Part shown: piece after piece, positions 1 to 43,295 of the stretch
Position numbering within the stretch: the stretch's first letter is position 1
Layout of the letters: the number at the start of each line of letters is the position of its first letter
Translations under genes and position numbers: made by a program
Notes under the pieces: model-generated
The model's input: the letters and a program-made list of their open reading frames with translations, nothing else
Databases searched by the model: none
Told to the model about the DNA's origin: nothing
Assembly (NCBI GenBank): GCA_003141315.1
Contig: PLLP01000021.1
Span: forward strand, 9,480 to 52,774
DNA: 43,295 bases
Direction of reading: 5' to 3'
Origin: Phycisphaerales bacterium
Lineage (GTDB): Bacteria > Planctomycetota > Phycisphaerae > Sedimentisphaerales > Anaerobacaceae

Positions 1-183
1 ATCCGCTTCTGCAAAATAATCGCTCCTGATTCCGAAAATCCGATAAAACAGCAAGTAAAGTGACCCTCAATATTCGCCGAAAAATCATTATGATTACACC
101 CATTGAAAATGGTGCGTAAGTTGAATCAAGGCGGGGTAATTTTTCCCGTTTATCGTTGTTAGGATAATGCGAGGAACAATGCT
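1..183. other. left-edge sequence and leader of the signalling unit
   Basis: No gene can be assigned. Frame 1 is open from the first base to a TGA at 61-63, so the first 60 bases could be the end of a CDS that starts outside the window, but 20 codons are too few to identify. Bases 64-183 look non-coding and lead into the response regulator. A GAGGAA ribosome binding site lies just before the ATG at 184, and GATAAT at 163-168 is a possible -10 box without a convincing -35. Confidence 0.3.
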
Positions 184-672
184 ATGAGAAGTTCAAAACC
201 AATAATGCTCATCGAAGACGACGCCGCTGATGTCCTGATTATAAAAAGGGCGCTGAAGGACTTGCAGATAAATAACGAACTTGTCCAGATGAACAACGGC
301 GAGGAGGGTGTCGAATACCTCAACAATCGGGCAAATCCCATTCCCTGCCTTATCTTTCTTGACCTGAATATGCCAAAAATGAACGGGCTCGAATTCCTCA
401 AAATCATAAAAAATGACGACAGGCTCAAACCAATACCAGTAGTTGCCCTGACTACTTCTCAAAACAATGAGGACATAGCCGCCTGCTTCAAATCAGGCAT
501 CGCAGGTTATATCGTTAAACCCGTTGATTATAAAAAATTCGTAAAAGCTGTTCGCATCGTTGACCTCTACTGGATGCTCAGCCAGATGCCCAGCGAATCG
601 TCGTTAGATATGAATCTTGAAAACATCGACCTCGAAAAACTGGATGAGGAAATCTTTTTTAATCGGAATTGA
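184..672 (+). CDS. single-domain response regulator (CheY/Rcp1-like)
   Basis: This is a stand-alone receiver domain that should accept phosphate from a histidine kinase and signal by protein contact, since no output domain follows. The phosphoacceptor is D60 in FLDLNMP. The acidic pair is E11/D12, the switch threonines are T90/T91 and the conserved lysine is K112 in VKP. At 162 aa it is a little longer than a minimal CheY, with an acidic C-terminal tail rich in Leu, Asp and Glu. Its closest style is the Rcp1-like regulators that pair with phytochrome-type kinases. The ATG at 184 has a GAGGAA site upstream. The histidine kinase starts 34 bases downstream, so the two are probably partners in one transcript. 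Confidence 0.85.
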   Translation: MRSSKPIMLIEDDAADVLIIKRALKDLQINNELVQMNNGEEGVEYLNNRANPIPCLIFLDLNMPKMNGLEFLKIIKNDDRLKPIPVVALTTSQNNEDIAACFKSGIAGYIVKPVDYKKFVKAVRIVDLYWMLSQMPSESSLDMNLENIDLEKLDEEIFFNRN

Positions 673-706
673 TTACCTGGAAAAATATCAGAAGGGGCTT
701 TGGAAA

Positions 707-2674
707 ATGAAACTTAAAAATTTCAGCATTGGCAACAAGATTAACCTGATTTCACTGACGCTCGTCATACTTGTAGCAGCTATTGCCACACTGTCCATTC
801 ACAGCTACAACTACATCGAGGGGGCTTACAAAGAGCTGAAAAACAATTCTGTGCCTGACATCATCGCAATTTCCGAAGCCGAAAATTCCTGCAGGCGCTC
901 ATTTGCTGCCGTCAAACAGTTTACCTCTACAGGCGACAGCAACAGAATCGCATCTTACAGAAAGAACTCCGACAGTTTCCGGCTGCTCCTCGAAAAATAT
1001 GAAATAAATGACTCGCATAAAACCAGCGATTCCGGCATAAAGAACACCATCCTCTCATCTCAAAAAGATATGGATGCTTATGCAAATATACTTTTTGCAG
1101 ATTATATTAAAAAAGCAAACCTTCTTAAGGAATTCGATAACATAAGCGAGAAACTCGGAAATACCTTTCACAACACACCTAACACCGAAGCAGACTTGTC
1201 CACGGTTCGTGCGGCGCAGAAATACGCCATTGTTGAAGCCAAAAACCTCTATGCGGCCGTATCCGTTTTAACTACTCAGGACAGCGAATACAATGATAAG
1301 CTGCAATATAACAAGCTGTCGCAGCAGATTGAGCTTTCAAAGTCAATTCTGCAAAAGTTCATAAATGATAATCCGCAAAATGAATCTTCCGATCTCGGCG
1401 GCTCTATCCGCAAAGTCCTTGAAGTCTCATCTAATATAACAGAATTGAACGCAAAAATCCGGGCAGAAACCGCCAGGCTGCGACAGTTCGAAATCCAGAC
1501 AATTAAGGCCCTTAATAATGCAACCATTCTTGAAAATAACGAGCTTTCTCAGCGGGCAACAGATTACGACTCGCTTATCGCTGCTTCCAAGATTACTCTT
1601 ATCGTTCTGGCAATCGTATTCATCGTTTTTGCCCTGATGGTATCACATTACTTCGCAAAGAAAATAATTGCCTCGATTTCCAGCCTCGTTGAATCAACTA
1701 AAATCATGGCAAAGGGTGATTTGGCACACAGAACAAAAGTAATAAACAACGACGAAATCGGCCTGCTCGCCGATTCATTCAATGCTATGGCCGAAGAACT
1801 CCAAAAACAGTCCGCCTCCGTTGACAACCTCAACAGGGAAATGGTCGAGAGACGGCACGCCGAGGAAATGCTCAAACAGGCCAATCAGCAGCTGGTTGCA
1901 TCAAACAGCGAGCTTATGTCGCTTACGGGCAAACTCGAAGAAGCCAATCGCGAATTAAAGGATTTCGTCTATATCGCTTCACACGACCTGCGAGAGCCGC
2001 TCAGAAAAATTACCTCTTTCGGCTCTATCCTGAAGGAATCCCTCGAGGGTAAACTCTCGGGCGAGGATCAGGAAAATATGAAATATATGATAGACGGCGC
2101 CGAAAGAATGACCAAGATGATCGAAGGACTCCTCGCATATTCGCGGGTCGGCTCAAAAGAAGTTGCTATCGAAGAAGTTGACCTCAACGAAATCGTCGAA
2201 CAGCTCAGGCAGATAGAGCTGTCCAAACTCCTCGAAGAATCAGGTGCGATATTAGAGGTTCCCCGGTCGCTCCCGAAATTATCGGCAAATACCGCCCAAA
2301 TCAGGCAACTTCTGCAGAATCTCGTAAGCAACGGCATCAAATATCGCGGCAAGGATGTTAAACCGCACATCACAATTTGTGCAAACCAGACAGATACAGA
2401 CGAAATCAGGATCGAAGTGCAGGATAACGGTATCGGCATCGATGAAAAATATTTCGATGACATATTCAAAATGTTCAGAAGACTTCATTCCAGAAGGGAA
2501 TATGAAGGCACAGGCATCGGTCTTGCCATCTGCAAAAAAATTGTCGAAAAACATAATGGCAAAATCGGCGTCGAATCCAAACCGGGTCAGGGGTCAACTT
2601 TCTGGTTCTCCCTGCCAAATAAAACCGGGGTTAAAAGCGAACAAACAGAGCTTGTATCTGTCGCTCAGGATTGA
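707..2674 (+). CDS. membrane-bound HAMP sensor histidine kinase
   Basis: This two-transmembrane histidine kinase should autophosphorylate and pass phosphate to the response regulator just upstream and/or the REC-GGDEF protein just downstream. From the ATG at 707 it has TM1 at about residues 12-35, a periplasmic helical sensor region of about 280 residues without recognised ligand motifs, TM2 near 295-315, HAMP, a coiled coil, the H box with H426 in SHDLREPL, and a HATPase domain with N, G1 (DNGIGI) and G2 (GTGIGLAI) boxes. The frame stays open back to an ATG at 617, but that would overlap the response regulator and precede TM1 with unlikely residues. The ATG at 707 has a GAAGGGG site about 10 bases upstream, so I prefer it. 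No C-terminal receiver is fused. Confidence 0.85.
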   Translation: MKLKNFSIGNKINLISLTLVILVAAIATLSIHSYNYIEGAYKELKNNSVPDIIAISEAENSCRRSFAAVKQFTSTGDSNRIASYRKNSDSFRLLLEKYEINDSHKTSDSGIKNTILSSQKDMDAYANILFADYIKKANLLKEFDNISEKLGNTFHNTPNTEADLSTVRAAQKYAIVEAKNLYAAVSVLTTQDSEYNDKLQYNKLSQQIELSKSILQKFINDNPQNESSDLGGSIRKVLEVSSNITELNAKIRAETARLRQFEIQTIKALNNATILENNELSQRATDYDSLIAASKITLIVLAIVFIVFALMVSHYFAKKIIASISSLVESTKIMAKGDLAHRTKVINNDEIGLLADSFNAMAEELQKQSASVDNLNREMVERRHAEEMLKQANQQLVASNSELMSLTGKLEEANRELKDFVYIASHDLREPLRKITSFGSILKESLEGKLSGEDQENMKYMIDGAERMTKMIEGLLAYSRVGSKEVAIEEVDLNEIVEQLRQIELSKLLEESGAILEVPRSLPKLSANTAQIRQLLQNLVSNGIKYRGKDVKPHITICANQTDTDEIRIEVQDNGIGIDEKYFDDIFKMFRRLHSRREYEGTGIGLAICKKIVEKHNGKIGVESKPGQGSTFWFSLPNKTGVKSEQTELVSVAQD

Positions 2675-2709
2675 TTCTGTAAATATACTTTGTCGAAGCA
2701 ATATTAAAA

Positions 2710-4329
2710 ATGGAAAAGAAACAGATAAATCTCTTACTTGTTGACGATGACCCGGCTGACCGCAAACTAACACAGCTGGCGCTGAGAGACGGACTGTATA
2801 ATATCGCACTCCAGATTAATACCGCGGACTCCCTTGCCAGCTGCCTTGAAGCAATACGAAGTGGAAATATTGATTTGATTCTCCTTGACCTCGGTCTTCC
2901 GGACAGCCGCGGAATGGTCACCATCGACCAGGTCAGGCAAACTTCCCCCGATATTCCAATTATTGTTCTTACAGGTCTTTCCGACGAGGAAATCGGCGTC
3001 GAGGCTATCAAAAGAGGCGCGATAGACTACATTACCAAGCCCGTCAACCAGACCGTCCTTAAAACCCGAATCGGTATTGCGCTGCAGACAGTTGAGCTCA
3101 AGCAGAAGCTCCTCCAGCTTGCAAACACCGACGGGTTAACTAACCTCGACAACCGCAGACACTTCTTCGATATCCTCGACCGCGAGATACTCAGGTCTAA
3201 AATCAACGGCACCGACCTTTCTGTTATGATGCTCGACATCGACCATTTCAAAAGTACGAATGACACTTACGGGCATCGCGGCGGAGATGATATTCTCCGA
3301 CAGATGGGGCAGATATTAAAAGAAAATATTTACCCCCTCGACTTTGCCGCACGTTATGGCGGCGAAGAATTCATTGTTCTTATGCCCGCAACTTCTCCAA
3401 TAAAGGCTGCCCAGGCTGCCGCCAGGCTCAGAAAAGTTATCGACCGGTATCAGTGGAAGGTCGGCGAAAATACAATCTCCATCACCGCCAGCATCGGGCT
3501 GGCAAGCATCGATGCTTATAATCTCGTCAATTCCTACGACATCGTGGAAAAAGCAGACGCAGCTCTCTATGCAGCGAAAAGAAGGGGCAGAAACTGCGTA
3601 ATCTGCTGGGACGAGGTCAACGGCGAGCAGGAGGACGACCATCCGGATAACAGGGTCTATCGTGAACTTCAGCGAAAAGTAGGCTCGCTTGTCAAACAGC
3701 TGCAGTCGCATGCTCTCGGCACTATTTCCGCTTTCACAAGAGCTTTGGATATGGTCGTAAAAGAACCTTACCTGCTCCATCACGGCGAAAACGTCAGAAT
3801 TTACGCCACCGCTATCGCCCAGGAAATGGGGCTCTCGAATGAATTATGCGAACGAATCGGACACGCCGCCCTGCTTCAGGATATCGGCAAAATCGTTGTC
3901 CCGCCGCAAATCCTGAAAAAAACCACTCCGCTGTCTAATGAAGAAATGGCGATAATAAAACAGCACCCTTCCGCTGCCGCCAGAATTCTCGAACCTGTCG
4001 GCCTGTTCAGTCTCGAACTGCAGATTATCAAGTGCCACCACGAAAGATTTGACGGCAAAGGTTATCCGGCGGGCTTAAAGGGCAGAGAAATCCCTATCGG
4101 TGCGCGAATCCTTGCTCTTGCGGATGCATTAGATGCTATGACTTCAACGCAAAGCTACAGGAAGCCAAAATCCATTAACGACGCTGTCGCAGAAATACAC
4201 GCAGGTTCAAACACACAATTTGACCCTGAAGTCGTTGAAGCCTTCAACAAGGTCTATGCAAACCACAAAGGGGACTGGCCTTTATCCGCAGCCTTCACCG
4301 AGGTACCTGCTGCGGCAGCAACCTCTTGA
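2710..4329 (+). CDS. REC-GGDEF-HD-GYP cyclic-di-GMP signalling protein with degenerate HD dyad
   Basis: This hybrid second-messenger protein has a receiver domain (phosphoacceptor D60 in LLDLGLP), a diguanylate cyclase domain with intact GGEEF at residues 217-221, and a C-terminal HD-GYP domain. The inhibitory I-site upstream of GGEEF reads YPLD rather than RxxD, so product inhibition may be absent. In the HD-GYP domain the HHE and GKGYP motifs and the later metal-ligand region are present, but the HD dyad reads QD (Q390, codon CAG at 3877-3879). That should weaken or abolish the phosphodiesterase metal centre. The net activity is therefore probably c-di-GMP synthesis, with the HD-GYP part perhaps regulatory. 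It follows the kinase by 35 bases, so it is a likely phosphorylation target of that kinase. Confidence 0.85.
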   Translation: MEKKQINLLLVDDDPADRKLTQLALRDGLYNIALQINTADSLASCLEAIRSGNIDLILLDLGLPDSRGMVTIDQVRQTSPDIPIIVLTGLSDEEIGVEAIKRGAIDYITKPVNQTVLKTRIGIALQTVELKQKLLQLANTDGLTNLDNRRHFFDILDREILRSKINGTDLSVMMLDIDHFKSTNDTYGHRGGDDILRQMGQILKENIYPLDFAARYGGEEFIVLMPATSPIKAAQAAARLRKVIDRYQWKVGENTISITASIGLASIDAYNLVNSYDIVEKADAALYAAKRRGRNCVICWDEVNGEQEDDHPDNRVYRELQRKVGSLVKQLQSHALGTISAFTRALDMVVKEPYLLHHGENVRIYATAIAQEMGLSNELCERIGHAALLQDIGKIVVPPQILKKTTPLSNEEMAIIKQHPSAAARILEPVGLFSLELQIIKCHHERFDGKGYPAGLKGREIPIGARILALADALDAMTSTQSYRKPKSINDAVAEIHAGSNTQFDPEVVEAFNKVYANHKGDWPLSAAFTEVPAAAATS

Positions 4330-4394
4330 TATATATACCTCGCCCCGGTTATGCTGATGACCTTATCTTTTATTCCGCGTTATGTGTTCTGTTT

Positions 4395-6134
4395 TTAGAA
4401 TACTTCCGGCAGTACCTTGCGGGTGGCATTACGGAGGAAACTCGATATGTGCCTCTCGGAATTCATCGTTAGTATCTTTCGGGCTATCCGGTTGCATTCC
4501 TCTATCGTCACAGAACGGATAACCTGTTTTACCTCCGGTATCATAGGCGGCGCAAGCGATATCGTCCTTACTCCCATTCCCAGCAGCAGCATTACTTGTT
4601 CCGGCTCCGACGCCATTTCTCCGCAGACGCTCAGGCCTATCTGTCCCTTTTGGGCATCCTGGATAACCGTTCTTATCAATCGAAGCACCGCCGGGTCCAC
4701 CGACGAATACAGTGTCGAAACCAGCTCATTACCCCTGTCAACCGCCAGCGTGTACTGTGTAAGGTCATTGGTTCCGATACTGAAAAAATCAACGTCTCTG
4801 GCCAAGGACGCCCCCGTCAGCGCCGCGGACGGCGTCTCTATCATTATCCCTATCTCCATATTGCGGTTGTAGCTTATCGATGCCTCGTCGAGGTCCTCCA
4901 TTACATCGTGCAATATCATTTTCGCCTGCATCAACTCCTGCAGATTCGTTATCAGCGGGAACATTACTTTGACTTCGCCGAGAACCGATGCCCGCAAAAT
5001 TGCCCGAAGCTGCGCCTTGAACATATCCAGATTCCGCAGGCAAAATCTTATCGAGCGCAATCCCAAAAACGGGTTCGGCTCCCGCATAAATCGCTTGCTC
5101 TGCGTGAATTTATCCGCCCCGAGGTCCATCGTCCTTATTATCACAGGCCTCTGCCCGAATACCGCTACCGTATCCGCATAAGCCTTGTAATGCTCCTCTT
5201 CGGTCGGCTCTTCCACCCTGTTTAAATACAGAAACTCTGTCCTGTAAAGACCTATTCCCTCGCCTCCCTTGTCGAGAACCGTTGACGCCTCTTCCGGAAA
5301 TTCGATATTGCCCAGCATTGTTATTTTCACACCGTCGCGAGTGACGGCGGGCTTCTCTCTTATCAGTACCAGCTTCTCATTAAGCTCGACAAACTCTCGT
5401 GCATACTTTTCATACTGCTTAAGAGTATCTTCATCAGGGCTTACTATTACTACGCCGTGATTGCCGTCTATTATAATCGTGTCGCCTGCTTCGATATGCT
5501 CTGTAAGGTCCTCGAGCGCAACCACCGCAGGAATCCCAAGCGACCTTGCCACTATAGCCGTATGGCTCGTACGTCCTCCCGCATCCGTCGCTATGCCTTT
5601 GACAAACTGCTTATTCAACCCCGCCGTCTCTGTCGGGCTCAGTTGCCTGGCGACTACCGCCACTTCATCTTTGAGCCGCCCAAGGTCCTCTTTCTTTCTG
5701 CCGAGAAGATGTTTGAGAACTCTTCTTTCTATATCGTAAATGTCGGCTGCTCTTTCGCTTATGTAATGGTCTTTCACCTTGGCAAAGTGGCCGGCTATAT
5801 CCCGCATCGTTGTCGATACCGCAAATTCCGCCGTCACAAACTCATCGCGTATTAAATCCGTAATCCGCTTGACGAGACTCTTATCGCGCAAAAACCGTAA
5901 ATGTACGGCAAATATGTCTTTTATTTTCTCTCCCTCTATCCCCTTTTTGCCCACTTCCATTTCCGCCAGCTCGTCAATCGATGCCTTGAAAGCGTTCTTT
6001 ACCCTCTGAATCTCTATCATTCGCTGCGAAAACTCTATCTGCCGGCGCGGAATCAGGTAATCCTCTGAATCGATAATCATCGCCTTGGATATACCTATCC
6101 CCGGTGATACCGCGATTCCTTTTTTAATCTCCAT
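4395..6134 (-). CDS. ptsI: PTS enzyme I (phosphoenolpyruvate-protein phosphotransferase)
   Basis: Enzyme I takes phosphate from phosphoenolpyruvate and passes it to HPr in the cytoplasm, the first step of the PTS. At 579 aa it is full length for the family. The phosphorylated histidine is H191 in GGRTSHTAI. The C-terminal PEP-binding barrel includes the arginine in YRTEF, IGTNDL and the CGEMASEP motif with its catalytic cysteine. The gene lies 48 bases downstream of ptsH, in the order EIIA-HPr-EI. No sugar-specific EIIB/EIIC is present in the window, so the cassette may be mainly regulatory or may serve permeases encoded elsewhere. Its ribosome binding site is weak, consistent with coupling to ptsH. 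Confidence 0.95.
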   Translation of the reverse strand: MEIKKGIAVSPGIGISKAMIIDSEDYLIPRRQIEFSQRMIEIQRVKNAFKASIDELAEMEVGKKGIEGEKIKDIFAVHLRFLRDKSLVKRITDLIRDEFVTAEFAVSTTMRDIAGHFAKVKDHYISERAADIYDIERRVLKHLLGRKKEDLGRLKDEVAVVARQLSPTETAGLNKQFVKGIATDAGGRTSHTAIVARSLGIPAVVALEDLTEHIEAGDTIIIDGNHGVVIVSPDEDTLKQYEKYAREFVELNEKLVLIREKPAVTRDGVKITMLGNIEFPEEASTVLDKGGEGIGLYRTEFLYLNRVEEPTEEEHYKAYADTVAVFGQRPVIIRTMDLGADKFTQSKRFMREPNPFLGLRSIRFCLRNLDMFKAQLRAILRASVLGEVKVMFPLITNLQELMQAKMILHDVMEDLDEASISYNRNMEIGIMIETPSAALTGASLARDVDFFSIGTNDLTQYTLAVDRGNELVSTLYSSVDPAVLRLIRTVIQDAQKGQIGLSVCGEMASEPEQVMLLLGMGVRTISLAPPMIPEVKQVIRSVTIEECNRIARKILTMNSERHISSFLRNATRKVLPEVF

Positions 6135-6171
6135 CGCTTATTTTCTCTTGCTTATAAAATCCGCCTGCGAG

Positions 6172-6192
6172 GCCGGCTCCCCTCAAGCCGGC
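6172..6192 (-). repeat. GCCGGC hairpin at the ptsH stop codon
   Basis: Perfect 6-base arms GCCGGC (6172-6177 and 6187-6192) with a 9-base loop span the ptsH stop codon, between ptsH and ptsI. No T-run follows, so it is not a classic terminator. It could dampen transcription into ptsI or stabilise the ptsH message. Its role is an inference from position only. Confidence 0.4.
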
Positions 6193-6473
6193 GGCGGCTC
6201 GCCGAATAATTTAACCTCGACAAGCTCCCTTAAAGCCTTTATCGCCTCTTTCGCATCAGGCCCTTCCGCTCTTACTATTATTTTTGTTCCGCATGTCGCC
6301 GCGAGCATACTCACCTGCATTATGCTTTTGCCGTCAATCTCCATCCCGTTTTTGATTATCGCCACCCGGCTCTTGAATCCGCTGGCTACGTCTACGAACT
6401 GCATAGCCGGACGCATGTGAAGACCTTCTGCGTTTTTTATCGTCATCTCGGCTTCACAAACAACTTCGCTCAA
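6183..6473 (-). CDS. ptsH: HPr phosphocarrier protein
   Basis: HPr carries phosphate from enzyme I to EIIA proteins. From the chosen start the active-site histidine is H19 in GLHMRPA, and the regulatory serine is S50 in DGKSIM, the residue modified by HPr kinase in bacteria that have HprK. Start choice: the frame is open to a TTG at 6506, but its only SD-like stretch (GAGGGG) is 2 bases away, which is too close. The TTG at 6473 has GGAG exactly 8 bases upstream and gives a 96-residue protein with the usual short N-terminal strand before the histidine. An ATG at 6446 would remove that strand. The gene lies between the EIIA gene and ptsI. Confidence 0.9.
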   Translation of the reverse strand: MSEVVCEAEMTIKNAEGLHMRPAMQFVDVASGFKSRVAIIKNGMEIDGKSIMQVSMLAATCGTKIIVRAEGPDAKEAIKALRELVEVKLFGEPPPA

Positions 6474-6574
6474 AATTTTCTCTCCGGCTTCGTATATCAA
6501 CTTCAATACCCCTCATCTGCACACTTTGACGATGCAGAAACCTGCCGTCAGGAACCTCTTTTATTACGCCATTC

Positions 6575-7048
6575 TTACAGAAACGGCTTCTCGTCCGCCT
6601 CAAGCAAAAGGTCTTTTATCTGCTCAGCATTTCTCGATTGTCTCAGGAACTTGCGGAATTTTTCCTGCTGAAGATGCTTGAAAACTTTCTCCATCGCCTC
6701 GAGATGTTTATCCGGCGCATCTTTCGGGCTGATAAGCAGCACCACTGAATATACCGGCTGCTTGTCGAGAGAGCAAAAATCTATTCCCTTGCTGCTTTGC
6801 CCTATCGCCGCCACTACGTCTTTGGCAATTTCGTGTTTGACGTGAGGAACGGCCACTCCTTTGCCCATCCCCGTGCTTGCCTCATTCTCCCGCTTGATTA
6901 TCGATTTGATAATCTTTTGACTGTTTCCCCGGCCAAGTTTCTTCGCCTTGTCCAGTGCCATCACTAATTCCGCTATTACTCCGTCTCTGTCCGTGGCCTC
7001 CAGCTCCGGCACGATGGCCTCGAAACAAACAAAGTCAGCAAAATTCAT
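6575..7048 (-). CDS. PTS EIIA component, fructose/nitrogen (PtsN) type
   Basis: This single-domain EIIA of the fructose/mannitol/nitrogen family accepts phosphate from HPr. From the ATG at 7048 the likely phosphorylated histidine is H69 in GVAVPHVKH. The length of 157 aa fits PtsN-like proteins. The frame extends 7 codons further to 7069, but the ATG at 7048 has AGGAG 5 bases upstream and is the better start. No EIIB or EIIC domain is fused or adjacent. Its place directly after a hibernation factor and before HPr matches the hpf-ptsN arrangement known from proteobacterial rpoN regions, so a regulatory role is likely. Whether it controls nitrogen, carbon or potassium functions here cannot be read from the sequence. 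Confidence 0.85.
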   Translation of the reverse strand: MNFADFVCFEAIVPELEATDRDGVIAELVMALDKAKKLGRGNSQKIIKSIIKRENEASTGMGKGVAVPHVKHEIAKDVVAAIGQSSKGIDFCSLDKQPVYSVVLLISPKDAPDKHLEAMEKVFKHLQQEKFRKFLRQSRNAEQIKDLLLEADEKPFL

Positions 7049-7127
7049 CGCAGCTCCTGTAATAAACACCAGATATTTTTCGTTTTACAAGTCGCAGTTA
7101 TTATCGCCAAACTGCTTATAATGTCAA

Positions 7128-7445
7128 CTATTGCTTTGCCGCGTGTTTCCTTTCGCGCTCTTTTGTCTTTATCTTGCGAAGCTTTTGTTCGAGCCTGTGA
7201 ACAGCCGCATCGATACAAACCTGGGCGTCGTTACCTGCCTCGGTCACCACAAAAACACGACGCCTCTTTGCCCTCGCTATGACTTCGACTCCAATTTTTT
7301 TGCTTCCGCGTGCCTCCCGCTCAATGATGACGTCTATCTGGCTGATACTGCTGTAAAATCTCGGCAGTCTGCCTGTCTTTTCCTGTGCATAAAGCCGCAG
7401 TGATTCTGTTATCTCGATATGTTTGCCTGCAATCGTAAAAAGCAA
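7128..7445 (-). CDS. hpf: ribosome hibernation promoting factor, short HPF/RaiA type
   Basis: This small basic protein of the HPF/RaiA (S30AE) family binds the 30S decoding region and inactivates ribosomes in poor conditions. It begins with the typical TIAGKHIEIT strand-helix start, continues with a basic KRRRVFVV segment and ends in a Lys/Arg-rich tail. At about 105 aa it is the short form, lacking the C-terminal dimerisation domain of long HPF. Start choice: the frame is open to a TTG at 7478, but the TTG at 7445 has AAGGAG with 7 bases spacing and begins right at the conserved fold. The EIIA gene follows 79 bases downstream. Confidence 0.85.
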   Translation of the reverse strand: MLFTIAGKHIEITESLRLYAQEKTGRLPRFYSSISQIDVIIEREARGSKKIGVEVIARAKRRRVFVVTEAGNDAQVCIDAAVHRLEQKLRKIKTKERERKHAAKQ

Positions 7446-7481
7446 GTGCCTTCTCCTTAACTCAATTTGAAATTTCAAATC

Positions 7482-7577
7482 TTAAATTTCGAATACAATT
7501 GCTGTACCATCCTTTTTCTCTTTGGTGCACATCTGCCCTATTATAACCGTTATTCCTTCTAAATCAAATTCTTTCAT
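7482..7577 (-). CDS. possible 31-residue ORF downstream of the GH127 gene
   Basis: The ATG at 7577 overlaps the GH127 stop codon as ATGA, and the frame runs 31 codons (MKEFDLEGITVIIGQ...) to a TAA at 7482. AAGGAG lies only 2 bases before the ATG, which is close for efficient initiation. No family is recognised. It fills the gap between the GH127 gene and hpf and could be a coupled small protein or chance. Confidence 0.25.
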   Translation of the reverse strand: MKEFDLEGITVIIGQMCTKEKKDGTAIVFEI

Positions 7578-9991
7578 TTCTCCTTATTGACAACCAACCC
7601 GAATATTCCGCCCGCATAACTATCCGCAGGCGACTGTAATTTGACCGTTATCTTGTCTTTACCTTTGGTCAAATCCTCCGGTATCTGGAAAGTATCCGTA
7701 TAGAACACCTCGCCGTGGCTTTCGTCTATCTTCACCGCTGCCAGCTGCTTATCGTTAACCAGTATTGTAAACTCCCTGCCGACGTCGCCGCCCCACCATG
7801 TGCATTCCAGAACCATTTTCGCATCCGGCAGAACCTTCACGTCGTAGCTGAACCAGCCGTTCTCGCTCGCATCACGCCAGTTACGCTCCCGATGAATTCC
7901 GTTAGAGGTACCTTCGCCCTGCTGGTTATGCGCTTTTTCGGATTCCGCATCACCAATCTTAACCTCATCGACCATCAGGCCGGCCTTTGCTTCCGCTGTC
8001 TTTTTTTCCGCGGATTGACTTGCCTTTTCCGCGTTTTGCTTTGCTTCTTTCTGCTTATATTCCGGTTCGGTCACCAAGTTCCAGTAAATATTGTATCTCT
8101 GGTTATATAATTCATAAAAAGGCGACAGTATTACATCATTCGGCTTACCGGCGCCTGTCGTCTGAAATACCAATTTCTGCCCTTCAACCGGCTTAATCCA
8201 ATTCTCAAGATTAGTCAAATCGCCGACCAAAACCGGCACCTCTATTGACGGGGCATTATGCTGGCTTCGCTGACCCGGAACATACTCCATCGTACGATTA
8301 AGATTTTCCATCCCAAGTTCGCCCGCCAGCACCACCGGCCCATACATAATCGTCGCCACCTTCACATCATCCGGCATCCGCTGTAAATGCAGGCTCATCG
8401 GCATTTCTATATCAATCCTGTCGCCGTCTTTCCACGTGCGATTGAGAACCATATATGACCCCGGCACTGACTTCGTATCCAGCGCCCAGCCGTTTATCGA
8501 AACTTTCGCTCCTTTCGTTGCCCAGTAAGGCACCCGCACCCTGATCGCAAACTCCGCCGGCCTCGACGCCTTTATCAACAGGCTCGTTTTGTCTTCCTGC
8601 GGGAATTTTGTCTCCTGCCTGATAACAAAACCTTTCTGTTTCCAGTTCAGCTCCGATGCGATAAATAAATTAACATACAGCCCGTCTTCATCATAAAAAT
8701 ATATGCTGTCGCCGTACTTCGCATGATTTTCCATCCCTGTCCCAGTGCAGCACCAAAATGAATTTTCCGGCTGGCAGAATACCTTGAAATGCCCCGGCTT
8801 CAACGCCACATAATACATCATCATCCCGTTTTCAGGACTTTGCGAAGCCAGAATATGATTAAGAACCGCCCTCTCGTAATAGTCAGCGTATTTAACATCC
8901 GCCGTCCACTCGAATAGGTGCCTGGTGAGTTTCAGCATATTATAAGTGCAGCAGGTCTCCGCGGATTCCACGCTCAACTCCGCAGCAAGTTTGCCCGGCG
9001 GTGTTCGCCAGTATTCATAATTGCTCGTCCCGCCTATCGAATAAGTCCTGTTATCGATTACCGTATCCCAGAAAAATGTCGCAATCGTCTCGTACTTCTG
9101 CTGGCCCGTTATCTCATATTCCCGTGCCGCCCCGATTACCTTCGGTATCTGCGTATTTGCATGCAGTCTCTCCAATTCATCTTTTCTCTCCGCCAGAGGC
9201 CCGAAAACCATTTTATGGTCAAACCTTTGTGCAAGCGCAAGGTATTCCGTTTTGCCAGTCGCTGTGTATAAATTCGCCAGAACCTCGTTCATCCCGCCGA
9301 ACTCATTTCGCATCATATCCTGCATCTGGCTGTCGCTGAGCTTATCCATCCGCATCTTCGCCCAGTTCGCCATTCCGCAGACCACCTCAAGGGCCTGCTT
9401 GTTGCCGCAATAAGTATAAGTATCCAAAAGTCCCGCCATAATCTTATGCAGCGTGTACCACGGCGCCCACACCATCTTTCCTTCAATCACACGGTCGATA
9501 AATTCCTCAGGATAAGCGCTCAGGTATCCGGTTGTGCCAAGCGCCTTCTGGCACTTCGCAAGCTCCGCTGTGATATATTCTGTTCTTTTCTTTAATTCCT
9601 CATCGCCGGTGGCTGAGTACATCAGCGCACAAGCCGACAGATAATGTCCGATTGAATGCCCTCTTAATTCACTGGTCGGCAGCTCCCACCCGCCATAGGG
9701 TTTGGCCTTCGACGGCAACCCAGCATTCAACCTGAAAGTATGCAGGAGTCTATCCGGCTCAATCTCCAAAAGGTATCTTTTATCACGTTTCATCGCATCC
9801 TTAAAAGGCCCATCCAGCAGTTTGACATCCGGCAAATCGAACGCCTTCGCCTTAAAGGCCTGTTTGGGCTGCACCTTATCAGCAATCGCCGCCCTGCCGC
9901 CCCCGCTATATTGGGAAGCAGTCTGACAACCTGACAAAACCAAAATTACTACAAACAATACCGTCAAACTTGTGCTGAGTGTCTTCTTCAT
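7574..9991 (-). CDS. GH127-family beta-L-arabinofuranosidase, lipoprotein
   Basis: This 805-residue secreted glycoside hydrolase of the GH127 (former DUF1680) family has an all-alpha catalytic domain followed by beta-sandwich domains. The N-terminus is a lipoprotein signal with lipobox LSGC (C22). The family's catalytic cysteine/glutamate set is visible: E345 and C347 in AETCC, and C414-C415 in FWCCTGTG. These correspond well to E338/C340/C417/C418 of characterised HypBA1, where one of the cysteines is the nucleophile. Family members release L-arabinofuranose, including from hydroxyproline-linked arabino-oligosaccharides of extensins; the exact substrate here is inferred. A lysine/alanine-rich low-complexity linker (KQNAEKASQSAEKK) precedes a C-terminal beta domain. 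The ATG at 9991 has GGAG 7 bases upstream and is preferred to the start at 10006. Confidence 0.85.
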   Translation of the reverse strand: MKKTLSTSLTVLFVVILVLSGCQTASQYSGGGRAAIADKVQPKQAFKAKAFDLPDVKLLDGPFKDAMKRDKRYLLEIEPDRLLHTFRLNAGLPSKAKPYGGWELPTSELRGHSIGHYLSACALMYSATGDEELKKRTEYITAELAKCQKALGTTGYLSAYPEEFIDRVIEGKMVWAPWYTLHKIMAGLLDTYTYCGNKQALEVVCGMANWAKMRMDKLSDSQMQDMMRNEFGGMNEVLANLYTATGKTEYLALAQRFDHKMVFGPLAERKDELERLHANTQIPKVIGAAREYEITGQQKYETIATFFWDTVIDNRTYSIGGTSNYEYWRTPPGKLAAELSVESAETCCTYNMLKLTRHLFEWTADVKYADYYERAVLNHILASQSPENGMMMYYVALKPGHFKVFCQPENSFWCCTGTGMENHAKYGDSIYFYDEDGLYVNLFIASELNWKQKGFVIRQETKFPQEDKTSLLIKASRPAEFAIRVRVPYWATKGAKVSINGWALDTKSVPGSYMVLNRTWKDGDRIDIEMPMSLHLQRMPDDVKVATIMYGPVVLAGELGMENLNRTMEYVPGQRSQHNAPSIEVPVLVGDLTNLENWIKPVEGQKLVFQTTGAGKPNDVILSPFYELYNQRYNIYWNLVTEPEYKQKEAKQNAEKASQSAEKKTAEAKAGLMVDEVKIGDAESEKAHNQQGEGTSNGIHRERNWRDASENGWFSYDVKVLPDAKMVLECTWWGGDVGREFTILVNDKQLAAVKIDESHGEVFYTDTFQIPEDLTKGKDKITVKLQSPADSYAGGIFGLVVNKEK

Positions 9992-10025
9992 AATAATTCT
10001 CCACATTCTGAATTCTGTATTCTGG

Positions 10026-10058
10026 ATTTCGGAGATCCGCCATTCTTGTGGCGGACTG
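10026..10058. repeat. palindromic element copy A (TCCGCC/GGCGGA)
   Basis: Exact arms TCCGCC (10036-10041) and GGCGGA (10050-10055) with an 8-base loop lie in the leader of the GH127 gene. The 33 bases read on the minus strand match copy B at 22336-22368 at 29 of 33 positions, without gaps. Both copies are flanked by CAGAA-type microrepeats. No transposase is linked to it. Confidence 0.8.
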
Positions 10059-10100
10059 AATTCTGTTTTTATTCTGGTTTTGCACTTCGAATTTAGTTTA

Positions 10101-10814
10101 TCATTTTCCTCTTCTTGCTTCGTCGATTACGTATGAAGGCGTAATCACCCCGTCGCTTATTACGAACCGAAGCGCTTCCTCCACCGTCATATCGAGAGGC
10201 ACCGTATCCTCTTTGGCCATCAAAATCAGGTAGCCGGACAATGGCGACGGCGCCGTCGGCACCAGGATACTAAACAGCTCTTTCTCCTTTCCGCCCACAG
10301 CCCATTTCATTCCCTCGCCCGTCACAAAACCGATTGTCCATATCCCTATCCTCGGGTATTCGAACGCCACGACCCGCGAGATAAATTTCGTCTGCTCTTT
10401 TTGCGAAAGCAGAAAATCCGAAACCTGTTTCACATATGGGTACACCTGTTTAACCAGCGGAATAATTCCTATGAACCGCTCCGTACTCCGCCACAGCCTT
10501 TTGCCTATCACATTCGCAAGGATTACGCCGACGGCAAACACAATTATCAGCGCTATGATAAACCCCGCCATGGAGCCCAGCCCTTCCACCCAGAACCGCT
10601 CCACCCGCATTCGAGCCTCAGTATCCGCCAGCGACAGCCCCGACAGTTCCATCCAAACAAAAGCAATCCCCTCATTTATAGCCCACCCTATTGTCTTTTG
10701 TATTAAATGGTATATCCAGATGAATACCCATATCGTCACCGCCGCGGGCAGCAGAACCGCCAGTCCCTGCAAAAAATATCTTTTAAGCCGCCCCGTTTTT
10801 TCCTTATCGCTCAT
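10101..10814 (-). CDS. DUF502 family membrane protein
   Basis: This integral membrane protein has the DUF502 signature: a basic N-terminus (KRYFLQGLAVLLPAAVT), a first TM helix near residues 14-38, an amphipathic segment, a second TM around 75-98 (FIIALIIVFAVGVILANVIG) and a soluble C-terminal domain with VAFEYPRIGIWTIGFVTGE and VPTAPSPLSGYLI. The function of the family is not established. The frame also allows a GTG at 10832, but the ATG at 10814 has a purine-rich GGAAAA just upstream and begins closer to the conserved region. It lies 33 bases after the flippase-like gene (17 if the GTG is used), so the two are probably co-transcribed. Confidence 0.8.
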   Translation of the reverse strand: MSDKEKTGRLKRYFLQGLAVLLPAAVTIWVFIWIYHLIQKTIGWAINEGIAFVWMELSGLSLADTEARMRVERFWVEGLGSMAGFIIALIIVFAVGVILANVIGKRLWRSTERFIGIIPLVKQVYPYVKQVSDFLLSQKEQTKFISRVVAFEYPRIGIWTIGFVTGEGMKWAVGGKEKELFSILVPTAPSPLSGYLILMAKEDTVPLDMTVEEALRFVISDGVITPSYVIDEARRGK

Positions 10815-10847
10815 TTTTCCAAAACCTTTCACTTATACGGGCATAAC

Positions 10848-11897
10848 CTAACCCGTTTTGTCGCCCTCTTCAAGCGTAAAATCTTTCGGCAGATGCGCGC
10901 CGGCAAGATGAATCCACCCGCCCGCCAGCGACGCTATCATCCATATTATCCTCTGGCACAATGCAAGCGCAAGCGCCGCCTCGGCGCCCACCGACGCAAA
11001 TTTAACAAACATCCCCGCAAGCGAACCCTCCACAAGAACCGCTCCGCCCACCGTCAAAGGCACCATCCCTATCGACCAGCTCAATGTGAAAAATACAAAA
11101 TAATAGCTAATGCTCACATCAACTCCCAGCTGCCTGCCAGCCAGCCAGTATCCCGCTATAGTCGCAAGCTGCAGCGCTATCGTCAAAACCAAAGTTGCAG
11201 TCACTTCGACAGGCCTCTTTCTGTAAAGCACTCCTGCCCTGCCTAATTTTTGCAGCAGTTTCAATCCTTCTTCTTTTCCTCTTATCCATAAATTCTGCAT
11301 AATCCTTCTCGTTGTCGGAATTACAAAAAGAATCACAACCGAAACCGCTATAATCAATCCTGCCGCCATGAAAATCCGCTCATACAGACTCAAAGAGCCG
11401 AACGAATCGCTCCCCATAGCCAAATCTATATCTTTTCTACCCGGCAAAAGAAAATAAAACACGACCGCTATCACTACAGACCCGACCAGCCCGACTATCC
11501 TGTCAACAAGGATGCTCAGCACCGCCTCGAATCTTTTCTCCGTATGTTTCGTCACATACCATGCGCGCACGAGGTCGCCGCCGACCGCACCTGGCATAAA
11601 ATTATTATAAAACAGGCCGAGAAAAACCAATCGTATCGCTGACCCTAATGATATGAAAATCCCCTGCGTCCTAAGCAGTATCCACCATCGAAACGCCACG
11701 GCAACCTGACCGGCTATATAACCCGCAAGCGCTACGATGAAAATCAGCGGATTAAGCTGCCTGAAAATCCCCACCAGCCTGCCAAACCGGCCTTCCTGGC
11801 TAAGCCAGATACACGCCCAAATAAGCCCCGCCGCAACGACTATCAGCCGGATTGCCAGGAATAATTTACTGCCGCCTGTTTTCTTTTTCCGCTCCAT
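10848..11897 (-). CDS. lysylphosphatidylglycerol synthase TM-region/flippase-like membrane protein
   Basis: This polytopic protein has about eight predicted TM helices and the LPG_synthase_TM (UPF0104) signature FYNNFMPGAVGGDLVRAWY followed by an ILVDRIVGL helix. Related domains form the flippase part of MprF and occur alone in proteins thought to move lipids or isoprenoid carriers. No lysyl-transferase domain is attached, so aminoacylation is not implied. The ATG at 11897 follows a TTG that could also be used; the ribosome binding site is weak (AGG about a dozen bases upstream). The gene is divergent from hisI and appears to head the minus-strand run of genes down to ptsI. Confidence 0.75.
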   Translation of the reverse strand: MERKKKTGGSKLFLAIRLIVVAAGLIWACIWLSQEGRFGRLVGIFRQLNPLIFIVALAGYIAGQVAVAFRWWILLRTQGIFISLGSAIRLVFLGLFYNNFMPGAVGGDLVRAWYVTKHTEKRFEAVLSILVDRIVGLVGSVVIAVVFYFLLPGRKDIDLAMGSDSFGSLSLYERIFMAAGLIIAVSVVILFVIPTTRRIMQNLWIRGKEEGLKLLQKLGRAGVLYRKRPVEVTATLVLTIALQLATIAGYWLAGRQLGVDVSISYYFVFFTLSWSIGMVPLTVGGAVLVEGSLAGMFVKFASVGAEAALALALCQRIIWMIASLAGGWIHLAGAHLPKDFTLEEGDKTG

Positions 11898-11961
11898 CAA
11901 AAACCATCATCCTGTTAACCCGCCTTTCTCGCGGCGGAATTCTCTTGTTTTTCCTGATAAT

Positions 11962-11993
11962 AACGGCTAAATTCTCTTTTAGCAAGAACCGTT
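11962..11993. repeat. interrupted inverted repeat upstream of hisI
   Basis: The inner arms GCTAAA (11966-11971) and TTTAGC (11978-11983) enclose TTCTCT, and the outer arms AACGG (11962-11966) and CCGTT (11989-11993) extend the stem with a bulge. It could form a hairpin or an operator; no function is known. Confidence 0.45.
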
Positions 11994-12034
11994 TTGCCGT
12001 TCGTTTCGTCGTTATATTTAGGCGTTTAGCCCAG

Positions 12035-12049
12035 TCCGCCGAAGGCGGA
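12035..12049. repeat. palindromic element copy C
   Basis: TCCGCC, a 3-base loop GAA, then GGCGGA form a perfect hairpin about 38 bases before the hisI start codon. The preceding CAG is shared with copies A and B. It lies within the 5' leader of hisI, so it could affect translation of that message. Confidence 0.7.
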
Positions 12050-12086
12050 GCTTCGGGGTTGTTTTGCTTATTTTGAGTTAATAATT

Positions 12087-12503
12087 ATGCCTGACAAAAA
12101 ACAAATTGAAGAAGGCCTCGACTTTACCCCGCAATTCGATGCGAACGGCCTCATCCCCGCCATCGCCCAGGACGCTTCTACCGGCCAGATACTGATGGTT
12201 GCTTATATGAATAGAGAAGCGCTCGAACAAACCATTGCGACGGGCAACGCCGTGTATTATTCCCGTTCGCGAAAAAAACTCTGGAAAAAAGGTGAGCAGT
12301 CGGGCCATTTCCAAAAAGTCAGGCAAATACTCGTCGATTGCGACCAGGATTGCCTTATTCTGAAGGTGGAAGTGAACGCAGGCCAGTGCCATACCGGCTA
12401 CCAATCCTGCTTCTACCGCGCTATCGAAGACAAGGCCGGCAAAAAACTAAAACTTATCGCTAAAAAAACCTTCGACCCCCGGAAAATATATAAAAATCCT
12501 TAA
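12087..12503 (+). CDS. hisI: phosphoribosyl-AMP cyclohydrolase
   Basis: This enzyme opens the purine ring of phosphoribosyl-AMP, the third step of histidine biosynthesis. It is a 138-residue stand-alone form without the HisE domain. The family signatures are clear: MVAYMNREAL, VYYSRSRKKLWKKGE, the metal-binding DCDQDC stretch and GQCHTGYQSCFYR with the zinc cysteines. No other his gene lies nearby in the window, so it is an isolated locus here. The ribosome binding site is weak, and element copy C sits in its leader. Confidence 0.95.
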   Translation: MPDKKQIEEGLDFTPQFDANGLIPAIAQDASTGQILMVAYMNREALEQTIATGNAVYYSRSRKKLWKKGEQSGHFQKVRQILVDCDQDCLILKVEVNAGQCHTGYQSCFYRAIEDKAGKKLKLIAKKTFDPRKIYKNP

Positions 12504-12598
12504 TTTTCGGCCTGTCTGATTTTGAGCGAAACGGCCCCGGTTTTTCGGAGTCATATTATTTATTCGAAATGTAGAATAAAAAATAAAGGAATATTATT

Positions 12599-12877
12599 AT
12601 GGTAAATGGATCTGAAGCCGGCGCAATTGCTGCGATATCGGAAGCTGCGAAGGCTTTCGGGGCGATTATCAAAGTGGAATCCGCCGATTTCGATGCGATT
12701 GTCCGGAAGCAGGATGAGCCGCTTGTTGTTTTCTGTCAGGGCGGCATCTTCTCAACAAAATATCAATATCTGATGGGATACAAGGGTCTGGTTTTTTATA
12801 CGAAGACGGCTGCGCCGCTGAATCTGCCCGCCAAAACCGAAATAATAAAGGCAAAAAAAATCTGGATTCCGGCATAA
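12599..12877 (+). CDS. small conserved protein of unknown function
   Basis: The 92-residue soluble protein starts with a short Ala-rich helix and contains a beta-rich core with VVFCQGGIFSTKYQYLMGYKGLVFYTK and ends IIKAKKIWIP. I do not know a function for it. The pattern of hydrophobic strands and the clean ribosome binding site (AAAGGA 8 bases before the ATG) support a real gene. It precedes hemW by 21 bases on the same strand, so it probably shares the hemW-lepA transcript. It has no membrane segment, signal peptide or metal motif. Confidence 0.65.
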   Translation: MVNGSEAGAIAAISEAAKAFGAIIKVESADFDAIVRKQDEPLVVFCQGGIFSTKYQYLMGYKGLVFYTKTAAPLNLPAKTEIIKAKKIWIPA

Positions 12878-12898
12878 CCCCACTGGTTCGGTAATTTT

Positions 12899-14041
12899 AT
12901 GGATATCGACAACATTATTGAGAATATCGGCTTATACGTGCATATACCTTTCTGCAGGTCGAAATGCAGATACTGCGGTTTCTATTCGCGGCCTGTCGAA
13001 GATTACGACGTCGAAAGACTAATCGCAGCCGTTATAACCGAACTCGACAACTGCAATTGCATCGGTTCGATTCAAACGGTTTATATCGGCGGAGGAAGCC
13101 CAAGCTGCCTGCCGGAGAAAAGCTTACTGCGGCTCATCGAATATATTTACAACAGATGGAAAAATATCGAGGAGTTCACAATCGAATGCAATCCCGGCCA
13201 GGTTAATATCGAGGTTCTGCGAAAAGCGAGGAAGCTCGGCGTGAGCCGCATTTCAATCGGCGCACAATCATTTGACCATGCCGAGCTTGAATTTCTGGGC
13301 AGAACCCATAACGTAGGCGATATTACAAATGCGGTAACGCAGGCGAAAAATGCGGGCTTCGATAATATCAGTATCGATTTAATCTTCGCAATACCAGGCT
13401 CGACAATTTTGTCGTGGCGGCAAAACCTGATGCGGGCAATAAAGCTCGGCGTCCCGCACATATCGGCATACAGTTTAAGCTATGAGGACGGCACAATTCT
13501 GAAACAGCAGCGGGACGCAGGCTTATTTGCACCTGTCGATGAAGAAACAGACCGGGCGATGTATGAGCTTACAGAAGAGCTGCTCGAACAGGCCGGCTTT
13601 GAACATTACGAGATATCGAATTTTGCCAGGCCGTCCTTCCGCTGCAAACACAATATGCGATACTGGCAAAACAAGCCTTATATAGGCGTGGGGCCTGCGG
13701 CGGCATCCTGCACAGGAAACCAGCGAACAAAAAATATTGCCGATATCGATAAATACATACAGGCTGTCGAAACGAACGGCACCACCGCACAGGAAACTAT
13801 AAATCTTTCTGCTGCCGATATTGCAAGCGAAACCGCCGTTCTCAACCTTCGCACAGCAGATGGTATCAACATCGAAGATTACAGGCAGCGGCACAATCTC
13901 GATATTTGCAATGTCTTTGCCGGGCCGATAGAACGTCATTGCAGCCTCGGCCTTATCGCCAGGGAAAAAAATAATATACGCCTTACGAAAAACGCGCTTC
14001 CGATAGCAGATTCGATTCTTTGTGATTTTATTATAGATTGA
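12899..14041 (+). CDS. hemW: HemW-like radical SAM protein (heme chaperone)
   Basis: This radical SAM protein carries the CxxxCxxC cluster motif CRSKCRYCGFY near residues 19-29, preceded by YVHIPF, and the GGGSPS SAM-binding loop. The C-terminal HemN-like domain is present (EISNFARP, RYWQNKPYIGVGPAA). Members named HemW are heme-binding proteins rather than coproporphyrinogen dehydrogenases; the extra motifs of true HemN are absent and the 380-residue length fits HemW. lepA begins 12 bases downstream, a neighbourhood also seen in Firmicutes (lepA-hemW), so the two are co-transcribed. Confidence 0.88.
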   Translation: MDIDNIIENIGLYVHIPFCRSKCRYCGFYSRPVEDYDVERLIAAVITELDNCNCIGSIQTVYIGGGSPSCLPEKSLLRLIEYIYNRWKNIEEFTIECNPGQVNIEVLRKARKLGVSRISIGAQSFDHAELEFLGRTHNVGDITNAVTQAKNAGFDNISIDLIFAIPGSTILSWRQNLMRAIKLGVPHISAYSLSYEDGTILKQQRDAGLFAPVDEETDRAMYELTEELLEQAGFEHYEISNFARPSFRCKHNMRYWQNKPYIGVGPAAASCTGNQRTKNIADIDKYIQAVETNGTTAQETINLSAADIASETAVLNLRTADGINIEDYRQRHNLDICNVFAGPIERHCSLGLIAREKNNIRLTKNALPIADSILCDFIID

Positions 14042-14053
14042 AGGCCAAACCAG

Positions 14054-15850
14054 ATGGATGTTAAACACATAAGAAATTTTTCAATCATAGCCCACATAGA
14101 CCACGGCAAAAGCACGCTCGCCGACAGGATGCTCCAGATTACAGGCACGGTGGACAGCCGCCAATTCAAAGACCAGATACTTGACGATATGGACCTCGAG
14201 CGCGAACGCGGCATAACAATCAAGGCGTCGGCGGTAATGATGAAGTATGACTACAACGGCGAAACGTATATGCTGAACCTTATAGATACGCCCGGCCACG
14301 TTGACTTTCATTACGAGGTGTCGCGTGCGCTGGCGGCGTGTGAGGGGGCGATTCTGGTGGTCGATGCCACTCAGGGCGTCGAGGCACAGACGGTAGCGAA
14401 TACTTACCTTGCTATCGAGAGCGGCGCCGAAATTTTGCCGGTGCTTAATAAAATCGACCTGCCATCCGCCCAGCCCGACGCCACCGCAGAGGAAATCGAA
14501 CATATACTCGGAATGAAAAAAAATTATTGCTTTAAAATCAGCGCAAAGACCGGTATCGGCGTCAAAGAGCTGCTCGACGCCGTCTGCGAGCTTTTGCCGC
14601 CGCCGGCAGATAGAAGCGGCGAACCCGTGGCAGCCTTGATTTTCGACAGTCACTTTGATGAATACAGGGGCGTAATCTGCTACGTTAGAATCTTCGCCGG
14701 AAAACTTACGGTAAAGCAAAAAATAAAACTCATAGGCAGCGGAAAAATTTACCAGATACTCGAGCTTGGCAAATTCGGACCGAAAATGACGCCCGTCAGC
14801 GAGCTCGGCACAGGCGAGGTCGGCTACGTAATCGCCAACATCAAAGGTCTCTCGGATATCACTATCGGCGATACGATTACCGATGCGGTTCAGCCCGCCG
14901 AAAAGCCCATACCGGGTTATAAGAAACCTATGCAGATGGTTTTTGCGGATTTCTATCCCGGCGATGATACGGATTACTCGAAACTGCGAAAAGCTTTCGA
15001 GAAACTATCATTGAACGATTCGAGTTTTTCGTTTTTCCCGCAAAATTCACCTGCGCTGGGCTTCGGATTCCGGTGCGGTTTTCTCGGATTATTACATATA
15101 GATATAATCCAGGAGCGATTAGAAAGAGAAAATGATATTGACGTGGTGCAAACCGCACCTACTGTAAGTTATGAGATCGTCACTACCGATGGCGCTGTCA
15201 AAAAAATCGATTCGCCGAGCGAGCTGCCCGATGTGACACAAATAAAGGAGCTTCGCGAACCTTTTGTAACACTGGAAATTATAACGCATACGGATTCCAT
15301 CGGCGGAATAATGAAACTGGCGGAGAACCGCCGCTGCACCCTTATAAAAACCGATTACATCAGCCAGACGAGGGTTATGCTGGAATACAAGGCGCCGCTT
15401 GCCGAGATTGTTTATGATTTTTACGACCAGCTAAAAGGAATCAGCAGGGGTTATGCGACGATGGATTACAAGTTCACAGGCTTCGAAGAAAGTGACCTGG
15501 TGAAAATCGACATACTCGTCAACAAAACCGCCGTCGATGCCCTTACGCTTATTGTGCATCGCAGCAACTCAGAGGCGAGAGGCAGAAAAATTATCACGAA
15601 ATTGAGAAAGGCAATACCGCGGCACCAGTTCGAAATACCGCTGCAGGTAGCTATCGGCGGAAAAATAATCGCAAGGGAAACAATAAAATCATTTCGCAAA
15701 GACGTGACGGCAAAACTTTACGGCGGAGACGTCACGCGAAAAATGAAGCTGCTGAAAAAACAAAAGGAAGGCAAGAAGCGGATGAAGAGTATCGGCTCGG
15801 TGCAGATTCCGCAAAAGGCCTTTATGAGCATCCTCGACACAAGCGACTAA
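14054..15850 (+). CDS. lepA: elongation factor 4 (LepA) GTPase
   Basis: This translation GTPase acts on ribosomes during stress and initiation. At 598 aa it is full length. The G-domain motifs are visible: AHIDHGKST (P-loop), RGITI (switch I), DTPGH, NKIDLP and SAKTG. The LepA-specific C-terminal domain is present, with YKAPLAEIVYDFYDQLKGISRGYATMDY and the Lys/Arg-rich end KKQKEGKKRMKSIGSVQIPQKAF. Its stop codon lies only two bases from the stop codon of the convergent helicase gene, leaving no room for a terminator. Confidence 0.95.
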   Translation: MDVKHIRNFSIIAHIDHGKSTLADRMLQITGTVDSRQFKDQILDDMDLERERGITIKASAVMMKYDYNGETYMLNLIDTPGHVDFHYEVSRALAACEGAILVVDATQGVEAQTVANTYLAIESGAEILPVLNKIDLPSAQPDATAEEIEHILGMKKNYCFKISAKTGIGVKELLDAVCELLPPPADRSGEPVAALIFDSHFDEYRGVICYVRIFAGKLTVKQKIKLIGSGKIYQILELGKFGPKMTPVSELGTGEVGYVIANIKGLSDITIGDTITDAVQPAEKPIPGYKKPMQMVFADFYPGDDTDYSKLRKAFEKLSLNDSSFSFFPQNSPALGFGFRCGFLGLLHIDIIQERLERENDIDVVQTAPTVSYEIVTTDGAVKKIDSPSELPDVTQIKELREPFVTLEIITHTDSIGGIMKLAENRRCTLIKTDYISQTRVMLEYKAPLAEIVYDFYDQLKGISRGYATMDYKFTGFEESDLVKIDILVNKTAVDALTLIVHRSNSEARGRKIITKLRKAIPRHQFEIPLQVAIGGKIIARETIKSFRKDVTAKLYGGDVTRKMKLLKKQKEGKKRMKSIGSVQIPQKAFMSILDTSD

Positions 15851-15852
15851 TT

Positions 15853-17097
15853 TTAGCGGCGTTTCCAGGAATGCCTGCGAGCTTTATGGCCAACAGAAGC
15901 AGCCCTTGCAAAATGACGAACATTACGAGGTTTATCTTCCAGCCGTGCCTGCAGCAGAGCGGGTGATGCATAGTTAAAGCCTTCGCATTTTTCCGGGGTA
16001 AATTTTCGCTCGATAAATCTTTCAATCTGGCGAAGGTATTTTTCCTCATCATAAGAAACGAACGTGATGGCGTCGCCTATCGCGGTCGCCCTGCCTGTGC
16101 GACCGATGCGATGAATATAGTCTTCCGCAAACGTCGGCACATCGAAATTGATAACGTGCGAGATGCCCTCGACATCGATTCCACGGGCAGCGATATCGGT
16201 CGCAACCATAACCTGGAATTTGCCGTCCTTAAAACCATCCATCGCGCTTTGCCGCTGCGACTGCGAGCGTCCGGAATGAATCGAAACCGATACAATCCCG
16301 GCGTTCTTCAATTGCCTGCTGATTTTATCCACGCCATGCTTGGTGCGGGAAAAGACCAGCACGCAGTACATATTTTTATTTTTAAGCATATAAAGCAGAA
16401 GAGCTATTTTCTGCTCCCTCTGAACGGGATAGATATGCTGCGTAATCGTTTCGATGGGGTTTTGCTGCCGGCCAACCTGGATAATTTTCGGAGATTTAAG
16501 TATGCCGGCGGCGAGAGATTTTACTTCCGGCGGTATTGTAGCCGAAAAAAGCATAGTTTGCCGCTTCTGCGGGAGTGCGGCAACAATCCTTCGCACGTCG
16601 TTTATAAATCCCATATCGAACATACGGTCGGCTTCGTCAATAACGAGGACTTCGATATTCCGCAGGTCGACGGTTCTCCGCTGCATGTGGTCCATAAGCC
16701 GGCCGGGAGTTGCAACAACGATGTCAACGCCTCGCTTAAGCGCGTTTAGCTGGCCTTTAATATTTACGCCCCCATAAACGGCCAGTGTGTGTAAATTCAG
16801 GAATCGACCATACGACATTATGGCCTTTTCGATTTGTGCCGCCAGCTCACGGGTCGGCGTAAGAATCAGGGCTTTGATATTTTTTCTTTTGCCTGCATGC
16901 TCGTGACAGAGGCGGTTCAAAATGGGCAGCACAAAGGCGGCTGTTTTGCCTGTGCCGGTCTGGGCGCAGCCAATAATATCGCCTCCGGAAAGTGCTGCAG
17001 GAATCACCTGAGATTGAATTTCGGTTGGAGCAATAAAGCCGGTTGCAAGAATACCCCGCACCAGCGGGTCGAATAAACCTATTTTCTTAAATGGCAT
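15853..17097 (-). CDS. DEAD-box ATP-dependent RNA helicase (RhlE-like)
   Basis: All DEAD-box motifs are present in order: the Q motif near FIAPTEIQSQ, motif I AQTGTGKT, Ia PTRELA, II DEAD, III SAT, IV in VLVFSRTKHG, V ATDIAARGID and VI HRIGRTGRA. The 414-residue protein has the RhlE-type compact core with a short basic C-terminal tail (GHKARRHSWKRR). Such enzymes remodel RNA duplexes in ribosome assembly and RNA decay. The tail-to-tail contact with lepA is noted under that gene. polA lies 123 bases upstream on the same strand; the gap shows only AT-rich leader sequence. Confidence 0.93.
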   Translation of the reverse strand: MPFKKIGLFDPLVRGILATGFIAPTEIQSQVIPAALSGGDIIGCAQTGTGKTAAFVLPILNRLCHEHAGKRKNIKALILTPTRELAAQIEKAIMSYGRFLNLHTLAVYGGVNIKGQLNALKRGVDIVVATPGRLMDHMQRRTVDLRNIEVLVIDEADRMFDMGFINDVRRIVAALPQKRQTMLFSATIPPEVKSLAAGILKSPKIIQVGRQQNPIETITQHIYPVQREQKIALLLYMLKNKNMYCVLVFSRTKHGVDKISRQLKNAGIVSVSIHSGRSQSQRQSAMDGFKDGKFQVMVATDIAARGIDVEGISHVINFDVPTFAEDYIHRIGRTGRATAIGDAITFVSYDEEKYLRQIERFIERKFTPEKCEGFNYASPALLQARLEDKPRNVRHFARAASVGHKARRHSWKRR

Positions 17098-17220
17098 CGG
17101 ATAATCCTAAAAAAATTAACTTAAACTGTTTTAAGCACAAAGCTTTATAATACATTATACCAGAAGGCAGCTCCAGATGATACCTTTTAATTTGCTATGC
17201 CGAATTCCAGATTTTGTCTC

Positions 17221-20040
17221 TTATTTTTGCCAGCTTGGGCCGATGGAGATGTCAACCTTCAAAGGGACATCGAGTTTTATGGCAGTTGTCATTTCCTTGC
17301 TTATCCATTTCGAATAAGTATCGGCTTTGTCGGCAGGTAATTCAAAGACAAGCTCATCGTGAATCTGTAAAATCATTTTTACCCCGTTAGAGAATCCGCC
17401 TTCTTTAACGGGGTTTGCTGAGAGGTTTTCGTGTTCGATTTTCCGCTGGATGTTTATCATCGCTACCTTTATAAGGTCGGCGGCGGAACCCTGAATGACA
17501 GTGTTAATGGCCATTCGCTCGGATTGATTACGCTTATTGGCGTTTTTGGATTTGATGTCCGGCAGTATCCGCCTGCGGTGCAGGATAGTCTCGGCAAAGC
17601 CGCTTCGCCGTGCAGATTCAATAACGCTATTCAAAAAAGCGCGGATAGAGGAATAGCGAGCAAAGTAATCCTCAATAAATTTTTTGGCATCGGCCTGGCT
17701 TATGCCGACGGTCTGCGAAAGGCCGAACGCCCCCTGCCCGTATATGATGCCGAAATTGACAGCCTTGCAGTGCGAACGCATCTCGTCGGTCACCTGCTCG
17801 ATTGGGATGCCGTAAATCTGCGAGGCAACGAAGCGATGAATATCCCTGTCCTCTTCGAAGGCTTTCAGCAAAGTTTTATCCTTTGAAAAATGGGCGAGCA
17901 GCCGAAGCTCTATCTGGGAATAGTCGGCGCTCAAAATACAATCTGTCTTTTTCGCAGGGATGAAGGCCGAGCGAATTTTTCTTCCAAGTTCCGTCCGGAT
18001 TGGGATGTTCTGCAGATTAGGATTCGAAGAGCTAAGCCGTCCCGTTTCGGTTATGGTCTGATTAAAAGAAGTATGCAGCCGGCCTGTTTTCGGATTTATC
18101 ATAAAGGGCAATTTATCGACATAAGTATTCTGAAGTTTGCTCAACTGGCGATATTCGAGAATGAGGGGGATAACTTTATGCTGGCCTTTGAGCTGGTCGA
18201 GAACGTCCGCGTCGGTGCTGCGTCCGCCCTTGCCGATTCTAAGCGACTGCAGATGCATTTTATCGAACAGAATTTCGGCAAGCTGCTTCGGCGAATCAAT
18301 ATTGAACGCGGCGCCGGTAAGTTTATAGATTTGGTCGCAAAGACGCTGAATTATTTCAGCGATTTCGCCCGACATTTTTTTAAGCAGGCCGACATCGAGT
18401 GAAACGCCGTTGAATTCCATCGTAACCAGAACCGATACGAGGGGCATTTCAACTTCCTCGAAAAGTTTCTTTATCGCCGGCTCCGCTTCGAGACGGGATG
18501 TGAAATATCGATAAAGCTGAAAGGTAATATCGGCATCCTCGCCTGAGTATTCGCAGGCAGCGGCGGTATCGACCATATCGAAAGTGAGCTGGTTTTTGCC
18601 TTTGCCGATAAGAGATGAAATCGGGATGCCTTCATAACCTAAAAAATCGAGCGACATCGAATCCATCGAATGGCTGGTGCGGGTCGGGTCGAGACAGTAG
18701 GAGGCAACCATCGTATCGAAGAAGGCGCCGGCCAGCGGCATCTTTGCGTTTTGCAGAATGAGCATATCGAATTTTATATTCTGGCCTACTTTTTTGATGT
18801 TTTCATCCGCCAAAATGGGAGCAAGTTTTTCCCTAACCAAATTAATATCAAGATGTTTTTGGCCGAGCGAGGCTTTTACAGGCAGATAATAAGCCTTATG
18901 CGCCTGCCAGGAAAAACTTATGCCGGCAAGCTGTGCTGCCATCGGCGAAAGCGAAGTTGTCTCAGTATCGATGGCGAACAATTTCTGCTTTTTCAAATCG
19001 GCAAAAAAGGAATCGAATTTTTCTGCGGTATCTATCAATTGATAATCGTGCGAAACGGTTTTCACCGAATCCGGTGTGCCAAAATTCGTTGCTGGCTGCT
19101 CGTCGCTCGCCTCTCGTTTTGAGTCTTGAGCCTGCTTGCCCGCCGTAGCGTTAGCGAAGGCGGGGTGTCTTGTGTCTTGGGTCTGTGTCAATCCCAACTG
19201 GGTAATCAAACGATTGAAACCGAGTTCGGTAAAAACCCCGGCGAGCTTCTGTTTATCCGGCTCTTTCAGTTTGAATTTCTTATAATCAATATCAACCGGC
19301 ACCTTCGTATTTATAATCATAAGCTCTTTGCTGAGATACGCCTGCTCCTTGAATTTACGCAGGTTCTCCCCCCTTTTGCCCTCGATTTTATCGACATTTT
19401 TATACAAATCATCGAGCGAGCCGAACTGCTGTATCAGTTTGATTGCGTTCATTTCGCCAATCAGCGGCACGCCGGGGACATTGTCGGAGGCATCGCCCTC
19501 CAGTGCCAGCACGTCGACAAAATGATGCGGCTCAAATTTGTATTTCTCGAAAAGCGTTTTATCATCGAGGCTCTCGCCTTTTTTTACATCGTAAATATGT
19601 ATATGCTCATCGACAAGCTGGTACATATCCTTGTCTTTTGCGCAGATGTAAGTATCGATGCCGTTTTTAGAGGCTGCCTTGGCGACAGTGCCGATTACGT
19701 CGTCGGCCTCGAAGCCATCGACTCTTAAGACAGGTATATTTAGTGCATCAAGAATTTGCTCAATGCGATTTATCTGCACCGGCATATCATCGGGCATCGG
19801 CGGACGATGGGCCTTGTATTCCTTATAAATTTTTTTGCGGAAGCTCGGCGTCTTGCTGTCCATCGCCACGATGAGCATATCGGGTTTCTGATCGGCGATA
19901 AGGCCCAGAATCGTGTTTGTGAAAATATACGTTGCCTTTGTCGGCTCACCTGAAGGACTTGTGAGTCGCTGGCTCATCGGCGCGAAATACGCAGCGTAGA
20001 TATGTGCGTGACCATCGATTATATACAAAGACTTCGCCAT
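17221..20040 (-). CDS. polA: DNA polymerase I
   Basis: This 939-residue polymerase has an N-terminal 5' nuclease domain (residues 1-285), a 3'-5' exonuclease domain with the D-x-E pair near residue 357 (AIDTETTSL), and a polymerase domain with motif A ADYSQIELR (about 708) and motif C QIHDELVFE (about 897). It fills gaps and removes primers. Two segments do not look like family sequence. Residues about 285-315 (TRHPAFANATAGKQAQDSKRE) sit in the linker before the exonuclease. Residues about 876-886 (ANPVKEGGFSNG) sit just before motif C. Both are encoded by palindromic DNA (19139-19164 and 17382-17413), which suggests in-frame insertion of repeat elements. The catalytic motifs and the frame are intact, so the enzyme is probably active. 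Confidence 0.93.
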   Translation of the reverse strand: MAKSLYIIDGHAHIYAAYFAPMSQRLTSPSGEPTKATYIFTNTILGLIADQKPDMLIVAMDSKTPSFRKKIYKEYKAHRPPMPDDMPVQINRIEQILDALNIPVLRVDGFEADDVIGTVAKAASKNGIDTYICAKDKDMYQLVDEHIHIYDVKKGESLDDKTLFEKYKFEPHHFVDVLALEGDASDNVPGVPLIGEMNAIKLIQQFGSLDDLYKNVDKIEGKRGENLRKFKEQAYLSKELMIINTKVPVDIDYKKFKLKEPDKQKLAGVFTELGFNRLITQLGLTQTQDTRHPAFANATAGKQAQDSKREASDEQPATNFGTPDSVKTVSHDYQLIDTAEKFDSFFADLKKQKLFAIDTETTSLSPMAAQLAGISFSWQAHKAYYLPVKASLGQKHLDINLVREKLAPILADENIKKVGQNIKFDMLILQNAKMPLAGAFFDTMVASYCLDPTRTSHSMDSMSLDFLGYEGIPISSLIGKGKNQLTFDMVDTAAACEYSGEDADITFQLYRYFTSRLEAEPAIKKLFEEVEMPLVSVLVTMEFNGVSLDVGLLKKMSGEIAEIIQRLCDQIYKLTGAAFNIDSPKQLAEILFDKMHLQSLRIGKGGRSTDADVLDQLKGQHKVIPLILEYRQLSKLQNTYVDKLPFMINPKTGRLHTSFNQTITETGRLSSSNPNLQNIPIRTELGRKIRSAFIPAKKTDCILSADYSQIELRLLAHFSKDKTLLKAFEEDRDIHRFVASQIYGIPIEQVTDEMRSHCKAVNFGIIYGQGAFGLSQTVGISQADAKKFIEDYFARYSSIRAFLNSVIESARRSGFAETILHRRRILPDIKSKNANKRNQSERMAINTVIQGSAADLIKVAMINIQRKIEHENLSANPVKEGGFSNGVKMILQIHDELVFELPADKADTYSKWISKEMTTAIKLDVPLKVDISIGPSWQK
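17382..17413. repeat. palindrome inside polA near motif C
   Basis: Eight-base arms CCCCGTTA (17382-17389) and TAACGGGG (17406-17413) enclose a 16-base loop containing ATCCGCC. Read on the coding strand, the end TTCTCTAACGGGGT is identical over 14 bases to 33544-33557 in the prepilin leader. It codes for the extra residues NPVKEGGFSNG ahead of polymerase motif C. Confidence 0.7.
19139..19164. repeat. palindrome inside polA interdomain linker
   Basis: CCCGCC (19139-19144) and GGCGGG (19159-19164) enclose GTAGCGTTAGCGAA. Flanking DNA on the coding strand carries ACACAGA and CAAGACAC microrepeats like those beside copy B. It codes for the HPAFANATAGKQ segment between the 5' nuclease and exonuclease domains. 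Confidence 0.7.
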
Positions 20041-20092
20041 AGAAATGAATATACCGCCGAGCAGCGGTTATTGCAACAGCCAACAAACCCCG

Positions 20093-20213
20093 CAAGTTTA
20101 CTCGTCACATAGACCGCCGAGAACACAGAGAAAAAATCAGCTGCGGATTTCAGAGATTGCACAGTTCGACTTTTGCGGACAAGTTTACTCATCATAGAAG
20201 ACGCTGAGAATAC
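20093..20213. repeat. imperfect direct repeat downstream of the TlpA-like gene
   Basis: Two copies of a unit starting CAAGTTTACTC (20093-20126 and 20180-20213) lie 87 bases apart in the 183-base gap between polA and the TlpA-like gene. The units end in GAGAACAC and GAGAATAC. The gap holds no gene that I can see. Confidence 0.5.
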
Positions 20214-20223
20214 TATTACTTAT

Positions 20224-20988
20224 TTATTTCAAATAACCCGATATTACTTTTTCAAGCTGCAAGCCTCTTAAGTTAGATGAAATGATAATTCCATTAGGAT
20301 CAATCAGAAAATTCATTGGTATAAAAGACACATTATATTGATGGCATATTTTTCTTTCCTTATCATATATTTGAGGGAAAAAGATTTTGTTGTTTTTAAG
20401 GAAAGACATCAACCTTTTCTGGTCCATGTCTAAGCTTACACCAATTACTGTTAACCTGTCTTTATTATACCGTTCGCTTATTTTCCGAACGTTAGGCATC
20501 TCTAAAACACATGGACCACACCATGTTGCCCAAAAATCCAAAAGAACAAATTTACCTTTGAAAGTACTAATCGATATATTATTTCCCTCTTGATCAGTAG
20601 CCAAGAAATCAGGAGCTTCTTGGCCAATTTTCGAAGAGATGGTATTCTCTTGAGGGTAATCGATAGAATCCCTATAACGATGCAGATTTATAATGTTGTT
20701 TTCGAAAAATAAGTAACCTAATACACACGTAGCTAATACACAGAAAATATTACTCATAACAGCTAAACTTTTCCAACTCTGAAATAATTGTTTGTGCGGC
20801 AATATAAGCCTAACTCCGTTAAGTAAGCTCATCACCGATGCTGGAACAACAACAATGAGAACGGGGATTATATGCTCCCAGTATAGATCATATTTGCCAA
20901 TTCGGATGGCCATCGAATAAATATAAAAAAAACACAGAAAGCAAAGAAACAGAAGGTATAGACCAAAAAAAATTTTAAGTAATCGCAT
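20224..20988 (-). CDS. membrane-anchored TlpA-like thiol-disulfide oxidoreductase
   Basis: The protein has three N-terminal TM helices (about 4-24, 40-62 and 76-95) and a C-terminal thioredoxin-fold domain of the TlpA/ResA type with WCGPC (C157, C160) after LLDFWATW. A cis-proline-containing FIPMNFLIDPNG motif is also visible. Such proteins reduce disulfides outside the membrane, for instance in cytochrome c maturation. The three-helix anchor is unusual, since TlpA and ResA normally have one. The gene is visibly more AT-rich than its neighbours and stands alone, which hints at horizontal acquisition. The ATG at 20988 has GGAGTGG a few bases upstream. Confidence 0.8.
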   Translation of the reverse strand: MRLLKIFFGLYLLFLCFLCFFYIYSMAIRIGKYDLYWEHIIPVLIVVVPASVMSLLNGVRLILPHKQLFQSWKSLAVMSNIFCVLATCVLGYLFFENNIINLHRYRDSIDYPQENTISSKIGQEAPDFLATDQEGNNISISTFKGKFVLLDFWATWCGPCVLEMPNVRKISERYNKDRLTVIGVSLDMDQKRLMSFLKNNKIFFPQIYDKERKICHQYNVSFIPMNFLIDPNGIIISSNLRGLQLEKVISGYLK

Positions 20989-21242
20989 TGTACCACTCCT
21001 TTCACCCTGATTTCAGAATAATTATACCTTAACACTTATGAAAAGAAAGAGAATTTCGAATATACAAGTTCTTATTCAATCTTTGCATTAATAAACGTCT
21101 CAACCATTTATTCAAAGTTTGTTTTGAAATTGCAATTTCCAATATTATCCAGCGGGCATTGACAATACCGCGGGATTTGATAGCATAACTATTTTATATT
21201 TTAACGCGAAATGTATAAAAGTTCAGGCAAGGAGTTATACAG
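20989..21242. other. divergent intergenic region before the hydroxyproline cluster
   Basis: This 254-base AT-rich gap lies between the TlpA-like gene (-) and the epimerase gene (+). It contains a TTGACA box at 21159-21164 and the epimerase ribosome binding site (AAGGAG, near 21229). No further gene or stable hairpin is seen. Confidence 0.5.
21159..21189 (+). promoter_or_regulatory. candidate promoter of the hydroxyproline cluster
   Basis: A perfect -35 box TTGACA at 21159-21164 is followed 16 bases later by TAGCAT (21181-21186) or 19 bases later by CATAAC (21184-21189). Neither -10 is ideal. The position, about 55 bases before the epimerase ATG, is suitable. No operator was recognised. Confidence 0.4.
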
Positions 21243-22280
21243 ATGAAGTTCAGCAGAATAATAACGGCTGTTGATTCGCATACCGAAGGTGAGCCGGCAA
21301 GAGTCGTAATCGGCGGAGCGGTGCCGTTCATACCCGGCAAGACAATGTTCGAGAAGAGGCTGTGGTGCATGAAGAATATGGATGACTTTCGCACGCACCT
21401 TATGTATGAGCCGAGAGGCCACAGTGCAATGAGCGGGTCAATCGTATTGCAGCCGACAACTCCCGAAGCCGACATCGGCGTCTTGTTTATCGAGGTGAGC
21501 GGGTGGCTGCCAATGTGCGGACACGGCGCAATCGCAACCTGCACGGTGCTTGTCGAAACAGGGATTATCAAGGCAGTCGAGCCGGTAACCAAATTCACGC
21601 TCGATACGCCGGCGGGGTTGGTGCGGGCTGAAGTCGAGGTCAAAGACGGCAAGGCGAAAAGGGTGACGATTAAGAACATCCCGTCATTTTTATATAAAGA
21701 GGATGTCTCAGTGAACGTGCCGGGAATCGGCAAGCTGAAAATGGATATCGCTTATGGCGGCAATTTTTACGCGATACTGCCGGCAAAAGACGTTGGTCTG
21801 GAAGTCAAGCCGGAACATAATAACGAACTTATCGAAACCGGAAGAAAAATCAGGGTCGCCCTGAATGAGCAGGTTAAGGTCGTGCATCCGGAAAATCCGG
21901 ATATTAATTTCTGCTCGCACGTCCGGTTCATTGGGCCGACAAAATTAGCGAAAGTCGGCACACGAAACGCCGTAATTTACGGCCCGGGCCAGATAGACCG
22001 CTCGCCCTGCGGAACAGGCACGAGCGCCGAAGTAGCAATGAATTTCGCAAAAGGAAAACTGAAGCTCAATCAGGAATTTGTAAGCGAGAGCATTATCGGC
22101 AGCCACTTTGTCGCAAAGGCGGTCGAGGAAACAACGGTAGCGGGACTGAAGGCAATTGTGCCTGCGATTACGGGAAGGGCCTGGGTGATGGGAATCCAGC
22201 AGTTTGTTCTCGACCCGGATGACCCGTTCCCGAATGGTTTTTATATCGGGCCGAAAGACCCGAAATATGGTGGAATATGA
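21243..22280 (+). CDS. 4-hydroxyproline 2-epimerase / proline racemase family
   Basis: This cytoplasmic cofactor-independent epimerase uses two cysteines to invert the alpha carbon of proline-type amino acids. Both catalytic cysteines are present: C92 in MCGHGA and C256 in DRSPCGTGTSA. The Cys/Cys pair indicates an epimerase or racemase rather than a trans-3-hydroxyproline dehydratase, which usually has Ser or Thr at one site. At 345 aa it is full length. Its position at the head of a cluster with D-amino-acid-type dehydrogenase subunits and a DapA-like protein favours trans-4-hydroxy-L-proline to cis-4-hydroxy-D-proline conversion. AAGGAG precedes the ATG by about 8 bases. Proline racemase activity remains possible. 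Confidence 0.88.
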   Translation: MKFSRIITAVDSHTEGEPARVVIGGAVPFIPGKTMFEKRLWCMKNMDDFRTHLMYEPRGHSAMSGSIVLQPTTPEADIGVLFIEVSGWLPMCGHGAIATCTVLVETGIIKAVEPVTKFTLDTPAGLVRAEVEVKDGKAKRVTIKNIPSFLYKEDVSVNVPGIGKLKMDIAYGGNFYAILPAKDVGLEVKPEHNNELIETGRKIRVALNEQVKVVHPENPDINFCSHVRFIGPTKLAKVGTRNAVIYGPGQIDRSPCGTGTSAEVAMNFAKGKLKLNQEFVSESIIGSHFVAKAVEETTVAGLKAIVPAITGRAWVMGIQQFVLDPDDPFPNGFYIGPKDPKYGGI

Positions 22281-23839
22281 TGAAAACAGAACACAGAATA
22301 CAGGACACAAATTACAGAAGACAGAAAACAGAAGACAGTCCGCCAAAAGGACGGCGGATCTGCGAAATATGGAAAGTATTCCTTATAGTTGTTCTGGCGG
22401 CTTCGTCGGCGGTGTTTGCACAAAGCACAGTCGATTTCAATGATTACTTTGTCGATAAGACAATGCGGGTGGATTACTATATCACCGGCGACAGCAATGA
22501 GGAAATAATTTCAATAGACCAGATTTATCAGACCGACGGCTGGGCAGGCAATCCTAAAAATTTAATCTTCCCATTCAATAACGGCGACCATTTTGTCAAG
22601 GTCTACAGCGCAGCAACGAATGAGTTTATCTACTCGAAGTGTTTCAGCACAATTTTCGGCGAATACAAGACTACCAAGCCCGGCAGGAACAAAGTCAAAC
22701 GGACTTTTCACGAATCGGCTCTTATTCCATTTCCTAAAATGCCGGTCGTCTTCGTAGTCGAGGCCAGGAACAGAGATAACAGTCTTCATCCGGTTTTTAT
22801 CGAAAAAATCGACCCCGCTGATGCGAATATAGTGAAGGATAAGCCGAACAAGGAAGACCGGATTTACGAATCGATGAAGAACGGGCCCGCACACGAAAAA
22901 CTCGATATGGTTTTTGTTGCTGAGGGCTACACGAGCGACAAGTGGGAAAAATTTCAAAAAGACGTGGATAAGTACAGGGATGTGTTCTTCTCGGCTGAAC
23001 CATACAAAGACCAAAAAGATAAATTTAATATTTACGGGGTTTTCAGGCCTTCATCGGAAAACGGCGTTGACGAACCCAGACAGGGTAAATTCAGAAATAC
23101 GGTTGTGAGCGCTTCGTATAACGCACTCGGCCTGGACAGGTACCTGCTTGTTAATGATTTGAAAACGCTGAGAGATATCGCGGGCAATGTGCCTTACGAT
23201 TATCTTATTGTCCTGGCCAATACCTCTCGTTATGGCGGCGGCGGCATCTATAACAATTACACAATTTTCACAGCCGATGACAGCAGAAGCAAAGAGATAT
23301 TTATGCACGAGTTCGGCCACGGTTTTGCTGGGCTCGCTGACGAATATTATGATGCATCGGTTGCTTATGAGGAGTTCTACAAGCCAGGCATCGAGCCTCT
23401 GGAATACAACATTACCGCCCTGCTCGATGCCAATAACGTCAAGTGGAAACGCCTGCTGAGCCCCGGCATCGCTGTGCCAACGCCGTGGGGAAAAGACGAG
23501 GCCGAATCGCTGGAGAAGCAGAGGCAGGAAAACCAGAAAAAATCGGATGAAGAAGTTGCTGCCCTGAAAAAAGAAAACGCCGATGACGAAAAAATTCAGG
23601 AAGTAAAAAAATCTTACAGGGAAAAAAATAAACAGATAAACAGTCAGATTTCTGAAATCAGAGATAAATACAAAAAGATGTACGAAGGAAAAATCGGAGT
23701 ATTCGAAGGCGCGGGCTATTCATCGAAGGGATTGTATCGCTCCGAGCTCGAACTCGGAATGTTTTATACCAAAGGTTTCAGATACGGCATAGTAAGTCAG
23801 GATGAGATTAAAAAGTATATAGATTTTTATACGAACTAA
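22277..23839 (+). CDS. secreted M64-family metallopeptidase
   Basis: This 520-residue protein has the zinc motif HEFGH (H344, E345, H348) followed by GLADEYY, typical of the M64 (IgA peptidase) family, with an N-terminal M64 beta domain (GNPKNLIFPFNNGDHFVKVY). A hydrophobic signal core (VFLIVVLAASSAVFA) starts only at about residue 34. It is preceded by a basic stretch (KTEHRIQDTNYRRQKTED) encoded by repeat DNA including palindromic copy B. No ATG, GTG or TTG lies closer to the core in frame, so the start at 22277 or 22280 seems real; it overlaps the epimerase stop as ATGA after a GGTGGA site. A Lys/Glu-rich coiled coil lies at residues 410-465. Substrate is unknown; the operon suggests it may feed hydroxyproline-containing peptides. 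Confidence 0.82.
   Translation: MMKTEHRIQDTNYRRQKTEDSPPKGRRICEIWKVFLIVVLAASSAVFAQSTVDFNDYFVDKTMRVDYYITGDSNEEIISIDQIYQTDGWAGNPKNLIFPFNNGDHFVKVYSAATNEFIYSKCFSTIFGEYKTTKPGRNKVKRTFHESALIPFPKMPVVFVVEARNRDNSLHPVFIEKIDPADANIVKDKPNKEDRIYESMKNGPAHEKLDMVFVAEGYTSDKWEKFQKDVDKYRDVFFSAEPYKDQKDKFNIYGVFRPSSENGVDEPRQGKFRNTVVSASYNALGLDRYLLVNDLKTLRDIAGNVPYDYLIVLANTSRYGGGGIYNNYTIFTADDSRSKEIFMHEFGHGFAGLADEYYDASVAYEEFYKPGIEPLEYNITALLDANNVKWKRLLSPGIAVPTPWGKDEAESLEKQRQENQKKSDEEVAALKKENADDEKIQEVKKSYREKNKQINSQISEIRDKYKKMYEGKIGVFEGAGYSSKGLYRSELELGMFYTKGFRYGIVSQDEIKKYIDFYTN
22336..22368. repeat. palindromic element copy B inside the M64 gene
   Basis: TCCGCC (22339-22344) and GGCGGA (22353-22358) enclose an 8-base loop. 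The 33 bases match copy A (minus strand, 10026-10058) at 29 positions. A run of ACAGAA/ACACAGA microrepeats precedes it from 22283. It codes for the n-region of the signal peptide (SPPKGRRICEI). Confidence 0.8.
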
Positions 23840-23857
23840 AATGATGAGTCAAGAACA

Positions 23858-24184
23858 ATGGATATGAGAATCGAAGAACACCCCATATTAGGGACGCTGA
23901 AAAAAGGCAAGGCGGTAAAAATAGAAGTTGACGGAAAACCCGTTGACGCATTCGAAGGTGAACCTGTGGCGGCGGCGCTTATGGCAGCGGGAAAAACAGT
24001 TTTCCGCTACACCAGAAAGAGGAAAGAAGCCCGCGGTGTATTTTGCGCAATCGGGCAATGTACCGATTGTATGATGACAATCGACGGCGTGCCGAACGTG
24101 AGAACCTGCGTCACAGCAGTTAAAGAAGGAATGAAGGTTAAGACACAGATTGGGACCGGAGAAGACGGGGACACATCAAAATGA
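23858..24184 (+). CDS. small [2Fe-2S] subunit of amino-acid (hydroxyproline) dehydrogenase
   Basis: This 108-residue plant-type [2Fe-2S] protein resembles HcnA and the N-terminus of sarcosine oxidase alpha. The cluster ligands are C63, C68, C71 and C84 (C-x4-C-x2-C-x12-C) with the usual MTIDGVPNVRTC context. In multi-subunit D-hydroxyproline and related dehydrogenases such a subunit (LhpF-type) carries electrons between flavins. It starts 18 bases after the M64 gene. Its TGA overlaps the next ATG (ATGA), so it is translationally coupled to the FAD subunit. M3 (23864) is a possible alternative start. Confidence 0.85.
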   Translation: MDMRIEEHPILGTLKKGKAVKIEVDGKPVDAFEGEPVAAALMAAGKTVFRYTRKRKEARGVFCAIGQCTDCMMTIDGVPNVRTCVTAVKEGMKVKTQIGTGEDGDTSK

Positions 24185-25272
24185 AAGAAGCTGAACTGGT
24201 AATTGTCGGGGCGGGACCTGCGGGGCTGTCGGCGGCTATCGAGGCGGCAAAGGCAGGCGTTAAAGTTATGATTTGCGATGAGAACCAAAGGGCAGGCGGA
24301 CAGCTCTTTAAGCAGATACACAAATTTTTCGGCTCGCGGGCGCACCAGGCAGGCACAAGAGGAATCGATATCGGCCAAAACCTGCTCAATGAAGTCGAGA
24401 AAATCGGCGTCGATGTAAAGCTCGATGCGGTCGTATGGGGAATATTCAGCGACAGAAGAGTCGGAATTGTTCACGAAGGCAAAAATACGCTTGTTAAAGC
24501 CAAAAAGATTCTGCTCGCCACAGGCGCCGCTGAAAACGTTCTTGCTTTTCCCGGCTGGACGCTTGCCGGCGTGATGGGTGCGGGCGCAATTCAGACAATG
24601 GTGAACGTTCACCGCGTTCTGCCGGGCAAAAATGTTTTGATGATTGGTTCCGGAAACGTCGGGCTGATTGTGAGCTACCAGCTTATGCAGGCTGGCGCAA
24701 AAGTGGCGGCAATCGTCGAGGCGATGCCGCGAATCGGCGGCTACGCCGTTCACGCAAGCAAAGTACGACGCGCGGGCGTGCCGATTCTCACATCGACTAC
24801 GATAAAAGAGGCAAAAGGAAAAGAGAAAGTCGAAAAGGCTGTTATCATAAAATTGGATGACAAATTCAAACAGGTTGCAGGCAGCGAAAAGGAATTCGAT
24901 GTCGATGTTATCTGTCTTGCGGTCGGATTATCGCCGCTGGCGGAGCTTGCGTGGATGGCAGGATGTAAATTTACCGATGTGCCGGAACTCGGCGGGCTGC
25001 TGGCGATTCACAACGAAGATATGGAAACGACCGTCCCGGGAATTTACGTGGCGGGCGACATCGCCGGTATCGAGGAGGCAAGCACCGCTATCGAGGAAGG
25101 AAGATTGGCTGGGATTGCTATCGCAGAATCGCTCGGATACATAAACGCAGCGGCAGCAAAAGAACAAAAGCAGCAGATTTATAAAAGGTCGGACCAGCTC
25201 AGGGATGGGCCGTTCGGCATCGGCAGACGCAAAGCGAAGGAGGTTTTAATCAGCAGGAGTCTCAAACAATGA
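24181..25272 (+). CDS. FAD/NAD(P)-binding subunit of hydroxyproline dehydrogenase (HcnB/LhpE-like)
   Basis: This 363-residue flavoprotein has two dinucleotide-binding folds: GAGPAGLSAAIEA at the N-terminus and MIGSGNVGL near residue 157. The GIYVAGDIAGIEEASTAIEEGRLAG motif near the C-terminus binds FAD. It corresponds to the alpha-type subunit of HcnABC/LhpBEF-like complexes, which dehydrogenate glycine, D-proline or D-hydroxyproline. Separate small ferredoxin and BFD-like subunits lie downstream, whereas related proteins sometimes have these fused. It overlaps both neighbours by ATGA junctions, which suggests equal synthesis of complex subunits. Confidence 0.85.
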   Translation: MKEAELVIVGAGPAGLSAAIEAAKAGVKVMICDENQRAGGQLFKQIHKFFGSRAHQAGTRGIDIGQNLLNEVEKIGVDVKLDAVVWGIFSDRRVGIVHEGKNTLVKAKKILLATGAAENVLAFPGWTLAGVMGAGAIQTMVNVHRVLPGKNVLMIGSGNVGLIVSYQLMQAGAKVAAIVEAMPRIGGYAVHASKVRRAGVPILTSTTIKEAKGKEKVEKAVIIKLDDKFKQVAGSEKEFDVDVICLAVGLSPLAELAWMAGCKFTDVPELGGLLAIHNEDMETTVPGIYVAGDIAGIEEASTAIEEGRLAGIAIAESLGYINAAAAKEQKQQIYKRSDQLRDGPFGIGRRKAKEVLISRSLKQ

Positions 25273-25781
25273 CACTGATAAAAGACGGTTTTTTTGATGC
25301 CGATGAATTAAAGATTCTGCCGGGCGTGCCTTCGGAAGAAAGGCTCAAAAAAGGCCCCGTAGTCGTAATCGAATGCGCACAGCAGATTCCGTGCAATCCC
25401 TGCGAAGAGGCCTGTTTGAAGGGAGCAATTGAGATTGGCGAATCGATAGTGAACCTGCCGAAACTAAATGCGGACATGTGCAGCGGATGCGGACTTTGCG
25501 TGGCAGCGTGTCCCGGCCAGGCGATATTCGTTGTCGATATGGCCTATTCGCAAACCGAGGCGACGGTGCAGCTGCCTTACGAATTTCTGCCCTGCCCGAA
25601 AGAAGGCGAGGTCGTCGCCGGCCTGAACCGCGCAGGAGAAAAGGTCTGCGATGCGAAGGTCCTAAAAGTTCTGGCGCCGAAAAAATTCGACCGCACAGCC
25701 GTTATTAAAATTGCAGTGCCGAAAAATCTTGGAATGATAGTTCGCAATATTCAATTGAAAAACTCTGACAAAGAGGATTAG
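25269..25781 (+). CDS. ferredoxin-type subunit with two [4Fe-4S] clusters
   Basis: This 170-residue iron-sulfur protein has two clusters of cysteines: C36/C42/C45/C49 around IPCNPCEEAC and C71/C74/C77/C81 in CSGCGLCVAACP. A C-terminal part of about 80 residues (CPKEGEVVAGLNRAGEKVCDAKVLKVL) has no known motif. It probably links the flavoprotein subunits to an external electron acceptor, which would differ from the simple three-subunit aerobic enzymes. The ATG overlaps the upstream stop (ATGA). Confidence 0.82.
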   Translation: MTLIKDGFFDADELKILPGVPSEERLKKGPVVVIECAQQIPCNPCEEACLKGAIEIGESIVNLPKLNADMCSGCGLCVAACPGQAIFVVDMAYSQTEATVQLPYEFLPCPKEGEVVAGLNRAGEKVCDAKVLKVLAPKKFDRTAVIKIAVPKNLGMIVRNIQLKNSDKED

Positions 25782-25988
25782 CGATTAAGCAATCTGCGAC
25801 AATCTGTGAAAAAATGAATCCACAGATTACGCAGAAAACGCAGATTAAAAGGATAAAACGTATGACTTTAAGAATAGAACAAAATGATTTATTCTGCGAA
25901 AATCTGCGGAATCTGCGGATAGAAATAAAACAAATGTAATTGGAAGTTTAAGCCATTTTATTGGAAGGTATAAAGAGTTAGAAAATAT
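25782..25988. repeat. CAGATT/TCTGCG repeat region within the operon
   Basis: This 207-base gap inside the cluster contains repeated TCTGCG/CTGTG units in both orientations (25791-25825 and 25891-25918), including CACAGATTACGCAGAAAAC. It resembles simple dispersed repeats; AATCTGTG also occurs near 29210. A 25-codon frame from 25862 is made of the repeat and is not convincing. The operon reading continues on the far side, so the repeat probably arrived after the operon was formed. Confidence 0.55.
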
Positions 25989-26312
25989 ATGAGTAAGAAA
26001 AATAATAGAACTTATGAAGGCGACAGCGATATAAAGGTTGAAAACCCGGATATGATAATCTGCCGGTGTGAAGAGATAACCCTGAAGGAAATCATACAGG
26101 CTGTTTCGGACGGCGCAACAACCATAAACCAGGTTAAACGCAGGACGCGGGCAGGTATGGGGCTTTGCCAGGGCAGAAGCTGCGGCAGACTTGTGAGGAA
26201 ACTATTGGCGGAAAGGACGGGCAAAAAAGTGAGCGAGATTTTGCCGGGAACGGTCAGGCCGCCTGTCAGGCCGATGCCTCTCGATATAATGGCATCCCTG
26301 GAGGAAGAATAA
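25989..26312 (+). CDS. BFD-like [2Fe-2S] protein
   Basis: This 107-residue protein has the bacterioferritin-associated-ferredoxin type motif: C25-x-C27 in IICRCEE and C60-x4-C65 in MGLCQGRSC, with the ATTINQVKRRTRAGMG helix. In HcnB-like subunits this domain is often fused to the C-terminus of the FAD protein; here it is separate. It likely carries one cluster in the electron path of the dehydrogenase. The following flavoprotein begins one base after its stop codon. Confidence 0.82.
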   Translation: MSKKNNRTYEGDSDIKVENPDMIICRCEEITLKEIIQAVSDGATTINQVKRRTRAGMGLCQGRSCGRLVRKLLAERTGKKVSEILPGTVRPPVRPMPLDIMASLEEE

Positions 26313-26313
26313 A

Positions 26314-27462
26314 ATGGCCAATTCTGATGTTGTGGTTATCGGCGGCGGAATCGTCGGAAGCTGCTGTGCTTATTACCTGGCGAAGGCGGGATTGAAGGTC
26401 AAGCTTGTCGAACGAGGCTCAATCTGCACGGAATCATCCAAAGCCTGTCAGGGACACCTGTTCCTCTGGGAGCTGCCCGAAATAAACGTAAAACTCGGAA
26501 GGGAAAGCAAGAAGCTTTATCACCAGCTCGCCGAAGAGTTGGATATCGATATCGAACTTCGCGATACCGGCAGTATGTCGGTTGCGGAAAACCCCGCAGG
26601 CCTCAATACGCTGAAAACCACCATAGACGAGCTGCACAAATACGGCGTCAAATGCGAACTGCTCGATGCGAAGGAATTTATAAAAAGGGAGCCGAATATC
26701 TCCCCGCAGATTGTCGGCGGCGGATATTTCCCGGAGGATGGCCAATTAAACCCCCTGCTTACAACTATCGCAATTGCGATGGCTGCACAAAAAATGGGAG
26801 TGGAAATCCTGACCAATACCGAAGTCGTCGGCATCGAACTCTCGAAAGATAAATCATCCGTTAAGGCAATAATAACCAGCCGCGGCAAAATCGAAACGTC
26901 AACGGTCGTTAACGCAGCCGGCGCTTGGAGCGGACTGATTGGCGAAATGGTCGGCGTGAATATCCCGGTTATCCCCCGCAAAGGCAATCTTCTGGTAGTG
27001 GGAAACGTTCCTGATAATTTTATTAATTGCAAAATTATCCTCGCTTCCGGCTATCTCGATTCCCTAAAGGGCGATAAGAAGGTGGCGGTAGCGGCAAACG
27101 TCCAGCAGACCAGCGACGGCAGCCTGCTTTTGGGAAGCAGCAGGGAATTCGCCGGCTTCGATAAGGCGGTAAATCCGGAAGTAATAAGCCAGATAGCAAA
27201 ACGCTGCATAAAATTTTTCCCTGCGCTGGCGGGTATGCAGACGATTCGAAGCTGGGCTGGCCTGCGCCCTTACAGCCCGGATATGCTGCCGATAATCAGC
27301 GATTCAGCCGTCAAAGGTTTTTATGTAGCGAGCGGCCACGAGGGCGTCGGCATTACGATGGGGCCGATTACCGGAAAACTGATTACGCAAATCATTATGA
27401 AACAGAAAACCGATTTGCCGGTCGAGCAGCTGAACGTTTCGCGATTTGCGAAAAAAAAATAA
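26314..27462 (+). CDS. FAD-dependent D-amino-acid-type dehydrogenase subunit (HcnC/LhpB-like)
   Basis: This 382-residue DAO-family flavoprotein has GGGIVGSCCAYYLAKAGLKVKLVERG at its N-terminus (Rossmann FAD site) and the C-terminal FYVASGHEGVGITMGPITGKLI motif. Members oxidise secondary or D-amino acids (sarcosine, glycine, D-proline, D-hydroxyproline); the substrate-binding subunit is normally this one. Together with the preceding four proteins it would make a five-gene dehydrogenase converting cis-4-hydroxy-D-proline to pyrroline-4-hydroxy-2-carboxylate. Substrate is inferred from the adjacent epimerase and DapA-like genes. Confidence 0.85.
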   Translation: MANSDVVVIGGGIVGSCCAYYLAKAGLKVKLVERGSICTESSKACQGHLFLWELPEINVKLGRESKKLYHQLAEELDIDIELRDTGSMSVAENPAGLNTLKTTIDELHKYGVKCELLDAKEFIKREPNISPQIVGGGYFPEDGQLNPLLTTIAIAMAAQKMGVEILTNTEVVGIELSKDKSSVKAIITSRGKIETSTVVNAAGAWSGLIGEMVGVNIPVIPRKGNLLVVGNVPDNFINCKIILASGYLDSLKGDKKVAVAANVQQTSDGSLLLGSSREFAGFDKAVNPEVISQIAKRCIKFFPALAGMQTIRSWAGLRPYSPDMLPIISDSAVKGFYVASGHEGVGITMGPITGKLITQIIMKQKTDLPVEQLNVSRFAKKK

Positions 27463-27508
27463 GAATGAAAATCGTCCTAATGGTTTTTTATCATTGAAAG
27501 GAAAAATT

Positions 27509-28399
27509 ATGGCTAAGAAACTTCAGGGTGTTTTTGCGGTATTAGTAACGCCTTTTACGAAAGACGATAAAGTTGATGAAAAGACGCTGAGAAAACACAT
27601 CCGCAACCTCATCGATAAAGGCCATGTCCCCGGTGTTATCCCGACAGGCAGCACAGGCGAGTGTGCGGCGTTATCAGATACGGAAAGAATGCTCGTCGCG
27701 CATATCACGGTAAACGAAGTTGATGGCGCAATCCCCGTGGTTGTCGGCACATCGGCATCCGCTACAAAAGACGCGATACGCTTTTCGCAATACGCCCAGA
27801 AAATCGGCGCAGATGGCGTCCTTACGCTGCCGGGCTACTACAGCCACCCGGACCCGAGAGAGATTGTCGGGCATTACAAGGCCCTGTCGCAAAATATCGA
27901 TATACCAATTATGGTTTATAATAATCCCGGGCCGTCGGGCGTGGATATGAAGCCCGAACTGATTGCGAAACTTGCCGAGTTCGATAACGTCAAATACATC
28001 AAGGAAAGCAGCGGCGATATGACAAGAGTGGCGGCGATACAGCGGCTTTGCGGCGACAAGCTCACCGTTTTTTGCGGCTGCGACGCACTGTCGATGGAGA
28101 TGTTTTTGATGGATGCTGCCGGCTGGGTCGCCCCCCCTGCCAATCTTATACCGAGGCAGTGCAATCAGCTTTTCGAGCTGGCTTATCTGAAAAAAGATAT
28201 AAAGAAGGCAAAACAGTTGTATCTTAAATTGCTGCCGCTGTTCAGTCTTTTCGAATCGAGCGGAAAATATGTTCAGATCACAAAGGCCGGCCTCGGAATG
28301 CTCGGCACACCGTATGGCGAACCGCGAAAGCCCCTGCTCCCGCCGGACAAGGCACTATTAGGTGAGTTTAAGAAAATCCTCAACGACATCGTTAAATAA
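27509..28399 (+). CDS. DapA-family lyase/deaminase, likely pyrroline-4-hydroxy-2-carboxylate deaminase
   Basis: This 296-residue class I aldolase-fold protein has the Schiff-base lysine K165 in YIKESSGD, the catalytic tyrosine Y137 in MVYNNPGPSG and TGSTGEC in the carboxylate-binding loop. The family includes dihydrodipicolinate synthase, N-acetylneuraminate lyase and the hydroxyproline-pathway deaminase that yields 2-oxoglutarate semialdehyde. Context favours the last. The semialdehyde dehydrogenase that would finish the pathway is not in the window. Start choice: the ATG at 27509 has AAAGGA about 8 bases upstream; the frame runs back to 27446, but that part overlaps the previous gene. Confidence 0.8.
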   Translation: MAKKLQGVFAVLVTPFTKDDKVDEKTLRKHIRNLIDKGHVPGVIPTGSTGECAALSDTERMLVAHITVNEVDGAIPVVVGTSASATKDAIRFSQYAQKIGADGVLTLPGYYSHPDPREIVGHYKALSQNIDIPIMVYNNPGPSGVDMKPELIAKLAEFDNVKYIKESSGDMTRVAAIQRLCGDKLTVFCGCDALSMEMFLMDAAGWVAPPANLIPRQCNQLFELAYLKKDIKKAKQLYLKLLPLFSLFESSGKYVQITKAGLGMLGTPYGEPRKPLLPPDKALLGEFKKILNDIVK

Positions 28400-28433
28400 T
28401 TTTGGATTTTCGATTTCTGATTTTCTTGATATA

Positions 28434-28490
28434 TCCGCCACAGGCGGACCGCCTGCCCCGATTCCTCGGGGTTTCACGGCGGGTTTCTTT
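28434..28490 (+). terminator. palindromic copy D with terminator-like stem
   Basis: TCCGCC-ACA-GGCGGA (28434-28448) is followed by a second stem: CCGCC (28449-28453), CCCCGA-TTCC-TCGGGG (28456-28471) and GGCGG (28478-28482), then GTTTCTTTT. It lies 35 bases after the DapA-like gene and is suitable as a rho-independent terminator for the cluster. Confidence 0.6.
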
Positions 28491-28512
28491 TATAGAGAGA
28501 AGAAATAAAATA

Positions 28513-29124
28513 ATGAATATTTCAATCAGATTAGAAGAAAAACAAGATTACAAAAAAGTAGAGTATTTAACAAGAGAAGCCTTTTGGGACTTATACAGGC
28601 CAGGGTGCTGCGAACATTTGATAGTTCACAAAATAAGAAAAGTGTCTGCATTTGTAAAAGAATTAAGTTACGTTGCCTGTGATGATGATAACGTTATCGG
28701 CAATATTGTTTATTCGACGGCAAAAGTGGTTAATGATGAAAATAAAGAGTTTGAGGTTTTGTGTATGGGGCCATTTGCAGTATTGCCTCCTTTTCAAAAA
28801 AAAGGCATAGGTTCACTGCTATTGAACTGTTCTATTAAAAAAGCAAGAGAGCTTGGATTTAAAGCAATTGTTATTTTTGGTAATCCAGAATATTATCAAC
28901 GATTTGGTTTTGTAGACGCTAAAAATTATGGAATTACCACATCCTCAGGTGAAAATTTTGATGCGTTTATGGCATTAGAATTATTTGACGGGGCTCTCGA
29001 TGGAATAACAGGCAAATACTATGACAGCGATGTTTTCAAGATAGATGATAAAGAGCTTGAAGTTTTTGAAAGAGAATTTCCTTATAAAGAAAAACATATT
29101 ACAGACACTCAGATTTTTAAGTAG
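28513..29124 (+). CDS. GNAT-family N-acetyltransferase
   Basis: This 203-residue protein has the GNAT acetyl-CoA motif around VLPPFQKKGIGSLLL and the later FGNPEYYQRFGF motif, which resembles the putative N-acetyltransferase YhbS group. Substrate unknown. The ATG at 28513 begins the homologous region; an upstream TTG frame from 28402 is built from the palindromic terminator region and is not protein-like. The gene is clearly more AT-rich than its neighbours and uses A/T-ending codons, which suggests recent transfer. It stands alone between the terminator and the cysteine synthase gene. Confidence 0.82.
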   Translation: MNISIRLEEKQDYKKVEYLTREAFWDLYRPGCCEHLIVHKIRKVSAFVKELSYVACDDDNVIGNIVYSTAKVVNDENKEFEVLCMGPFAVLPPFQKKGIGSLLLNCSIKKARELGFKAIVIFGNPEYYQRFGFVDAKNYGITTSSGENFDAFMALELFDGALDGITGKYYDSDVFKIDDKELEVFEREFPYKEKHITDTQIFK

Positions 29125-29226
29125 ATATTATTTGACCAAAACGCGAAAAAACGATAATCTACTACTCCGTAACTACAAAAAATATAGGCAGTGTAATTCC
29201 GTGTTAATCTGTGTCTGAAAGAAATT

Positions 29227-30114
29227 ATGCTGACGGATAATATACTGGATTTAATCGGCAAAACGCCCCTGGTAAAACTCAAGGGGGAAAATGTCTACTG
29301 CAAGGCGGAATTCCTCAACCCAGGCGGCAGTATAAAAGACAGGGTCGCACTATCGATGCTCGAAGGGGCGGAACGCGACGGCAGATTAAAGCCGGACTCT
29401 GTAATCGTTGAGCCTACAAGCGGAAATACAGGTATCGGAATCGCACTCGTCGGCAGGCTCAAGGGATACAGGGTCATTATCGTTATGCCGGAAAATATGA
29501 GCGAGGAGCGGAAGAAACTTATTCGCGCACTCGGAGCGGAATTAATTTTAACAAGCGCAGATAAGGGTATCGGCGGAGCAGTGGAAAAAGTAAAACAGAT
29601 GGCAGCGAAGGATAAAAAAATCTTTGTGCCGCAGCAGTTTGAAAACCCTGATAATCCGCGCTGCCATTATGAGCAGACGGCGGTCGAGCTTTGGCGGCAA
29701 ATGTCAGGCGATATAGCCTGCTTTGTCGCGGGTGTCGGCAGCGGCGGCACGCTTCAGGGCGTCGGCAGATTCCTCAAAGAGCACAAAAAGGATACTATCA
29801 TCGCTGCGGTTGAGCCGAAAAATGTCAGCGCACTTTTGGGTCATGAGCCGGGCCTTCATCAGATTCAGGGTATCGGCGACGGCTTTATACCGGCTGTTCT
29901 GGACGTCTCGCTTGTAGATGAAGTAATTGAAGTGACGGACGAAGACGCAATTGAAACGACAAGGCAGCTGGGCAGCGAGTTCGGACTGCTTGTGGGGATT
30001 TCTTCCGGCGCAAATGTCTGGGCGGCTCGTCAGCTTGCCAAAAAACACAAAGGCAATATAACAACCGTCCTGCCCGACAGGGCCGAACGATATTTCAGCA
30101 CATCACTTTTATAG
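29227..30114 (+). CDS. cysK: cysteine synthase (O-acetylserine sulfhydrylase)
   Basis: This PLP enzyme makes cysteine from O-acetylserine and sulfide. The PLP lysine is K37 in GGSIKDRVA, followed by EPTSGNTGIGIA, a phosphate-binding GVGSGGT loop and GISSGAN. At 295 aa it is slightly shorter than classic CysK and could be the CysM-like type. No cysE lies nearby. It is transcribed towards the oppD-like gene and overlaps its end by 6 bases (30109-30114). Confidence 0.9.
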   Translation: MLTDNILDLIGKTPLVKLKGENVYCKAEFLNPGGSIKDRVALSMLEGAERDGRLKPDSVIVEPTSGNTGIGIALVGRLKGYRVIIVMPENMSEERKKLIRALGAELILTSADKGIGGAVEKVKQMAAKDKKIFVPQQFENPDNPRCHYEQTAVELWRQMSGDIACFVAGVGSGGTLQGVGRFLKEHKKDTIIAAVEPKNVSALLGHEPGLHQIQGIGDGFIPAVLDVSLVDEVIEVTDEDAIETTRQLGSEFGLLVGISSGANVWAARQLAKKHKGNITTVLPDRAERYFSTSLL

Positions 30115-30912
30115 ATTTATTTTTCCGGCAACATTATTGATGAGACTTTGTGTATAAGAATTTGAGGGATTCTTCAGGATTGATTCTGTTTCGCCCTGCT
30201 CGACGATACTGCCCTTATTCATCACGGCAACATAGTCCGCCCTATCGGCAACAATGCCAGGATTGTGCGTAATCAGCAGGACACTGATATTCTCATCTTT
30301 TTGCAGCCGAAATAGCAGGTCAAGAATACCCGCTTCGGTAGCAACATCGAGAGAGCTTGTCGGCTCATCAGCGATTAAAAGTTTCGGCCTGCAGCATAAA
30401 GCAATCGCAATCATAACCCTCTGCAGCATTCCGCCTGAAAGCTGATGCGGGTATCTGCGAATAATTTTTTCGGGCTGGTCGATATCGACTTTTTTCAATA
30501 AATCCACGGAATCAGCCAGAGCATCCTTTTTGTTTTTCCCCTGATGGAGCATTATAGTCTCGGCGATTTGACTGCCGACGGTAAATACCGGGTTAAAGGA
30601 TGCCGCCGGCTGCTGAAAAATCATTGAGATTTGTGCGCCGCGAATCTTTCGCATCTCTTTTTCTGCAAGCGAGAGCAAATCAACACCATCAAAAATAATA
30701 TTCCCGCCTGTGATTTTGCCCTGGCCGTTCAGCAGCCTCAGGATTGCAAGAGCGATAGTGGTTTTACCGCATCCGCTGCGGCCAACGAGGGCAAAGGTCG
30801 AACCTGGTTTTATTTTGAAACTTACATTTTCAACGGCCTTTACCGCTCCGTCCGCGGCAGAATAATTTACAGAAAGATTACTTACAGATAAAATCGCGTT
30901 ATCACTGTTCAT
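30109..30912 (-). CDS. oligopeptide/dipeptide-type ABC transporter ATP-binding protein (OppD/DppD-like)
   Basis: This cytoplasmic ATPase has Walker A GRSGCGKTT, Q loop FQQPA, signature LSGGMLQR, Walker B LLIADEP with TSSLD, and H loop LLITHN. At 267 aa it lacks the C-terminal oligopeptide-type extension of about 60-80 residues (oligo_HPY, often with Fe-S cysteines). It could therefore act with a second ATPase (OppF type) encoded elsewhere or function as a homodimer. It overlaps the permease gene upstream by 11 bases. Confidence 0.88.
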   Translation of the reverse strand: MNSDNAILSVSNLSVNYSAADGAVKAVENVSFKIKPGSTFALVGRSGCGKTTIALAILRLLNGQGKITGGNIIFDGVDLLSLAEKEMRKIRGAQISMIFQQPAASFNPVFTVGSQIAETIMLHQGKNKKDALADSVDLLKKVDIDQPEKIIRRYPHQLSGGMLQRVMIAIALCCRPKLLIADEPTSSLDVATEAGILDLLFRLQKDENISVLLITHNPGIVADRADYVAVMNKGSIVEQGETESILKNPSNSYTQSLINNVAGKINL

Positions 30913-31873
30913 AACTATCCGCCCTCAGCCTGTGAGCAAAAAAATCTTTCAGGAAATCGCCCAGACAATTTACCGAAAAAACAATAAGAAATACGGCAGC
31001 GGTTGCGGAAAGCATCTCCCACCAGCCCGCTTCCGGAATGGTCAAGCCGAGCCTTGCGGAATCCATCATCGTTCCCCAGCTCGGCTGCGACTTTGCACCG
31101 AGGCCGAGAAAGCTAAGCATAACCTCTGCGAAAATATAATAGACAAATCGTATCACAAAAGTAATGATTATCAGGCCCGACAAATTCGGCAGAATATGCC
31201 GCAGCAGAATCCGCAAATTTGAAAACCCGCGGGATTTTGCGGCCCTTACATAATCGAATTGTTTTTGCCTTATAACCTCCGCCCGCACCAATCTGCAGGT
31301 GCTTACCCAGCCCGTAAGCCCGATAGCGATGCAGACGGCGGCAATCCCCTCAACCGGGATGCTGCCCAGACCCAGCGAGGACAAATTTATGGTTTTATCT
31401 TTAAGGACAAGGGCGAAAGCCGTCACTAAAAGTATATACGGAATCGAAGCGAAAACCGAGTTTAGCCAGAGAACTATATAGTCGAAAGCCCCGCGGAAGA
31501 AACCGGCTGCTGCACCGAGAGAGACGCCGACCGCCATACTGATAATCGAAGCAAAAAGAGCAACCGTTAACGAAACCTTTGCGCCGTAAAGGGTCTTGCG
31601 AAGTACCGACCTGCCGAGATAATCTGTGCCGAGAATGTTTTTCGCTGAAGGCCTTTCATATTCGGCGCCGACAACCTGGTCCCACTTTACAATACCGGTA
31701 TTCAGATGAAAAATTTCCGTCGTATATATGAACAAAACGACAACCAAATAAAACAATATCACAAACAAGCTCGCCGCAACGATTTTTTGACGCCTTAACC
31801 GCCTTAAAAAACCATCCCGCAGCATCTGCCCGGCAAAAGGCTTACAATAAGTTGTTTCAGTTCCCCTGCTCAA
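30902..31873 (-). CDS. ABC transporter permease (OppC/DppC-like)
   Basis: This inner-membrane permease has the N-terminal OppC-type segment (RRLRRQKIVAASLFVILF), a large loop containing KNILGTDYLGRSVL, and about five further TM helices with the EAA-like loop AAKSRGFSNLRILLRHILPNL. The TTG at 31873 has GAGGG 6 bases upstream and gives a 323-residue protein; the next ATG is at 31825 with a weaker site, so the TTG start is favoured. It overlaps the upstream permease gene by 17 bases. Confidence 0.88.
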   Translation of the reverse strand: MSRGTETTYCKPFAGQMLRDGFLRRLRRQKIVAASLFVILFYLVVVLFIYTTEIFHLNTGIVKWDQVVGAEYERPSAKNILGTDYLGRSVLRKTLYGAKVSLTVALFASIISMAVGVSLGAAAGFFRGAFDYIVLWLNSVFASIPYILLVTAFALVLKDKTINLSSLGLGSIPVEGIAAVCIAIGLTGWVSTCRLVRAEVIRQKQFDYVRAAKSRGFSNLRILLRHILPNLSGLIIITFVIRFVYYIFAEVMLSFLGLGAKSQPSWGTMMDSARLGLTIPEAGWWEMLSATAAVFLIVFSVNCLGDFLKDFFAHRLRADSYEQ

Positions 31874-32804
31874 GATTTACCCTCGGGTCGAGTGCGGCGT
31901 AGCAAATATCCGCGATAACAGTAAAGACCGCAACAAGAATTGCGGAGAGAAAAACCACCGCATTAAGCACTTTGTAATCACGGGCAGATAACGCATCGAT
32001 AACGATGCTGCCGAGACCCGGTATCCCGAAAAATTTTTCAAGCAACACCGAGCCCATAAACAAAAATGGAATCGAAAAGACTAAGCGTGTGATAATCGGC
32101 ATCATTGCATTTTTCAGAACGTGCTTAAACAGAATCCTGGCCGGCCCTACTCCCCTGGCCATCGCAAAGCGGACATATTCACTCTCGATTTCATTGCGAA
32201 AAATGGTTTTATAAAACCTGATATTGAAACCCGCCCCTGCGGCAATGCCGATGATAATCGGCAGAGGCAAATACTGGAAAGGCGACAGGTCAGGCCAGAA
32301 ATATACGGGAAATAATTTCCATTTATACGCAAGATAGTACTGGCCAAGCAGGATAAAGCTTAAAAAGGGAATGCTCATACCCACAATACAGAGCCAATTG
32401 CCGATGCGGCTCAACAGGTTTTTCTCCCTGTAAGCCATTATCAGACCGGCGGCGATTGAAATTACGAAGGTGCCGAGCAATATCGGGATTGTAAGGGCAA
32501 GCGATATTTTTGCCCCCTGCCGGATTTTTCTGCCTATATCTTCCCTGTCGCGCGATAACCCGAAATTGAAAGTGGCGGCATTCTTAATGTGATTTACGAA
32601 CTGACTGTCGGCGAAAAACAGCAGGGGTTTGTCGGTGCCAAGCTCTTTGCGGATTTTATCGAGCGTTTCGTTGCCGGCGTTTCGGCCTGCGTATTCGTAG
32701 CTGATGTCGCCGCCGATACAATTGAAGAGCAAAAATGTTATCAGCATTACCCCGAAGATAGCGGTTATTGCGAAAACAATCTTTTTTATTACGAAGGCAG
32801 CCAT
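31857..32804 (-). CDS. ABC transporter permease (OppB/DppB-like)
   Basis: This inner-membrane permease has the OppB N-terminus (a TM helix then ISYEYAGRNAGNETLDKIRKELG), six TM helices and the EAA loop FAMARGVGPARILFKHVLKNA. It pairs with the OppC-like protein to form the channel. GAGG precedes the ATG at 32804 by 6 bases. It is the first gene of the minus-strand unit and is divergent from the ModE-like gene. No substrate-binding protein gene is present before it in the window. Confidence 0.9.
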   Translation of the reverse strand: MAAFVIKKIVFAITAIFGVMLITFLLFNCIGGDISYEYAGRNAGNETLDKIRKELGTDKPLLFFADSQFVNHIKNAATFNFGLSRDREDIGRKIRQGAKISLALTIPILLGTFVISIAAGLIMAYREKNLLSRIGNWLCIVGMSIPFLSFILLGQYYLAYKWKLFPVYFWPDLSPFQYLPLPIIIGIAAGAGFNIRFYKTIFRNEIESEYVRFAMARGVGPARILFKHVLKNAMMPIITRLVFSIPFLFMGSVLLEKFFGIPGLGSIVIDALSARDYKVLNAVVFLSAILVAVFTVIADICYAALDPRVNLEQGN

Positions 32805-33062
32805 TTATTTCCTCGCGAAGGCAAATGCAAACCGGCATACCGAATATTATATTCAAAATTATACTCTTTTCTTCCCGGCTATAAAGCCGTAAATTTCACA
32901 AACGGTTTATTTCATCGCTGAACTGGCGATAACGCAAAGAAATAATGCCATTTAACCGCTGATAATATTTTTCCCCGTGTATTGACTGTATTTGTAAAAA
33001 AGATATGATTTAGGGGCGATATGTTCGTTTGTGCATAACCTCATTTTTTGAGAGGATTCTGG
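32805..33062. other. divergent intergenic region oppB / modE-like
   Basis: This 258-base region drives oppB leftwards and the ModE-like gene rightwards. It contains a good sigma-70 style promoter for the latter (32982-33009) and a pair of half-sites CGATAT (33017-33022) and ATAACC (33035-33040). No small gene is apparent. Confidence 0.5.
32982..33009 (+). promoter_or_regulatory. promoter of the ModE-like gene
   Basis: TTGACT (32982-32987) and TATGAT (33004-33009) are separated by 16 bases, each one base away from consensus. The gene ATG is at 33063, giving a leader of about 45 bases. Downstream half-sites CGATAT and ATAACC loosely resemble the CGnTAT/ATAnCG ends of E. coli ModE boxes, so autoregulation is possible. 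Confidence 0.6.
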
Positions 33063-33416
33063 ATGCAAAAGCTTCAGGCAAAATTTCGGCTGTGGATTGA
33101 TACGAAGAGCGGCAAAAGCATTATCGGTGACGGAAGATGGCGGCTGCTCGATACAATCGAGAAGACCGGCTCGCTCGCATCGGCGTGCAAAATACTCAAC
33201 ATCAGCTACCGCAAGGCCTGGGGAGACCTCCTGGAGATACAAAAAGCGACGGAAGCGGCTGTGATTGAGAAACATCGCGGAGGCAATAAAGGCGGCGATA
33301 CGCACCTTACGCCCTACGGCAAAAAATTTACGAAGGCATACAAGTGTATGCACAGCGATATTGAAAAGGCGGTTGAAAAGTCCTGCAGCAAATATTTTCA
33401 TACGATACTGAAATGA
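33063..33416 (+). CDS. ModE-like N-terminal winged-helix transcription regulator
   Basis: This 117-residue DNA-binding protein matches the ModE/LysR-type winged helix: GDGRWRLLDTIEKTGSLASACKILNISYRKAWGDLLEI. It lacks the MOP (molybdate-binding) domains of full ModE, so it cannot sense molybdate in the standard manner. Such short forms are common next to molybdenum/tungsten genes. AGAGGA sits 6 bases before the ATG at 33063; a TTG 5 codons upstream has no site. The prepilin-like gene begins at 33413, with an ATGA overlap. Confidence 0.82.
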   Translation: MQKLQAKFRLWIDTKSGKSIIGDGRWRLLDTIEKTGSLASACKILNISYRKAWGDLLEIQKATEAAVIEKHRGGNKGGDTHLTPYGKKFTKAYKCMHSDIEKAVEKSCSKYFHTILK

Positions 33417-34324
33417 AGAAAAATTTTGCAAAAATATCTCCTGATTTGTCCCATTCAATGGGGTTCGCCCCATTAGAGACCCGCCTGCCGAGTCCGCCTG
33501 GGCGGATTAGAGGCAATGGTTTAAATGGGATTAGAATACTTCGTTCTCTAACGGGGTTCACCCTTGTCGAGATGCTGGTGGTCATATCTGTTATTTCTCT
33601 GCTGATGGCGATACTAATGCCTGTCCTGGGCCGGGCAAAAGCGGCTGCATACCAGGTCGTTTGCCAGTCGCGGCTGCGCCAGTGGGGGCTGGGTTTTGAA
33701 GGATATGCGACACAAAACCGCGGTTTTTACCCGCACACGGACGGCCTTGACCGCAGCCCTCCCGAACCAAACAAATGTCTCAACATTGCCGACAAAGCAG
33801 ACTGGTTTGGCTGGGTCGATATGCTGCCGCCCCTGTTCGGCGAGAAAAAATGGCGAGACCACGCCGCCGGCAAGGCGCCGGGCAGAGACACGATATTTCA
33901 ATGTCCTGCCGCAAAAGCCCCGCCCAAAAGGATAGAATATTTTTCTTACGCTATGAATTCCTGCCTCGAGCTCGACAAGAACTGCAAGTCGCCCGCTACT
34001 GACCCTGGATGCAATAATATGCCGTCCTTTCTCAATACGGCATCTGTCAAAACGCCGGCGCGTGTAATCCTTTTATTCGACCAGCTTCTTGAGCCGGCAA
34101 AAGGTTATAACAACACCGGCAATCCTGACAAGTCCGCAGGCACGCATTGCGGAAGCTACCCGAAGGCATTCTCATCCCGTCATGCCAGGCAGCAGGGAAA
34201 ACTGGGCGGCTTAATATTATACTGCGATTATCATATCGATTGGACCGCTTCCGTGTGGAAACCCGAATGGCCTGACAACCTCGAGGTGCCGCCGAGAAGC
34301 GATAAAGACTGGTTTCCTTATTAA
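33413..34324 (+). CDS. prepilin-type N-terminal-methylation-domain protein
   Basis: This pseudopilin-like protein carries the type II secretion/type IV pilin motif TG|FTLVEML with the conserved +5 Glu (E53) and a hydrophobic helix VVISVISLLMAILMPVL. The mature part ends with SRHARQQGKLGGLILYCDYHIDW, a variant of the planctomycete pattern RHxGxxNxxFxDGHVxW. The leader ahead of the cleavage site is 48 residues, far longer than usual, and is encoded by palindromic DNA (33457-33557). An in-frame ATG at 33458 is an alternative start. It overlaps the ModE-like gene by ATGA. Many secreted planctomycete proteins of this kind have no known function. Confidence 0.78.
   Translation: MKKNFAKISPDLSHSMGFAPLETRLPSPPGRIRGNGLNGIRILRSLTGFTLVEMLVVISVISLLMAILMPVLGRAKAAAYQVVCQSRLRQWGLGFEGYATQNRGFYPHTDGLDRSPPEPNKCLNIADKADWFGWVDMLPPLFGEKKWRDHAAGKAPGRDTIFQCPAAKAPPKRIEYFSYAMNSCLELDKNCKSPATDPGCNNMPSFLNTASVKTPARVILLFDQLLEPAKGYNNTGNPDKSAGTHCGSYPKAFSSRHARQQGKLGGLILYCDYHIDWTASVWKPEWPDNLEVPPRSDKDWFPY
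33457..33557. repeat. composite palindromic repeat forming the prepilin leader (copy E)
   Basis: Three parts are seen: AATGGGG-TTCG-CCCCATT (33457-33474), a perfect stem with a TTCG loop; TCCGCC-TG-GGCGGA (33493-33506), element copy E; and TTCTCTAACGGGGT (33544-33557), identical to the polA palindrome end. TTAGAGA adjoins both this CCCCATT and the CCCCG arm in polA. All of it is read through as protein. Confidence 0.75.
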
Positions 34325-34345
34325 CTTTTTTGGAGGTGTGAACAA

Positions 34346-35347
34346 ATGAAAAACAGTAAAGGAATAATGATTGTAGTTATCGCTGCGGCAATACTGGCGC
34401 AGGTTTGTCTGGCGGATGTGCCGACATTATCAATCTACCAAATCCAGTACACCACCGACCCCGCTGGCAACAGCTCCTACGATGGTCAGATGGTAAATTG
34501 TACGGGCGGAATTGTAATTTATAAATACTCCAAAGGCAGACAGCGAATAATTCTTTACGACGGCGTTCACAGCGACGGCTGGGGCGGCATCACCGTAAAG
34601 GCCTTAAACGGATATCCATTTAACAGCGTAAATCTCGGCGACTGGGTTTCATTGAGCAATGTTTGGGTGTATGAAACCGCATACAAATCATCGGGCAATA
34701 CGACGCTGTTTTACGACAGTTCATTTTCATCTTCGTTCACGGTTGACAGCAATAATAATCCCCTGCCGCAGCCGACAGTTGTTTCAATTACCGATATTCC
34801 TGCTCCGGTTTATGACCCGGCGAGGTCAGGCTGGTACGTCGCCAACCACAATGCTGAAAAATATGAGTCTATGTATATAAAGGTAAAAGATGTCAATGTC
34901 GGCAGTATGAACCTCGGAAAAAGCAATCCCCCGGATAATTATTCTCTCTGCAGTCCCGCCGACCCGAGTATCAGCTGCTGGGCATCCGATTATATGAACA
35001 AAGACAAGGACCCCGCTTTGTATTATATGTCAATTATCGCTCCGGGTCTGCATTTGTGCAGCGTGAGCGGAATACTTGAGCAATATACGAATCTGGGCGG
35101 TTCAACCCGCTGGGATTATTACCAGCTTCTGACAACCAGCTCCGGCGATTTGAAAACGCAGACAGGCGACCTCAACAGAGACTGCAAAGTTGACTTCGCT
35201 GATTTCGCTTATTTCGCACAGCAGTGGCTCAACGATTACTGCAACGACCCTGACTGGTGCAACGGGACAGATTTTTCGAAAGACGGCATTGTCGATGAGG
35301 CAGACCTTGCTATACTCGTAGATAACTGGCTTTCGATTACAGATTAA
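34346..35347 (+). CDS. secreted protein with dockerin-like C-terminal EF-hands
   Basis: This 333-residue secreted protein has a signal peptide (MKNSKGIMIVVIAAAILAQVCLA) and an N-terminal beta-rich domain starting IYQIQYTTDP, which resembles the OB-fold repeat domains found beside secreted nucleases. Its C-terminus carries two Ca-binding loops: DLNRDCKVDFADF and DFSKDGIVDEADL, spaced as in type I dockerins. Planctomycete proteins often end this way; it may anchor the protein to a cell-surface scaffold or simply bind calcium. No catalytic motif is seen. GGAGGTG precedes the ATG strongly. It follows the prepilin gene by 21 bases. Confidence 0.72.
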   Translation: MKNSKGIMIVVIAAAILAQVCLADVPTLSIYQIQYTTDPAGNSSYDGQMVNCTGGIVIYKYSKGRQRIILYDGVHSDGWGGITVKALNGYPFNSVNLGDWVSLSNVWVYETAYKSSGNTTLFYDSSFSSSFTVDSNNNPLPQPTVVSITDIPAPVYDPARSGWYVANHNAEKYESMYIKVKDVNVGSMNLGKSNPPDNYSLCSPADPSISCWASDYMNKDKDPALYYMSIIAPGLHLCSVSGILEQYTNLGGSTRWDYYQLLTTSSGDLKTQTGDLNRDCKVDFADFAYFAQQWLNDYCNDPDWCNGTDFSKDGIVDEADLAILVDNWLSITD

Positions 35348-35541
35348 ATTTTGCAGCTATCCTGTAGAAAACCCAGGCCGGCGTCATTTCTGGTCCTGAT
35401 TTCAACGGGTCCCGAAATGATCCGCTGCAGATCCGCCGTGGCTTCTGAATAATTTTTTCAGGCGACACTATTGCATTAAAGGCTGAAAAATGTAGAATTT
35501 TAATGCACGGTAGACCCGGTTAGAAAATTTAAGGAGAAGTT
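35348..35541. other. intergenic leader of the membrane protein-NTPase unit
   Basis: This 194-base stretch has no gene. It contains a 9-base perfect inverted repeat at 35472-35507 and ends with a strong AAGGAG ribosome binding site for 35542. The first half shows no clear terminator for the dockerin gene. Confidence 0.5.
35472..35507 (+). promoter_or_regulatory. inverted repeat in the 5' leader of the membrane-protein gene
   Basis: TGCATTAAA (35472-35480) and TTTAATGCA (35499-35507) are perfect 9-base arms with an 18-base loop, 34 bases ahead of the start codon. It may be an operator or a leader hairpin. It does not match a riboswitch family I know. Confidence 0.45.
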
Positions 35542-36171
35542 ATGAAAAAGGATTATATTCTCGGGGTGCTTTTTTTCAGCGGGCTTTGGGGATTATCGGA
35601 GGCGGCGCTTGGCGGGGTATTATATTCTGCGAAAGTCCCCCACAGCTCGATTATCCTTACACTGGCAGCATTCGGGATTCTTGCGGTTTCGAGGGCATAT
35701 CTGCCGCAAATAGGAACGGCGACACTGATAGGGCTTTGTGCGATGCTCTTTAAATTTTTTAACTCGCCGTTTTTCGCCTGCCATTTCGCCGGTATCGCAA
35801 TAGCAGGCATCAGCTTCGATTTGTTCCTCTCGCTGATTAATATAAAGAACAAGGCGATTGCCGGGTTTGTCGCTGCGTTTTTCAATTACGCCGCCTTCGC
35901 GATATTTATGACTTTTATCGTCAGGTATCATTACTGGACAGGCTCGCTTGATAAATTTAACAACCACATCGTGGAAGGAATTTTCGCGGCGGCGGGATGT
36001 GCAATCGTTGTGCCGGTTATGCTGAAGGTCGGCCAAATGATAAAGGTGAAACTGGAAACGCCCTTCAGCCTGAAATTCAGGCTGGCAGAAGGATGTGTTT
36101 CGCTCGCGACAGCTGGCCTGTGGGTTTTTAGCTTAGTTGTTTTCTCGCATACACTAATTGCAGGCAAATAA
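35542..36171 (+). CDS. polytopic membrane protein, possible transporter S-component
   Basis: This 209-residue protein has about six TM helices and small conserved patches GLWGLSEAALGG and FKFFNSPFFACHFAGI. Size and topology resemble the substrate-binding S-components of ECF transporters, but I do not recognise a family member. Its TAA overlaps the start of the NTPase gene (TAATG). The next two genes are P-loop proteins linked to nucleotide or molybdenum cofactor chemistry, so a transported metal oxyanion or cofactor precursor is one guess. Confidence 0.6.
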   Translation: MKKDYILGVLFFSGLWGLSEAALGGVLYSAKVPHSSIILTLAAFGILAVSRAYLPQIGTATLIGLCAMLFKFFNSPFFACHFAGIAIAGISFDLFLSLINIKNKAIAGFVAAFFNYAAFAIFMTFIVRYHYWTGSLDKFNNHIVEGIFAAAGCAIVVPVMLKVGQMIKVKLETPFSLKFRLAEGCVSLATAGLWVFSLVVFSHTLIAGK

Positions 36172-36890
36172 TGGAACGCAAGGAATGCCGGCTTATTTTA
36201 CTTGCTGGTAAAAAGCACAGCGGCAAAACGACGTTTGTGCAAAGGGTTATAGAAAAGCTAACAAGGGAAAATTTCAAAATTGCCGGTCTATTAGCGCCTT
36301 CGGTTTACGAGGGCGCTTTTTTATTGGGCTACAACCTTGTCAATATCGATAACGGCAAGAGAGTTAAATTTGCCCGCCGCAGAAAACCGGAAGAACCTTT
36401 TCAATTCAGCAGCAAAGGCTGGCGGTTCGGACAAGCGATACTAAACAACAGGAAGACCCGAAAATCGGATTTGGTTATTATCGATGAGTTCGGACCGATT
36501 GAACTGGCAGGCGGCGGCTGGCGAAAAGACGTGGATTTGCTTTTGTCATCGACGAATTGTATTATACTGCTCGTGGTGCGAAAAGAAATTGTCAGCAAAG
36601 TAAAAAGATTATATAAAAAGTATGAGCCGGCAGAATTAGCAGCAAAAAGAAACGATTCCATTAACAAATGTCTACAAATACTCAACGGCAGGAAAAAGAT
36701 TAAGGATAAACAAATGGTAAATGAAAAGATTGCCAAAAGGCTCGGGCGGTTTGTGAAACGCGGGCAGATTAGCTGCAGGCAGTGTTTCAAAATCGCAGGG
36801 GAATCGAAGGTAAATCTGAAAAGTATCGGCGACGCCTGCAATAAAATGAAAATTAAAATCCGCTCCTGCCAGCTTGGCTGCTTCAAATAA
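36171..36890 (+). CDS. THEP1-like P-loop NTPase with C-terminal Cys cluster
   Basis: This 239-residue protein has a P-loop GKKHSGKT (residues 13-20) and a Walker B-like IIDEFGPIEL (103-112), the signature of the NTPase_1/THEP1 nucleoside-triphosphatase family. Beyond about residue 180 it has an added segment with five cysteines: C202/C205, C223, C233 and C237 (ending CQLGCF). These could bind a metal or a cluster. I recall similar endings in proteins near molybdenum-cofactor genes but cannot name the domain. It overlaps the membrane protein gene by one base and precedes the MobB-like gene by one base. Confidence 0.7.
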   Translation: MERKECRLILLAGKKHSGKTTFVQRVIEKLTRENFKIAGLLAPSVYEGAFLLGYNLVNIDNGKRVKFARRRKPEEPFQFSSKGWRFGQAILNNRKTRKSDLVIIDEFGPIELAGGGWRKDVDLLLSSTNCIILLVVRKEIVSKVKRLYKKYEPAELAAKRNDSINKCLQILNGRKKIKDKQMVNEKIAKRLGRFVKRGQISCRQCFKIAGESKVNLKSIGDACNKMKIKIRSCQLGCFK

Positions 36891-36891
36891 T

Positions 36892-37494
36892 ATGGCCGGT
36901 AAAAAAAATAACCGCAAAATCAGGCTCGATGGAATGCTCCTTATCGGTTCAACCGGCAGAAAGTCCGGCAAGACCACCCTCGTATGCCAAATCATCCGAA
37001 AATTCCGCAAAAAAAATATTATCGCAATAAAGGTTTCAACAATCGAAAAGGCTGATAAGGATTTTCATCACGATTTGCCAGCAACCAGCAAAAAAGGATT
37101 CTGTCTCACAGAAGAAACCAGAACAAATACGAAAAAGGACACGTCAAAAATGCTCGCAGTCGGCGATTCGAGAGTATTCTGGCTCCGAGCGGAAAAGAAG
37201 TGTTTGAGAAAAGGCTGGGCCCTCCTGCTGAAAACAATCGGCCGAGATGCTGTCTGCATCTGCGAATCGAATTCGCTGAGGCAAATCGTCAGGCCGGGAT
37301 TATTTATAATGGTGAAAGGCCCTCGTTGCAGGAAAATAAAACCATCAGCAAAAGAAGTTCTAAATTTTGCCGACAGGATAATCTCTCCTGATGACAACGG
37401 GTTCGATAACTTTCTGAGAGATTTAAGACTCATCTCAGAAAAATGGTCAATAACAACCAAATGCGAGTCCCTGCAAAATCGAGACTCGCAATGA
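36892..37494 (+). CDS. MobB-like P-loop protein
   Basis: The P-loop GSTGRKSGKTTL (residues 19-30) and the overall size resemble MobB, the nucleotide-binding adaptor in molybdopterin guanine dinucleotide synthesis, although the remaining sequence is divergent. It includes a D-rich DKDFHHDLPAT segment near the position where MobB has HHH/D residues. The ATG at 36892 begins one base after the NTPase stop; a TTG inside the previous gene is less likely. The trio 35542-37494 looks like one operon. A MoaD-like and an AOR gene lie on the other strand 2.4 kb away. Confidence 0.65.
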   Translation: MAGKKNNRKIRLDGMLLIGSTGRKSGKTTLVCQIIRKFRKKNIIAIKVSTIEKADKDFHHDLPATSKKGFCLTEETRTNTKKDTSKMLAVGDSRVFWLRAEKKCLRKGWALLLKTIGRDAVCICESNSLRQIVRPGLFIMVKGPRCRKIKPSAKEVLNFADRIISPDDNGFDNFLRDLRLISEKWSITTKCESLQNRDSQ

Positions 37495-37518
37495 CAAGAT
37501 ACCCATAGAACAATATCG

Positions 37519-39846
37519 TTATTGCTGCTGTTCTTCTTTTACCGGCTCTTTGTTCCAGTCAGGCGTTTCCTGGCCAAGCAGATTTTTTACGAAGAAGTCG
37601 CGTCTTTTGCGTTCGCCGTATTGCCCGCCGTTCGAATGATCCATACCCGGCACAACGAGCAAATCGAAATCCTTTTTAGCCTTAATCAGGGCATTTACGA
37701 CCTGCATTGTCGATGACGGGTCAACATTGTGGTCCATCTCGCCGACAATCAGCAGCAGTTTTCCCTGAAGCTTGTGGGCATTGGTGACATTGGACTGCTC
37801 TGCATATTCCTTGCCGACGGGGTAGCTCATCCACTGCTCGTTCCACCACATTTTATCCATCCTGTTATCGTGGCAGCCGCAGGAAGAGACGGCCACTTTG
37901 TAAAATTCAGGATGAAACAGCACCGCTCCCGTTGAACTCTGGCCGCCCGCGCTGGTGCCATAAACGCCGACACGGGTAATATCCATATACGGATATTTTT
38001 CAGCAGCCTTCGTCATCCATTTTATCCTGTCGGGCAGGCCTGCATCGGCAAGATTCTTATAGCAGAAATGATGAAATTCCCTGCAGCGGTTGGAAGTACC
38101 CATGCCGTCAATCTGCACGACAATAAAACCGAGTTCCGCCAATGATTGCTGATAATAGAAGTTTCGCCAGCTCTTCGGCACAAACGAATCCTGCGGCCCG
38201 GCGTATATGTCCTCGATAACGGGGTATTTATTATTGGGGTCAAAATTGGTCGGCCTGAAAATGACGCCCCAAATCTCGAACCGGTCATCCCTGCTCATAG
38301 CTACGAATGGCTCCGGTGTCTTCCAGCCGGTCGCCAGCAAATCCGACGCCTCGGCCTTTTCAAGTTCGCATACGAGAGAGCCGTCCGCTGTCTTTCTCAA
38401 TTCACTGACGGGCGGCATATCGACGCGGGAATAAGTATCAACAAAGAAAAGCCTTTCCGGCGAATACCGAACCGTATGCGTGCCGTTGCCTTTGGTAAGT
38501 TCCACAAGGCCTGTGCCGTCAAAGTTGACCCTGAAATACTGGATAAAATACGGGTCCTGCCCCTTGTAATAACCACAGGCTGTGAAACAAATCTGCCTTT
38601 TTTCCTTGTCGAGTTTTTCAACGCTCTTCCAGACAAACTGGCCTTTTGTAATCTGATTTTTTACCTTGCCGGTCTGCGTATCATACAAATACAGATGATT
38701 CCAGCCGTCGCGTTCCGATGACCAGATAAGCTCGTTCGTATCATCGATGTAAGCGAGATATTTTTTGCTTGAATAATCGATAAAGGTATCGCTTTGCTCG
38801 TCAACTACAATCCTGGTCTGGCCCGTGCCGGCATTAACCGCAACAATCCTGCCGACCTGGTGGCCTCTCTGGTTATAATAGAAATAAAACTCTTTACTGT
38901 TCGGCTTCCAGTGGTAGCTTCCGCCGCCTTCATCCTCGCCGTAATATGGATTCGGGAAAAATTTATCGCTTACCTCAATCTGCTTTTTGGTTTCGACATC
39001 GAACAGACGCGGCTTTTCTATTGTTATAGGGTCGCCGGGCTTTTCATATTCGAAATCAGAATATTTGGGCTGAAGCTGGTCGGCAGGTGACGACTCAATA
39101 TAATGAATTATGCGCTTTTTGACAGGTTTTACGATATTTGACACGATTTTTTTCGAGTCCGGCGACCACGAAACCTGCCCGGAGTAAAAACAATCCGCAG
39201 AACCATCGCCGGTAAGCTGATATACCTCAGAAGTAAATGTGGAGCGGATATACAGATTATTATCTTTGGCGTAAGCCTCCCAGTTTCCATCGGGAGATTT
39301 TACGGGTTTTTCTTCTCTTTTTTGTTCCGGCTGCTGATCGGGCGGCGGACGCCTGCCAAACCTGCCTCTCGGCGGCTGCCCAGACCTGCGAATTTCAGCA
39401 TCATTCAAGTCTGCGATTTTTTTGCATTGATACGTATCGAGTTCGCACTGCCATTTTGCCTTTTCGGCATTGACCTCAATTGCCTTGGCATCTTCGACAA
39501 ATTTTATGTCGTTAAAGGGCAGCTTGTCGGCGTCGATTTGTTTTCCAGCGGCCTGCGAAAGGGCTTCCGCCATTTTTTTGTGGTCAAACGCCGGCTGCTT
39601 TGTCCCTTTTTCGGAGTCAACGAGAATGAATTCCTTTGCGCCGCCTTTGAGGTCGTTTTTGTACCAGAACCGCTGTTCGTTTTCCAGCCAGTGCGGCTCT
39701 ACCCTCGCTCGATAGACAAGCCCTTCTGTTCTTGTCCGCAGGGAATCCGCCCTGTTGTAATCTTCGACGGATAGTTTGGCAATGGCCTTGCCTGATACTA
39801 AAAATAATACAATGATACCAGCCCAAATAACGAAATGTTTTTTCAT
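37519..39846 (-). CDS. secreted S9 (dipeptidyl peptidase IV family) peptidase
   Basis: This exported serine peptidase has a signal peptide (HFVIWAGIIVLFLVSGKAIA) and an eight-bladed beta-propeller-like N-terminal region of about 500 residues with repeats such as SPDGNWEAY and SPDSKKI. It is followed by an alpha/beta hydrolase domain with the catalytic Ser in GTSAGG (about 630), Asp in GEMDHNVDP and His in GMDHSNGG. It should release dipeptides or cut peptides outside the cytoplasm. A Gln/Pro/Arg-rich stretch (RRPPPDQQPEQKREEK) lies near residue 165. The ATG at 39846 has AGGGG 7 bases upstream; a GTG one codon earlier is also open. Confidence 0.9.
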   Translation of the reverse strand: MKKHFVIWAGIIVLFLVSGKAIAKLSVEDYNRADSLRTRTEGLVYRARVEPHWLENEQRFWYKNDLKGGAKEFILVDSEKGTKQPAFDHKKMAEALSQAAGKQIDADKLPFNDIKFVEDAKAIEVNAEKAKWQCELDTYQCKKIADLNDAEIRRSGQPPRGRFGRRPPPDQQPEQKREEKPVKSPDGNWEAYAKDNNLYIRSTFTSEVYQLTGDGSADCFYSGQVSWSPDSKKIVSNIVKPVKKRIIHYIESSPADQLQPKYSDFEYEKPGDPITIEKPRLFDVETKKQIEVSDKFFPNPYYGEDEGGGSYHWKPNSKEFYFYYNQRGHQVGRIVAVNAGTGQTRIVVDEQSDTFIDYSSKKYLAYIDDTNELIWSSERDGWNHLYLYDTQTGKVKNQITKGQFVWKSVEKLDKEKRQICFTACGYYKGQDPYFIQYFRVNFDGTGLVELTKGNGTHTVRYSPERLFFVDTYSRVDMPPVSELRKTADGSLVCELEKAEASDLLATGWKTPEPFVAMSRDDRFEIWGVIFRPTNFDPNNKYPVIEDIYAGPQDSFVPKSWRNFYYQQSLAELGFIVVQIDGMGTSNRCREFHHFCYKNLADAGLPDRIKWMTKAAEKYPYMDITRVGVYGTSAGGQSSTGAVLFHPEFYKVAVSSCGCHDNRMDKMWWNEQWMSYPVGKEYAEQSNVTNAHKLQGKLLLIVGEMDHNVDPSSTMQVVNALIKAKKDFDLLVVPGMDHSNGGQYGERKRRDFFVKNLLGQETPDWNKEPVKEEQQQ

Positions 39847-39872
39847 CACAAAACCCCTTAAAAAAATTTGGA

Positions 39873-40106
39873 TTATCCTCCGCCGACAGCAGGAGGGAAA
39901 ATAAATACCGTATCGCCTTCAGACAAAACCGTCTGCAGGTCCGATTGCTTTCCATTGACGGCTATGAGCCGGACATGTTCTTCTGGAAGCCCCAAAAACC
40001 TTACCAGGTCAAGAACCGTTCCGCCGTCTTTTAGCGCGGTTTTGCCGTCCGCATCGCATTTATGAAACTTCGCGAATATCGACATAAGTTTTACGTCAAC
40101 CTTCAT
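39873..40106 (-). CDS. MoaD/ThiS-like sulfur carrier protein
   Basis: This 77-residue ubiquitin-fold protein has the family C-terminus with a terminal Gly-Gly (PPAVGGG), which is thiocarboxylated to deliver sulfur to molybdopterin or thiazole. The neighbouring tungsten-type aldehyde ferredoxin oxidoreductase gene, which it overlaps by 11 bases, favours a role in tungstopterin supply. The end GEGDTVFIFPPAVGGG resembles MoaD more than ThiS. No moaE was seen. Confidence 0.88.
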   Translation of the reverse strand: MKVDVKLMSIFAKFHKCDADGKTALKDGGTVLDLVRFLGLPEEHVRLIAVNGKQSDLQTVLSEGDTVFIFPPAVGGG

Positions 40107-41973
40107 CGATTTTGTCCTCGTTCATTAATGAAAGGCCGAGTCGTTTTAGGGTCTCTATGCCAGGAGAGCCATTGCTGTCCCAGCCCCTGATTTTGTAATA
40201 GTCGGCCATCATTTCCTTAAACGGAATAACTTTGCCCGCGCGGAAACCCTGCTTTGCGGAATTATACATTTTTTTCGGAAGGACGTCGGTCTTTGCGTCA
40301 TAGCCGTCGCGGACATTAAGAATCCTCTGCAGGTTAAAAATCCTCTCGCCTGCGAGCATCAAATCATCGACCGTATATCCCCAGCCTGTAATAGCGTTAA
40401 ACATCTCCGCAAGGCTCGTAAGCGACCAGCCGCCGCCATCGACCATAAACAAACAAAGCACCAGCGCGTTGACGACCCCGCCGAGGTCCTGGCATTTTAT
40501 CGCAACAAGGCTCTGGTTTTGCGGCTCGAAAAATTTTACCATCCCCTGCTTTATGCCGATCTCCGGCATAAAAAATCCGCCCATCTCGATGTCTTCACTT
40601 GGGCCTCTGAAATGGCATGCCCCGCGAGTGCCTGTCGCATAAGTAAGCGCAAGTGAGATACAGGAGCGGGCATCGTGCGCCGGGTAATCGAGGCCTTTAT
40701 TATGGACAACCCTCTCGACCGCTTCCGGCCCGAATTTTTCCGCGGCCTTCAATGTGCCGTCCGCAAAGACTGCGCCGAAACCTTCCCTTTTCCCTATCTG
40801 CTCGATGAGCGTCAAAAATGCTTTTGCGTCTCCGAATTTCAAAATCATGCCGCCGGTATCTTTTGTTGTAATAAGCCCCTTCTCGAAGCAATCCATAGCA
40901 AACCCGACCATCGCCCCGCCTGAGATTGTGTCAACGCCCAGCCGGTTTGCGATGTCGTTGCCTATCGCCACGACCTTCGGGTCGTCGATAAGCAGGTTCG
41001 AACCCATCAGCCCCATCGTTTCATATTCAGGCCCGACCCCTTCGTAAGCGTATTCGGGCGGTTCGGTAATTTTAATTTTCCGGTGGCAGCCGACGGGGCA
41101 GTGTGCGCAGGGCCAGGGCTTTGCGCCGAGGACATTGGTATAATTCGGCGCTCCGAGTTTTTTTGCGCCTTCGGGCCAGGTATCGCCATCCCAGTATTTT
41201 ATGGGCATATCGCCGAGACCTTCAGCCGTCTCGCAGAGCATCGGCGTGCCGTGTTCCCTGAACTTGTTATCCTTGACCGCCTTGTGAATTTCGAGCTGAA
41301 ATTTCTTAATCAGTTCCTTTGTCTTTACAGGGTCGCTTACCGGCACTTCTTGTGTGCCTCGAACAGCGACTGCCTTTAAATTTTTCGAGCCCATAATTGC
41401 GCCGAGGCCGCACCTGCCCGCGAAGCTGTGCTTATCCATTGCCACGCAGGCGATTGCCACTTTCCTCTCCCCTGCCGGCCCGATTGCGGCAACGCTCACT
41501 TTCCGGTCGTCGATTTGCCCGTGAATCTCATCAACTGTCTGATACGTATCCTTGCCCCATAGCGAAGAAGCGTCCCTGATTTGGACGTTGTCATTATTCA
41601 CAAATAGATAGACGGGCTTTTTTGCTTTGCCCGAGATTACAAGTGCATCATAGCCGCATTTTTTAAGTTCCGGCCCGAAGTCCGCTCCGCCGGCGGTATC
41701 GGCAAAAGTTCCGGTCACCGGCGATATGCTTATTATGCTGAATTTCGCCCCGCCCGGCACAGTGTGTCCCTGAAATGCCCCCGTGGCAAAAATTAAAAGG
41801 TTCTGCGGACTGTAAGGCTCGATTTTGGCGGGCAGTTCTTTATTCAGAATATACGCCCCGAGTCCCGCCCCGCCGATATATTTTTTCAGAACCTCTTCGC
41901 TGATTTGTTCAACCCGGCTTTTGCCCGCCGTTAAATCGATCCGCAGAATTTTTTGCCAATATCCGTTACCCAT
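40096..41973 (-). CDS. aor: tungsten-dependent aldehyde:ferredoxin oxidoreductase
   Basis: This 625-residue AOR-family enzyme oxidises aldehydes to carboxylates, passing electrons to ferredoxin through a [4Fe-4S] cluster and a bis-tungstopterin. The cluster ligands CAHCPVGC lie near residue 290 and the distal cysteine in VLCLF is near 505. The N-terminal domain has the pterin-binding region KFSIISISPVTGTFADTAGGADFG and RCGLGAIMGSKNLKAV. Other members are glyceraldehyde-3-phosphate or formaldehyde oxidoreductases, so the substrate is unknown. The MoaD-like gene follows in the same unit. Presence of AOR points to an anaerobic or facultative lifestyle. Confidence 0.93.
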   Translation of the reverse strand: MGNGYWQKILRIDLTAGKSRVEQISEEVLKKYIGGAGLGAYILNKELPAKIEPYSPQNLLIFATGAFQGHTVPGGAKFSIISISPVTGTFADTAGGADFGPELKKCGYDALVISGKAKKPVYLFVNNDNVQIRDASSLWGKDTYQTVDEIHGQIDDRKVSVAAIGPAGERKVAIACVAMDKHSFAGRCGLGAIMGSKNLKAVAVRGTQEVPVSDPVKTKELIKKFQLEIHKAVKDNKFREHGTPMLCETAEGLGDMPIKYWDGDTWPEGAKKLGAPNYTNVLGAKPWPCAHCPVGCHRKIKITEPPEYAYEGVGPEYETMGLMGSNLLIDDPKVVAIGNDIANRLGVDTISGGAMVGFAMDCFEKGLITTKDTGGMILKFGDAKAFLTLIEQIGKREGFGAVFADGTLKAAEKFGPEAVERVVHNKGLDYPAHDARSCISLALTYATGTRGACHFRGPSEDIEMGGFFMPEIGIKQGMVKFFEPQNQSLVAIKCQDLGGVVNALVLCLFMVDGGGWSLTSLAEMFNAITGWGYTVDDLMLAGERIFNLQRILNVRDGYDAKTDVLPKKMYNSAKQGFRAGKVIPFKEMMADYYKIRGWDSNGSPGIETLKRLGLSLMNEDKIDEG

Positions 41974-42059
41974 CTATTCAGCTCCTTCTACAATTTCCCT
42001 GTTAGAAATTTTCAGAAGCATATTATAGCCGATACAGCCTGCAAGGTCAATGAACCGGG

Positions 42060-43295
42060 CTACAGGCAGGCGATGTTCATTTCCTTTGCGGCGATGACTT
42101 CATCCGGCCGGCTCACCGGCGTTGTTATTGGCGCAGCCTTTAATTTTTCCGGCTCGGTTTCCGCCAATTTTGCAATCTCAATCATCGCATCGACGAAGGA
42201 ATCGAGGGTCTCTTTGCTCTCGGATTCGGTCGGCTCAATCATAATCGCCTCTTTGACAATCGTCGGGAAATAAATGGTCGGCGGATGAAAGCCCCTGTCG
42301 ATAAGCATCTTGGCGATATCGAGGGTATGAACGCCGTTATCCTGCATCTTTTTGGTCGGCATAAAAACGCACTCGTGCTTGCAAACCCTGTCGTAAGCAA
42401 TATCGTAATGGCCTTTAAGCCTGGCCCGGACATAATTGGCGTTGAGTACCGCATTCTCCGCAACCCTCGCCAGGCCGTCTTTACCCAGCATCAGGATATA
42501 AACAAGGCTTCGCAGAACAATGCCGAAATTGCCGTAGAAAGGCGCGATGTAGCCGATGGATTTCGGCCTGTCGTATTCGAGGGCAAAGGTGCCGTCGTTT
42601 CTTTTCACAACAATAGATACCGGCAAAAAGTCGAGCAGGTTTTCTTTTACGCCGACAGGACCTGCGCCTGGCCCGCCCCCGCCGTGCGGCGTGGCGAACG
42701 TCTTGTGCAAATTTATATGCACGATATCGAAACCGAAATCGCCCGGCCTGGCTTTGCCGACTATGGCATTGAGATTTGCGCCGTCGTAATACGCGAGGCC
42801 GTCAACACTGTGAATCAAATCGCAGATTTCTTTTATGTGCGGCTCGAACAGGCCAAGCGTGTTCGGGCAGGTGAGCATTATGCCGGCTACTTCATTGTTA
42901 ATGTATTTTTTCAGAGTTGCAATCTCCAGAAATCCTCTTTCGGTTGTCGGCACCGAAACAACATCGAAGCCGGCAATCGCGGCGCTGGCGGGATTTGTGC
43001 CGTGACCGCTGTCTGGAATCAGCACGGTCTTCTTTTTATTGCCCTTATCATTATGATAGGCGGCCATAATCATCATACCTGTAAGCTCGCCGTGAGCGCC
43101 TGCCATCGGCTGCATCGTAAAGCCTGCCATACCGGCAATTTCGCGAAGCAGCATATCGGTTTCGTAAATTACCTGCAGCGCACCCTGCGTGAGCATACCG
43201 CCGCGACGAAGCTGCGGCAGAAGCGGATGCAGATGCGCAAAGCCCGGATAAGCGGCGATGCGCTCGGTCACCTTGGGATTGTATTTCATCGTGCA
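42060..43295 (-). CDS. gcvPB: glycine dehydrogenase (decarboxylating) subunit 2, N-terminus cut off by the window
   Basis: This PLP-dependent P-protein subunit of the glycine cleavage system decarboxylates glycine together with subunit 1. The PLP lysine lies in NLHKTFATPHGGGGPG; SGHGTNPASAA and GIMLTCPNTLG are typical. The frame stays open to the last base (Cys-Thr before the internal Met in CTMKYNPKV, at 43289), so the start lies beyond the window; about 70-80 residues are missing compared with the usual 480-490. It is separated from aor by 86 bases. Its partner gcvPA would be upstream, outside the window. Confidence 0.93.
   Translation of the reverse strand, partial: CTMKYNPKVTERIAAYPGFAHLHPLLPQLRRGGMLTQGALQVIYETDMLLREIAGMAGFTMQPMAGAHGELTGMMIMAAYHNDKGNKKKTVLIPDSGHGTNPASAAIAGFDVVSVPTTERGFLEIATLKKYINNEVAGIMLTCPNTLGLFEPHIKEICDLIHSVDGLAYYDGANLNAIVGKARPGDFGFDIVHINLHKTFATPHGGGGPGAGPVGVKENLLDFLPVSIVVKRNDGTFALEYDRPKSIGYIAPFYGNFGIVLRSLVYILMLGKDGLARVAENAVLNANYVRARLKGHYDIAYDRVCKHECVFMPTKKMQDNGVHTLDIAKMLIDRGFHPPTIYFPTIVKEAIMIEPTESESKETLDSFVDAMIEIAKLAETEPEKLKAAPITTPVSRPDEVIAAKEMNIACL

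Follow-up and report, generated by a model that had tools for sequence, protein, structure and literature searches.

S-components of ECF transporters, such as RibU, ThiT, FolT and the reduced-folate component ThfT, usually carry vitamins or metals; those for folates (ThfT, PMC9712650; FolT, PMC4820897) show that pterin compounds can be S-component substrates, and BioY (Finkenwirth 2013, cited in PMC4820897) provides a precedent for a solitary S-component that works without an ECF module. Tungstate and molybdate are imported by WtpABC and ModABC. Uptake of the mature pterin cofactor has been reported from the diet in C. elegans (PMC9793310), by a membrane-crossing mechanism that is unknown, and that paper states that uptake of exogenous Moco had not been examined or observed in another organism. 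Several hundred prokaryotes possess molybdoenzymes without a complete cofactor pathway, most of them without a known Mo transporter, and were left unexplained (PMC6147048). The locus described here, in a window of 43,295 nucleotides (the whole stretch of DNA analysed) from a Phycisphaerales bacterium (GCA_003141315.1, contig PLLP01000021.1, positions 9,480 to 52,774), contains a conserved operon around a predicted S-component-like membrane protein, and is a candidate system for import of the pterin cofactor of tungsten/molybdenum enzymes.

The original prediction described three tightly spaced genes, encoding a six-TM protein resembling an S-component, a THEP1-like NTPase with a Cys tail and a MobB-like protein, and this observation is confirmed: the genes exist on the forward strand with a 1-base overlap followed by a 1-base gap, and the short ModE-like regulator upstream and the MoaD-like and AOR genes on the opposite strand are also present. 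The operon had, however, been cut short by three genes. The ModE-like, pseudopilin-like and OB/dockerin genes are on the same strand as the trio and all six genes have orthologues in the same order in related genomes (Table 1), which is far more than chance.

Table 1. Features of the operon and of the neighbouring AOR locus, in window coordinates.
Position	Strand	Feature	Basis
33048..33416	+	ModE-type winged-helix regulator, DNA-binding part only (no Mop/TOBE metal domain); first gene of the operon; start may be ATG 33063	TIGR00637 E 7.8e-21, below cut-off; orthologues head the operon in relatives
33413..34324	+	Pseudopilin-like protein (N-methylation motif GFTLVEMLVV); real start probably near 33551	PF07963 E 1.6e-5; 57% identical to the orthologue in the same place at locus L034 of a relative
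34346..35347	+	Secreted protein with signal-peptide-like N-terminus, OB-type domains in tandem and a dockerin-like Ca-binding repeat	AF2 pLDDT 86; OB-fold matches, VIA Z 11.8 over 94 residues for the first OB; PF00404 E 1.3e-4, just below cut-off
35542..36171	+	Membrane protein with predicted ECF S-component fold (six-helix core plus a C-terminal helix); invariant E20, K71, N74, C80, H81, D93	14-sequence alignment; AF2 pLDDT 84; VIA structure comparison
36171..36890	+	THEP1/NTPase_1 P-loop protein (GKKHSGKT, DEFGPIE) fused to the Cys tail	PF03266 E 5.7e-21; alignment
36720..36887	+	Cys-rich tail domain (SCRQCF...AC...SCQLGCF); a separate 60-100 aa gene in relatives	Tail-only matches and gene order in relatives
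36892..37494	+	MobB-like P-loop domain; in relatives fused to a MobA domain that is absent here; CPRGGxGCGVC motif also lost	E 0.002 to MobB, below cut-off; comparison with relatives
39873..40106	-	MoaD/ThiS-like protein beside AOR	PF02597 E 2.1e-9
40096..41973	-	Aldehyde:ferredoxin oxidoreductase (AOR), presumed user of the cofactor; only copy found in the genome	PF02730 and PF01314

The membrane protein is hydrophobic, with seven helices (the additional one, residues 182-206, lies beyond the six-helix core), and has no significant match to any Pfam or NCBIfam model, including those of known S-component families. In the comparison of its AF2 model with known structures, VIA-align ranks an ECF S-component first (5edl, Z 13.9, 168 residues aligned, 3.2 A), followed by TmRibU (Z 12.9; 160-168 residues for the two), with ThiT (Z 9.8), folate, PanT and transition-metal components also listed. 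Plain Foldseek puts the same family first but only with E-values of 0.08-0.2, and AMO/pMMO B subunits also reach Z 11-12 (11.7), so the fold assignment is good but not absolute. No CbiQ-type EcfT was matched in the genome of the window, and only 4 of 18 relatives with the membrane protein have one, although a divergent EcfT is not excluded by this search; in another relative, G082 (G numbers denote genomes and L numbers loci), EcfAA-EcfT directly precedes the NTPase and tail. A CbiQ gene near AOR in G122 at first suggested a second ECF link, but the gene before it begins like CbiM and the neighbours look like a cobalt/nickel-type set, and the occurrence of these CbiM/CbiQ-type cobalt or nickel transporter genes close to AOR (L088 4284-6773 and 9332-11128) was judged coincidental.

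The NTPase belongs to PF03266 (75.5 bits against a gathering threshold of 23.9), with Walker A and Walker B motifs and invariant core residues, but falls below the cut-off of the NCBIfam equivalog NF010248 (70.5 bits, cut-off 156). The MobB-like protein scores below cut-off with both PF03205 (18.4 of 26.6 bits) and TIGR00176 (17.4 of 76.2 bits), and its profile match to true MobB (probability 83.5) is confined to the N-terminus. PDB sequence searches with the NTPase and the MobB-like protein gave nothing significant. The regulator, at 74 bits with TIGR00637 (cut-off 98.5), is a divergent relative of ModE, a protein of 122 aa that ends after the HTH domain; no confident ModE box was found upstream of the operon, only short inverted repeats.

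In 41 of 148 related genomes the NTPase-tail protein has matches, which fall into two separable parts, an NTPase of about 185 aa and a small Cys protein matching only the tail. The typical gene order is Cys tail, ModE, pseudopilin, OB/dockerin, membrane protein, NTPase, MobB-MobA fusion (about 380 aa), DUF3786 and CooC-like ATPase, so that the four middle genes lie between ModE and MobB-MobA. Other relatives keep the same frame of Cys tail, ModE and MobB-MobA, but hold WtpA-WtpB-WtpC in the slot. The pseudopilin-like and OB/dockerin subfamilies travel with the membrane protein in Planctomycetota, including loci without ModE or MobB-MobA (L045, L046 and L084). The Cys-tail family, of which the CQLGCF end is nearly invariant, matched no Pfam or NCBIfam model, and also stands alone beside genes of formate dehydrogenase, AOR or OppBC-type ABC transporters (L036, L049, L059, L061 and L054). 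A second MobB-like P-loop family with a VVESNAF motif (L036 3200-4117, L042 546-1025, L054 3334-4140 and L084 11100-11570), fused to a ModE-type domain in L036 and L054, also occurs beside the Cys-tail gene.

The replacement of WtpABC by the cassette is seen in L031 (genome G063) and L053 (genome G075), which belong to one genus and are colinear at 80-86% nucleotide identity on both flanks. The 3.03-kb cassette of L031 (7947-10973) stands where L053 has 3.05 kb of WtpABC (9983-13030), and next to it 14292-17810 of L053 (most of moeA, then moaA, moaC and MOSC) is reduced in L031 to 33 bp between a moeA stub and moaB. Relics of moeA also follow MobB-MobA in L034 (a frame with stops) and, weakly, in L041. 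Metal import and pterin synthesis were therefore lost together while later steps were kept.

Among the 148 related genomes, the membrane protein is found in 18, AOR above cut-off in 34, WtpA in 16, MoeA over cut-off in 50, MoaC in 45 and the MoaA C-terminal domain in 45. AOR is carried by 11 of the 18 bearers of the membrane protein against 23 of 130 other genomes (p = 2e-4), and others carry formate or xanthine dehydrogenase genes; the possibility, set out beforehand as a refutation of the molybdenum/tungsten link, that the genes occur mainly in genomes without such enzymes is thus not borne out. No genome has both the membrane protein and WtpA: the difference is not significant over all genomes (0/18 versus 16/130, p = 0.22), but within AOR+ genomes WtpA is found in 0/11 bearers versus 14/23 non-bearers (p = 7e-4), and MoaC is lacking in 9/11 versus 4/23 (p = 5e-4); collapsing to genera leaves p = 0.010 for WtpA and 0.006 for MoaC. 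Genomes with WtpA nearly always keep cofactor biosynthesis (MoaA 16/16, MoaC 15/16, MoeA 16/16), whereas bearers keep MoaA in 7/18, MoaC in 6/18 and MoeA over cut-off in 9/18, one of the nine MoeA matches being an interrupted frame. The genomes of this group that were named in the search with the membrane-protein alignment are MAGs, and of the four AOR+ MoaC-lacking genomes without the membrane protein, two are poorly complete (54% and 69%), one (G025) keeps MoaA and MoeA, and the fourth, G082, has EcfAA-EcfT-NTPase-Cys tail-[MobB-like/ModE] next to AOR. The WtpA model missed the ModA-type binding proteins of bearers G016 and G017, so absence of WtpA is not read as absence of every Mo/W importer. 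The genome of the window, which is 96.6% complete, has one AOR but no match for MoaA, MoaC, MoaE, MoeA or WtpA, in searches that did not cover ModA or TupA. Absence of MoaE was discarded as evidence because 144 of the 148 genomes lack a match, including full-pathway ones; with MoaE above cut-off in only 3 genomes although 45 have MoaC, these bacteria probably use a different large subunit for molybdopterin synthase, for which the MOSC or DUF3786 genes in the cluster are candidates.

A scan of genome contigs with the NTPase alone found nothing, but the membrane-protein alignment detected the family in MAGs labelled Omnitrophota, Stahlbacteria, Aminicenantes, Acidobacteria and Pirellulales. The neighbourhood is formate dehydrogenase, MobA, FdhD, MobB, membrane protein and TonB-dependent receptor (PF00593/PF07715) in Omnitrophota L073; MobB, membrane protein, plug-domain receptor (PF07715) and AOR in Stahlbacteria L087; and MobB, membrane protein and AOR in Stahlbacteria L085. 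In nine additional bearer genomes of unknown completeness, several from other phyla, MoaC is found in none and MoeA in one; G157 (the genome of L085) has MoeA and a MoaA at a contig end. Small oxyanions pass porins, so a TonB-dependent receptor suggests a larger or scarce substrate.

These observations are best explained, with somewhat better than even confidence, by a salvage system for the pterin cofactor of tungsten/molybdenum enzymes, in which the S-component-like protein would carry a molybdopterin-type cofactor, most likely already metal-loaded because MoeA and WtpA disappear along with MoaA and MoaC, across the inner membrane. The ModE-like protein would tie expression to Mo/W status, and the NTPase, Cys tail and MobB-like protein would receive the cofactor, re-phosphorylate it or hand it on for insertion into AOR. 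More speculatively, the NTPase could re-phosphorylate a dephospho form after import, as kinases do for salvaged vitamins, the Cys tail could hold metal or dithiolene, and the OB/dockerin and pseudopilin-like proteins could capture or deliver the cofactor outside, a place that a TonB-dependent receptor has in other phyla. Gene conservation and order, the predicted S-component fold, the exchange with WtpABC and the co-loss of cofactor biosynthesis come directly from the analysis, but transport itself, substrate binding, the exact substrate and the roles of the NTPase, tail and secreted proteins are inferred, without any substrate evidence. Six or seven of the 18 bearers keep Moa genes, so that salvage is not their only source of cofactor; energisation is unexplained in the absence of a CbiQ-type EcfT from the window's genome and 14 of 18 bearers; and no free pool of the oxygen-sensitive cofactor is known at these sites. 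The more specific possibility that finished cofactor is taken up by a solitary S-component-like protein with secreted capture proteins or a TonB receptor is not excluded but remains tentative, at slightly less than even likelihood; it would explain part of the organisms with orphan molybdoproteins. The operon offers a specific membrane protein with which Moco uptake in bacteria could be addressed, and predicts cofactor-sharing among anaerobes as is known for B12.

The original prediction, which considered a role in tungsten or molybdenum uptake or in pterin-cofactor maturation plausible, is partly supported: the S-component resemblance, the tungsten/molybdenum context and, at the level of inference, an uptake role hold, but uptake of bare oxyanion fits less well. 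A non-ABC importer of tungstate or molybdate that replaces WtpABC under ModE control would account for ModE at the head of the operon, the exact WtpABC slot, the mutual exclusion with WtpA and the association with AOR, but is unlikely because most bearers lack MoaA, MoaC and MoeA, without which the metal could not be built into cofactor, and because a TonB-dependent receptor is not normally needed for small oxyanions; G016 and G017, which keep Moa genes, have ModABC beside them, which argues that the cassette is not simply their molybdate importer but does not prove salvage. Import of a pterin precursor (cPMP or metal-free molybdopterin), with the metal being added inside, is consistent with the same Moa losses, with the MoaD-like protein retained next to AOR, with MoaB in L031 and with MoeA in G077 and G157, but it is less likely still, as MoeA and WtpA are lost together with MoaA and MoaC in most Moa-lacking bearers, including the genome of the window. 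Import of a metal-chelator complex (a molybdophore or tungstophore), or of another vitamin-like compound needed by these anaerobes, could be suggested by the TonB receptor and by the usual substrates of S-components, yet it is doubtful given the consistent MobB/MobA/AOR/FDH/ModE neighbourhood and the co-loss of Moa genes.

In the literature searched, no description of a bacterial Moco importer was found. The proposed system would share with C. elegans the acquisition of mature cofactor from outside, although the latter is an animal with an unknown transporter. It shares with WtpABC and ModABC the operon slot, the ModE-type regulator and the MobB-MobA and AOR context, but has no ABC permease or binding protein, and goes with loss of cofactor synthesis instead of its retention. 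Its NTPase has the P-loop and DEFG motif of the THEP1/NTPase_1 family but is fused to a Cys tail and operon-bound to an S-component-like protein. The membrane protein resembles RibU, ThiT and FolT in the predicted six-helix fold over the whole core, and differs in lacking a sequence-family match, in its extra C-terminal helix, in the absence of a CbiQ-type EcfT match from its own genome and in its operon partners. The architecture is thus a variant of S-component vitamin uptake, of which the proposed substrate and the partner set would be new.
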